Source: Deltaproteobacteria bacterium (GTDB lineage: Bacteria; UBA10199; SBBF01). Taken from it: 35,939 nucleotides of DNA. The notes under the pieces were generated by a model. It saw nothing but the letters and a program-made list of their open reading frames with translations, had not been told where the DNA came from and searched no databases. Position 1 is the first letter of the stretch. The number at the start of each line of letters is the position of its first letter. Positions 1 through 35,939 of this stretch are shown piece after piece. The DNA is taken from contig JACPFC010000042.1 of assembly GCA_016183175.1 (NCBI GenBank), forward strand, positions 1 through 35,939, read 5' to 3'. The translations under genes were made by a program, and so were the position numbers.

Positions 1-222
1 CATTCCTGTTTTGGAATCAATTTCGGCCGAAAGGGCCAGATCCTTGACCGCTTCTTTCACCTTTGCCTCGCACGACCCGCAGGTCATCCCCTCGATTTTC
101 ATTTCGCACGATTTGGTTGCGGCGGCCTCGGGTGTCTTTGCCTCGGGTTCGGCGGCTGTCGCGGCTGAGGCAAATCCAAAACTAAGCAGGAAAACAAGAG
201 CGATTGTGTCGATGAATTTCAT
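1..222 (-). CDS. Secreted heavy-metal-associated (HMA) domain protein, 3' end cut off by window edge
   Basis: Reading the minus strand from an ATG at 222 gives 74 residues with no stop before the window edge. The first 23 or so residues are a signal peptide (hydrophobic [16 protein letters not shown], then an Ala/Glu-rich linker). The metal-binding loop GMTCGSC follows at about residues 45-51, which is the MxCxxC copper site of the HMA (CopZ/Atx1) fold. A good GGAGG lies 5 nt upstream of the ATG. The gene is divergent from the copper ATPase at 260, which lacks an HMA domain of its own. I infer a periplasmic or membrane-exported copper-binding partner or MerP-like protein. Only the start of the domain is visible, so metal identity and total length are unknown. 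Confidence 0.8.
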
Positions 223-259
223 AGATTCCTCCGTTGGGGGGGTATATTACCGAATATTT

Positions 260-2401
260 ATGGATGCGCAAGATCCAAACAGCCATTCCTCATGGACCTG
301 CCCCATGCACCCCGAGATTGTGCGGGATAAGCTTGGGAGCTGTCCCCTTTGCGGCATGGCCCTGGAGTTGCGGACTCCCTCTGCCGAACCGGAGGAGAAT
401 GCGGAACTCAAAGAAATGTCGCGGCGCTTCCGGGTCAGTTTGGTTCTGTCCATTCCGCTTGTTGCCATCGCCATGAGCGATTTTCTGCCGGGCGTTTTTT
501 TCCATCGACTGATGACTTTTCGTTGGATTGGCTGGTTTGAGTTGGCCCTTGCCTCGCCGGTGGTTTGCTGGGGGGGATGGCCCTTTTTTGTCCGGGGCGT
601 TCAATCGGTCAAAAACAAAAGCCTCAACATGTTCACGCTGATCGGCCTCGGTGTGTTTGTTGCCTATGGATACAGTCTCGTCGCGGCGCTCTTTCCGTCC
701 CTATTTCCCCCTTCTTTCCGAAATGCCGGGGGAATGGCGGCGGTTTACTTTGAAGCGGCGGCGGTGATTGTGACGCTGGTGCTCCTGGGGCAGGTGCTTG
801 AGCTGAAGGCGCGAAGCAAAACAGGGAAGGCCATCAAGTTGCTTTTAGGGCTTGCCCCAAAGACCGCTCGCCGTTTGCACGCCGACGGAACCGAGGAGGA
901 CGTTCCGCTCGATCACGTCCATGTCGGCGATCTCCTTCGCATTCGGCCCGGTGAAAAAGTTCCGGCTGACGGCGTGGTGACGGAGGAGAGCAGTTTAGTG
1001 GATGAATCGATGGTGACCGGCGAGCCGATACCCGTTTCAAAAAAAGCGGGTGACCGCGTCATCGGCGCCACCGTCAATGGCACCGGCTCTTTGGTCATGC
1101 GGGCCGAAAAGGTCGGCGCCGAAACCCTTCTGGCGCAAATTGTCCGGATGGTCTCCGAGGCGCAACGAAGCCGGGCGCCGATCCAGAAATTGGCCGATGT
1201 CGTCTCGGGTTATTTTGTTCCGGCTGTTGTCTTCACTGCGGCGGTCACTTTTATCGTCTGGGGATGGATTGGACCTGAACCAAGAATGGCCCACGCCCTG
1301 ATTAATGCGGTGGCCGTTTTGATCATCGCCTGCCCCTGCGCGCTCGGCTTGGCCACGCCGATGTCGATCATGGCGGCCACAGGAATTGGGGCGACGATGG
1401 GGGTCCTTTTCAAAAGCGCCGAGGCGATCGAGACAATGCGGAAGGTGGACACGCTGGTTGTCGACAAAACAGGAACCCTGACGCTCGGAAAACCGAGGCT
1501 TCTGTCATCCGTGGCGGCACACGGCTTCAGCGAGAACGAATTGCTGAAATTTGCGGCCGGCGTGGAACGGGCCAGCGAACATCCTCTGGCGGCGGCGATT
1601 ACGGCGGGAGCCTCCGAAAAGGGAATCGGTCTTGAAAAAGTGGAAAATTTTGAATCTCTAACCGGCAAGGGGGTGCGGGGCCGGGTTGGCGGAAAGACGG
1701 TCGCCGTGGGAAATAAAAAACTGCTTGAGGATCTTAAAGTGGAGGCCGGTTCGCTTCTTTCTCTGGCGGAAAACATGAGGGGAGATGGCCAGACCGTGAT
1801 GTTTGTCGTGGTGGATGGAAAACCGGCCGGCCTCGTGGGCGTTGCCGATCCGATTAAAGAGACGACACCGGATGCGATCCGCAAAATTCACGCAGAGGGA
1901 ATCCGCGTAGTCATGCTGACCGGTGACAGCAGGACGACGGCCCTGGCTGTGGCCAAAAAACTTCAAATCGACGATGTGATGGCGGAGGTGCTCCCCGATC
2001 AGAAAGTGGAGGTGATCAAAAAATTGCAAAAAGAGGGACGTTTTGTCGCCATGGCGGGAGACGGCATCAATGACGCCCCCGCCTTGGCGCAGGCGCATGT
2101 GGGAATCGCCATGGGGACCGGCGCCGATGTGGCGATGGAGTCGTCGGGCGTGACGCTGGTCAAGGGGGACCTTCGCGGCATTGTCCGTTCGCGGGTGTTA
2201 AGCCGGGCCGCCATGCAAAACATCAGGCAAAATCTCTTTTTTGCGTTTATCTATAATGCGCTCGGCGTTCCGATTGCGGCCGGGGCGCTTTACCCTTTTT
2301 TTGGAATTCTTTTAAGCCCCGTCATTGCCGCCGCGGCGATGAGTTTTTCTTCGGTCTCGGTGGTGGGCAATTCCCTGCGTCTTCAACGGATAAAAATTTA
2401 G
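260..2401 (+). CDS. copA: Copper-translocating P-type ATPase (P1B, CopA type)
   Basis: The 713-residue product is an ATP-driven heavy-metal exporter of the inner membrane. An N-terminal heavy-metal-binding module (WTCPMHPE, then CPLCGM; Cys14, Cys28, Cys31) replaces the usual CxxC HMA domain. Then come paired transmembrane helices, the actuator-domain TGE (from residue 253), the ion-pathway CPC (358-360, in [10 protein letters not shown]), the phosphorylation motif DKTGTLT (Asp402), the nucleotide-binding HP pair (441-442) and GDGINDA (600-606). CPC is typical of Cu(I)/Ag(I) pumps. I start at 260, because an upstream in-frame extension would run through the divergent HMA gene. No strong ribosome-binding site is visible. 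The C-terminus is complete and ends two bases from the convergent antiporter stop. Confidence 0.93.
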
Positions 2402-2403
2402 GG

Positions 2404-3420
2404 TCATTCGCCGATCCGCCCCAGCATGATGCCGGCGCCGATCGCCATGGCCGGCGGCACTTTTAAAATCAAAAGAATCCCGGCCAGCAAGGCCATCTTG
2501 ATGCCTGGAATCAGCAGACAAAAAAACAGAACGTGTCCCGCATGCCCCGCCACATAAGGGAGATCGACCAGCATCCCGATGGAGACGAAAAAAAGGGCGT
2601 TGAACCCGTATCGAAGCGGGCGGATTTCGGAGAGCGCCTCCACCTGATATTCGGTGGAACCGACAATCAACCCCCCCAGAAAGGCGCCGAGGGCAAAAGA
2701 AAGACCGAACCGGTCGGTGAGCCAGGCCAGACCGAGCGCAAAAACAATGATGGTGATAAGGAAAACCTCCCGGCTTTTGGCGCCGGAAATCCGGCGCAGG
2801 AGGGGACCGGCCAGCCGGCGGATGAAAAGAAAAACAACCAGGCCGAGTAAAAGCAAAACAGCCAGTTTTTTCCCGACAATCGCGCCGACCGCCTCAAACG
2901 ACCCACTGCGGCCCAAGAGGGGGAGAAAGGCCATCATCGGCACCACCGCCAAATCCTGAAGGATAAGAATGCCGGTGGCCACGCGGCCCGGAACCGAATC
3001 GTGCAGCCGGCGCGAAATCAACGATCCGAGAACAACGGCAGTGCTGGACAGGGCAATGATGCAACCGAAGTAGATCCCCTGTTCCATCGGCCATGAGGCA
3101 AATCGGCCGATCAAGGCGCCCGCAACGATGCAAAAAACAATCTGCAAAAAACCCCCTGTCATCACGGAGGTCCGGTGCCTTGCAAAATGGGCCAGCGAGA
3201 ATTCAAGTCCGATGGCAAAAAGGAGGAGGGTGACGCCGACATCGGCCAGAATGTTGATCTGCTCGGCCTCGTGGATCAGCTTGAAACCCGACGGGCCGAT
3301 GAGGGTTCCGGTTAAAATAAAACCGACAATCGGGGGGAGGCGGACAAGCCTTAAGAGTAGAACAACCGGCACCGTCACCAGAAAAACAAGAAGGATATCG
3401 CGTAAAATCAGTTCGCCCAT
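2404..3420 (-). CDS. CPA2 (Kef-type) cation/proton antiporter, apparently C-terminally truncated
   Basis: The 338-residue membrane protein begins like KefB/KefC and other Na+/H+ exchanger-family (CPA2) proteins, with PIVGFILTGTLIGPSG and then FAIGLEFSL. About ten hydrophobic helices follow, including ALSSTAVVLGSL and FALGAFLGGLIVGST. The last residues are AGIMLGRIGE followed by TGA. In family members this motif normally continues (GRIGEFSFVL) into two or three more helices and often an RCK/TrkA domain, none of which is present here. The stop lies two bases from the end of the convergent copper ATPase. I infer that the 3' part was lost at a rearrangement junction, so activity is doubtful. A frameshift or assembly error is the alternative. 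Confidence 0.82.
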   Translation of the reverse strand: MGELILRDILLVFLVTVPVVLLLRLVRLPPIVGFILTGTLIGPSGFKLIHEAEQINILADVGVTLLLFAIGLEFSLAHFARHRTSVMTGGFLQIVFCIVAGALIGRFASWPMEQGIYFGCIIALSSTAVVLGSLISRRLHDSVPGRVATGILILQDLAVVPMMAFLPLLGRSGSFEAVGAIVGKKLAVLLLLGLVVFLFIRRLAGPLLRRISGAKSREVFLITIIVFALGLAWLTDRFGLSFALGAFLGGLIVGSTEYQVEALSEIRPLRYGFNALFFVSIGMLVDLPYVAGHAGHVLFFCLLIPGIKMALLAGILLILKVPPAMAIGAGIMLGRIGE

Positions 3421-3495
3421 GAGTTTTTTGCAACAAAGGATTCGATATAGCAGATACCGGGCAAAGGTTGAACAATTTCCGTTGGGAAAATCCCC

Positions 3496-3524
3496 TTGTC
3501 AGGCAATAGCAGAAACTGTATGAG
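3496..3524 (+). promoter_or_regulatory. Sigma-70-type promoter of ilvB
   Basis: TTGTCA (3496-3501) and TATGAG (3519-3524) are separated by 17 bp. The -10 box ends 7 nt before the ATG at 3532 and there is no Shine-Dalgarno sequence, so the transcript may be leaderless. Confidence 0.5.
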
Positions 3525-3531
3525 AAAAACG

Positions 3532-5328
3532 ATGGAAAACATCCAGCAATTTTCAGCTGTTGCGCCTGCGACCCCTTATGCGGCCCGGGCCGGAAATAAG
3601 CCGATGAAGGGGCGGGACATCATCGTTTGTGCGCTGGAAAGGGAAGGGGTGGAGGTGATCTTCGGCTACCCCGGCGGCGCCTCGATGGAAATCCACCAGG
3701 GGCTTACCCTCTCCAAAAAAATCCGGATGGTCCTGCCGCGGCACGAACAGGCGGGGGCCTTTGCCGCCTGCGGTTACGCGCGGGCGACCGGAAAACCGGG
3801 AGTCTGCCTCGCCACCTCGGGGCCGGGGGCCACCAACCTTGTTACCGGAATTATGGACGCCAAGATGGATTCGGTCCCGCTGATCGCCATCACGGGGCAG
3901 GTGCCGACCACGATGATGGGGGGAGACGCCTTTCAGGAAACCGACATCGTCGGCGCCACCTTCCCCTGCGTCAAGCACAGTTATCTCGTCAAGGACGTGA
4001 ACCTGATCCCGGCGATCATCAACGAGGCCTTCACCATCGCCCGGACCGGCCGGCCGGGGCCGGTACTCATCGACTTTCCAAAGGACATTCAACAGCAGGA
4101 GATTGTTCCCGACTTCAACCGCCGGATTCACCGCCCCGGTTATCATCCCGACATTGCCCCTCCGCAAAAAGAGGTTCTGGAAGCGGCGCGAATGATTTCC
4201 CGGGCCAAACAGCCAATCATCTATGCCGGAGGGGGAATCATAACGGCGGAGGCCTCGGAAGAGCTCCGCGCTTTTGTCCACAAAACAAAAATTCCCATAA
4301 CGACCACCGTCATGGGACTCGGGTGTTATCCGGAGAATGATCCCCTTTCTTTGCGGATGTTGGGAATGCACGGCGCTGTCTACGCCAACATTGCCATGAA
4401 CAAGGCGGATCTCGTTATCGCCCTCGGCGTCCGTTTTGACGACCGGGTCACCGGAAAACTCTCGGAATTTTGCAAAGGAGCCAAATTCATTCATGTGGAC
4501 ATCGACGCGAGCGAGCTGAACAAAAATATCAAGGTGGATGTGCCGATTCAGGCCAACGTCAAGGATGTCCTCCGCCGGTGGAACGACATCGTAAAGGCGG
4601 GCGAAATTGAAGAATGGCACGCGCAGATCGAGGCCTGGAAAAAGGAGTTTCCGCATCACTATAAAAAATCGTCCAGGGCGATCAACCCGCAGTTTGTCAT
4701 CGAGCAGTTGGCCAAACTTGCCCCAAAAGACTCGATTGTCTCGGTCGGCGTCGGCCAGCATCAGATGTGGGCCGCCCAGTTTTACGGCTTTCACACCCCG
4801 CGCGCCTGGCTTTGCTCTTCCGGCCTTGGCGCCATGGGATTTGGGCTTCCGGCGGCGATGGGGGCGCAGATCGCATTTCCCAGGCGCACCGTCATCGACA
4901 TCGACGGTGACGGGAGTTTCTTGATGAACATTCAGGAGCTTCAAACCCTCCGGCAGGAAAAAATTCCGGTCAAGGCCATTGTGCTCAACAACAAATACCT
5001 CGGCATGGTGGCGCAGTGGGAGGACCGATTTTACAAATCGGTCCGCGGCCATACCTACATCGGCGAGGCCGCATTCGCCGAAATCGCCGACGCCTTCGGC
5101 ATCAAAGGGGCCACCGTCACAAAACCCTCTCAAGTTGTCCCCGCCTTGAAGAAGATGCTCGCCCACAAGGGGCCGTATGTTCTCGACGTCAAGTGTCCGT
5201 ACGACGACAAAACGCACGGCCATGTCATCCCGATGATCCCCGGCGGCAGGACTTATCTTGATACGATTCTTGTCGAGGGGATCACTTTGCGGGACTACTG
5301 GAAGAAAAAGGGAATTTTGCGGGAATAA
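3532..5328 (+). CDS. ilvB: Acetolactate synthase large (catalytic) subunit
   Basis: The 598-residue thiamine-diphosphate enzyme condenses two pyruvates to acetolactate (or pyruvate with 2-oxobutyrate), the first common step of branched-chain amino-acid synthesis. It has the N-terminal GYPGGASMEIHQ from residue 45, the cofactor-activating Glu72 in RHEQ, the central FAD-binding-type domain (VIALGVRFDDRVTGKLSEF), and the GDGS (459-462)...NN ThDP/Mg motif. The start at 3532 agrees with the promoter just upstream and with the N-terminal tails of related proteins; 3604 is an alternative start. No ilvN, ilvC or ilvD lies nearby, so the regulatory subunit must be encoded elsewhere or absent. The gene is divergent from the antiporter gene. 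Confidence 0.93.
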   Translation: MENIQQFSAVAPATPYAARAGNKPMKGRDIIVCALEREGVEVIFGYPGGASMEIHQGLTLSKKIRMVLPRHEQAGAFAACGYARATGKPGVCLATSGPGATNLVTGIMDAKMDSVPLIAITGQVPTTMMGGDAFQETDIVGATFPCVKHSYLVKDVNLIPAIINEAFTIARTGRPGPVLIDFPKDIQQQEIVPDFNRRIHRPGYHPDIAPPQKEVLEAARMISRAKQPIIYAGGGIITAEASEELRAFVHKTKIPITTTVMGLGCYPENDPLSLRMLGMHGAVYANIAMNKADLVIALGVRFDDRVTGKLSEFCKGAKFIHVDIDASELNKNIKVDVPIQANVKDVLRRWNDIVKAGEIEEWHAQIEAWKKEFPHHYKKSSRAINPQFVIEQLAKLAPKDSIVSVGVGQHQMWAAQFYGFHTPRAWLCSSGLGAMGFGLPAAMGAQIAFPRRTVIDIDGDGSFLMNIQELQTLRQEKIPVKAIVLNNKYLGMVAQWEDRFYKSVRGHTYIGEAAFAEIADAFGIKGATVTKPSQVVPALKKMLAHKGPYVLDVKCPYDDKTHGHVIPMIPGGRTYLDTILVEGITLRDYWKKKGILRE

Positions 5329-5337
5329 ATTTGCCGG

Positions 5338-5365
5338 TTGACAGCCGGTTCCGCTCTGCTAGCAT
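5338..5365 (+). promoter_or_regulatory. Sigma-70-type promoter of the coiled-coil gene
   Basis: A perfect TTGACA (5338-5343), 16 bp, then TAGCAT (5360-5365). The -10 box ends 10 nt before a GTG start and no Shine-Dalgarno sequence is present. Confidence 0.55.
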
Positions 5366-5375
5366 TTGCTCCGCC

Positions 5376-5750
5376 GTGCCAAAGAAAAAACCGGATCAGA
5401 CAAAACAGCAAAAAACACCGAAGCCCTCCGATATTCAGCATTATAACGCCATTCTCATTGAGGACTTGGAGTCAAAGTTTAATCTCGTCATTGAAAAGGT
5501 CGACGATATGGAGGGGCGGATCAACAACAAAATGGACAATCTCCATCAGGAATTGAAAGAAGAGATCAAAATCGGGACTGCGGCTCTGTCCTGCAGAATC
5601 GACGGCGTTGAAAAAAGGCTCGACACAAAAATCGACGGCGTTAAAAAAGACCTTGAAAAAAAAATGGATGATATCGGCGTCAAACTCGATACCCATATTG
5701 AGAAGTGCGAATCCGACATTTCCTTCCTGAAAAAAGCCTCGAACCTGTAA
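5376..5750 (+). CDS. Small coiled-coil protein of unknown function
   Basis: I do not recognise a characterised family. The 124-residue product begins with a basic, Pro/Lys/Gln-rich tail (about 25 residues). A long charged coiled coil with heptad-like spacing follows (IEDLESKFNLVIEKVDDMEG onward), including an internal near-repeat (RIDGVEKRLDTK / KIDGVKKDLEKK). No signal peptide or membrane segment is visible. The GTG at 5376 is chosen because it follows the promoter; a TTG at 5331 would lie upstream of it. Such IDGVEKRLD repeats are seen in many small hypothetical proteins of uncultured bacteria. It is probably a cytosolic oligomeric protein. Confidence 0.6.
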   Translation: MPKKKPDQTKQQKTPKPSDIQHYNAILIEDLESKFNLVIEKVDDMEGRINNKMDNLHQELKEEIKIGTAALSCRIDGVEKRLDTKIDGVKKDLEKKMDDIGVKLDTHIEKCESDISFLKKASNL

Positions 5751-5802
5751 ATCCAAAAGAGGTAAATTCTTTAAGCGATGAAGCAACGCAACTGAAAATG
5801 AT

Positions 5803-6501
5803 CTACGGCTTGACCCCCTGAATTTTTCCCCCCAAACCCGGCTCCTGAAGATAGCGGATTCTTAAGCCCTCCGGCCGGATCGGTTTTATTTTTTCGTTGA
5901 TGGCCAGAAAGCCGACCTGCGAGGCGCGGGGGAAGACATAATCAAGATAGATATTTTTTGGACCCGATCTGACGCCAAGGATTTCAAAACCGGGGCCGAC
6001 AAAAAAGATTTTTTGTTTCAGTTTTTTTATTTTTGCCAAAAACCCTTCGGGTTCGTAAGTCGCTTGTTTGATTCTCTGCTTCACAGTCCTCCCTTTTCGC
6101 TGGTAGACCGCCCCGTAAACCCGCCCCCTCCCCCCCTTTATGACCGGCGCGATCAAAACGCCGTCGCCGGCAACCCCAAGGGCCATAGCCTTCAGAGAGG
6201 ATACCGGATAAATGGCAGAGCCGGTTCCACAGGCCAACCCCATCACCGTAGCCATCCCGACGCGCAGACTGGTGAACGAACCGGGCCCCACCGCCACGGC
6301 AAAGGAACGGATATCGGCAATTTTAAACTGCCGGGCATTGAGAATTTGATCAATGAGGGGAAGAAGTTTTTCGGAATGGGTGCGGCCTTGGGACACCGTC
6401 CCATCCGAGACGGCGACAATTTCTTCGAGCAATCGGCCCTCTTCAAAGAGGGCAACGCTTAAGTGTTTGGTTGAGGATTCGACGGCGAGAAGAAAGGACA
6501 T
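5803..6501 (-). CDS. tsaB: tRNA threonylcarbamoyladenosine biosynthesis protein TsaB
   Basis: The 232-residue ASKHA-fold protein resembles YeaZ/TsaB, the partner that, with TsaD and TsaE, transfers threonylcarbamoyl to A37 of ANN-decoding tRNAs. The N-terminus LAVESSTKHLSVALF matches the family's first beta hairpin, and GPGSFTSLRVG is the TsaB signature. The rest is more divergent (IKGGRGRVYGAVY where DARRGEVY is usual). The ATG at 6501 overlaps the rseP stop (TAATG), so translation is probably coupled. It is the last gene of the rpsB operon. Upstream in-frame starts would run into rseP and are unlikely. Confidence 0.88.
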   Translation of the reverse strand: MSFLLAVESSTKHLSVALFEEGRLLEEIVAVSDGTVSQGRTHSEKLLPLIDQILNARQFKIADIRSFAVAVGPGSFTSLRVGMATVMGLACGTGSAIYPVSSLKAMALGVAGDGVLIAPVIKGGRGRVYGAVYQRKGRTVKQRIKQATYEPEGFLAKIKKLKQKIFFVGPGFEILGVRSGPKNIYLDYVFPRASQVGFLAINEKIKPIRPEGLRIRYLQEPGLGGKIQGVKP

Positions 6502-7889
6502 TAAAAAATTCCCTTGATCTTTTCCCAGATATTCGAAAAACCCCACACGCTGTCCACGTCGTTGATGGTCACCAACAGCATGAGACCAAGTAGAAGCGCC
6601 AGGCCCACCTGCTGGGAGAACATCCGGACCTTCAGCGAAACCGGTTTGCGGCGGACCCCCTCGAGGACCATGAATAAAACGTGCCCCCCGTCCAAGACGG
6701 GGATCGGCAGAAGATTCAGGATGCCCAACTGCATGCTCAAGAAAGCGAGAAAGTAGAGAAACTCCCCCGCCCCCGATCTGGCCGCCATCGCCGAGGCCTG
6801 CGCAATCTGCACCGGCCCGCCGAGGGCCTTGTAGGAGAGTTGAAAGGTGAAAAGCCGCTTGAGGACATCAAGCGTCAGCCCCAACAGTTTGATATTTTCC
6901 CTTGTTCCCTCTTTCAAGGCCTCGAAAAGTCCGTATCTCTTTCGCGCAAAACCGGAAGGATCGATATATTTTGTAATGCCGATCACCCAGGCCTTCGCCC
7001 CTTCATGAAATTTGGGGGTCACCGTCACCGTGTTTTCGGCCCCGTTGCGCCGATAGGCAAGAGTGACCGCCGACCCCCCGCTTCCGCGGATGATCCCGGT
7101 CATTTCGGTCCAGCTGGAAACCGGTTTTCCATTCAAGGCGGTAATTTTGTCGCCGGCTTTCAACCCCGCTCCGCCTGCCGGGCTGTTGCCCGAAACATCG
7201 CCGACAATCGGGTCGTCCCCCCAAAAATAAAACGGCTCAATTCCCAGATAGCCGATCTTCTGTTTCGTCGCGGGCGAGTATTCGAGGCGCACCGGCATTT
7301 CGAGTTCCTTCCCGTTTCTTTTCACCGTCACGCGGGCCTCTTCCCCCGGATGAAGGCCGATCCAGTCCAGAAGGTCGGACCATTTTTTCACCCCGGCGCC
7401 GTCGATCCGCAGAATTTCGTCCCCCTTTTGGAGACCGGCCGATTCTGCCGGAGAACCCTCCTTCACCCCCAGAACAACGGGAGGTTTTTCGAGAATCACC
7501 GGAATCATCCGCCCCACCATGAAGACAACCGGCATGAGAACAAGGCAGAGAAAAAGATTCATCATGGGACCGGCAAAAACGGTCGCCAAACGGGAATGAA
7601 GCGGTCGGGCCGAAAAGGCGTCGGGAGAAGCCTGAATCTCCTTCGCCTTCGCCTCATCCCCCTCCGCCTCCGCCATCGGATCCTCCCCGTAGAGTTTCAC
7701 ATAACCCCCAAGAGGAATCGGAGCGATACGAAATTCGGTGCCTCCCCGCCTGAAACCGATGATTTTGGGACCAAAGCCGATGGAGAACCGCTCCACCCGG
7801 ATTCCCGATCTGCGGGCGATGATGAAGTGCCCCCACTCGTGGACAAGAACAAGGATTCCCAACGCGATGATAAAATAGAAAATTGTCAT
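6501..7889 (-). CDS. rseP: Site-2 zinc metalloprotease RseP
   Basis: The 462-residue inner-membrane protease cleaves transmembrane substrates, classically the anti-sigma factor RseA and signal-peptide remnants. The first helix carries the zinc-binding HEWGH (residues 17-21). Two PDZ domains follow (cores at SPAESAGLQKGDEIL and SPAGGAGLKAGDKIT). The second active-site segment is NLLPIPVLDGGH, with Asp at about residue 400. The start at 7889 places the HExxH helix at the usual distance from the N-terminus. Upstream lies a repeat-filled spacer rather than an obvious ribosome-binding site. Synteny cdsA-dxr-rseP is common in bacteria. Confidence 0.94.
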   Translation of the reverse strand: MTIFYFIIALGILVLVHEWGHFIIARRSGIRVERFSIGFGPKIIGFRRGGTEFRIAPIPLGGYVKLYGEDPMAEAEGDEAKAKEIQASPDAFSARPLHSRLATVFAGPMMNLFLCLVLMPVVFMVGRMIPVILEKPPVVLGVKEGSPAESAGLQKGDEILRIDGAGVKKWSDLLDWIGLHPGEEARVTVKRNGKELEMPVRLEYSPATKQKIGYLGIEPFYFWGDDPIVGDVSGNSPAGGAGLKAGDKITALNGKPVSSWTEMTGIIRGSGGSAVTLAYRRNGAENTVTVTPKFHEGAKAWVIGITKYIDPSGFARKRYGLFEALKEGTRENIKLLGLTLDVLKRLFTFQLSYKALGGPVQIAQASAMAARSGAGEFLYFLAFLSMQLGILNLLPIPVLDGGHVLFMVLEGVRRKPVSLKVRMFSQQVGLALLLGLMLLVTINDVDSVWGFSNIWEKIKGIF

Positions 7890-8033
7890 TTGAAAAAAAT
7901 TCCAAATTCCAAAATCCAAATTCCAAACAAACTACAAGTACAGAAACTCAAAAAAAATCTGTATTTGAATTTGGAATTTGTCATTTTGTTTGAGATTTGG
8001 AATTTGAGATTTGGAATTTTGTCCTTTCACGCG
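7890..8033. repeat. Word-type repeat block of GGAATTT/AAATTCC units between dxr and rseP
   Basis: Units such as TTCCAAATTCCAAA occur on the left half and TTTGGAATTTG on the right half, giving an overall inverted arrangement. The block encodes the last dozen residues of Dxr (KFQISNSKSQTK) and forms the rseP leader. The same words recur inside the pseudouridine synthase gene near 30345-30390. Confidence 0.7.
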
Positions 8034-9156
8034 CCCACCGATCGGCCTCAAGAACATCTTCAAGGCTCTTCACCTCAAACGGCTGATGGGCCTGAATTGT
8101 TTTGTCGATGAGCCGGGGAATATCGGTAAACTTTATTTTATCCGCCAAAAAGGCGGCCACCGCCTCTTCGTTGGCCGCATTGAGAACCGCCGGAGAAGTT
8201 TTTCCCCTTCGCGCGACCTCATAGGCCGTCTTCAGGCAGGTGAATTTTTCAAAATCGGGCGGATAAAAAGTCAGCTCTCTTTTTTGGAAAAGATCGAGGC
8301 GGGGAACTCCGGTTTCAATCCGTTCCGGGTAGCTCAACGCATAGGCAATCGGCACCTTCATGTCGGGCAGGCCCATCTGGGCCATCACCGAGCCGTCGAT
8401 ATATTCGACCATCGAATGCACGATGCTCTGGGGATGCACGCAAATGTCGATTTTATCCACCGGAAGGTCAAAAAGCCAGCGGGCCTCCATCACCTCGAGC
8501 CCCTTGTTCATCATGGTGGCCGAATCGACGGTGATTTTGGCCCCCATCTTCCAGTTGGGATGGTTGAGCGCCTCTTTGACGGTGATTTGTCCGAACTCGG
8601 AGGCCGGCTTGTGCAAAAAAGGCCCCCCCGAGGCGGTCAGGATAAGCCGTTCCACATCCTCCCGCCTCTGTCCTTCCAGACATTGGAAGAGCGCCGAATG
8701 TTCGCTGTCAACCGGGAGAATCGTCACATTTTTCTTTACGGCCTCGCGCCGCATCAACTCGCCGGCAATCACCATGCTTTCCTTGTTGGCCAGGCCGACT
8801 GTCTTTCCCTGTTGAATGGCCTTTAATGTCGGCAAAAGACCGGCGGCGCCGACAATGGCGGAGATAACCATATCCGCTTCCGGGTGAGAGGCGACAAGCG
8901 AAGCCCCCTCGACCCCATGGACAATTTCAACCGTGTTCCGGCCGACGAGATTTCTCAATTCCCCGGCCTCGCCTTCGGACTTGACCGACACGATTTTCGG
9001 TTTGAGCTTTTGAATCTGGCCGCAAAGAACCTTAAGATTGGATCCGGCCGCCAAGCCGACGACCTGGAACCGGTCGGGATGACGCAAAACAAGATCGACC
9101 GTCGAGAGGCCGATGGAACCAGTGCTTCCCAAGATTGAGATTCGTTTAGTCATCAT
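7981..9156 (-). CDS. dxr: 1-deoxy-D-xylulose 5-phosphate reductoisomerase
   Basis: The 391-residue enzyme converts DXP to methylerythritol phosphate with NADPH, the committed step of the MEP isoprenoid pathway; downstream isoprenoids feed UppS in the same operon. The Rossmann motif GSTGSIG is at residues 10-16. The metal-site segment DSEHSALFQC and the loop with ANKES are present, as is the C-terminal ANEEAV. The last 12 residues (KFQISNSKSQTK) are encoded by the word-type repeat block and are not typical of the family. Start is ATG at 9156 or 9153 (ATGATG). No strong Shine-Dalgarno sequence is visible; a palindromic repeat lies immediately upstream. Confidence 0.95.
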   Translation of the reverse strand: MMTKRISILGSTGSIGLSTVDLVLRHPDRFQVVGLAAGSNLKVLCGQIQKLKPKIVSVKSEGEAGELRNLVGRNTVEIVHGVEGASLVASHPEADMVISAIVGAAGLLPTLKAIQQGKTVGLANKESMVIAGELMRREAVKKNVTILPVDSEHSALFQCLEGQRREDVERLILTASGGPFLHKPASEFGQITVKEALNHPNWKMGAKITVDSATMMNKGLEVMEARWLFDLPVDKIDICVHPQSIVHSMVEYIDGSVMAQMGLPDMKVPIAYALSYPERIETGVPRLDLFQKRELTFYPPDFEKFTCLKTAYEVARRGKTSPAVLNAANEEAVAAFLADKIKFTDIPRLIDKTIQAHQPFEVKSLEDVLEADRWARERTKFQISNSKSQTK

Positions 9157-9161
9157 CGAGA

Positions 9162-9210
9162 TAAATCCCCCTGTCCCCCCTTTGAAAAAGGGGGGTTGGG
9201 GGGGGATTTA
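9162..9210. repeat. C/G-rich palindromic repeat, TAAATCCCCC...GGGGGATTTA (copy 1)
   Basis: An inverted repeat with arms TAAATCCCCCTGTCCCCCC and GGGGGGTTGGGGGGGATTTA around a TTTGAAAAA centre. It fills the spacer between cdsA and dxr. Related copies lie at 32378-32400 (half) and 32867-32937. Confidence 0.85.
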
Positions 9211-9215
9211 GTCAT

Positions 9216-10013
9216 TCACGAAAAATATTTCGCAAAATAATAAACCACCGGGCCGGTGAACAGAAGCGCATCCACGCGGTCCAACAAACCGCCGTGGCCC
9301 GGAATCAATCGGCCCGAATCCTTCACCCCAAAACCTCTTTTAATGAGCGACTCGCTCAAATCGCCCAACGGCCCGATGACCGCAATCGCGATGCAAACAA
9401 TCACCAGAGGAGCGGTGGAAAAATCCGGCAAAAACAGAAAACGGACCACAAAGCCGGCGGAAACGGTGAAAACAACACCGCCGATCAACCCCTCGATCGT
9501 CTTCCCCGGTGAAATCCGCGGCGCCAGTTTGTGCCGGCCGATCCAACGGCCGACGACATATCCGCCGACATCGGACAAAACGGTTCCCGCCAGCATCAAA
9601 AAAAACCAGAACCGCCATTCGGGAAGTCCCCGCATCTTTCCCCAGAAGGAAAAAAGGACGCTTACGTACATGACGCCGAAATAAAAAAACGCCGCATGGC
9701 GAAAACGGACCATAAAATCGGCGGAACCGAAAAAATGAAGAACGAGCGTTGCCATCAGTGCCGCCGCAAACAGGGCCGGAAACCGGTCGGACGACCCGGC
9801 CCAAAAAATCAAAAGGGCGGTCATCCCCCCCCCCAATGCCAGGCCGCACGCTTTGATCCACAAAGGCTCCCCCCCGTTTGTGATGTTGAAATATTCCCAC
9901 AGGCCGGCGAGCGACAAGACAACCACAACCCCCTGCACCCCTTCTTTGGGGGCGTAGAGAAGAAGGAGGATGACCGCTATGGCGACAAGAATGCCTGAAA
10001 CCCACTGCGTCAT
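9216..10013 (-). CDS. cdsA: Phosphatidate cytidylyltransferase
   Basis: The 265-residue polytopic membrane enzyme makes CDP-diacylglycerol from phosphatidate and CTP for phospholipid synthesis. About eight hydrophobic segments are visible. The CTP_transf_1 signature near the C-terminus reads GDLSESLIKRGFGVKDSGRLIPGHGG with DRVDAL following. SDVGGYVVGRWIGRHK and SPGKTIEG are the other conserved blocks. The ATG overlaps the uppS stop by 4 nt (ATGA), so coupling is likely. Length is normal for the family. Confidence 0.94.
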   Translation of the reverse strand: MTQWVSGILVAIAVILLLLYAPKEGVQGVVVVLSLAGLWEYFNITNGGEPLWIKACGLALGGGMTALLIFWAGSSDRFPALFAAALMATLVLHFFGSADFMVRFRHAAFFYFGVMYVSVLFSFWGKMRGLPEWRFWFFLMLAGTVLSDVGGYVVGRWIGRHKLAPRISPGKTIEGLIGGVVFTVSAGFVVRFLFLPDFSTAPLVIVCIAIAVIGPLGDLSESLIKRGFGVKDSGRLIPGHGGLLDRVDALLFTGPVVYYFAKYFS

Positions 10014-10708
10014 AATTGCTCGCTGATTTTCCCGTACCGCCGCTCGCGCGTCCGGTATTCTTCAAGCGCTCTCATCAGATGTTCTTTGGTAAATTCCGGC
10101 CAGAAACATTCCTCAAAGACATATTCCGCATAGGCCCCCTGCCAGAGGAGGAAATTGCTGACACGGTGCTCGCCGCTGGTGCGGATGACCAGATCGACAT
10201 CGGGAAGCCCCCGCGTGTCCAGATATTGTCCGAACGCCTCCTCGGTGATTTTTTCGAGCGGGCCGCCGGCGAGAATTTTTTTGGCCGCCCGGACAATTTC
10301 GTCGCGGGAGCCGTAGCTCAACGCCAGCGTCAAAACCATTTCATGCCGTTTATCCCCGGTGTCACGCATGACCTGTGCGAGAGTCTCATAAACATCGGCG
10401 GGGAGGCGCGAAAGGTCGCCGATGGCGTTCAACTTAATCCGGTTGTCGAGCATCTTTTGCCGTTTTTCCAGGAGAAAGGCCTTTAAAAAACGCATCAGGG
10501 CGGCGACCTCTTCGGGGGGGCGCTCCCAGTTTTCCTTCGAAAAGGCGTAGAGGGTCAGATACCTGATTCCGATGTCGCGGGCGGCGGTGATGATTTTTTC
10601 CGAGACGTCGATGCCGGTCCTGTGCCCCTCGATGCGGTTCAAACCGCGGGCCCTGGCCCATCGGCCGTTGCCGCCCATGATGATCGCGACATGTTCGGGG
10701 AGATTCAT
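10010..10708 (-). CDS. uppS: Undecaprenyl (isoprenyl) diphosphate synthase with catalytic Asp replaced by Gly
   Basis: The 232-residue cis-prenyltransferase makes the C55 carrier lipid for peptidoglycan. Conserved blocks are GNGRWA, IEGHRTG, TLYAFSKENW, LALSYGSRDEIV, DLVIRTSGEHRVSNFLLWQ and the C-terminal RERRYGK. The first motif reads IIMGGNGRWA where the family has IIMDGNGRWA. Residue 12 is GGC (bases 10675-10673), so the Mg-binding catalytic aspartate (Asp26 in E. coli) is a glycine here. A single base change from GAC would explain this. The start at 10708 places the motif at its normal distance from the N-terminus. Confidence 0.92.
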   Translation of the reverse strand: MNLPEHVAIIMGGNGRWARARGLNRIEGHRTGIDVSEKIITAARDIGIRYLTLYAFSKENWERPPEEVAALMRFLKAFLLEKRQKMLDNRIKLNAIGDLSRLPADVYETLAQVMRDTGDKRHEMVLTLALSYGSRDEIVRAAKKILAGGPLEKITEEAFGQYLDTRGLPDVDLVIRTSGEHRVSNFLLWQGAYAEYVFEECFWPEFTKEHLMRALEEYRTRERRYGKISEQL

Positions 10709-10712
10709 AAAA

Positions 10713-11267
10713 TCAAACCTGCATGATCTCGGAGTCTTTTTTGGACGAGGCCTGATCGACTCTGGCGATAAAATCGTCGGTGAGCTTTTGAACCTCGTGG
10801 GAGGACTTTTTGTTTTCATCCTCCGTGATGCTTCCCTCCTTTTCGAGTTTCTTGAGCCTGTCGATCGACTCGCGCCGGGCGTGGCGGATCGCCACCCGGC
10901 ATTCCTCCGCGTGGGTTTTGATGGATTTTGCCAGCTCGCGCCTGCGCTCCTCGTTCAAGGGGGGAATCGGAAGCCGGATTATTTTCCCGTCATTGATCGG
11001 CGTCAGGCCGATGTTGGCCTTTTCGATGGCCTTTTCGACATCGGGAATGAGCCTGTGCTCCCAAGGGGAAATGGTGATCAGCCGCGATTCCGGAACACCG
11101 AGGGTGGCCACCTGCGAAAGGGGGGTTGGTTGGCCGTAGTAATCGACGCGAACGTCGTCGAGAATGGCCAGTGATGCCCGGCCGGTCCGCAGACGCGAGA
11201 GCTCGCGCTGGAAAACCTCCAGCGCCTTTTCCATCCCCTTTTTTGTTTCGTCCAAAACCGGATTCAT
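10713..11267 (-). CDS. frr: Ribosome recycling factor
   Basis: The 184-residue protein releases 70S ribosomes from mRNA after termination together with EF-G. The family landmarks are RTGRASLAILDDVRVDYYGQPTPL at the start of the barrel, ESRLITISPW, IRLPIPPLNEERRRELAK, and the C-terminal helical arm. Length equals the usual 185. An AAGGGA ribosome-binding site overlaps the pyrH stop codon, and the spacer to pyrH is only six bases. Confidence 0.96.
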   Translation of the reverse strand: MNPVLDETKKGMEKALEVFQRELSRLRTGRASLAILDDVRVDYYGQPTPLSQVATLGVPESRLITISPWEHRLIPDVEKAIEKANIGLTPINDGKIIRLPIPPLNEERRRELAKSIKTHAEECRVAIRHARRESIDRLKKLEKEGSITEDENKKSSHEVQKLTDDFIARVDQASSKKDSEIMQV

Positions 11268-11273
11268 GATGAT

Positions 11274-11981
11274 TCATCCCTTCACCAGCGTGCCGATTTT
11301 TTCTCCAAGCACCACCTTTTTCAGATTGCCCCGCTCAAAAAGATTAAACACGATGATCGGGAGGCTGTTGTCCATGCAGAGCGAAATGGAGGTCGAATCC
11401 ATCACCTTGAGCCCCTTGTTCAAGACCTCCAGAAAGTTGAGCGATTCGAATTTCTTCGCCCCCTTTTCCTTCACCGGATCGCGGTCGTACACGCCATCGA
11501 CCTTTGTTCCCTTCAGGATAACATCGGCCCTGATTTCCATGGCGCGGAGAGAGGCCGCTGTGTCGGTGGAAAAATAGGGGTTCCCCGTCCCGGCGGCGAA
11601 AATGACGATCCTCTTTTTTTCCAGATGGCGGATCGCCCGCCGGCGGATGTAGGGCTCCACCAGCTGGTGCATCTCGATGGCCGACAAAACACGGGTGAAA
11701 ACCCCCAGGTTTTCCAGCGCCGCCTGGAGGGCCATGGAGTTCATCACCGTGGCCAGCATCCCCATGTAGTCGGCGGTCGCGCGGTCGATTTCCGCCGCCG
11801 AAACGCCGCGAAAAATATTGCCGCCGCCGATGACAATGGCCACCTCCACCCCCAGTTCAGCCACCTCCTTGATCTCCCCCGCCACCTTGCGGGCTGAATC
11901 GAGGGAAATGCCGAAACCCTCGGGGCCCATGAGAGACTCGCCGCCCAATTTCAACAGAATACGTTTGTATTTGGGCTTCAT
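11274..11981 (-). CDS. pyrH: UMP kinase
   Basis: The 235-residue hexameric amino-acid-kinase-fold enzyme phosphorylates UMP to UDP. It shows the phosphate-binding KLGGESLMG, the [11 protein letters not shown] loop, [23 protein letters not shown] and the C-terminal segment. The start is at 11981. The upstream spacer is almost entirely a 60-bp palindrome (11988-12047), leaving only CGGAAC as a possible weak ribosome-binding site. It sits between tsf and frr, the classical order. Confidence 0.96.
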
Positions 11982-11987
11982 GTTCCG

Positions 11988-12047
11988 TGTAGGGGCGAAT
12001 CTTGTATTCGCCCTCGATCATGGGCGATCACAAGGATCGCCCCTACA
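11988..12047. repeat. 60-bp palindrome between tsf and pyrH
   Basis: The arms TGTAGGGGCGA..CTTGT..TCGCCC and GGGCGA..ACAAG..TCGCCCCTACA form an almost perfect inverted repeat with a 7-nt centre. It begins one base after the tsf stop codon and ends 6 bases before the pyrH start. In RNA it would be a strong hairpin between two cotranscribed genes. Confidence 0.85.
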
Positions 12048-12974
12048 TCATTTAATCATCTTCGCCACTTCCGCCGCAAAGTCGTCCTTTTTCTTCTCGA
12101 TCCCTTCGCCCACCTGATAACGAACAAACGCAACAACTTCCAGCGACGGATCGACCTCCTTTAAAATCTGGCGCACCGTTTTTTTCCCTGATGGATCCTT
12201 GATAAAAATCTGGTCGTTCAGGCAGGTCTCACCGACAAACTTGGCGAATTTTCCTTCGATGATCTTTTCCAAAACCGCCGGTGGTTTGCCGCCAAGCGGC
12301 TTGCCGCCAAGCGGTTTTCCGGAGTTTTTCATCTGTTCGCGGTAGATCGCCTTTTCGGACTCCGCCACCTCCGGCGGGATGTCTTCCTTCCGCAAAAACT
12401 GCGGGTGCGAGGCGGCCACATGCATGGCGATGTCTTTGGCCAGATTTTCGCCGGCCCTGTTTCCCCTGATTTTCACCAGCACGCCGATCTTATTTCCCAG
12501 ATGGACGTAGGTCCCCAACTTTTCTCCTTCAACTGCCGTCTGGATGGCCGCCCGGCGAAGGGAGAGCTTTTCACCGATTTTTGCAGTCAGCCTGTTTAAA
12601 CGATCGGCGACTGTCTCTCCCTTAAGCGGCACGGCCAACAGCGCAGACACATCGGCCTGTTTTTGGGTCAGAGCCAATTCAGCCAGATCCTCGGCAAAAC
12701 GGCGAAAATCGTCATTCTTGGCCACAAAATCGGTTTCGCAGTTTACCTCCACCAAAGACCCGGCCTTTTTATCCGCCGAAAGCCTTGAGGCGACAAGTCC
12801 GTCGGCCGCGATTCTTCCCGCTTTTTTGCCCAGGGCCTGAAGGCCCTGCTTGCGCAGATATTCGATGGCGGAATCGATGACGCCGGCCGATTCCGCCAAG
12901 GCCTTTTTGCATTCCATCATGCCGGCCCCGGTTTTTTCGCGAAGTTCCCTTACGAGTTGTGCATTGATAATCAT
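12048..12974 (-). CDS. tsf: Elongation factor Ts
   Basis: The 308-residue protein is the nucleotide-exchange factor for EF-Tu. It has the N-terminal UBA-like start LVRELREKTGAGMMECKKAL, the EF-Tu contact motif CETDFVAKND, and two dimerisation subdomains. Between the second subdomain and the C-terminal helix is an unusual GKPLGGKPLGGKPPA stretch, produced by a 15-bp tandem repeat (12286-12315). The start is placed at 12974, where family proteins begin; a longer start at 12989 adds MVDGE from the upstream word repeat. GGTGA four bases before the ATG may act as the ribosome-binding site. Confidence 0.95.
   Translation of the reverse strand: MIINAQLVRELREKTGAGMMECKKALAESAGVIDSAIEYLRKQGLQALGKKAGRIAADGLVASRLSADKKAGSLVEVNCETDFVAKNDDFRRFAEDLAELALTQKQADVSALLAVPLKGETVADRLNRLTAKIGEKLSLRRAAIQTAVEGEKLGTYVHLGNKIGVLVKIRGNRAGENLAKDIAMHVAASHPQFLRKEDIPPEVAESEKAIYREQMKNSGKPLGGKPLGGKPPAVLEKIIEGKFAKFVGETCLNDQIFIKDPSGKKTVRQILKEVDPSLEVVAFVRYQVGEGIEKKKDDFAAEVAKMIK
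12286..12315. repeat. 15-bp tandem repeat inside tsf
   Basis: TTGCCGCCAAGCGGC is followed directly by TTGCCGCCAAGCGGT. It encodes two copies of a five-residue GKPLG-type unit on the minus strand and keeps the frame. Confidence 0.8.
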
Positions 12975-13006
12975 TTCACCATCTACCATCCACCATCAAC
13001 CATCTA
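12975..13006. repeat. 7-bp tandem word repeat (RGATGGT) between rpsB and tsf
   Basis: On the minus strand the spacer reads as four near-copies of a 7-mer (AGATGGT, TGATGGT, GGATGGT, AGATGGT). It starts directly at the rpsB stop and ends at the tsf ribosome-binding region. Confidence 0.75.
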
Positions 13007-13933
13007 CTATTCACTCTCCCCTTCCTTTTTCTTCTCCTCCGCCTCCGCCTCTTTCGCCAATTCCTCCGCCACGGAGGTCGGCTCCTCCTTTGTCACGGTT
13101 GCCGAAAAACCCTCCACCCCTTCTTCCCCTTCAAATTTGTCCATTCTCGATACAAAGGCCCTTCCGGCCCCTTCCATCTCCTGCATCTTCCGCGCCGGAC
13201 GCCTTCTCCCTTCGGCCGGTTTTCCCCCCTCTTCGCGGGCGCGCAGTTCCCTCTTTTCAAGACCCGCGAGGCAGGCGGAGGCCGCGCGCGAGGCAAAAAG
13301 CTGAATGGAACGGAGGGCATCGTCGTTGGCGGGAATGGGGTAATCGACGGGATCCGGGTCGCAGTTGGAGTCGGTCATGGCCGCCACCGGAATTTCCAGG
13401 ATATTCGCCTCGTGCACCGCGATCCGCTCGCAACCCGGATCGATCACAAAAACCGCGCCGGGGCGCGACTTCATGTTGCGAATGCCCCCCAGGGTGGCCA
13501 GCAGTTTTACAATCTCGCGGTCGACCCCCAAAAGCTCCTTCTTGGTGTAACCCTGAAAATCGTTGTTTGCCCGGCGCGTTTCGAGGTCGATCAACCGGTC
13601 GACGCTTCGCTTGATGGTTTCAAAGTTGGTGAGAGTCCCTCCCATCCAGCGATGGGTGACATAGGGCATCGAGCACCGTTTCGCCTCCTCTTCGATGACG
13701 CCCTGGGCCTGTTTTTTGGTCCCCACAAACAGGACATCGGCGCCGGAGGCGACCGTTTCTTCCAGAAAACCAAAGGCCTTCTGTGACAGCGAAAAGGTCT
13801 GTTGAAGATCGATGATGTGAACCCCCGACCGGGCTCCGTAAATGTAGGGTTTCATCTTGGGGTTCCACCGGCGGGTCTGGTGCCCGAAGTGGGCGCCGGC
13901 GTCGAGCATTTCTTCAATGGAAATGGCGGTCAT
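13007..13933 (-). CDS. rpsB: 30S ribosomal protein uS2 with long charged C-terminal extension
   Basis: The 308-residue protein opens the operon. It matches S2 throughout its core (LLDAGAHFGHQ-like start MLDAGAHFGHQTRRWNPKM, VGTKKQAQ, RWMGGTLTNF, and the region around DSNCDPDPVDYPIPANDDALRSI). Beyond about residue 225 comes a roughly 80-residue Arg/Glu/Ala-rich tail, ending in a Glu/Lys stretch, longer than in E. coli. A strong AAGGAG lies 6 nt before the ATG. The divergent spacer to the TPR gene holds a possible minus-strand promoter TTGCAT-N17-CTATCA. Confidence 0.96.
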   Translation of the reverse strand: MTAISIEEMLDAGAHFGHQTRRWNPKMKPYIYGARSGVHIIDLQQTFSLSQKAFGFLEETVASGADVLFVGTKKQAQGVIEEEAKRCSMPYVTHRWMGGTLTNFETIKRSVDRLIDLETRRANNDFQGYTKKELLGVDREIVKLLATLGGIRNMKSRPGAVFVIDPGCERIAVHEANILEIPVAAMTDSNCDPDPVDYPIPANDDALRSIQLFASRAASACLAGLEKRELRAREEGGKPAEGRRRPARKMQEMEGAGRAFVSRMDKFEGEEGVEGFSATVTKEEPTSVAEELAKEAEAEEKKKEGESE

Positions 13934-13961
13934 TTTTTCTCCTTGTCGCTTAAAAAAGCGT

Positions 13962-13990
13962 TTGTTGATAGCATGCGCGAATGTTACAAT
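13962..13990 (+). promoter_or_regulatory. Candidate promoter of the TPR gene
   Basis: TTGTTG (13962-13967), 17 bp, TACAAT (13985-13990). The ATG follows 21 nt later without a Shine-Dalgarno sequence. A second -10-like TAATAT at 13998-14003 ends 8 nt before the ATG. Confidence 0.4.
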
Positions 13991-14011
13991 GCAAGTGTAA
14001 TATTCCCCAAT

Positions 14012-14776
14012 ATGTTCCGCACCTTACCTCTTTTTTTGGCGATTTTTCTTCTCTCTTCCGCCGCGGTGGCCCAAACGCCAACCGCCGCCTATGCGGCCCA
14101 AGACTACGCCGCTTATCAAAAAAGCCCGTTCGCCAACCGGATGTGGGACTCCTATGTGCAGGAAGGTTTTGCGGCGCTCGACCGGCAGGATGCGGCGGGG
14201 GCCATCGAGTTTTTGCGCAAGGCGGTGGGTGAAGGGTGCGAGTCGCCGCTGGTCTATTTCAAGCTGGCGTTGGGATACGAGGCGCTTGGGTCTTATTATT
14301 CCGCAATTCAATATTATGAACAGGCAAAGGTACAGTTCGCCAAGGCAAACAAGGATCATCGATACAACCGGGAGTTCGACGCCAACTATGGCAGGGCCCT
14401 ATATATGATGGGGCAAACCGAAAAGGCGCTTCCCGTTTTGGAGAAGGCCGCGAAAACCTCGGACAGTTTCTGGCTCCTTAAACTTTTGGGCGACGTGGCC
14501 CTTTCGAAAGACGATTATCTGACCGCCACCGCCTATTTTGAGCGGGCCCTTCGTTCCAATGACCCCGATTTGACCGGCGAGGCGCAACTGGACATGGCCC
14601 TGACCCTTGCCCGCATCTACGCAAAACAGAACCAGACGGATGGGGCGAAGCGGTACTATCAAAAAGTTCTGGAGATCGACCCCAACAATCAGGAAGCCAA
14701 AAAGTATCTCTCCTCATTCAAAGGGCAGGACAGCGGAACCTACGACAAGATTTTTGAGATTTTGGAGAAACATTGA
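14012..14776 (+). CDS. Exported tetratricopeptide-repeat protein
   Basis: The 254-residue product has a Sec signal peptide (MFRTLPLFLAIFLLSSAAVA, probable cleavage before Gln21). About five TPR-like units follow: around FVQEGFAALDRQDAAGAIEF-type residues 45-75, LVYFKLALGYEALGSYYSAI, NYGRALYMMGQTEKALPVLE, LLKLLGDVALSKDDYLTATA and a final AKRYYQKVLEIDPNN unit. It is a periplasmic scaffold of unknown partner. The start is chosen at the ATG that begins the signal peptide; longer in-frame readings overlap rpsB. It is divergent from rpsB. No paralogue or partner gene nearby explains its role. Confidence 0.8.
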   Translation: MFRTLPLFLAIFLLSSAAVAQTPTAAYAAQDYAAYQKSPFANRMWDSYVQEGFAALDRQDAAGAIEFLRKAVGEGCESPLVYFKLALGYEALGSYYSAIQYYEQAKVQFAKANKDHRYNREFDANYGRALYMMGQTEKALPVLEKAAKTSDSFWLLKLLGDVALSKDDYLTATAYFERALRSNDPDLTGEAQLDMALTLARIYAKQNQTDGAKRYYQKVLEIDPNNQEAKKYLSSFKGQDSGTYDKIFEILEKH

Positions 14777-14802
14777 GGAAAAACCAAAGACTGGAGCGCG
14801 AT

Positions 14803-15065
14803 GTAACAATTCAGTTTCGGGTGGATGTCTTGAGGTTCCATCGGCTGTCTGAGCGTGGCTATCAAATCGGGGGCTTTACCGCTGGCGCCCCCGCACCCCC
14901 TGTTCGCTCGCGCGGAATAAATCCGTCGCTCGCTCACCAGCGAGCAAAGCGAGCGAGAGGGGGAGGCTCCATCCGGCTTTGCCGGTGGAGGGGGCGACGC
15001 GAGCCCCTGTGATAACCCGCGAGTTCCGATGGAACCGAAAGCAGACACCGAGACTGAATTGTTAC
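14803..15065. mobile_element. MITE-like element with 40-bp imperfect terminal inverted repeats
   Basis: The left end GTAACAATTCAGTTTCGG... (14803-14844) is matched by the reverse complement of the right end (15026-15065). The outer 18 bp match at 17 positions, and a second block GGTTCCATCGG is perfect. No transposase is encoded. The interior is rich in smaller palindromes (for example GGGGGC...GCCCCC near 14870-14900) and contains the 71-bp repeat at 14938-15008. I see no clear target-site duplication. Confidence 0.65.
14938..15008. repeat. 71-bp dispersed repeat, intergenic copy
   Basis: Identical over all 71 bp to 27975-28045. The core is a hairpin CTCCATCCGGC-TTT-GCCGGTGGAG, preceded by a CGAGCAAAGCGAGCGAG word. 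Confidence 0.95.
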
Positions 15066-15077
15066 GAGACCGGAGAT

Positions 15078-16538
15078 TTAACCTTTGATAACCCCGATCG
15101 GCTTGAGTTGGGCGACGATTTTGGCCAGCCCCGCGTTTTCGACGACCCGGACAACCTGCGCGACATCTTTATAAGCCTCGGGGATTTCCTCGCCGAGGGT
15201 CCGGTAGCTGTCGGCCTGGACAATCACGCCACGCTCTTCCATCTCCCGCGCGACGTTCCGGCCACGAACGCCTTTAAGCGCCCTGGTCCGGCTCATCAAC
15301 CGTCCGGCGCCGTGGCAGGAAGAGCCGAAGGCCTCCTCAAACGCTTGACCGGTGCCGACCAAGACATACGAATAGCGCCCCATGTCGCCGGGAATCAAAA
15401 CCGGCTGGCCCGTTTTCTGATACGCCTCCGGTGTTTCCGGGTGCCCCGGCGGAAACGCCCTTGTAGCCCCCTTGCGATGGACACAGACCATCCGTTCTTT
15501 CCCGTTGATCGGATGTTTCTCCATCTTTGCGATGTTGTGGCAGACGTCGTAGATAACATTCATCCCCAGCTCGCCGTCGCTTTTTTTAAAGACATGTGAA
15601 AAAACGCGCCGGACAAGATGGGCGATCACCTGCCGGTTGCCGAAGGCAAAATTGGCCGCGGAGGCCATGGCCGCCAGATAGTTTTTTCCTTCGTTCGACC
15701 TGACCGGCGCACAGCAGAGCTGGTTGTCGGGGAGTTCGATGCCGTATTTTTGCGCCGCCTTGAGCATGATCCCCAGATTGTCCTCGCAGGTCTGATGGCC
15801 GAGACCGCGCGAGCCACAGTGGATGGACACGCAAATCTGATTTTGAAAGAGGCCCATCTGTGAGGCTGTATTTTCGTCAAACACCTGCGCCACATATTCG
15901 ATTTCCAAAAAATGATTTCCGGATCCGAGCGTTCCGAGCTGGTCCTGCCCCCTTTTTTTCGCCCGCAATGTGATCAAATCGGGATCGGCGTCGGGAATGC
16001 ACCCCTTCGCCTCGAGATGCTTGATATCCTCGCTGTCTCCGTATCCCTGCTCAATCGGCCAGGCGGCCCCTTTGACGAGGAGTTTTTTGTAATCGCTTTC
16101 CGACAGACGGGGAAATGTCCCGCTGGAGCCGACGCCGGAGGGAACTTTGTGAAAAAGGGCGCCGACCAACGTTTTAAGTTCCGGCTTGACCTCGTCGTGA
16201 GTCAAATTGCTTCGCAAAAGACGGACGCCGCAGTTGATGTCGTAACCGACACCGCCGGGAGAGACGACCCCTTCGTTCAGATCAAAGGCGGCGACTCCGC
16301 CGATGGGAAATCCGTAACCCCAGTGGATATCGGGCATTCCGATGGAGGCCTTGAGAATCCCCGGAAGGGTGGCGACATTCGTTATTTGCTGAAGACACAT
16401 GTCACCCCTAAGTCCTTCATAAAGGATTTCATCGGCATAGACAATCCCGTCCACCCGCATTGCCCCCTGTTTGGGGACGCGGACGCGGTTGGCGTCGATG
16501 CGCTCGACAGTACCTGTAAATTTCTGTTCAGACATCAA
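15078..16538 (-). CDS. rtcB: RNA-splicing ligase RtcB
   Basis: The 486-residue Mn2+- and GTP-dependent ligase joins 2',3'-cyclic phosphate or 3'-phosphate RNA ends to 5'-OH ends, in tRNA splicing or RNA repair. Visible are GVGYDINCG with metal-binding Cys103, GTLGSGNHFLEI, SIHCGSRGLGHQ, and VHRKGATRAFPPG, whose His354 corresponds to the guanylylated histidine. The C-terminal SCHGAGRLMSR is also typical. The start is ATGATG at 16538/16535 and overlaps the archease gene by about 11 nt. The two form a two-gene operon, as expected for enzyme and activator. Confidence 0.96.
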   Translation of the reverse strand: MMSEQKFTGTVERIDANRVRVPKQGAMRVDGIVYADEILYEGLRGDMCLQQITNVATLPGILKASIGMPDIHWGYGFPIGGVAAFDLNEGVVSPGGVGYDINCGVRLLRSNLTHDEVKPELKTLVGALFHKVPSGVGSSGTFPRLSESDYKKLLVKGAAWPIEQGYGDSEDIKHLEAKGCIPDADPDLITLRAKKRGQDQLGTLGSGNHFLEIEYVAQVFDENTASQMGLFQNQICVSIHCGSRGLGHQTCEDNLGIMLKAAQKYGIELPDNQLCCAPVRSNEGKNYLAAMASAANFAFGNRQVIAHLVRRVFSHVFKKSDGELGMNVIYDVCHNIAKMEKHPINGKERMVCVHRKGATRAFPPGHPETPEAYQKTGQPVLIPGDMGRYSYVLVGTGQAFEEAFGSSCHGAGRLMSRTRALKGVRGRNVAREMEERGVIVQADSYRTLGEEIPEAYKDVAQVVRVVENAGLAKIVAQLKPIGVIKG

Positions 16539-16950
16539 AGATCACCCTTGCCTTCCATTTACCCCCCTCCTGCCAAACTTTCAGCTGATGATACGTCACC
16601 GCCTTGATTCCCGTCTTGATCTCATGCCTCTTCGAATCGATCTTCTCGCCACGCACAACCACAGTCAATCCGTTCTCCTGAAAACGGAGGCGGACAACCT
16701 CCGAATAGAATTCATGCTTCACCTCGAAGAGATAAAGGAGTTCGTTTAACAGGGCCTGCAGAAGATGCGCGGGATTGTCGCGAATGACCGCAATCTTTCT
16801 TTCAACAACCGGCTTGACGCTCTTTATATCGCAAATCAGATCGCAAAAGGCCCGGGCCGCCTTCGAGAACAATGCCTCCTTCGCACCGGCCGTGACCTCG
16901 ATGCCGATATCGGCGGTGTGATCGATGAGTTGATAAAAATTCCTTGCCAT
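16528..16950 (-). CDS. Archease, activator of RtcB
   Basis: The 140-residue protein belongs to the archease family, which speeds RtcB guanylylation and broadens its nucleotide use. Typical features are the N-terminal LIDHTADIGIEV, the internal LLQALLNELLYLFE, and the C-terminal GIKAVTYHQLKV with RVIFDV at the very end. The gene directly precedes and overlaps rtcB. An AAGGA lies about 11 nt upstream of the ATG. It is divergent from the histone gene, with an 84-bp spacer. Confidence 0.95.
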   Translation of the reverse strand: MARNFYQLIDHTADIGIEVTAGAKEALFSKAARAFCDLICDIKSVKPVVERKIAVIRDNPAHLLQALLNELLYLFEVKHEFYSEVVRLRFQENGLTVVVRGEKIDSKRHEIKTGIKAVTYHQLKVWQEGGKWKARVIFDV

Positions 16951-17034
16951 TTTTGTAAAAATCCTTAAATTTGACGGCGTTTCCGCGTTGCCACCGGACC
17001 GACAGACATATCTTATCGTAAAGAAAGGATTTTT

Positions 17035-17223
17035 ATGAGTGAAATTATTGTTGTGGCCTCCAAGATCAAAAAACTCATCAAGGAAAAGGGGGATTGCAAC
17101 ACCTCCGCATCCACCATGGAGGCCTTGACCCAGAGGGTGATCCAGCTCATCGAGAAGGGGATCGAGGCCGCCAAGGCGGACAACCGCAAAACGGTGATGG
17201 ACCGCGATATCCCGAATATCTAG
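17035..17223 (+). CDS. Bacterial histone (single histone fold)
   Basis: The 62-residue protein has the layout of a minimal histone fold. A short first helix (about residues 8-18, ASKIKKLIKEK) and a loop GDCNTS come first. A long central helix (about 22-46, ASTMEALTQRVIQLIEKGIE) follows, then the RKT loop of strand L2 and a short third helix beginning MDRDI. NRKTVMDRDI matches the L2-alpha3 signature (RKTVxxxDI) of archaeal histones. Size and sequence type agree with bacterial histones such as Bd0055 of Bdellovibrio. It lacks the tails of eukaryotic histones. The ribosome-binding site GAAAGGA is 5 nt from the ATG, suggesting efficient translation. It probably acts as a nucleoid protein; the DNA-binding mode cannot be read from sequence. 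Confidence 0.85.
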   Translation: MSEIIVVASKIKKLIKEKGDCNTSASTMEALTQRVIQLIEKGIEAAKADNRKTVMDRDIPNI

Positions 17224-17311
17224 TGCAACTGCGAGAAATCAGAGAGCAGAAAGCCGAAATCAGAAAGCGGATTACATCGTCTGCCATCTGCTTTCCGCTC
17301 TCTGCTATCCA
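17224..17311. repeat. Inverted word repeat between the histone and regulator genes
   Basis: AGAGAGCAGAAAGC on the left pairs with GCTTTCCGCTCTCT on the right, with further CAGAAAGC words between. It separates two convergent genes and could form a hairpin at both 3' ends. Confidence 0.6.
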
Positions 17312-20300
17312 CTATCTCGCTTTTGCCAATCCTTCCATCTTAGGTCTTTTGCTTTTTAGCCACTGATAAAACGTCGCCGGAGAGACGCCAAGCCTCCGGG
17401 CGGCAAGGTAAGGATGCTCCTCGCTTAAAGTAAAAGCGGCGTGGAAGACCTGATGTTTCAGCGTGTCCAAAAGGGTCCCCTCTCGATACCGAAAGGGAAT
17501 GGAGTCCAGCTCCCCCTTCCGCTGTCTGAAGCGTTCGCGCCGGAGGCGATTGTAGAGGGTCGCGATGCCGATGCCCAGCGACCGCGCCGCCCGCGACACG
17601 TCAAACCCTGTTTCCAAAAGCGACTTGGCAAAAATGATGTTTTCGATATCTCTCCACGTTTTTTGTTCCTGAAGAAATTTTTCGATGAATTGGACTGTTT
17701 CTGCGCCCCCCTCTTCCATCCCGTCCTTCGGACAAGGCGAACCCTCCTTTCCTTTTTTTCCGATCCCTTGCAACACCTGTTTGTCCCCTTCCGGGAGATT
17801 GCCCGGATCAAGAACTTTGCCGTCGGATAGGGCGCAGGCCACCCGCACCCGGTTGGCCAGTTCACGGACGTTGCCGGGCCAGTCATGCCCGACAAAAAGA
17901 CGCAGGAATTCTTTTGAAACGGAAGGGGCCTTTTTGCGGCCATGCTCTTTGGCAAACTCCCGTGCGAAGTGAGAGACCAACAGCGGAATATCCTCGCGGC
18001 GATCGCGGAGAGGCGGTAGAGCGAGTTCGACCTCGGCGATCCGGTAATACAAATCGTCCCGGAAGCGCCTTTCGGCCATCTCATGCCTCAAGTTCTTGTG
18101 CGTGGCCGAGACAATCCGGACATCGATGGGGATCGGTTTTGTATCTCCGAGCCTCAAGATTTCCCTCTCCTGCAAGGCCCGCAAAAGCTTGGCCTGAAGG
18201 GAAAAATCCAGCTCGCCGATTTCATCCAGAAAAAGGGTACCGCCGCCCGCCATTTCAAAAAGTCCCGGCTTGTCACGCATGGCGCCCGTAAAGGCCCCCG
18301 CCTTGTAACCGAACAGTTCCGATTCGATCAGAGGAACCGGAAGGGCGCCACAATTGATCGCCATAAAGGGCCGACCGGCCCGCGGGCTGTTTTTGTGAAG
18401 CGCCCGTGCCACCAGCTCCTTGCCGGTCCCCGACTCGCCCCGGATAAGCACCGAAAGATTCGTGCCCGTCACACGGTCCAAAAGGGCGAAGATTTTTTCC
18501 ATCGCCGGGCTTTGCGTGACCATCCCGGCGTACGAATAACGGGTCTCAAAACTTTTTTCGCGGAGAATGGTTTTATAGGTCTCGATGCTTTCCTCGGCTG
18601 TATTGAGGCGCCCGGCCAACCGCCGGTTCTGTTCCTCGATTTTCCGGTTCAGCCGGGCATTGTTGATGGCCAGCCCCGCCTGATCGGCAAAGACCCGCAT
18701 GACACCGGCGATCCGCTCATCGAAAAGCGCCGTCTGAAACCGGTGCGTCAGATAAAGAACGCCGATCACCTTGCCGCCGGCGCCAATCGGAAGACAAAAG
18801 ACCGATTTAAGCCCCAAAAGCAGAACCGAGCGGTAATTCTTGAAGGCCGGATCGGCGGAGGCGTTGTCGGAGCGGAGCGGCTTTCCGCTTTTCAACACTT
18901 CCTGCGCCGTTTTTCGGCTGATCTGTGAAAGGTCGTCATCCACATCGATATTGCGCGCCGATGCAACGGACAGTTCCCCCCTCTCGTCCGCCAGCAAAAC
19001 CAGTCCGCTCTCGGCATTCGAAAGGCTCAATGCATACTGCAAAACCAGATTCAAAAGGGTTTTCAAGTCGCGTTCGGTTCCCAGAAGGGAGTTGATCTGC
19101 AAAACGGCAAGGAGGGGATCAACCAACGGGCGAACACCCACGGGATGCGGTTGGATTTCCTGAATTTCCTTCTTTGGCTCCGGTGGCACCGGCCCTGCCG
19201 GCGCCGGCGCCAGGGGCACTGCCGACGCCGGCGGCGCCGCCGACGCCAGTGGCGCCGCCACCTCGAACCGGGAGAGGGTCGGATCGACCGGCGAGCGCTT
19301 TCGCAAAAATTCGAGGCGCGTCTTCTGTTCGTCGGTTTTGGCGTGATAGAGAAGGTCGGGATAGAGGCGCGCGAAGTCCTCGCCGCGGTTTTCGTCCAGC
19401 AAAAGAGAGGCCTGCGAGTTCAGCACCCAGAAGACAAACCCCTCCAGCCCCTTTTCATGCAGAACCAGCTGGGAGGCCTGTCCGAAAAATTCGCGGGCCT
19501 TGTCGAAATTTTTCCTCTGGCGTTCGATCTCCCCCAATTCGAGAATTGCCCGCGCCTTTAAATAACGGAGATGCGGGCTTGTCTCCTCCACCTGTTTGAG
19601 CAGTTGGAGCGAGAGGTTCAGGTTTTTTTCCGCCGCCCCGCTTTGCCCCAGCTCCTGTTGGATGACCCCCATGTTTTGCGCCACGGCCGAGGCGGCCCCC
19701 CAGTCTTTGAGGTACCGTGAGAGATCGAGCGCCCGCTGGTAATTGGAAAGGGAGCGATCGGTTTTTTTGAGAATATTGCAGGCATTCCCCAGTCCGTTGT
19801 AGGCCCGGAGCAGAAGGTCCCACTGCCTTTCTTCGCGCGCCCCGTCCGCCGCCGCCTCATAATGCCCGATGGCCTGGGAGGGATCGCCGCTCTTCAACAG
19901 ACATTCCCCCAGGTTGTAGCGGCACCGGTTTTTGAAGGAACGGTCGGAGAGTTTTTCATAGAAACCGAGCCTCGCCTTCAAAAATTCCGCCGCCTTCGCG
20001 TACTCCCCCTTCTGCATAAGCGCCATGGGGAGGTCGTTGTTGGTCACCCGGCGCTGTTCTTCCCCGTTCAAAAGCTTTTTCCACTCGCGTTCGGTCTTTT
20101 CAAATATCTCCACCGCCTTGTCGATTTGTCCCTCGCACATAAGGACAAAGGCGTGGTAATTCCGGATGCGAAGGGATAAAACAAGAGGGGGCGGATTCAA
20201 TTCCTCCAGAAGACCGAGCGCCACCTCCAGTTCTCTTTTGGCGCCGTCGAAATCCTCTTCGCGGATCGATTTCCACCCCTTTTTTTCCAGAAGGGCGATC

Positions 20301-22057
20301 CGCAGTTTGAGACGGTCGTCCCCCAGGGGGAGCCGCCCGATCAGATTTTCCACCTCGCGAAAAAGAGAAGGGATCGTCCCCCACGCCCCCTTGTCAAGGG
20401 GACCCTGCCCCGAGCGGGCGAGATGGAGTTTTTCATCGCAGATTTCGATGAGCAGTTCAGCCTTTTCGAGCGGCTTCTCGTCGCCGAGGCGCGAGGCCAA
20501 CTGCTCGCGCTCGGAGGGGGTCATTGGAAGGAGGGCATAGTCGAGGGCCGCCCCTTCGCGAAAGGGGGCGAGATTCCATTCGCCGTGAGGCCCCAAAAGT
20601 TTGCCGGCCCGGCAGAGAGCCCAAAGGAGAGAAACGGTCGTCCCCGCGTGCCCCTTTGTCTCCGCGTAGAGGGCAGACACGAAGATATCCGGGGGATTTT
20701 CGTCGCGGGTCGAAAGGACGATCAGCTCCCGCACATCGTCGCGAGTCATCGCCTCCAGGGTTGCCGATTCCGCCGGGATGGAATGTTCCACGGCCCATTG
20801 TCCGGCCTTTTCCGCTTCGCCGGGGAGAAGGGCGACAATCCCCCGCCAACCTCCTCCGGACAAGGCTTCAAGCCCCGCGGGATCGAAGCGATTCAGGTCG
20901 ATCAAAAAAATCGTCTCTGCGGGCATTCGCGCATCCGTCGAGGCGCAATCGGTCCGCACCGGAACCCCTTTGAGTTCCAGTTCGTAGCGGATTTCGTGTA
21001 TGAGCCGCGTTTTGCCGATCCCCGGTTCTCCATAAAGAAAAAGAAGCCCGGCCCCTTTTTTTGCTTCCACCCATCGGCGAATCGCCTCCAGCGTCTTTTG
21101 CCGGCCAACCCATTTTTCGGAAATGAGTATCGCCTGCGGCGCCGCCTCGCGGGGGAGCCCTTTTTCGGAATCGATTTCGGCCAAAACCTCGCCGGCGGTT
21201 CGATGCCGGTCGCTCGGATTTTTTTCCAGCAGTCTGACGAGAATCCGGTTTAACCAGGGGGGAATGGCGCGGTTCAGCGCCCCCGGCGCCGGCGGCGCCA
21301 CGGCGACCTGCGCCTTGAGCGTCTCCGAGGCCTTGTCGCGGGTGAAAGGATTGGTCCCCGTCAGACATTCAAAAAAGGTGACCCCAAGGGAATAGAGATC
21401 GGCCCTTTCGTCCACCGCCTCGTTCAACACCTTTTCGGGGGCGAAATAGGAGGGCGTTCCGGCAATCAGTTGAAATTTCGGATGGGCGATGCCGAGGTCG
21501 AGAATTTTGATTCGGGGCGTAGCCTTCGCCTTGTCGATCACGTAGATATTGGAGGGCTTGATGTCGCCATGCACCGCCCCCGCCCGGTGAATGGCCTCCA
21601 GCCCTTCGAGGCACTGGATGAGCAGGGCTTCCGCCAAGGCAACATTGAGGTCTTGCGAAGAAGTTGGCGGACTCCTGGGAGTTTCATCCGGGCCATTTGG
21701 CGGGCGCTGTGCCCGCCACGCATTATTGGAGGGGCCCTGCCGCCTGAGGAATTCATCGAGCGGCATGCCGTCAATCAGTTCTTCGGTAAAGTAGAGGGCT
21801 TCGATATCGCGGTCCCAGCCGAAATCGCCGATTCGCACCACCGCCGGATGGCTGATATCTTTTAAAAGAGAAAACTCAAACCGGAACGCCTCCACCCAGG
21901 CCTCCCCTTGTGCGCGCTGATACGGCTTTTTAAGAAGCTTGAGCGCCCAGGTTTCCCCTCCCCTTTTGACCCGATAGACCTTCGCGAAACTCCCTTCCGC
22001 CAAAAGGGCCTCAACAACGAACTGATGGTCGATTACTTTTGGATGTCTCTCTTCCAT
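17312..22057 (-). CDS. Giant Ser/Thr kinase - NTPase - TPR - GAF - sigma-54 AAA+ - HTH regulator
   Basis: The 1581-residue protein fuses a whole signalling cascade. Residues 11-295 are a Hanks-type kinase: glycine loop, Lys40, catalytic HGDIKPSN (HRD changed to HGD, Asp165), DLG at 187-189, APE at 206-208. Residues 315-520 form a STAND/ORC-like NTPase with Walker A GEPGIGKT (343-350). About 570-920 is a TPR array. 930-960 is a Pro/Ala linker. About 975-1135 is a GAF domain. 1175-1405 is the sigma-54 AAA+ domain with GESGTGKE, GAFTGA (1254-1259), Walker B LFLDE and an arginine-finger region. Two Fis-like HTHs follow (1470-1510 and 1530-1573). It should therefore open sigma-54 promoters in response to signals. 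A repeat-derived insert occupies kinase residues 109-136. A promoter TTGATA-N17-TATAAT lies 15 nt upstream. Confidence 0.93.
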   Translation of the reverse strand: MEERHPKVIDHQFVVEALLAEGSFAKVYRVKRGGETWALKLLKKPYQRAQGEAWVEAFRFEFSLLKDISHPAVVRIGDFGWDRDIEALYFTEELIDGMPLDEFLRRQGPSNNAWRAQRPPNGPDETPRSPPTSSQDLNVALAEALLIQCLEGLEAIHRAGAVHGDIKPSNIYVIDKAKATPRIKILDLGIAHPKFQLIAGTPSYFAPEKVLNEAVDERADLYSLGVTFFECLTGTNPFTRDKASETLKAQVAVAPPAPGALNRAIPPWLNRILVRLLEKNPSDRHRTAGEVLAEIDSEKGLPREAAPQAILISEKWVGRQKTLEAIRRWVEAKKGAGLLFLYGEPGIGKTRLIHEIRYELELKGVPVRTDCASTDARMPAETIFLIDLNRFDPAGLEALSGGGWRGIVALLPGEAEKAGQWAVEHSIPAESATLEAMTRDDVRELIVLSTRDENPPDIFVSALYAETKGHAGTTVSLLWALCRAGKLLGPHGEWNLAPFREGAALDYALLPMTPSEREQLASRLGDEKPLEKAELLIEICDEKLHLARSGQGPLDKGAWGTIPSLFREVENLIGRLPLGDDRLKLRIALLEKKGWKSIREEDFDGAKRELEVALGLLEELNPPPLVLSLRIRNYHAFVLMCEGQIDKAVEIFEKTEREWKKLLNGEEQRRVTNNDLPMALMQKGEYAKAAEFLKARLGFYEKLSDRSFKNRCRYNLGECLLKSGDPSQAIGHYEAAADGAREERQWDLLLRAYNGLGNACNILKKTDRSLSNYQRALDLSRYLKDWGAASAVAQNMGVIQQELGQSGAAEKNLNLSLQLLKQVEETSPHLRYLKARAILELGEIERQRKNFDKAREFFGQASQLVLHEKGLEGFVFWVLNSQASLLLDENRGEDFARLYPDLLYHAKTDEQKTRLEFLRKRSPVDPTLSRFEVAAPLASAAPPASAVPLAPAPAGPVPPEPKKEIQEIQPHPVGVRPLVDPLLAVLQINSLLGTERDLKTLLNLVLQYALSLSNAESGLVLLADERGELSVASARNIDVDDDLSQISRKTAQEVLKSGKPLRSDNASADPAFKNYRSVLLLGLKSVFCLPIGAGGKVIGVLYLTHRFQTALFDERIAGVMRVFADQAGLAINNARLNRKIEEQNRRLAGRLNTAEESIETYKTILREKSFETRYSYAGMVTQSPAMEKIFALLDRVTGTNLSVLIRGESGTGKELVARALHKNSPRAGRPFMAINCGALPVPLIESELFGYKAGAFTGAMRDKPGLFEMAGGGTLFLDEIGELDFSLQAKLLRALQEREILRLGDTKPIPIDVRIVSATHKNLRHEMAERRFRDDLYYRIAEVELALPPLRDRREDIPLLVSHFAREFAKEHGRKKAPSVSKEFLRLFVGHDWPGNVRELANRVRVACALSDGKVLDPGNLPEGDKQVLQGIGKKGKEGSPCPKDGMEEGGAETVQFIEKFLQEQKTWRDIENIIFAKSLLETGFDVSRAARSLGIGIATLYNRLRRERFRQRKGELDSIPFRYREGTLLDTLKHQVFHAAFTLSEEHPYLAARRLGVSPATFYQWLKSKRPKMEGLAKAR
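21652..21733. repeat. In-frame palindromic insert in the kinase domain
   Basis: The block contains GGCGGGC-GCTGT-GCCCGCC (21699-21717) and a second small palindrome ACTCCTGGGAGT. It encodes about 27 Pro/Ser/Asn-rich residues between RRQG and LNVALAEALL, where related kinases have a short loop. Confidence 0.65.
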
Positions 22058-22072
22058 AGGGAGAATCTACAA

Positions 22073-22101
22073 ATTATATATCTTTATATTTTTCATATCA
22101 A
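22073..22101 (-). promoter_or_regulatory. Sigma-70-type promoter of the giant regulator
   Basis: TTGATA (22101-22096), 17 bp, consensus TATAAT (22078-22073) on the minus strand. The start codon is 15 nt beyond the -10 box, leaving a leader of roughly 9 nt without a Shine-Dalgarno sequence. Confidence 0.65.
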
Positions 22102-22272
22102 ACGATTTATTTTTGGTATATTTTATATTTTTTATATTATATAACATATAGTTAATATTTTTTAGTCGTTTTTATTATAAACATATATTTTTATGAACAT
22201 CACTCAACGATTCCCCCTTGGTAAAACGGTAAAAGTTATGATTTTCAAGTAATTAAATAATTTTATGCATTG

Positions 22273-22288
22273 TGGCACACCTTTTGCT
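22273..22288 (+). promoter_or_regulatory. Sigma-54 (RpoN) promoter upstream of the lipoprotein genes
   Basis: TGGCAC-ACCTT-TTGCT matches the -24/-12 consensus TGGCACN5TTGCW exactly, with the invariant GG and GC ten bases apart. Transcription would start near 22299 and run into the lipoprotein genes. The neighbouring divergent gene encodes a sigma-54 activator. Confidence 0.85.
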
Positions 22289-22319
22289 GTTTCCTGTCTT
22301 CAGCAGATCTTTTAAATCA

Positions 22320-22406
22320 ATCAACCCTCCGCCCTCCTCTTTAAAAGAGGCGGCGTCCCGGACAAAAAGCGAGGAGGCTACCCGGAGGAGAGCGAGAGGG
22401 GTTGAT
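22320..22406. repeat. Palindromic element in the leader of the lipoprotein operon
   Basis: Outer arms ATCAACCC (22320-22327) and GGGGTTGAT (22398-22406) enclose smaller palindromes, including CCTCTTTAAAAGAGG. It lies just after the predicted sigma-54 start site. Confidence 0.6.
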
Positions 22407-22410
22407 CATT

Positions 22411-22541
22411 AAAGAAGGGGCTTTAATTAAAATCAGCCGTTCTTTGGAATAACATGGACCCCCGGTTGGATGAAGTCGCAAAAAACGATTTGGTCCTCCG
22501 GTAAAATTCCAGACGAACGGGGCTTTTAAAGCCCCTTCTTT
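22411..22541 (+). promoter_or_regulatory. 131-nt nested hairpin in the leader, possible attenuator
   Basis: AAAGAAGGGGCTTTAA (22411-22426) pairs perfectly with TTAAAGCCCCTTCTTT (22526-22541). Inside, CCGTTC (22437-22442) pairs with GAACGG (22515-22520), TGGAAT (22445-22450) with ATTCCA (22506-22511), and GGACC (22456-22460) with GGTCC (22492-22496). The 3' arm can instead form a local hairpin GGGGCTTTTAAAGCCCC followed by the T-rich TTCTTTGGTTTTCTTT. Terminator and antiterminator states are therefore conceivable. It could equally be an inserted palindromic element. Confidence 0.55.
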
Positions 22542-22617
22542 GGTTTTCTTTAATTGATTTGCGTTTGGGAGATGGGTGGATTAAATTATCAGGGGGTTAT
22601 CCCCAGAGGAGGTTTTT

Positions 22618-23379
22618 ATGAAAGCAACCGTAAAAGGGTTTTTTTCCGGTCTTTTTTTCTGCCTGACTATCTTTTTAGCGGCAATTCTCAACGCTTGCAG
22701 TTCCAGCGCCACGCCGTCCGCATCCATCCCGGCCCCGGTTTCCGGCCTTGCCTCCACATCGGCGGTCACCAGCAGTCTGACCAGTTCGCTCGGCTCTTTT
22801 ACGGGGGGCGCCCTGGTAAAGGCGCAGACGGATGACGGGGACATTGATTATTCCTGCGCCGTCAGCGAGGATTTTTCCACGGTCGAATGTGATTGTCCTC
22901 TGGGGGGCTATTATGCCTCTGCATATGACGACGCCTTTGCCCTTGGAGAAGATTGTGACGATGGTACGACCAGCGTTGTCTTCAGCAGTGTTTATGCCCA
23001 GGCCTTTTACGACTGCGCGGTGGAAAAATGCGGCGGAACCGTCACCCTCGATGGCCTTATCGGGGGAATCGTGGAAGGCTCGTTTGAGTGTGATGGAACC
23101 ATTGATATCACCGCCTCCCTTTTCACCATGGATGAGGAGGCCAACGAGCTGACCTGTTCGGGGATCACCGCCACGCCGGAAGAGGGAGACGCGGTCCACG
23201 TCGGCTTTAACGCCGACTTCACCTTCGACGGCGTCGATGAAAATTTCAGCGGAAGTTTTTGCACCGATCCCCCCGGGGAACCGGACGGCCTGATTGAATT
23301 CGACAGCTTTGATGAACTGGAAACGGAAGCCGATCCTGACGGAACCTGCGAGGCGGCCGAAGAAGACGATGAAGAGTAA
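22618..23379 (+). CDS. Lipoprotein of unknown function, sigma-54-driven
   Basis: The 253-residue product has a lipoprotein signal peptide with lipobox LNAC (hydrophobic stretch FFCLTIFLAAILNAC). A Ser/Thr/Pro-rich tether that includes ASIPAPVSGL follows. An acidic, cysteine-containing region comes next, with repeated short DG and EC/DC motifs (SCAVSEDFSTVECDCPLGG, VEKCGGTVTLDG, SFECDG). The C-terminus is very acidic (EAAEEDDEE). No known domain is recognised; the Cys-rich beta-type pattern suggests a disulphide-bonded surface domain. GGAGG lies 7 nt before the ATG. It is the first gene after the sigma-54 promoter and overlaps the next gene by 11 nt. Confidence 0.8.
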   Translation: MKATVKGFFSGLFFCLTIFLAAILNACSSSATPSASIPAPVSGLASTSAVTSSLTSSLGSFTGGALVKAQTDDGDIDYSCAVSEDFSTVECDCPLGGYYASAYDDAFALGEDCDDGTTSVVFSSVYAQAFYDCAVEKCGGTVTLDGLIGGIVEGSFECDGTIDITASLFTMDEEANELTCSGITATPEEGDAVHVGFNADFTFDGVDENFSGSFCTDPPGEPDGLIEFDSFDELETEADPDGTCEAAEEDDEE

Positions 23380-24682
23380 GCTGATCCTAGCCGCCCTCCT
23401 CGCCTTAACAGCCTCCTGCCACGGCGGGAGCGCCACTCCTCCCGCCTCCATTCCGGCCCCTGTATCGGGCCTCATTTCGATTTCAAGCCCAAATGCTGAA
23501 GGCCTTGTCCGAATCACCGGCACCCCCGGCGCCGTGGAAGACAACGCGGAAATTGAGGTGAATAACCGGACAACCGGCAACTCAGCAAGTACGGAGGCCG
23601 AATCCGACGGCTCGTTTGAAGCCGAAATTGCCGCCTCCATCGGGGACTCTCTTGAAATTCTCCAGACGGTTGACGGGGAAACCAGCAACGCAAGCACACA
23701 AGATGTGCCGGCCAATGCACCGGTGGTGGAAGAAACGCCCGTTGATGCCATTGTTCTGTCCAACCGGGACAAAGGCCTTGTCGGGACAACCGACGGCGCC
23801 AATTCGTTTCTCTATCTCTTTGATCTTTCCACCTTTGAAATGGTTTCCATCCTTGCGACTATCGAAAACTTCAATCTCACCGCCATCGACTACGACAACT
23901 CATCGACGGCAGGTTATCTTATCGACTATACCAACAGCCAGGCCGCCGTCCTGACCGCAGAGGGAGAATTGAAAGGGGGGAACGTCCTCTCCATCACAAA
24001 GCCCCTGGCAGTGGCCGTAATCGGCGGAGAGACTCTGGCCCTCGTCGGGCAGGAATCATCCGGCATTTCCCTGACGGTCATCGACAGTAGCGGTTCGACG
24101 CCGACTACCGGTTTGACCGCTCTTCTCCCCCATCCGGAGGGATCGGCGAATCACCGAGGAACATTTGCCTTAAGTTTTGATGAAACCGTTTCTTTAGGCG
24201 TCGTGGCCATGGCCGGCCTGTCCAAATTCTCCAATAACGATACGGTCCTTTCCTATGCCCTTTACGACGTCAACGCCGAAAACCTCACGCTTTCCTTCCA
24301 GGTTAATCTCGGCATCGGCGAATTTAGCGATGTGGCCCTCTTCTCGGACGGGGAGGAGGCGCTGGTGACCGATCCGGACAATGACACCATCATTCGTTTC
24401 AGCGGAACCGAGTTCGGCACCCGGGAAACCATTTCTGTCGGAGATCATCCGACGGCGGTTACGGTGGAAGAAGCGACGGGGTTTGCCTTTGCGGCCAACG
24501 TTGACGCCAACAGCATCACCGTGGTCGATCTGCAGGATAATTCCGTTTTCAACACCTTGACCACCGACGATGGGGTCGGTTCGGGCCCCATTGCCCTTTC
24601 GGTGGATGATGATCCCCTGGTGTTGATCATCGCCAACGAAGCCAGCCGTTCCATCTCACTGATCGAACTCACCCTTGAATAA
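23369..24682 (+). CDS. Lipoprotein with Ig-like/carboxypeptidase-regulatory-like domain and beta-propeller
   Basis: The 437-residue product has a lipoprotein signal (LLALTASC). The next 16 or so residues nearly match the tether of the preceding lipoprotein (SATPPASIPAPVSGL against SATPSASIPAPVSGL). Residues about 30-105 look like an Ig-like or carboxypeptidase-regulatory-like domain, with AEGLVRITGTPGAVEDNAEI and DGSFEAEIAASIGDSLEI. From about 120 onward repeated blades of the type FSDVALFSDGEEALVTDPDN and HPTAVTVEEATGFAFAANVD indicate a YVTN-type beta-propeller. It probably sits at the outer membrane or cell surface, perhaps working with its operon partner. The start overlaps the upstream stop, which implies coupling. 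Confidence 0.82.
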   Translation: MKSKLILAALLALTASCHGGSATPPASIPAPVSGLISISSPNAEGLVRITGTPGAVEDNAEIEVNNRTTGNSASTEAESDGSFEAEIAASIGDSLEILQTVDGETSNASTQDVPANAPVVEETPVDAIVLSNRDKGLVGTTDGANSFLYLFDLSTFEMVSILATIENFNLTAIDYDNSSTAGYLIDYTNSQAAVLTAEGELKGGNVLSITKPLAVAVIGGETLALVGQESSGISLTVIDSSGSTPTTGLTALLPHPEGSANHRGTFALSFDETVSLGVVAMAGLSKFSNNDTVLSYALYDVNAENLTLSFQVNLGIGEFSDVALFSDGEEALVTDPDNDTIIRFSGTEFGTRETISVGDHPTAVTVEEATGFAFAANVDANSITVVDLQDNSVFNTLTTDDGVGSGPIALSVDDDPLVLIIANEASRSISLIELTLE

Positions 24683-24754
24683 AGGAAACCGTGGGTTGAC
24701 TTGCCTGGGGGGAGCTGATACGGGTCATTCTGATTTAATCGAAGGAGCCGAAAA

Positions 24755-25069
24755 ATGACCGACATTCACCAAAAAATCAAAGAACTCGTCGAAAAAAACA
24801 AAATCGTCATCTTCATGAAAGGGGTGCCCGAGGCGCCGCAATGCGGCTTTTCCGCCCAGTCGGTGCATCTCTTGAAGGAAGCGGGGGCCAAGGATATAGC
24901 CGCCGTGGATGTGCTTGCCGATCCCGCCATCCGGGATGGAATCAAGGCGTATACCCAATGGCCTACCATCCCGCAGATTTTCATCAACGGCGAATTTATC
25001 GGCGGGTGCGATATCGTGACCGAAATGTTCGAAAAGGGGGAGCTTAAGGCCGCGATTGAAAAGGTTTGA
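24755..25069 (+). CDS. grxD: Monothiol CGFS glutaredoxin (Grx4/GrxD family)
   Basis: The 104-residue protein has the CGFS active site (Cys30-Ser33), the KGVPEAPQ approach loop, WPTIPQIFINGEFIGGCD with the cis-proline and the glutathione-binding GGCD. CGFS glutaredoxins carry and transfer glutathione-ligated 2Fe-2S clusters rather than reduce disulphides. A GAAGGAG ribosome-binding site precedes the ATG. The 3' end overlaps the convergent ferritin-like gene by 26 bp. Neighbouring 2Fe-2S and diiron genes point to iron handling. Confidence 0.95.
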   Translation: MTDIHQKIKELVEKNKIVIFMKGVPEAPQCGFSAQSVHLLKEAGAKDIAAVDVLADPAIRDGIKAYTQWPTIPQIFINGEFIGGCDIVTEMFEKGELKAAIEKV

Positions 25070-25643
25070 CCGCCTTCGCAAGCGACTCCTCAAAGGCCTG
25101 ATAAAAACTTTCTTCAATCTTCAAGAACGGCGAAATATCGCCGAGACTGAACTCTTTTAAGATTCCCGCCGTTTTCTTTTCAATCCATTGCAGGTGGCTG
25201 GTTTCTTCGACGATGATCTTCTGCAGTTCGTCTTTCACCAGCCGGTTTTCCGTGACGCTCCGATAGAGCGGATAGAGCTTCATCGCCCTTTTTTCAATCA
25301 TGTTGGTGACAAAGAGATAGTTCTGATACGCATCGTCGCGCTCGGTGGCCGCTCTCAATGACTCCGAAACGGTATGGTCGAGCATCTGGAAGTAACTCGT
25401 CGCCTCGTCATGGCAGAGATACTGATCAGAAGTGCTGTCGGACAGGGAGAGACTCAAGCGCCGAAACGAGAGGGCATGCCGGGTTTCATCGGCAAAATGT
25501 TCCAGGATTTCGAGGCTGGGATGGTCCAAACCAACCGTCTTGCAGATTTTCCGGGCGCCGGTATGCTCCAACAGGGAAAGGGTATTGAGCCAGCGGGCCT
25601 CCACGCTATGGTCCTCCACAATCTTTTGAAGGACGTGTTTCAT
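25044..25643 (-). CDS. Ferritin-like (diiron four-helix bundle) protein
   Basis: The 199-residue helical protein carries two ExxH pairs typical of the ferritin-like superfamily: DETRH (Glu53-His56) and, about 105 residues later, EETSH. Additional acidic helix positions are Glu15/Glu26 and NMIEKRAMKLY. It is not a classical ferritin by sequence, and its substrate or role (oxidase, iron storage, membrane-bound carboxylate diiron protein) is unknown. The ATG at 25643 is chosen because a consensus -35/-10 pair sits just upstream; a TTG at 25682 would lie on the -35 box. It is convergent with and overlaps grxD. Confidence 0.72.
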   Translation of the reverse strand: MKHVLQKIVEDHSVEARWLNTLSLLEHTGARKICKTVGLDHPSLEILEHFADETRHALSFRRLSLSLSDSTSDQYLCHDEATSYFQMLDHTVSESLRAATERDDAYQNYLFVTNMIEKRAMKLYPLYRSVTENRLVKDELQKIIVEETSHLQWIEKKTAGILKEFSLGDISPFLKIEESFYQAFEESLAKAVKPFQSRP

Positions 25644-25652
25644 CTCGGGCGA

Positions 25653-25682
25653 GTGATACGGCCAAATGACACCCTGTGTCAA
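25653..25682 (-). promoter_or_regulatory. Sigma-70-type promoter of the ferritin-like gene
   Basis: Perfect TTGACA (25682-25677), 18 bp, TATCAC (25658-25653). The -10 box ends 9 nt before the ATG, again with no Shine-Dalgarno sequence. Confidence 0.55.
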
Positions 25683-25789
25683 GAGGTTAAAAAACTATCC
25701 AATAACCAAACGCATCCGGCTGAAATGATTAAACAAAAATCACTCATGTCACTTCGTTAAAATGGAATCGCAAGCAAGTTTTTGACATC

Positions 25790-25825
25790 ATGGCGGAGGA
25801 TATGGCAAACCTTTCTATTGAATGA
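25790..25825 (+). CDS. Possible 11-codon leader ORF overlapping the cstA start
   Basis: ATG at 25790 encodes MAEDMANLSIE. Its TGA overlaps the cstA ATG in an ATGA arrangement. An internal in-frame ATG at 25802 follows GGAGGA. The cstA start itself has no close Shine-Dalgarno sequence, so translation may be coupled through this mini-ORF. It is short enough to occur by chance. Confidence 0.3.
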   Translation: MAEDMANLSIE

Positions 25826-27447
25826 ACTCGGTCCTGATTCTTTCCGGCACACTCGTCTTTTTCGGACTCGCCTACAAAATTTACGGCCGGTTCCTGAATC
25901 GCCTCTACCGGATCCATCCCGACAACAAGACGCCGGCCCACACAAAATTCGACGGCACCGATTTTGTTCCCGCCAAAAACTGGCTGGTTCTGTTTGGCCA
26001 CCATTTTTCGTCCATCTGCGGCGCCGGCCCTATTGTGGGGCCGGTTCTTGCCGTAGCCTATTGGGGCTGGCTCCCTTCCCTTTTGTGGCTTCTTTTGGGC
26101 TCGACGCTGATGGGGGCGGTGGCCGACACCTCCAGCCTCGTGGTCAGCATGCGGTCGGGCGGGGATTCCATTTCGGAAATCGCCGAACCGGAAATATCCC
26201 ACACGGCCCGCCTTCTTTTTTCGTGGTTTATCTGGCTGGCGCTCATTCTGATTATCGCCGTCTTTTCCATTTTTGCCGCCAAGACCTTTGTGGAAGAACC
26301 GAGCGCCATTGCCCCGTCGATGGGGCTCATTCCGGTGGCTGTTCTCACCGGCCTTCTTTTGTACCGGACCCGGCTTTCCGCCGTCTGGCCCACCCTTTTG
26401 GGGCTCGGCCTGCTCGTTTTCCTTATGGGACTTGGCCAAAAATTTCCCGCCGGTTTTTCGGACACCGCCGTCCTCTCGGCCGAAAACATCTGGATCCTCG
26501 TCCTTCTCATTTATTGCCTTGTCGCCTCGGTGACACCCGTGAATCTCCTCCTTCAACCGCGCGACTACCTCGCCTCGTATCTTCTTTTTTTCACCATCGG
26601 AATCGGCGTTGTCTCGATTTTTGTCATGCGGCTCCCGATGGATACAACCGTTTATCACGCCTGGGACCCTTCAGCCCTCTGGCCCGGATCGGGGCCGTTG
26701 TTTCCCATGCTGTTCGTCACGATTGCCTGCGGGGCCATCTCCGGTTTTCATTCTCTGGTCTCTTCGGGAACCACCTGCAAGCAGATCGCCAGCGAAACAC
26801 ACGCCTGCCGAATCGGCTACGGCGGAATGCTCACCGAGGGGCTGGTGGGGGCGATGGTGGTCGTCTGTGTGGCCGCCGGCTTAAGCCAAACCGAACTTAC
26901 CTCCACCCTGAAAACAGCCGGCCCCATTGCCGCCTTCAGCAAAGGGTACGGCAATCTCTCGTCTTTCATGCTGGGAGGCTACGGAAAGGCCTTTTCGGTT
27001 CTGGCGCTGAACGCCTTTATCCTGACCACGCTCGACACCGCCACGCGGATTGGGCGCTATCTGACGAGCGAGCTTTTTCATATCAGGAACAAGTACACAG
27101 CGACCCTGATTGTCGTGGTGGCGGCGGCCCTTTTGGCCATGACCGGCCAGTGGAACCGCATCTGGCCCGCCTTCGGAAGCGCCAACCAGTTGATCGGCGG
27201 CCTTTCGCTCCTGACGGCCTCCTGCTGGCTGGTCAATCGCGCCCACCCCGCGTGGACAACGCTGATTCCCGCCTGCTTTATGCTCGTGACAACCATTTCG
27301 GCCTTTGTCTGGCAGATTCTGGCCTCCCTGAAAAAAGAGCCTCACCCTGATTTCCTCATTGCGGGGATCGCAGGGGTTTTGATGATTCTGGCGCTGATTG
27401 TATTTAAGGAAGCGGTGGGAACGTTGCGGCGCAAGAAAAAGACGTAA
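25822..27447 (+). CDS. cstA: CstA-family carbon starvation / peptide or pyruvate transporter
   Basis: The 541-residue polytopic inner-membrane protein matches the CstA family. The N-terminal YGRFLNRLYRI is followed by the conserved FGHHFSSICGAGPIVGPVLA block, DTSSLVVSMRSGG, FHSLVSSGTTCKQI and GYGGMLTEGLVG. The C-terminal part carries LTTLDTATRIGRYL and FGSANQLIGGLSLL. About 15 hydrophobic segments are visible. E. coli CstA (about 700 residues) is longer; this matches the shorter members. Family proteins import peptides or pyruvate during nutrient limitation. No sensor genes of the BtsSR kind are adjacent. Confidence 0.92.
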   Translation: MNSVLILSGTLVFFGLAYKIYGRFLNRLYRIHPDNKTPAHTKFDGTDFVPAKNWLVLFGHHFSSICGAGPIVGPVLAVAYWGWLPSLLWLLLGSTLMGAVADTSSLVVSMRSGGDSISEIAEPEISHTARLLFSWFIWLALILIIAVFSIFAAKTFVEEPSAIAPSMGLIPVAVLTGLLLYRTRLSAVWPTLLGLGLLVFLMGLGQKFPAGFSDTAVLSAENIWILVLLIYCLVASVTPVNLLLQPRDYLASYLLFFTIGIGVVSIFVMRLPMDTTVYHAWDPSALWPGSGPLFPMLFVTIACGAISGFHSLVSSGTTCKQIASETHACRIGYGGMLTEGLVGAMVVVCVAAGLSQTELTSTLKTAGPIAAFSKGYGNLSSFMLGGYGKAFSVLALNAFILTTLDTATRIGRYLTSELFHIRNKYTATLIVVVAAALLAMTGQWNRIWPAFGSANQLIGGLSLLTASCWLVNRAHPAWTTLIPACFMLVTTISAFVWQILASLKKEPHPDFLIAGIAGVLMILALIVFKEAVGTLRRKKKT

Positions 27448-27529
27448 ATGCAAACCAAAGATCCCTTGCCATCGGCCCGATTCCTTTGCTACATGATCGT
27501 CAAAGCGAACAATCTGGCTTCCTGACTCC

Positions 27530-27734
27530 GCAAAGTCTTCGACTTTGCTACGCAGGCAAGCCAAGCTTGCCTTTGTGGGCCAGTTGTGAGCGCTGGGTTT
27601 GGTCCGCCACAAAGTTTGGCGGACGAAATCCACGACGCGAGTCAAGCCTAAGCTTTGCTTAGGCGCGAAGCAAATTCGGAGTGAAACGGAGAATTTGCGG
27701 AGTAAAAATAGCATCAAACGGGCCGAAAGGGCCC
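27530..27734. repeat. Array of six consecutive perfect hairpins upstream of the aldo/keto reductase
   Basis: Stems: GCAAAGTC/GACTTTGC (27530-27548), GGCAAG/CTTGCC (27555-27571), GTCCGCCA/TGGCGGAC (27602-27624), GCCTAAGC/GCTTAGGC (27646-27664), GCAAATTC/GAATTTGC (27670-27698) and GGGCC/GGCCC (27720-27734). Several loops contain CTTTG or its complement. It fills most of the 295-bp spacer, in which no gene is seen. Confidence 0.85.
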
Positions 27735-27742
27735 CAACTCTA

Positions 27743-28792
27743 ATGAACTATCGGACGCTTGGACGAACAGGCCAAAAGGTCTCCGAAATCGGGCACGGCA
27801 CCTGGACAATGGGGAGCATGTGGGGGCCGCGGGATGACAAAGCGGCGCTCGATTCGCTCGTCCGCTCGCTGGAGCTGGGAGTCACCTTCATCGACACGGC
27901 ATGGGTTTACGGCGATGGACACAGTGAAGAGTTGATCGCCAAAGCACTTAAAGAGTTCGGATTTGGAAATTTAACAGCGAGCAAAGCGAGCGAGAGGGGG
28001 AGGCTCCATCCGGCTTTGCCGGTGGAGGGGGCGACGCGAGCCCCTTTAATAGCCACCAAATGCCCCCCGAAAAACTTCGGGTGGCCCGCCCGGCATCATG
28101 TGCCTGTCGAAGAGACCTTTCCGCCGGAGCATGTCGTCAATTACACCGAAAAAAGCCTGAAAAATCTGCGGATGGATTGCGTGGACCTGCAACAACTTCA
28201 TGTCTGGTCGGACAACTGGCTTGAAAAACCGATCTGGCTTGAGGCGGTTGAAAAACTGAAAAAACAGGGGAAGATCCGTTATTTTGGCGTTTCCATCAAC
28301 GACCACGAACCGGATAGCGCCTTGAAAATCGTCGCATCGGGCCTGATCGACAGCGTGCAGGTGATCTACAATATTTTCGATCAGACCCCGGAGGAAAAAC
28401 TCTTTCCCCTCTGCCAAAAACACAACGTGGCGGTGATCGCCCGCGTCCCCTTCGATGAAGGCTCGCTGACCGGATTGCTGACTCCGGAAACACAATTTCA
28501 CAAAGGCGACTGGAGGCAGAAATATTTTACGCCGGACCGTCTGAAGGAGACCTGCACCCATGTTGAAAAACTTAAAGTTCTCATCCGCGGCGAAATCAAA
28601 ACGCTCTCGCAGGCGGCATTGAAATTCTGCCTGTCGCAGGCGGCCGTTTCAACCGTTATTCCCGGTATGCGGACGGTCGCACATGTGGAAGAGAACAGCA
28701 AAGCCTCCGATGGTCTTTTGCTGACGGAACAGGAACGGACCGAGCTGAAAAACCATGCCTGGCCCCGCAACTTTTACCCAACGTATGGCTAA
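27743..28792 (+). CDS. Aldo/keto reductase with in-frame repeat insertion
   Basis: The 349-residue TIM-barrel oxidoreductase has the AKR tetrad: Asp51 (FIDTA), Tyr56 (WVYGDG), Lys106 (IATKCPPK) and His153 (QLHVW). The C-terminal NADPH-binding block appears as LKFCLSQAAVSTVIPGMRT. Residues 78-102 (TASKASERGRLHPALPVEG and on) are not family sequence. They are translated from the 71-bp dispersed repeat and lie between Tyr56 and Lys106. Removing 75 bp restores GNLIATKCPPK. The start ATG lacks a good ribosome-binding site and follows a hairpin array. The stop overlaps the start of nfo. Substrate unknown. Confidence 0.9.
   Translation: MNYRTLGRTGQKVSEIGHGTWTMGSMWGPRDDKAALDSLVRSLELGVTFIDTAWVYGDGHSEELIAKALKEFGFGNLTASKASERGRLHPALPVEGATRAPLIATKCPPKNFGWPARHHVPVEETFPPEHVVNYTEKSLKNLRMDCVDLQQLHVWSDNWLEKPIWLEAVEKLKKQGKIRYFGVSINDHEPDSALKIVASGLIDSVQVIYNIFDQTPEEKLFPLCQKHNVAVIARVPFDEGSLTGLLTPETQFHKGDWRQKYFTPDRLKETCTHVEKLKVLIRGEIKTLSQAALKFCLSQAAVSTVIPGMRTVAHVEENSKASDGLLLTEQERTELKNHAWPRNFYPTYG
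27975..28045. mobile_element. 71-bp dispersed repeat inserted in-frame in the aldo/keto reductase, with 5-bp target duplication
   Basis: All 71 bp are identical to 14938-15008. TTTAA occurs directly on each side (27970-27974 and 28045-28049), so element plus one duplicate is 75 bp, or 25 codons. No protein is encoded that could mobilise it. Confidence 0.85.
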
Positions 28793-29630
28793 ACTCCTCG
28801 GCGCACACATGTCGATTGCCGGCGGCGTTGAGCGGGCGCCCGGCCGGGGAAAAAGCGTCGGATGCGAAATCATCCAGCTCTTTACCAAAAATTCCAACCA
28901 GTGGAACGACCCGGTCCTTTCAAAAGAGTCGGCGGCAAAATTCAGGGGAGAAATGAAGGCAAACGGCATCAAAACCGCCTTTGCGCACGACTCTTATCTC
29001 ATCAACCTCGGATCGCCCAATGCAAACCTTTATCAGCGATCGCTTGGGGCCTTTATCGAGGAACACAAACGGAGTGAGGCGCTGGGCTTAATGGGGGTTG
29101 TCTTTCATCCCGGGGCGCATGTGGGGAGCGGCGAGGAGACTGCGATTAAAAAAATCGCCGCGGCCATCAATGTCACGCACGAAAAAACGCCGGACTTCAA
29201 GGTGCTCACCCTTCTTGAAAACGCCGCCGGTCAGGGGAGCACCGTGGGGCACCGCTTTGAACATCTCGCCGCAATCATGGAAAAGGTGAAGGAACAAAAA
29301 CGGATCGGCGTCTGTTTTGACACCCAACATGCCTTTGCCGCCGGATATGATCTGCGGACCGGGGAAGGCTACGCCGGGGTTTGGGAGGAATTCGACCGGA
29401 TTGTGGGAATCAAATGGCTCCGCGCCTTTCACTTAAACGACTCAAAGAAGGAACTGGGGGCCCGCGTGGATCGCCACGAACATATCGGAAAGGGACTTCT
29501 GGGCCTGACCGCCTTCAAATGCCTGATGAATGACAAGCGGTTCGATAACATTCCGATGTCGCTCGAGACCCCCAAAAGCGAGGATTGTCACGAAGACAAA
29601 GAGGCATTGGATTTGTTGCGGTCGTTATAA
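28785..29630 (+). CDS. nfo: Endonuclease IV (AP endonuclease)
   Basis: The 281-residue Zn-dependent TIM-barrel enzyme cuts 5' to abasic sites in base excision repair. Metal-site and family motifs are GAHMSIAGG at the N-terminus, FHPGAH, LLENAAGQG, FDTQHAFAAGYD, HLNDSK and DRHEHIGKG, with LETPK near the end. The start at 28785 overlaps the aldo/keto reductase stop by 8 nt, so the two are cotranscribed; an earlier start at 28755 would add ten unconserved residues. It is convergent with the ferredoxin gene, overlapping by 6 bp. Confidence 0.95.
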   Translation: MAKLLGAHMSIAGGVERAPGRGKSVGCEIIQLFTKNSNQWNDPVLSKESAAKFRGEMKANGIKTAFAHDSYLINLGSPNANLYQRSLGAFIEEHKRSEALGLMGVVFHPGAHVGSGEETAIKKIAAAINVTHEKTPDFKVLTLLENAAGQGSTVGHRFEHLAAIMEKVKEQKRIGVCFDTQHAFAAGYDLRTGEGYAGVWEEFDRIVGIKWLRAFHLNDSKKELGARVDRHEHIGKGLLGLTAFKCLMNDKRFDNIPMSLETPKSEDCHEDKEALDLLRSL

Positions 29631-29999
29631 TATTTTTTTCACTTCGGCTATTTTTCGGATCTTGCGCTTCGCAAAAAAATCTTTCAATTCTTTCTCATCG
29701 CAGGCGCATGGTTCAAAACGCCTCCCGGCCACCAGTTGAGTCTCGACAAAATCGGCCACTTTTTCCGAAGACAGGCCGGAATACCAGGTTCCTTCGGGAT
29801 AGACGACAAGATTGGGGCCCCGTTCGCACAAATCGAAACAGCCGCACGGCACGGCCTTCATGTCAAACTGCAGATTGCGCCGGACCAGTTCCTCCTTCAG
29901 CAGGGCGAGCGTTTCTTTGGAACCGCGCCGGACGCAGGAGGATTTTCCCTCCTCCTTGTCCGCCGTGCAGACAAAAATGCGATATTTCAGAGGTTCCAT
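29625..29999 (-). CDS. Thioredoxin-like 2Fe-2S ferredoxin
   Basis: The 124-residue protein resembles the small (2Fe-2S) ferredoxins with a thioredoxin-like fold, related to NuoE. It has IFVCTADKE with Cys11, SSCVRRGS with Cys22, then PCGCFDLCERGPNLVVYPEGTWY with Cys54 and Cys58 as the probable third and fourth ligands. A further CAC pair lies near the C-terminus (about residue 97). Electron partners are unknown. No strong ribosome-binding site is visible. The 3' end overlaps nfo on the other strand. Confidence 0.88.
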   Translation of the reverse strand: MEPLKYRIFVCTADKEEGKSSCVRRGSKETLALLKEELVRRNLQFDMKAVPCGCFDLCERGPNLVVYPEGTWYSGLSSEKVADFVETQLVAGRRFEPCACDEKELKDFFAKRKIRKIAEVKKIL

Positions 30000-30054
30000 A
30001 AAAGATTACTTTATTAAACCAATTTTTTTCTGTCTACTCCCTTATGTCTTATCC

Positions 30055-30176
30055 AGGCTGTTGAGAAAGTTCCAGATGCAAGGCGCCCGCAAGGCCGCAA
30101 CCGGAGCGTACACGTAAGTACGTGAGGATTGCGGCCGTAGCGGGCAACGAAGCAGATGGGACTTTGTCAACAGCCT
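30055..30176. mobile_element. 122-bp palindromic MITE-like repeat bounded by AGGCTGTTGA / TCAACAGCCT
   Basis: The left end AGGCTGTTGAGAAAGTTCC and the right end GGGACTTTGTCAACAGCCT are inverted repeats; most of the interior can also pair (CGTACACGTAAGTACG at the centre). I know closely similar GGCTGTTGAAAAAGTCC elements from deltaproteobacterial genomes. Its right end contains the stop codon of the neighbouring pseudouridine synthase. Confidence 0.8.
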
Positions 30177-31141
30177 TGGGATCCCGTCCGTAACTTGTCG
30201 ATTAGCCGCCCCATATCCTCCGGAATCGGCGCCGTTATTTTCAGCCATTTACGCGTCACCGGATGCTCGAATTCGATCCTCCAGGCGTGGAGGGCTTGTC
30301 TTTTAATTGAAGATTGACGATTGACGATTGACGATTTTTCCTTTGGAATTTGGTCCGCCTCAGGCGGATTGGAATTTGGAATTTTGTCGGCCCCCCTATA
30401 CAATTTATCCCCCACCACCGGATATCCCATCTCACTCATATGGATGCGAATCTGATGCGTCCGCCCCGTTCCGAGCCGCACCTCCAGCAGGGTGGCGTCG
30501 TCATAGCGCTCTTTCACGCGAAATAAAGTGACGCTCTCTTTCCCTTCCCGCGAGATCCGCCCCTTTTTTCCCCCTTCAAACCGCCCTTTTTCAATCGCCC
30601 CGCGGATCACCCCTTCTTCCCTTTCCACCCTCCCTTCCACCACGGCGAGATATATTTTTCTTATTCTCCTTCCGCGAAACTGGTCGGCCAGGATGTTGGC
30701 CATCTTCTTTTTGGTGAAAATGATGACACCGGAGGTTTCCTTGTCGAGGCGGTGCATCTGGCCCAGATAGGGATAAAACTTTTTTTGCGGCGAGGTCCGC
30801 TTGAGATAGGCATTCACCTGTGCCACGTACGAGTCGTAGTCCACAAACGGCGGCTTGTCGCAGGCGAGCAGGTATGGGTCTTCGTGGAGCACCTTGACGA
30901 AATGATATTTGGAAAGCGCAGGGAGAGAGGGGTAGTCGGCTTTTTCGGGGCGAAATTCGACGCGGTCGTTTGGTTTTAAATTCCATTTGGAAATAAAAAC
31001 CTGTCTTCCGTTGACAAAAACCCTTTTTTTGTCGATCGCCTGCTTGATCTTTTTGTGCGACCAGTTTTCGAGCTTGCCATGAAGAAAATTCTCGATGGTG
31101 ACGCCCCGTTCGCTTTTTTTTACTTTGAACTGATATTGCAT
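30167..31141 (-). CDS. RluA/RluD-family pseudouridine synthase with repeat-derived insert
   Basis: The 324-residue enzyme isomerises uridines in rRNA or tRNA. An S4 RNA-binding domain (about residues 14-70) precedes the catalytic domain, whose motif HRLDKETSG carries the nucleophile Asp133. GRTHQIRIHMSEMGYPVVGD is the second signature. Residues 251-280 (KIPNSNPPEADQIPKEKS and on) are encoded by AAATTCC words and a 7-bp tandem repeat and interrupt the usual LYRG...RQALHA junction. The last residues GSQGC and the stop TGA come from the adjacent palindrome. It is the last gene of an operon with rsmI. Specific target (RluA, C or D type) not assigned. Confidence 0.9.
   Translation of the reverse strand: MQYQFKVKKSERGVTIENFLHGKLENWSHKKIKQAIDKKRVFVNGRQVFISKWNLKPNDRVEFRPEKADYPSLPALSKYHFVKVLHEDPYLLACDKPPFVDYDSYVAQVNAYLKRTSPQKKFYPYLGQMHRLDKETSGVIIFTKKKMANILADQFRGRRIRKIYLAVVEGRVEREEGVIRGAIEKGRFEGGKKGRISREGKESVTLFRVKERYDDATLLEVRLGTGRTHQIRIHMSEMGYPVVGDKLYRGADKIPNSNPPEADQIPKEKSSIVNRQSSIKRQALHAWRIEFEHPVTRKWLKITAPIPEDMGRLIDKLRTGSQGC
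30302..30391. repeat. Word and tandem repeats inside the pseudouridine synthase gene
   Basis: A 7-bp unit (ATTGACG type, 30305-30335, about four copies) is followed by GGAATTTG words and a GTCCGCCTCAGGCGGAT hairpin. It is translated in frame as about 30 residues. Confidence 0.75.
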
Positions 31142-31143
31142 TC

Positions 31144-31174
31144 TATAGGTCCTATAGGCCTTATTGGACCTATA
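31144..31174. repeat. 31-bp inverted repeat TATAGGTCC...GGACCTATA between rsmI and the synthase gene
   Basis: It contains the rsmI stop codon (31172-31170) and ends two bases before the downstream ATG at 31141. AGGACC within it is the only possible ribosome-binding site. Confidence 0.75.
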
Positions 31175-31850
31175 CTAATTTTTCTCGTGACAAGACAATC
31201 GTATACTCCCCCCTCGCCTCCGACTGTTTCAACCGTTCAGCGACTTCGGGAAATTTCCCCCACAAAATCGTTTCGAACTTTTTGGTCAATTCGCGCCCGA
31301 TCATCAGATAAAATTCTGAAAAATAATTCCCCCACTCGTCCACCCTTTTTAAAATCTTGTGCGGCGATTCGTAAAAACAGTGCGTCCCCGGAAGTAGGGC
31401 TATTGCTTCATAGATCTTCCGTCGTTTGTTGTTGGATGGCGGCAAAAAACCCCAAAAATGAAACGGATCGGTGGGGAAGCCGCAGACCGAAAGCGCCGCC
31501 GTTGCCGCGGAGGGGCCGGGGATGGGAACAACATCGATCCCGCGGGAGCGGGCCAGGGCGACAAGCCGCGCCCCGGGGTCGGAGACGGCGGGCGTTCCGG
31601 CATCGGTGATGAGCGCCAGGTTTTCGCCGGCCTCCAGATGCGAAATAATTGCTTCGGCCTTTTGTTGTTTGCTGTACTCAAAATAGGAAACCAGTTTTTT
31701 TTGAACGCCAAAATGGGCAAGCAAGCCCCGCGAATGACGCGTGTCCTCGGTGATGATGGCGTCCGCCTCTTTTAAAACCTTTAACGCCCGAAGGGTGATG
31801 TCCTCGAGGTTTCCGATGGGGGTGGCAACGATGTATAATATGCCTGACAT
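31170..31850 (-). CDS. rsmI: 16S rRNA (cytidine-1402 2'-O)-methyltransferase RsmI
   Basis: The 226-residue SAM-dependent enzyme of the tetrapyrrole-methylase fold modifies C1402 in the ribosomal P site. The signature is the N-terminal YIVATPIGNLEDITLRAL, EDTRHSRGLL, ALITDAGTPAVSDPG and PIPGPSAATAALSVCGF. It is slightly shorter than E. coli RsmI, which carries a C-terminal extension. One base separates it from the CoA-transferase stop, so the genes are in one operon. Confidence 0.95.
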   Translation of the reverse strand: MSGILYIVATPIGNLEDITLRALKVLKEADAIITEDTRHSRGLLAHFGVQKKLVSYFEYSKQQKAEAIISHLEAGENLALITDAGTPAVSDPGARLVALARSRGIDVVPIPGPSAATAALSVCGFPTDPFHFWGFLPPSNNKRRKIYEAIALLPGTHCFYESPHKILKRVDEWGNYFSEFYLMIGRELTKKFETILWGKFPEVAERLKQSEARGEYTIVLSREKLV

Positions 31851-31851
31851 T

Positions 31852-32826
31852 TTAATACGGCGTCTTTGGAAACAACATGCCGTTCTTTTTCACAAATTTT
31901 TTCCTCTCTCTGAACTGCGCGCTCTCCAACACTTCCGACGTCGCAAGCACCGGCGTCAGGCAAAAATCATTCTCCCTTCCAAGACGCGTCCACTCATCCC
32001 GCGTCTTTGACGCGAAGATTGCGGCCAGTTGTTGATGGATCTCCGGCGCCTGATCGACATATCCCTTTCCTTTCCATTCCGGTTTGCCGATGACCCCGCA
32101 AAAACGGTTCCAGAACTTGTCCTCCAACGCCGCGAGGGCGACAAATTTGCCGTCCGAGGTCGGATAGACACGATATCGCGCCAGAATGCCGCTTAAAATG
32201 TTGGGCGCCATCGGTCCCTGAATCAAAATCAGATTCGCCAGATTCAAGAAAATCATTGAATCGGTCATGGAAATATCGAGATGGGCCCCATTCCCTTTTT
32301 TGCCCCGTTGATACAGTGCGCTGATAATCGCCAGCGCCGCAAAAAGCCCCCCTCCGACCAGGTCGGCGTACTGGATGTAAGGGGGTTGGGGGGGATTTAG
32401 GCATCCCGACAGCGCCATATAATTGAGATCGTGCCCGGCGCGATTTTTATTCGGCCCTTTTTGCCCGTAACCGGTGATGGAGGCGACAATGAGCCTGCGG
32501 TTGATTTTGTGGAGTTGGGAAATTGAGAACCCCATTTTTTTTAAAACACCCGGCCGGAACGACTCGATAAGGATATCGGCCTTTTTGACATGGCGGACAA
32601 AGGCCTCTTTTCCTTTTTGCGATTTGATGTCGAGCTTAAGAATTTTTTTGTTCCGGTTTAAGCCGCGGTAGACGCAGGAAATATTGCGAAGGTAATCCCC
32701 CCTTTGCGGATCTTCCATTTTGATCACCCGCGCGCCCAGGTCGGCGAGAATGAGCGAACAGAAGGGGCCGGGGATCAGGCGGGAGAGATCCACAATAGTG
32801 ACACCGGATAAGGGTTTGTCGGGCAT
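31852..32826 (-). CDS. CaiB/BaiF family CoA-transferase or acyl-CoA racemase (AMACR-like)
   Basis: The 324-residue protein starts PLSGVTIVDLSRLIPGPFC, with family motifs RNKKILKLDIKSQKGK, GFSISQLHKINRRLI, AGHDLNYMALSG and YADLVGGG. His132 and Asp155 correspond to the acid/base pair of alpha-methylacyl-CoA racemases. The segment between them (CLNPPQPPYIQ) is encoded by half of the C/G-rich palindrome and is shorter than usual. The C-terminus is also somewhat short. The start at 32826 is preferred to 32832 or the repeat-encoded extension. It is first in an operon with rsmI. Substrate unknown; the element may have impaired activity. Confidence 0.82.
   Translation of the reverse strand: MPDKPLSGVTIVDLSRLIPGPFCSLILADLGARVIKMEDPQRGDYLRNISCVYRGLNRNKKILKLDIKSQKGKEAFVRHVKKADILIESFRPGVLKKMGFSISQLHKINRRLIVASITGYGQKGPNKNRAGHDLNYMALSGCLNPPQPPYIQYADLVGGGLFAALAIISALYQRGKKGNGAHLDISMTDSMIFLNLANLILIQGPMAPNILSGILARYRVYPTSDGKFVALAALEDKFWNRFCGVIGKPEWKGKGYVDQAPEIHQQLAAIFASKTRDEWTRLGRENDFCLTPVLATSEVLESAQFRERKKFVKKNGMLFPKTPY
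32378..32400. repeat. Half copy of the C/G-rich palindrome inside the CoA-transferase gene
   Basis: TAAGGGGGTTGGGGGGGATTTAG matches the right arm of 9162-9210 and the outer arm of 32867-32937. It is read in frame on the minus strand as LNPPQPPY. Confidence 0.8.
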
Positions 32827-32832
32827 CGGCAT

Positions 32833-32861
32833 GAAATACGGCGAGTGATTGACAACCGCAA
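32833..32861 (-). promoter_or_regulatory. Candidate promoter of the CoA-transferase operon
   Basis: TTGCGG (32861-32856), 17 bp, TATTTC (32838-32833); the ATG at 32826 is 6 nt beyond. Both boxes are imperfect. Confidence 0.35.
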
Positions 32862-32866
32862 GAAAA

Positions 32867-32937
32867 TAAATCCCCCCTCGCCCCCCTTTGCCACCCCGAA
32901 AGGGGCCCCTGTCGGGGAAGGGGGGTTGGGGGGATTT
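32867..32937. repeat. C/G-rich palindromic repeat, long copy
   Basis: TAAATCCCCCC...GGGGGGTTGGGGGGATTT with extra inner hairpins around CCCCGAAAGGGG. It lies between the CoA-transferase promoter and the terminator of the small basic gene. Confidence 0.8.
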
Positions 32938-32940
32938 CAA

Positions 32941-32981
32941 AAAACAAAAAACCCTGTGAGAAAAGGTTTTCTCACAGGGTT
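32941..32981 (-). terminator. Strong intrinsic terminator of the polycationic peptide gene
   Basis: A perfect 15-bp stem AACCCTGTGAGAAAA / TTTTCTCACAGGGTT (32950-32981) is followed on the minus strand by TTTTGTTTT. It lies 27 bp after the small gene's stop. Confidence 0.9.
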
Positions 32982-33007
32982 AATTCATTTGGAGCCAAGA
33001 AACGACT

Positions 33008-33067
33008 CTAGCGTCTTTTTTTGGATTTCTTTTTTGCTCTTTTCTTGGCTTTTCTTTTCTTAGCCAT
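33008..33067 (-). CDS. 19-residue polycationic (Lys/Arg-rich) peptide gene
   Basis: The minus strand encodes MAKKRKAKKRAKKKSKKRR followed by TAG. Fifteen of nineteen residues are Lys or Arg. It is treated as a real gene because every expression signal is strong: promoter TTGACA-N17-CATAAT about 50 nt upstream, AAGGAGGGA 6-7 nt before the ATG, and a perfect terminator just downstream. It resembles no protein I can name with confidence. Possible roles are a histone H1-like DNA-compacting peptide, a tiny ribosomal protein (Thx/bS22-like in size only) or an RNA-binding peptide. Confidence 0.72.
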   Translation of the reverse strand: MAKKRKAKKRAKKKSKKRR

Positions 33068-33114
33068 GTCGTCCCTCCTTTTTTGTGGTGTTGGGTTGTT
33101 TTTAGCTTAAAGAA

Positions 33115-33143
33115 ATTATGAGAGTTTTAAAAAAGGCTGTCAA
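33115..33143 (-). promoter_or_regulatory. Strong sigma-70-type promoter of the polycationic peptide gene
   Basis: Perfect TTGACA (33143-33138), 17 bp, CATAAT (33120-33115). An A/T-tract-rich stretch (33144-33260) directly upstream could serve as an UP element or bent DNA. Confidence 0.85.
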
Positions 33144-33269
33144 CACCAATTTGAAAAAATTTTCACTTTCTGCACTTTTTTGTTGCAATTTTTTAAAAAA
33201 TTTTTCTGATTTTTGAAAAAATGCGGAAAATTTTTCTCAAAATGAAAAAAATCCCAAACGGCTTACATC

Positions 33270-33299
33270 TTGACAGTCCTCTCTCAAACAAACTATAAG
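33270..33299 (+). promoter_or_regulatory. Promoter of the initiator tRNA gene
   Basis: TTGACA (33270-33275), 18 bp, TATAAG (33294-33299); the tRNA begins 12 nt later. Confidence 0.75.
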
Positions 33300-33311
33300 C
33301 TTCATCACTAT

Positions 33312-33388
<77 letters not shown>

Positions 33389-33400
33389 AAAACAAAAAAA

Positions 33401-33430
33401 CCTCTCTGCCGAAAGCGGAGGGGTTTTTTT
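33401..33430 (+). terminator. Bidirectional intrinsic terminator after the tRNA
   Basis: Stem CCTCTCTGC / GCGGAGGGG (two G-U pairs) with CGAAA loop, then seven T. The preceding A-run makes it usable for the convergent Uma2 gene as well. Confidence 0.9.
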
Positions 33431-33448
33431 ATCTTCACACCGATTTTT

Positions 33449-33997
33449 TCACGAAAAAATCTCTTTGAGCGGAAGGCGGACCCCTTTTAACGAGCGGCTG
33501 GCGAGCTTGTCTTTCGGCCCGAACACCTCGGAAGAGCCGTATTTCCCTTTTTGCAAAAAATATCTTTCCACATACTTTTCGTCGGGATCGACCAGAAGGT
33601 ATTCCTTCACGCCGAATTTTTCGTAGAGATCCTTTTTTTCCCGGCGGTCTTTCAGGGATGTGGACGGCGAAAGGACCTCGATCACAAGATCGGGGGCGCC
33701 GGCGATGTGCGTTTTTTGGATCTTCTGTTTGTCGCAGACAACAATGACATCGGGCTGGACGACATCTTCTTCCGAGAGAACCACGTCTATGGGGGCCATA
33801 ACAGGGATGCACTGTTTTCCCTCGAGCCTCGTCATCAGAAAATGCGTCAGCCTGGCGACGACTTGCTGATGGGCAAAAGTGGGCGCCGGACTCATGTTGT
33901 AGGCCTCGCCGCCGATGATCTCCCAGCGCTCGTCGTCGCCCCAGGTGAGATAGTCGCGGTAGGTGTATTTATGGCGGATTTTTTTGGCTGTCCCCAT
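33449..33997 (-). CDS. Uma2-family (DUF820) PD-(D/E)XK nuclease-fold protein
   Basis: The 182-residue protein has the Uma2 layout: YTYRDYLTWGDDERWEIIGG at the N-terminus, QPDVIVV with Asp83, DLVIEVLSPST with Glu107, and the downstream KKDLYEKFGVKEYLLVDP with the conserved lysines. The fold is that of restriction-type nucleases, but the biological role of the family is largely unknown; many copies are scattered in accessory DNA. The ATG at 33997 is preferred to the TTG at 34006. A promoter-like pair lies directly upstream with no Shine-Dalgarno sequence. Confidence 0.9.
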   Translation of the reverse strand: MGTAKKIRHKYTYRDYLTWGDDERWEIIGGEAYNMSPAPTFAHQQVVARLTHFLMTRLEGKQCIPVMAPIDVVLSEEDVVQPDVIVVCDKQKIQKTHIAGAPDLVIEVLSPSTSLKDRREKKDLYEKFGVKEYLLVDPDEKYVERYFLQKGKYGSSEVFGPKDKLASRSLKGVRLPLKEIFS

Positions 33998-34005
33998 TGA
34001 TTTCA

Positions 34006-34034
34006 AGAATAGCAGGGGGTATCCGCTTCCTCAA
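34006..34034 (-). promoter_or_regulatory. Candidate promoter of the Uma2 gene
   Basis: TTGAGG (34034-34029), 17 bp, TATTCT (34011-34006) preceded by TGC; the ATG is 8 nt beyond the -10 box. Confidence 0.45.
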
Positions 34035-34048
34035 GAGAAAAAACCCCG

Positions 34049-34077
34049 CCCTCCGCCTTAATGCGCGGAGGGGTTTT
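34049..34077 (-). terminator. Terminator in the left 87-bp repeat, downstream of higA
   Basis: CCCTCCGC / GCGGAGGG stem with an 8-nt loop. On the minus strand it is followed by CGGGGTTTTTT, and on the plus strand by GTTTTTG, so it could act in both directions. Confidence 0.75.
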
Positions 34078-34136
34078 TGTTTTTCCTGCCCGAGAGCAAA
34101 AATGTTTTACGCGTCCGGCGGGGATGGATTGCCGTA
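34050..34136. repeat. 87-bp direct repeat, left copy, after higA
   Basis: Aligns without gaps to 34806-34892, with 81 of 87 bases identical. It contains a terminator hairpin and a copy of the last codons (YGNPSPPDA and stop) of the gene at 34863-35795. Confidence 0.92.
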
Positions 34137-34439
34137 TTACGCCGCTTTCTTATAATGAACGGCAATTTCCTGGCCCACCGCTCCCAGTATCCTGATAAGA
34201 ACATCAATGGATATGCCCTGTGAATCGCCTTTGAGCACCCGGGTCACTCGCGCCCGCGAGGTTTTTGCATTCTTGGCCACCGCCGACACAGTCAACCGGT
34301 TTCTTTTGACCGTATCGGCAATCCTTCGCGTTAAACTGTATCTCAATTCCCACTCAACGGCATCGGCAGGACCCAGCCCAATTGCCTCGGCCAGTTCATG
34401 CGCATTACGACTCACAAACACCTTTTGTTTTTTAGCCAT
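34137..34439 (-). CDS. higA: HigA-like XRE-family antitoxin
   Basis: The 100-residue protein has a helix-turn-helix of the XRE type at about residues 45-85 (RLTVSAVAKNAKTSRARVTRVL) and a helical N-terminus. It should neutralise the upstream-encoded toxin and repress the operon. The gene overlaps the toxin gene by 8 nt, toxin first, as in higBA systems. The stop codon is immediately next to the left 87-bp repeat. Confidence 0.85.
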   Translation of the reverse strand: MAKKQKVFVSRNAHELAEAIGLGPADAVEWELRYSLTRRIADTVKRNRLTVSAVAKNAKTSRARVTRVLKGDSQGISIDVLIRILGAVGQEIAVHYKKAA

Positions 34440-34758
34440 ACAAAGACTCCTTTAAATTTTTTCTCCCCGCCTCGATCTCCCTCTTGGGAGTTTTTTGGTC
34501 TTTCTTTTTAAAGGCATGAAAGACCAGAACGCCCATATCGGTCTTCACGTAGTAAAAGGCGCGATAGATGCCGTCGGTCCCCCTCACCCGCAATTCACCG
34601 ACCCCGGACATCACTGCCTTGATCGGCCTTGAATGGGGCATGCCTAATTGATCCCCCTTTTGAAGCCGGAAAAGAAGATAGCCGATTTCGTTTTTCACCT
34701 CTTTTGGAAAACCGCGGACTGCCTCGCGCGCCTTCGGGTGCCAAAGAACTTTGTGCAC
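34432..34758 (-). CDS. higB: HigB-like toxin (RelE/ParE superfamily, Gp49-like)
   Basis: The 108-residue protein matches the phage-derived Gp49-like branch of the RelE fold: WHPKAREAVRGFPKEVKNEIGYLL, the central MSGVGELRVRGTDGIYRAFYYV, and the diagnostic LVFHAFKKKDQKTPKREIE. These toxins usually cleave ribosome-bound mRNA. The start is GTG at 34758, 9 nt after a good -10 box, without a Shine-Dalgarno sequence. Together with higA it forms a self-contained module between two direct repeats. Confidence 0.88.
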   Translation of the reverse strand: MHKVLWHPKAREAVRGFPKEVKNEIGYLLFRLQKGDQLGMPHSRPIKAVMSGVGELRVRGTDGIYRAFYYVKTDMGVLVFHAFKKKDQKTPKREIEAGRKNLKESLYG

Positions 34759-34767
34759 GATGATTCA

Positions 34768-34796
34768 AGTGTACCGAAATTGATACATATTGGCAA
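34768..34796 (-). promoter_or_regulatory. Promoter of higBA
   Basis: TTGCCA (34796-34791), 17 bp, TACACT (34773-34768). A small TGTA...TACA inverted repeat spans the -10 box and could be part of the antitoxin operator. Confidence 0.65.
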
Positions 34797-34805
34797 CTAA
34801 AAAAT

Positions 34806-34892
34806 CCTCCACCTTAAAGCGCGGAGGGTCTTTTGTCTTTCCTGCCCGAGAGCAAAAATGTTTTACGCATCCGGCGGGGATGGATTGCCGTA
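34806..34892. repeat. 87-bp direct repeat, right copy, over the 3' end of the unknown gene
   Basis: The partner of 34050-34136. The minus-strand hairpin CCTCCGC...GTGGAGG followed by ATTTTTT is the terminator of the gene at 34863-35795. Confidence 0.92.
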
Positions 34893-35795
34893 GGGATTGT
34901 AGGGATCGGGGACATTTACGAAGATCAGAGGCGTTGAAAGGAAACGGGACAGATTAGAACCAAATCTTAAAGCCGCGGCGCCCAAGGGCCTTGCCTTTGT
35001 CACAGAGGAGGAGACAACGGATCGAATTATTGATGGAACCCGATCCAGCTTGGGGGCGTCGGTAAAACCGCGCCCTGTGAGAAGACCTCCGACATAGAGA
35101 CTGGCCGCAAGGCCGCCTACGCCCATAACGGCCGAGGCAACCGGATTTTTTTCTATTTTGACTTTTACCGACTCCACCAAACCCATTTTTTCCTCCAGCG
35201 AGTCTTTTAAGGCGCTTAAACGATGATCGGAAATCTTTTTTGCCAAGCCCAGCGGATCGGCAACGGAGGCGCCTTTTTTGGCCTCCTCAATCCTGCTTAA
35301 AGATTTTTCAAGGCCGGCCCTCCCTTCGGGATTGCTCAAATCCCAGGAGGTCATCATCAAGCGCTCCTCCCCCTTATCGATACCGGCAACCGCGGCCTCG
35401 CACCACTGGGCATCGTAGGCGGTGTCGCTGAAGAAAGCGACGGCTCGCACTTCATCTTCGGTCATCGGAAAAATATTGTTCGGCTTGATTTCCTCCGCGG
35501 AGCAGAAGTCGGTAAAAATGGGATGCCGGACAACAAGCGGCCCCCCTTCGCCGTAACGGAAAAGGATATCGCCGTCTCTAATCATGCCCCTGGCCTCGAC
35601 TTCTTTTTCCGTCGGGGCAACACCCGCTGTCACCTGCTCCTTTGCCTCTTCCAGCGCGGCTTGGGTGATGTTGTCCAGATCGTTAAGGCCAATTCCGCCC
35701 ATTATCGGCTGATAGGTGATCAAAAAATCGTTGTAGCCGTAGGTATTGTCGATGGCCCCATCTTTTTCGGTCCAGATTTTTGCCGTGTTGCCCAT
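34863..35795 (-). CDS. Hypothetical protein with one predicted membrane segment
   Basis: The 310-residue protein is not recognised. Residues 1-150 are mixed and acidic (TEKDGAIDNTYGYNDFLITY, ARGMIRDGDILFRYGEGG, DEVRAVAFFSDTAYDAQWCE). Residues about 150-210 are charged and helical. One hydrophobic Gly-rich segment around 215-240 (NPVASAVMGVGGLAASLYVG) may cross a membrane. The tail is Pro/Asn-rich (NVPDPYNPYGNPSPPDA). It has no signal peptide. AAAGGA precedes the ATG by 5 nt. It follows another charged gene 20 bp upstream, so the two probably form an operon. Its last codons and terminator are duplicated beyond the higBA module. Confidence 0.75.
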   Translation of the reverse strand: MGNTAKIWTEKDGAIDNTYGYNDFLITYQPIMGGIGLNDLDNITQAALEEAKEQVTAGVAPTEKEVEARGMIRDGDILFRYGEGGPLVVRHPIFTDFCSAEEIKPNNIFPMTEDEVRAVAFFSDTAYDAQWCEAAVAGIDKGEERLMMTSWDLSNPEGRAGLEKSLSRIEEAKKGASVADPLGLAKKISDHRLSALKDSLEEKMGLVESVKVKIEKNPVASAVMGVGGLAASLYVGGLLTGRGFTDAPKLDRVPSIIRSVVSSSVTKARPLGAAALRFGSNLSRFLSTPLIFVNVPDPYNPYGNPSPPDA

Positions 35796-35815
35796 AAAAA
35801 TCCTTTCTCTATCTT

Positions 35816-35939
35816 TTACTTTTTTCCGCCCGCCCGAATTGCTTCCAGCCTTTTTTCCAGATCGGGATCGCGCCCTCTTTCCTCCGGACGCTTCTTTTCC
35901 CTTTCGACTCCCTTTTTCTCCCGAAGTTCTGCTTCAAAC
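35816..35939 (-). CDS. C-terminal end of a highly charged, probably coiled-coil protein (partial)
   Basis: Reading from the window edge gives about 40 residues rich in Glu, Lys and Arg (FEAELREKKGVEREKKRPEE, then RDPDLEKRLEAIRAGGKK) and a TAA stop. The 5' end is outside the window. It lies directly upstream of the unknown membrane protein gene with a 20-bp gap, so they are probably cotranscribed. Confidence 0.6.
   Translation of the reverse strand, partial: FEAELREKKGVEREKKRPEERGRDPDLEKRLEAIRAGGKK

Follow-up and report, generated by a model that had tools for sequence, protein, structure and literature searches.

The 35,939-nucleotide stretch of DNA analysed here (the window) carries a gene for a 62-residue protein which is almost certainly an α3 histone of the HBb type, the bacterial dimer class. 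The protein is probably an HBb-like dimeric histone that bends DNA independently of sequence and is abundant in the nucleoid. For the window protein itself, dimerisation, DNA bending, abundance and the nucleoid role are inferred by analogy with HBb/Bd0055 of Bdellovibrio bacteriovorus, its solved counterpart (PDB 8FVX, 8FW7, 8CMP, 9EZZ and 9F0E).

The histone gene and its homologues

The histone gene (17035..17223, +) is an open reading frame of 62 codons with the ATG at 17035 and the TAG at 17221-17223, in exact agreement with the initial annotation, and its translated product is MSEIIVVASKIKKLIKEKGDCNTSASTMEALTQRVIQLIEKGIEAAKADNRKTVMDRDIPNI (62 aa). The good ribosome-binding site claimed there was found as a Shine-Dalgarno-like, purine-rich AAAGAAAGGA (17020..17029, +) located 5 nt ahead of the ATG. 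The codon usage of the gene is nearer to that of rpsB, tsf and frr than to that of the remaining genes in the window (p 0.0006, with the window as background), a modest hint since this reference is a small set of three window genes and third-position GC may explain part of the signal. Together, the ribosome-binding site and the codon usage suggest high expression.

In a phmmer search against the PDB, the HBb/Bd0055 chains were matched at E values of 2.3e-18 to 2.6e-18 over residues 1-59 without gaps, with 37/59 residues identical to HBb, confirming the proposed single-fold bacterial histone of the Bd0055/HBb type. The histone HLp was matched at E 2.5e-4, and archaeal histone chains did no better than E 0.1-0.5. 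The BLAST score to HBb was 76.6 bits, versus at best 25.0 bits for shuffled copies of the window protein (2,000 copies made, any alignment in 1,728). Searching public genomes by tblastn gave 23 related loci with identity up to 81%, mostly in Bdellovibrionota and 'Deltaproteobacteria' metagenome-assembled genomes (MAGs), with one in Anoxychlamydiales and one labelled Myxococcales. Compared with its three nearest relatives, the window gene differs mostly at third codon positions; dN was 0.13-0.18 across the three pairs. Two of these had dN values of 0.16-0.18 with dS of 1.08 and 1.35, and in the remaining pair dS was saturated. The gene is under purifying selection.

The HMM check against histone-fold families, which the initial annotation had proposed, gave matches to the Pfam and NCBIfam models, all below the curated cut-offs: 17.5 vs 21.4 bits for PF00808, 13.6 vs 26.4 bits for PF00125 and 27.9 vs 50 bits for NF043032. 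Routine annotation using those models would therefore leave the reading frame unnamed. In the host's own genome, a PF00808 search returned nothing at threshold, and the protein query recovered both histones described here, indicating that the PF00808 model is too insensitive for α3 histones of this kind.

Assignment to the bacterial dimer class

According to the available text of PMC11390915, the bacterial dimer α3 class was defined by sequence clustering; its members are HBb-like, with an RKTxxxD motif and α1 lysines, and without the R and N through which FtF histones assemble dimers into tetramers. In the window protein these FtF residues, R48 and N52 in HMM numbering, are replaced by A45 and D49, which groups it with the bacterial dimers and rules out the FtF class. 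The ZZ class is ruled out as well, since the chain begins at the histone fold. In a phylogenetic tree with many weak forks, the window protein was placed with the histones of two genomes of its class (G006 and G001), near HBb and outside the well-supported FtF/HLp group.

Of the ten HBb residues that contact DNA (T8, S9, K10, K12, T23, S24, A25, K52, T53 and R57), nine are kept. The exception is T8, one contact in the HBb-DNA_2 crystal form (PMC11317129), which is A in the window protein and likewise in most dimer-type relatives of its class. The contact residues S9-K10 and K12 (PMC11317129) are situated in helix α1 (residues 2-19; 17038..17091, +), and T23, S24 and then A25 at loop L1 (residues 20-24; 17092..17106, +), followed by helix α2 (residues 25-48; 17107..17178, +) with the dimer-core residues L31, V35 and L38. 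Residues R51-K52-T53-V-M-D-R57-D58 (17185..17208, +) comprise the KT motif of loop L2, the RD clamp and R57, and by homology to HBb a short α3 is expected within the same segment. The claimed signature NRKTVMDRDI thus holds R51-K52-T53 and D58; by spacing the D of the class motif is D56 or D58, both of which are invariant in our 18-row alignment (A1). In a six-frame translation of the 36-kb window, the RKTxxxRD motif is found a single time. The α1 lysines K10, K12 and K16 are also invariant in alignment A1, as is S9. The RD clamp R51/D58 is retained with its helper D49, and the dimer core V11/L31/I35/L38/I59 of HBb reads I/L/V/L/I here, all changes being conservative.

The window protein therefore resembles HBb in its length, gap-free alignment, DNA contacts, RD clamp with D49 and lack of the FtF tetramer residues, but differs by A for T8 and V for I35, by its C-terminus (IPNI, against an IIIDHI-like tail in the Bdellovibrionota relatives), and by its host, which belongs to a separate lineage and also has an FtF-type histone. 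HLp of Leptospira perolatii (PDB 9QT0), a bacterial FtF histone of the same α3 superfamily, forms tetramers and wraps about 60 bp (PMC12701072); its R and N correspond to A45 and D49 of the window protein. Archaeal nucleosomal histones of the HMfB type have the histone fold, the RKT motif and the RD clamp in common with it, but unlike it they possess a longer α2 and a full α3 and form hypernucleosomes. ZZ histones, such as those of Bdellovibrio and Haliangium, have a related histone domain preceded by an N-terminal zinc-binding ZZ-type domain, which is absent from the window protein.

Structure model

An AlphaFold2 monomer, built from the 18-row alignment and modelled without a partner chain, had a pLDDT of 77 and a pTM of 0.50. 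At this moderate confidence it has two helices, at residues 2-19 and 25-48, and lacks a third, so that of the three-helix pattern described initially, α1 and α2 were recovered and the third helix follows from homology to HBb. Since α3 of HBb is a single turn (PMC11317129) and the model has no partner, the model provides weak support, and the three-helix claim is made by homology. In a Foldseek search against the PDB, HBb chains took the top five places, with HTkC and HLp next. Superposition on HBb gave a TM of ~0.59 and an rmsd of ~5 Å, indicating that the monomer model is unreliable in its helix packing.

Genomic neighbourhood

Upstream, an 84-bp intergenic region (16951..17034) that includes the histone ribosome-binding site separates the histone gene from a divergent archease gene (16528..16950, −; PF01951, E 1.8e-39), in tandem with the gene for RtcB RNA ligase (15078..16538, −; PF01139, E 1.5e-173). 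One weak sigma-70-like match (16944-16971, mostly intergenic) scored near the shuffled expectation. The archease-RtcB pair is found beside the histone in three genomes examined of the family (the host's own, G001 and G002), and G002 keeps the order tsf-rpsB-TPR-RtcB-archease-histone-kinase/regulator. G006, which has an 81%-identical histone, lacks this neighbourhood. A functional link between the histone and archease-RtcB was accordingly rejected except as a weak rival, the synteny being confined to the family. The contig also carries rpsB, tsf, pyrH, frr, uppS, cdsA, dxr and rseP-like genes, named by reading their translations; these core bacterial genes around the histone are a strong argument against archaeal contamination.

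Downstream, a strong hairpin (17224..17325, +; −40.5 kcal/mol, z −6.1) is located where the histone and kinase/regulator genes converge. Its 87-bp core recurs at ~10 genomic sites with 73-85% identity, and the hairpin is a dispersed palindromic repeat. It could also end transcription of both genes. The kinase/regulator gene (17312-22057, −) encodes a protein of 1581 aa in which Ser/Thr kinase, ATPase/TPR, GAF and sigma-54-activator regions and a Fis-type end were recognised by eye, and it adjoins the histone in G002 too.

A separate 78-bp repeat is present at 27977-28054 and 14940-15017 (96% identical), and additional partial copies occur on other contigs. The former copy falls within an aldo/keto reductase-like gene (27599-28792) and in its reading frame, to which it adds ~26 codons around NLTASKASERGRLHPALPVEGATRAPL; the arrangement is reminiscent of the in-frame palindromic elements of Rickettsia.

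Second histone and other nucleoid proteins of the genome

The same genome encodes a second histone, MAKGSKKEALVVASKVRAYIKSKKCMTSSDAIAAISDKVCCMLDTAIARTRANRRSTVKPQDL (63 aa; locus L025, contig C40:24037-24204, −), which is far closer to HLp of Leptospira (E 1.9e-16) than to HBb (E 0.017-0.036). It carries both FtF tetramer residues, R and N, and its sequence points to an FtF-type, HLp-like histone. A MutY-like A/G glycosylase gene, recognised by eye, lies just downstream of it. Four genes of the HU/IHF family were also found. With a ZZ histone as query, no ZZ histone was detected in this genome, the search returning only the window gene, through its histone half, and a chance match at E 0.06. 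Another candidate on contig C72 (E 0.37) was set aside as a chance match within a 623-aa frame.

Histones across the class

The initial annotation had stressed that bacterial histones are shown in few lineages. Such histones are by now recorded from several phyla (PMC10627809, PMC11390915), so that one more histone is unsurprising in itself. A broad survey put histones in 1.86% of bacterial genomes (PMC10627809). Within the class of the host, by contrast, an α3 histone was detected in 40 of 46 genomes (E <= 0.001) and in 27 of the 29 good-quality genomes (>= 90% complete, <= 5% contaminated). Types were assigned to the matches retrieved by the R/N positions and an upstream cysteine motif, and the counts are lower bounds as the assemblies are fragmented: at least 21 genomes have a dimer type, at least 23 an FtF-like type (a label that denotes the two residues plus similarity, not a modelled tetramer) and at least 5 a clear ZZ type. 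One genome counted under the dimer type, G011, has a ZZ-like histone domain without a recognised ZZ domain. A match at G016:C14:140885 was discarded, as it falls within a long frame resembling DNA polymerase I.

Dimer-type and FtF-like genes occur together in at least nine genomes (G000, the host's own, and G001, G002, G006, G009, G012, G016, G020 and G037), and G006 has all three types, dimer, FtF-like and ZZ. Among these incomplete assemblies, 12 genomes showed the dimer type only and 12 the FtF-like type only.

Five ZZ-type histones of relatives (L063, L051, L056, L069 and L076) all have an MGRD variant of MDRD (5/5), and that of L063 gave no Pfam match to either domain.

The available text of PMC11390915 places bacterial dimers mainly in Bdellovibrionia, with some in other phyla, and FtF histones in Bacteriovoracia and others. 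No statement on both types in one genome was found in the passages of the literature searched, supplementary tables aside, and our literature search found no paper linking histones with the label UBA10199, the GTDB group to which the lineage probably belongs.

Proposed role and alternatives

HBb is an essential protein that binds throughout the genome with no specificity and bends DNA (PMC11317129), and it was the most abundant protein of the nucleoid fraction (PMC10627809). On this model, the 62-residue chain would fold as helix-loop-helix-loop-short helix, and two chains would pair antiparallel via α2. The dimer would hold the DNA backbone, without sequence preference, by the start of α1 (S9, K10, K12), by loop 1 (T23, S24) and by loop 2/α3 (K52, T53, R57), and would bend DNA as an abundant nucleoid protein beside the four HU/IHF proteins. 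Much of the work in the nucleoid could, however, fall to these four proteins and to the second histone.

The initial annotation held that the Bd0055 binding mode differs from archaeal wrapping. That mode is itself contested: the first study of the protein recorded end-on sheathing of straight DNA in vitro (PMC10627809), against bending via interfaces like those of other histones (PMC11317129). The same dimeric histone might coat straight DNA end-on as a sheath without bending it, in keeping with that in vitro mode and with the conserved HBb interface residues K12, T23, S24, K52, T53 and R57. We regard this as unlikely, because another HBb crystal form has a second interface via T8, S9 and K10 and bending was seen in solution and in simulation (PMC11317129), and because the invariance of S9 and K10 in the 18 aligned histones suits use of both interfaces. 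With K12 also invariant, these residues favour two-face use and lean towards bending, although they cannot decide the matter.

Other readings concern what the dimer is for. A role as a low-abundance DNA-binding regulator, specialised or local in its action, instead of one as a general nucleoid protein, would fit a genome that already has four HU/IHF genes, and the adjoining archease-RtcB pair, RNA-repair machinery conserved in the family, might be taken in the same sense. This is distinctly improbable given the good ribosome-binding site and ribosomal-like codon usage, the loss of the neighbourhood in G006 and the lack of specificity of HBb itself (PMC11317129). It is more improbable still that the protein serves mainly as partner of the C40 histone in heterodimers or mixed complexes, like the paired eukaryotic histones: both genes are in the same genome, and at least nine genomes of the class combine the two types, but the 12 dimer-only and 12 FtF-like-only genomes indicate, within the limits of incomplete assemblies, that neither seems to need the other. 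A spurious reading frame or archaeal contamination could be suspected in an assembly of 137 contigs with sub-threshold Pfam and NCBIfam scores, but this explanation has next to no credibility and is refuted by synteny and conservation: the contig carries core bacterial genes, gene order is kept in G002, orthologue changes are dominated by synonymous ones, and the closest solved relative is bacterial and far ahead of the archaeal histones.

The gene adds to the range of HBb-type histones a MAG lineage labelled 'Deltaproteobacteria', where histones are the rule. Taken alone, it is an ordinary representative of a family already characterised, and the wider interest lies in the near-universal, multi-type histone content of the lineage. 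We tentatively consider it possible that, in this near-universal-histone lineage, some cells divide the work on chromatin between bending by an HBb-type dimer and wrapping by an HLp-type tetramer, in addition to HU/IHF. A genome that holds both HBb-type and HLp-type histones is a natural system for studying how bending and wrapping histones share a bacterial chromosome.

Follow-up and report, generated by a model that had tools for sequence, protein, structure and literature searches.

The stretch of DNA analysed here, 35,939 nucleotides long and referred to below as the window, contains the gene for a large multidomain sigma-54 activator and, divergent from it, two lipoprotein genes that follow a perfect sigma-54 promoter (Table 1). 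Sequence and recurrence together support the pairing of the activator with the lipoprotein genes: very probably, the activator drives both genes from this promoter by means of sigma-54, and does so as a trait of a wider family. Many relatives show this arrangement as well, and the loci therefore appear to form a real family of paired regulators and targets that has yet to be described.

Table 1. Features of the activator-lipoprotein locus (window positions unless residues are given)
Feature	Location	Strand	Remarks
Activator gene	17312-22057	-	1581 aa; ATG at 22057, divergent to TGGCACACCTTTTGCT
Ser/Thr kinase (Pkinase)	residues 15-285 of activator		Pfam match
AAA_16 (STAND-like ATPase)	residues 315-380 of activator
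TPR	activator, between AAA_16 and GAF in the domain list
GAF	residues 995-1131 of activator
Sigma-54 AAA+ (Sigma54_activat) with GAFTGA	residues 1180-1345 of activator
Lid	residues 1351-1423 of activator
Fis HTH (HTH_8)	residues 1469-1507 of activator
Second HTH	about residues 1552-1575 of activator
Sigma-70-like promoter for activator, TTGATA-17-TATAAT	22073-22101	-	sequence match, directly above the activator's ATG
AT-rich spacer, presumed enhancer/bending region	22058-22272	.	composition
Sigma-54 (-24/-12) promoter TGGCACACCTTTTGCT	22273-22288	+	start near 22299, placed by the usual spacing
Untranslated leader, 319 nt, strongly folded (predicted)	22299-22617	+	start predicted
Left arm of perfect 16-bp inverted repeat in leader	22411-22426	+
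Right arm of perfect 16-bp inverted repeat in leader	22526-22541	+	overlaps terminator-like stem 22519-22535
Lipoprotein gene 1	22618-23379	+	253 aa; Cys-rich family; IPAPVS tag after lipobox Cys
Lipoprotein gene 2	23369-24682	+	437 aa; tag, Ig-like domain and beta-propeller

The sigma-54 promoter

The site TGGCACACCTTTTGCT fits TGGCAC-N5-TTGCW, with 10 bases between its GG (22274-22275) and GC (22286-22287); the original prediction of a consensus match with GG-N10-GC spacing was therefore correct in both sequence and coordinates. It is the only zero-mismatch occurrence of TGGCACNNNNNTTGCW in the window. A single 16-base site might match the sigma-54 consensus by chance, but a dinucleotide-shuffled window is expected to contain only 0.027 exact matches and the site recurs in relatives, which makes this explanation highly improbable. 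Across the whole genome the exact pattern is found 30 times, and the same motif read backwards, as a control, is never found; rpoN is present in a single copy. The genes downstream of other exact sites include those for an ammonium transporter, a FliA-like sigma factor, an SctV-like type III secretion protein and several lipoproteins, and it is these gene types that make sigma-54 control look active in this genome. The distance from TGGCACACCTTTTGCT to the ATG of gene 1, 329 bases, is the largest gap among the 30 exact genome sites read. Exact sites at two loci, L027 and L105 (G000:C58 and C91; G000 is the window's genome), stand ahead of the SctV-like type III secretion gene and the FliA-like sigma factor. 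Those at L009, L021, L017 and L111 (G000:C2, C32, C17 and C125) lie ahead of genes for short proteins in which no signal peptide is evident, some of which start MSNEI; the two of these proteins that were tested have no NCBIfam match.

In the genome, 13 strong matches to the sigma-54 AAA+ domain (E no higher than 8e-67) stand against these 30 exact promoters, so activators and promoters are not matched one to one. The promoter might thus be real and yet be served mainly by another activator, with the divergent gene a mere neighbour that has other targets. This we regard as unlikely, given that, across the class, a single activator architecture is repeatedly found divergent to a single kind of target.

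The activator and the spacer

The N-terminal domain of the activator scores 112.7 bits against a Pfam cut-off of 31.7, as expected for a Hanks-type Ser/Thr kinase, and its catalytic motifs are intact (HGD, within HGDIKPSN; DLG; APE). The AAA+ domain has the Walker A motif GESGTGK and the loop YKAGAFTGA, which mark it as that of an enhancer-binding protein; a G[AS][FY]TGA loop is present in 28/28 activators with a tandem HTH. At the C terminus, HTH_8 is matched at 35.4 bits (cut-off 22). Both C-terminal HTH units are conserved across the family, the second being kept in 27 aligned C-termini. With its AAA+ domain bearing GAFTGA, its GAF sensor and its Fis-type HTH, the protein resembles NtrC/NifA-type enhancer-binding proteins; it is unlike them in its N-terminal Ser/Thr kinase, its STAND-like and TPR parts, its second C-terminal HTH and its length. 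Its best NCBIfam match is to NifA, at 365 bits, far under the cut-off of 528.85.

A dispersed repeat of ~96 bp (21655-21750) lies in frame inside the kinase coding region. It has 15 further genome matches at E up to 1, 12 of them with E below 0.001, and the activator ortholog in the related genome G002 is without the extra residues that the repeat encodes. A defence role for the locus was also considered and set aside, the PADLOC matches being to generic kinase or AAA domains.

The activator had been described as the divergent neighbor of the promoter across some 200 bp of AT-rich DNA, and this holds: its ATG is 215 bp away, and the GC content of the spacer is 0.20 versus 0.55 window-wide. Within the spacer, the activator has a sigma-70-like promoter of its own; a match of at least 11/12 arises in 7/500 shuffles of the spacer. 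The repeated operator sites for which a search had been proposed were not found, the repeats in 22040-22640 being short and AT-rich. A home-made motif search across 19 spacers (one near-duplicate dropped, each trimmed to its last 260 bases) likewise gave no clear common operator motif. The best motif of width 18, which looks like a reflection of AT content, scored 53.8, and four shuffled sets gave 40.9-45.5. Width 14 gave 36.8 versus 29.3-32.8 in shuffled sets, and a 20-base palindrome 32.4 versus 26.4-28.6, while a 16-base palindrome was not above its nulls.

The lipoproteins

The original prediction of two lipoprotein genes behind the promoter stood for the most part. Both genes, which overlap by 11 bases, are lipoprotein-like, and the lipobox of gene 2 (LTASC) is matched by a regular expression; in gene 1 the lipobox reads ILNAC, which differs from the strict form at position -2 and was not matched by the strict pattern. 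A Cys stands at the equivalent place in 7/8 aligned homologs of gene 1, the eighth (L060) being truncated by its contig. Gene 1 is a member of a small Cys-rich lipoprotein family and carries the tag PPxxIPAPVS, which is absent from the rest of the family members shown. The same tag is found on a third lipoprotein, on C49, and is common to otherwise different lipoproteins. Relatives of gene 2 have a PPxxIPAPVS-like tag behind the lipobox cysteine, followed by what we read, from the sequence pattern and the structure model and with no Pfam match behind it, as an Ig-like stretch.

An AlphaFold model of the gene 2 protein (pLDDT 82) predicts a small beta domain and then a beta-propeller; the model of the gene 1 protein is of low confidence (pLDDT 63). 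The best structural match of the predicted propeller is Escherichia coli YncE (3vgz; Z 30.5, rmsd 3.0, 292 aligned), and a Foldseek search with the gene 2 model places the leptospiral antigen Lp49 (PDB 3bws) third, with a TM score of 0.55-0.58. Identity in these matches is 11-16%, and propellers match many unrelated proteins. Lp49 itself is built from an Ig domain plus a propeller. In profile searches, gene 2 stayed under the cut-offs for Lactonase PF10282 (15.7; cut-off 21.7) and the YncE family (14.1; cut-off 400).

We built a lipoprotein profile, A1, from the neighbors of these activators together with the G002 ortholog of gene 2. Columns 114-134 of this profile (for example in L121, L124, L126 and L070) contain, in a loop of the Ig-like stretch of tagged lipoproteins, a hydrophobic segment that ends S/N/T-A-[YHF]-A; absent from the window's gene 2, it resembles a signal-peptidase site that lies within the mature chain.

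The predicted leader of the lipoprotein transcript

The predicted fold of 22299-22620 has an energy of -123.3 kcal/mol (z -4.6), equalled in 0/100 shuffles. Such a leader could act as a second control step or stop the transcript early. In that case the promoter might produce either a structured small RNA spanning 22299 to roughly 22555 or a leader subject to attenuation, with the lipoproteins expressed by read-through or from another promoter. The length and fold of the leader, its perfect 16-bp inverted repeat and the terminator-like stem ahead of T-rich DNA would all suit such a function, and none of the Rfam families matches the leader at or above its gathering score. However, the stem is at chance level (1 found vs 1.3 expected), the best sigma-70 site in 22289-22617 matches at only 9/12, and no second copy of the leader is found in 11 genomes (G000-G010). 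In addition, in most other modules the leader runs on for about 23-140 nt past the site, and in one for 278 nt, so that the structure of the window's leader, the longest read, is not a family trait. These points make a small RNA or attenuated leader unlikely as the main product.

Recurrence of the module

Comparisons covered 46 genomes of the window's class, whose sequences are related; two of the loci, L070 and L071, are near-duplicates. Lipoprotein profile A1 matches 22 of these genomes, some matches being partial (G001, G004, G007), and 23 have strong tandem-HTH matches (E below 1e-20). All 22 fall within this group of 23, in which only G005 has no profile match; in a further three genomes the tandem-HTH matches are all weak.

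A first set of modules was drawn from the best activator matches listed, not from all matches: 43 ORFs had a sigma-54 match, 28 of them with a tandem C-terminus, and dropping the 7/28 with <300 bp upstream left 21. A divergent site was counted when it scored at least 14, with hand-set scoring weights, within 800 bp. Among the matches listed, 14/21 modules have such a site, versus 0.92 in shuffles, while one of the 21 has a site in the opposite direction and reversed motifs give 1/21 and 0/21. The second set consists of ten loci picked by activator or lipoprotein matches and not by promoter, four of which have a partial activator only (kinase end or split frame); here the site is found in 6/10, versus 0.35 in shuffles and 1, 0 and 0 in the controls. 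Taken together, 20/31 modules have a strong divergent site, where 1.35 are expected (sd 1.11, maximum 5, 200 shuffles). The spacers between activator and site in these 20 modules are AT-rich (GC 0.08-0.42) and span 87-476 bp, with a median of 216. For activators without the tandem C-terminus, a divergent site is found in 7/13 and one in the opposite direction in 4/13.

The neighbors on the far side of the spacer are also of one kind. Seventeen of the 21 first-set activators, among the matches listed, face lipoprotein-like genes, and 14 of the 21 face one that is tagged, as judged by eye. In the second set, where adjacency partly guided selection, 9/10 face a lipoprotein or a lipoprotein-profile match. 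The first-set exceptions are in G007 (L116, G007:C22), where the activator faces an SctV-like type III secretion gene, and G004, where it faces large unknown proteins. The claimed regulator-target pairing is thus seen repeatedly. A strong site is absent in 11/31 modules, two of which (L124 and L149) have a weaker site, TGGACCCAAAACTGCA, in common. An orthologous module in G002 keeps its promoter. It corresponds to a second locus of the window's genome, on C50, where the activator is a paralog (43% identical over residues 981-1580) and TGGCACGCTTTGTGCA is the divergent site; of the three lipoprotein genes there, one is 32% identical to gene 2. The G002 ortholog of the first C50 lipoprotein (77% protein identity) retains the promoter as TGGCACGATTCCTGCT. 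For the window's own locus, where the proposed check was whether relatives keep the genes without the promoter, one G002 contig breaks off within the lipoprotein and another shortly ahead of the activator, so that the orthologous spacer falls in the gap. On C40, again in the window's genome, an activator is followed codirectionally by a tagged lipoprotein.

A candidate one-protein switch

We propose that the activator is a soluble protein that would sense a cytosolic signal via its kinase, STAND-like ATPase, TPR and GAF parts and be held on the AT-rich spacer by its two HTH units. Its AAA+ domain would then remodel sigma-54 RNA polymerase at the promoter, opening it, and a transcript starting near 22299 would carry both lipoprotein genes, whose products may lie at the cell surface. 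The activator gene itself would probably be read at a steady level from its sigma-70-like promoter. Several such pairs are present in this genome and across the class, with lipoprotein genes usually the first target.

Divergent sets of activator, promoter and target are of a known kind. To our knowledge, lipoprotein control by the Rrp2-RpoN-RpoS pathway of Borrelia does not involve a divergent local pair. In that pathway sigma-54 leads to lipoprotein expression, as in the window's proposed pair, but indirectly, through RpoS (PMC3037356, PMC3162934). A lipoprotein, QseG, is also tied to the sigma-54 activator pathway of QseE/QseF (PMC6075780). QseE/QseF is, however, a two-component system, whereas the window's locus is without a histidine kinase and its lipoprotein genes are apparent targets. 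Sigma-54 control of the bacterial exterior was argued earlier, in a passage of PMC3162934. Neither the activator architecture nor its lipoprotein pairing is described in the literature titles and abstract openings searched, or in the passages of PMC3162934 and PMC12316311 consulted.

A broader reading, which we offer tentatively and hold to be possible rather than probable, is that such activators constitute, in a class of largely unstudied bacteria, an undescribed set of one-protein switches that combine kinase, STAND, TPR, GAF, sigma-54 remodeller and two DNA-binding units, that every switch is firmly wired to a divergent lipoprotein operon of its own, and that PPxxIPAPVS is a signal shared by their outputs for sorting or anchoring. 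If this is true, then one genome could run several parallel surface programmes. The activator would also link eukaryote-like kinase signalling directly, within a single polypeptide, to the sigma-54-dependent expression of envelope proteins. Sequence usually gives little hint of what a sigma-54 activator controls; because regulator and target are found side by side again and again here, promoter, activator and output can be predicted class-wide and tested in a heterologous host. At L131-L133 (G043, G021 and G026), kinase-type activators that lack the tandem C-terminus form a second group. L131 and L132 have sigma-54 sites both ways and L133 has one toward the activator only, directions that hint at self-activation in this group.
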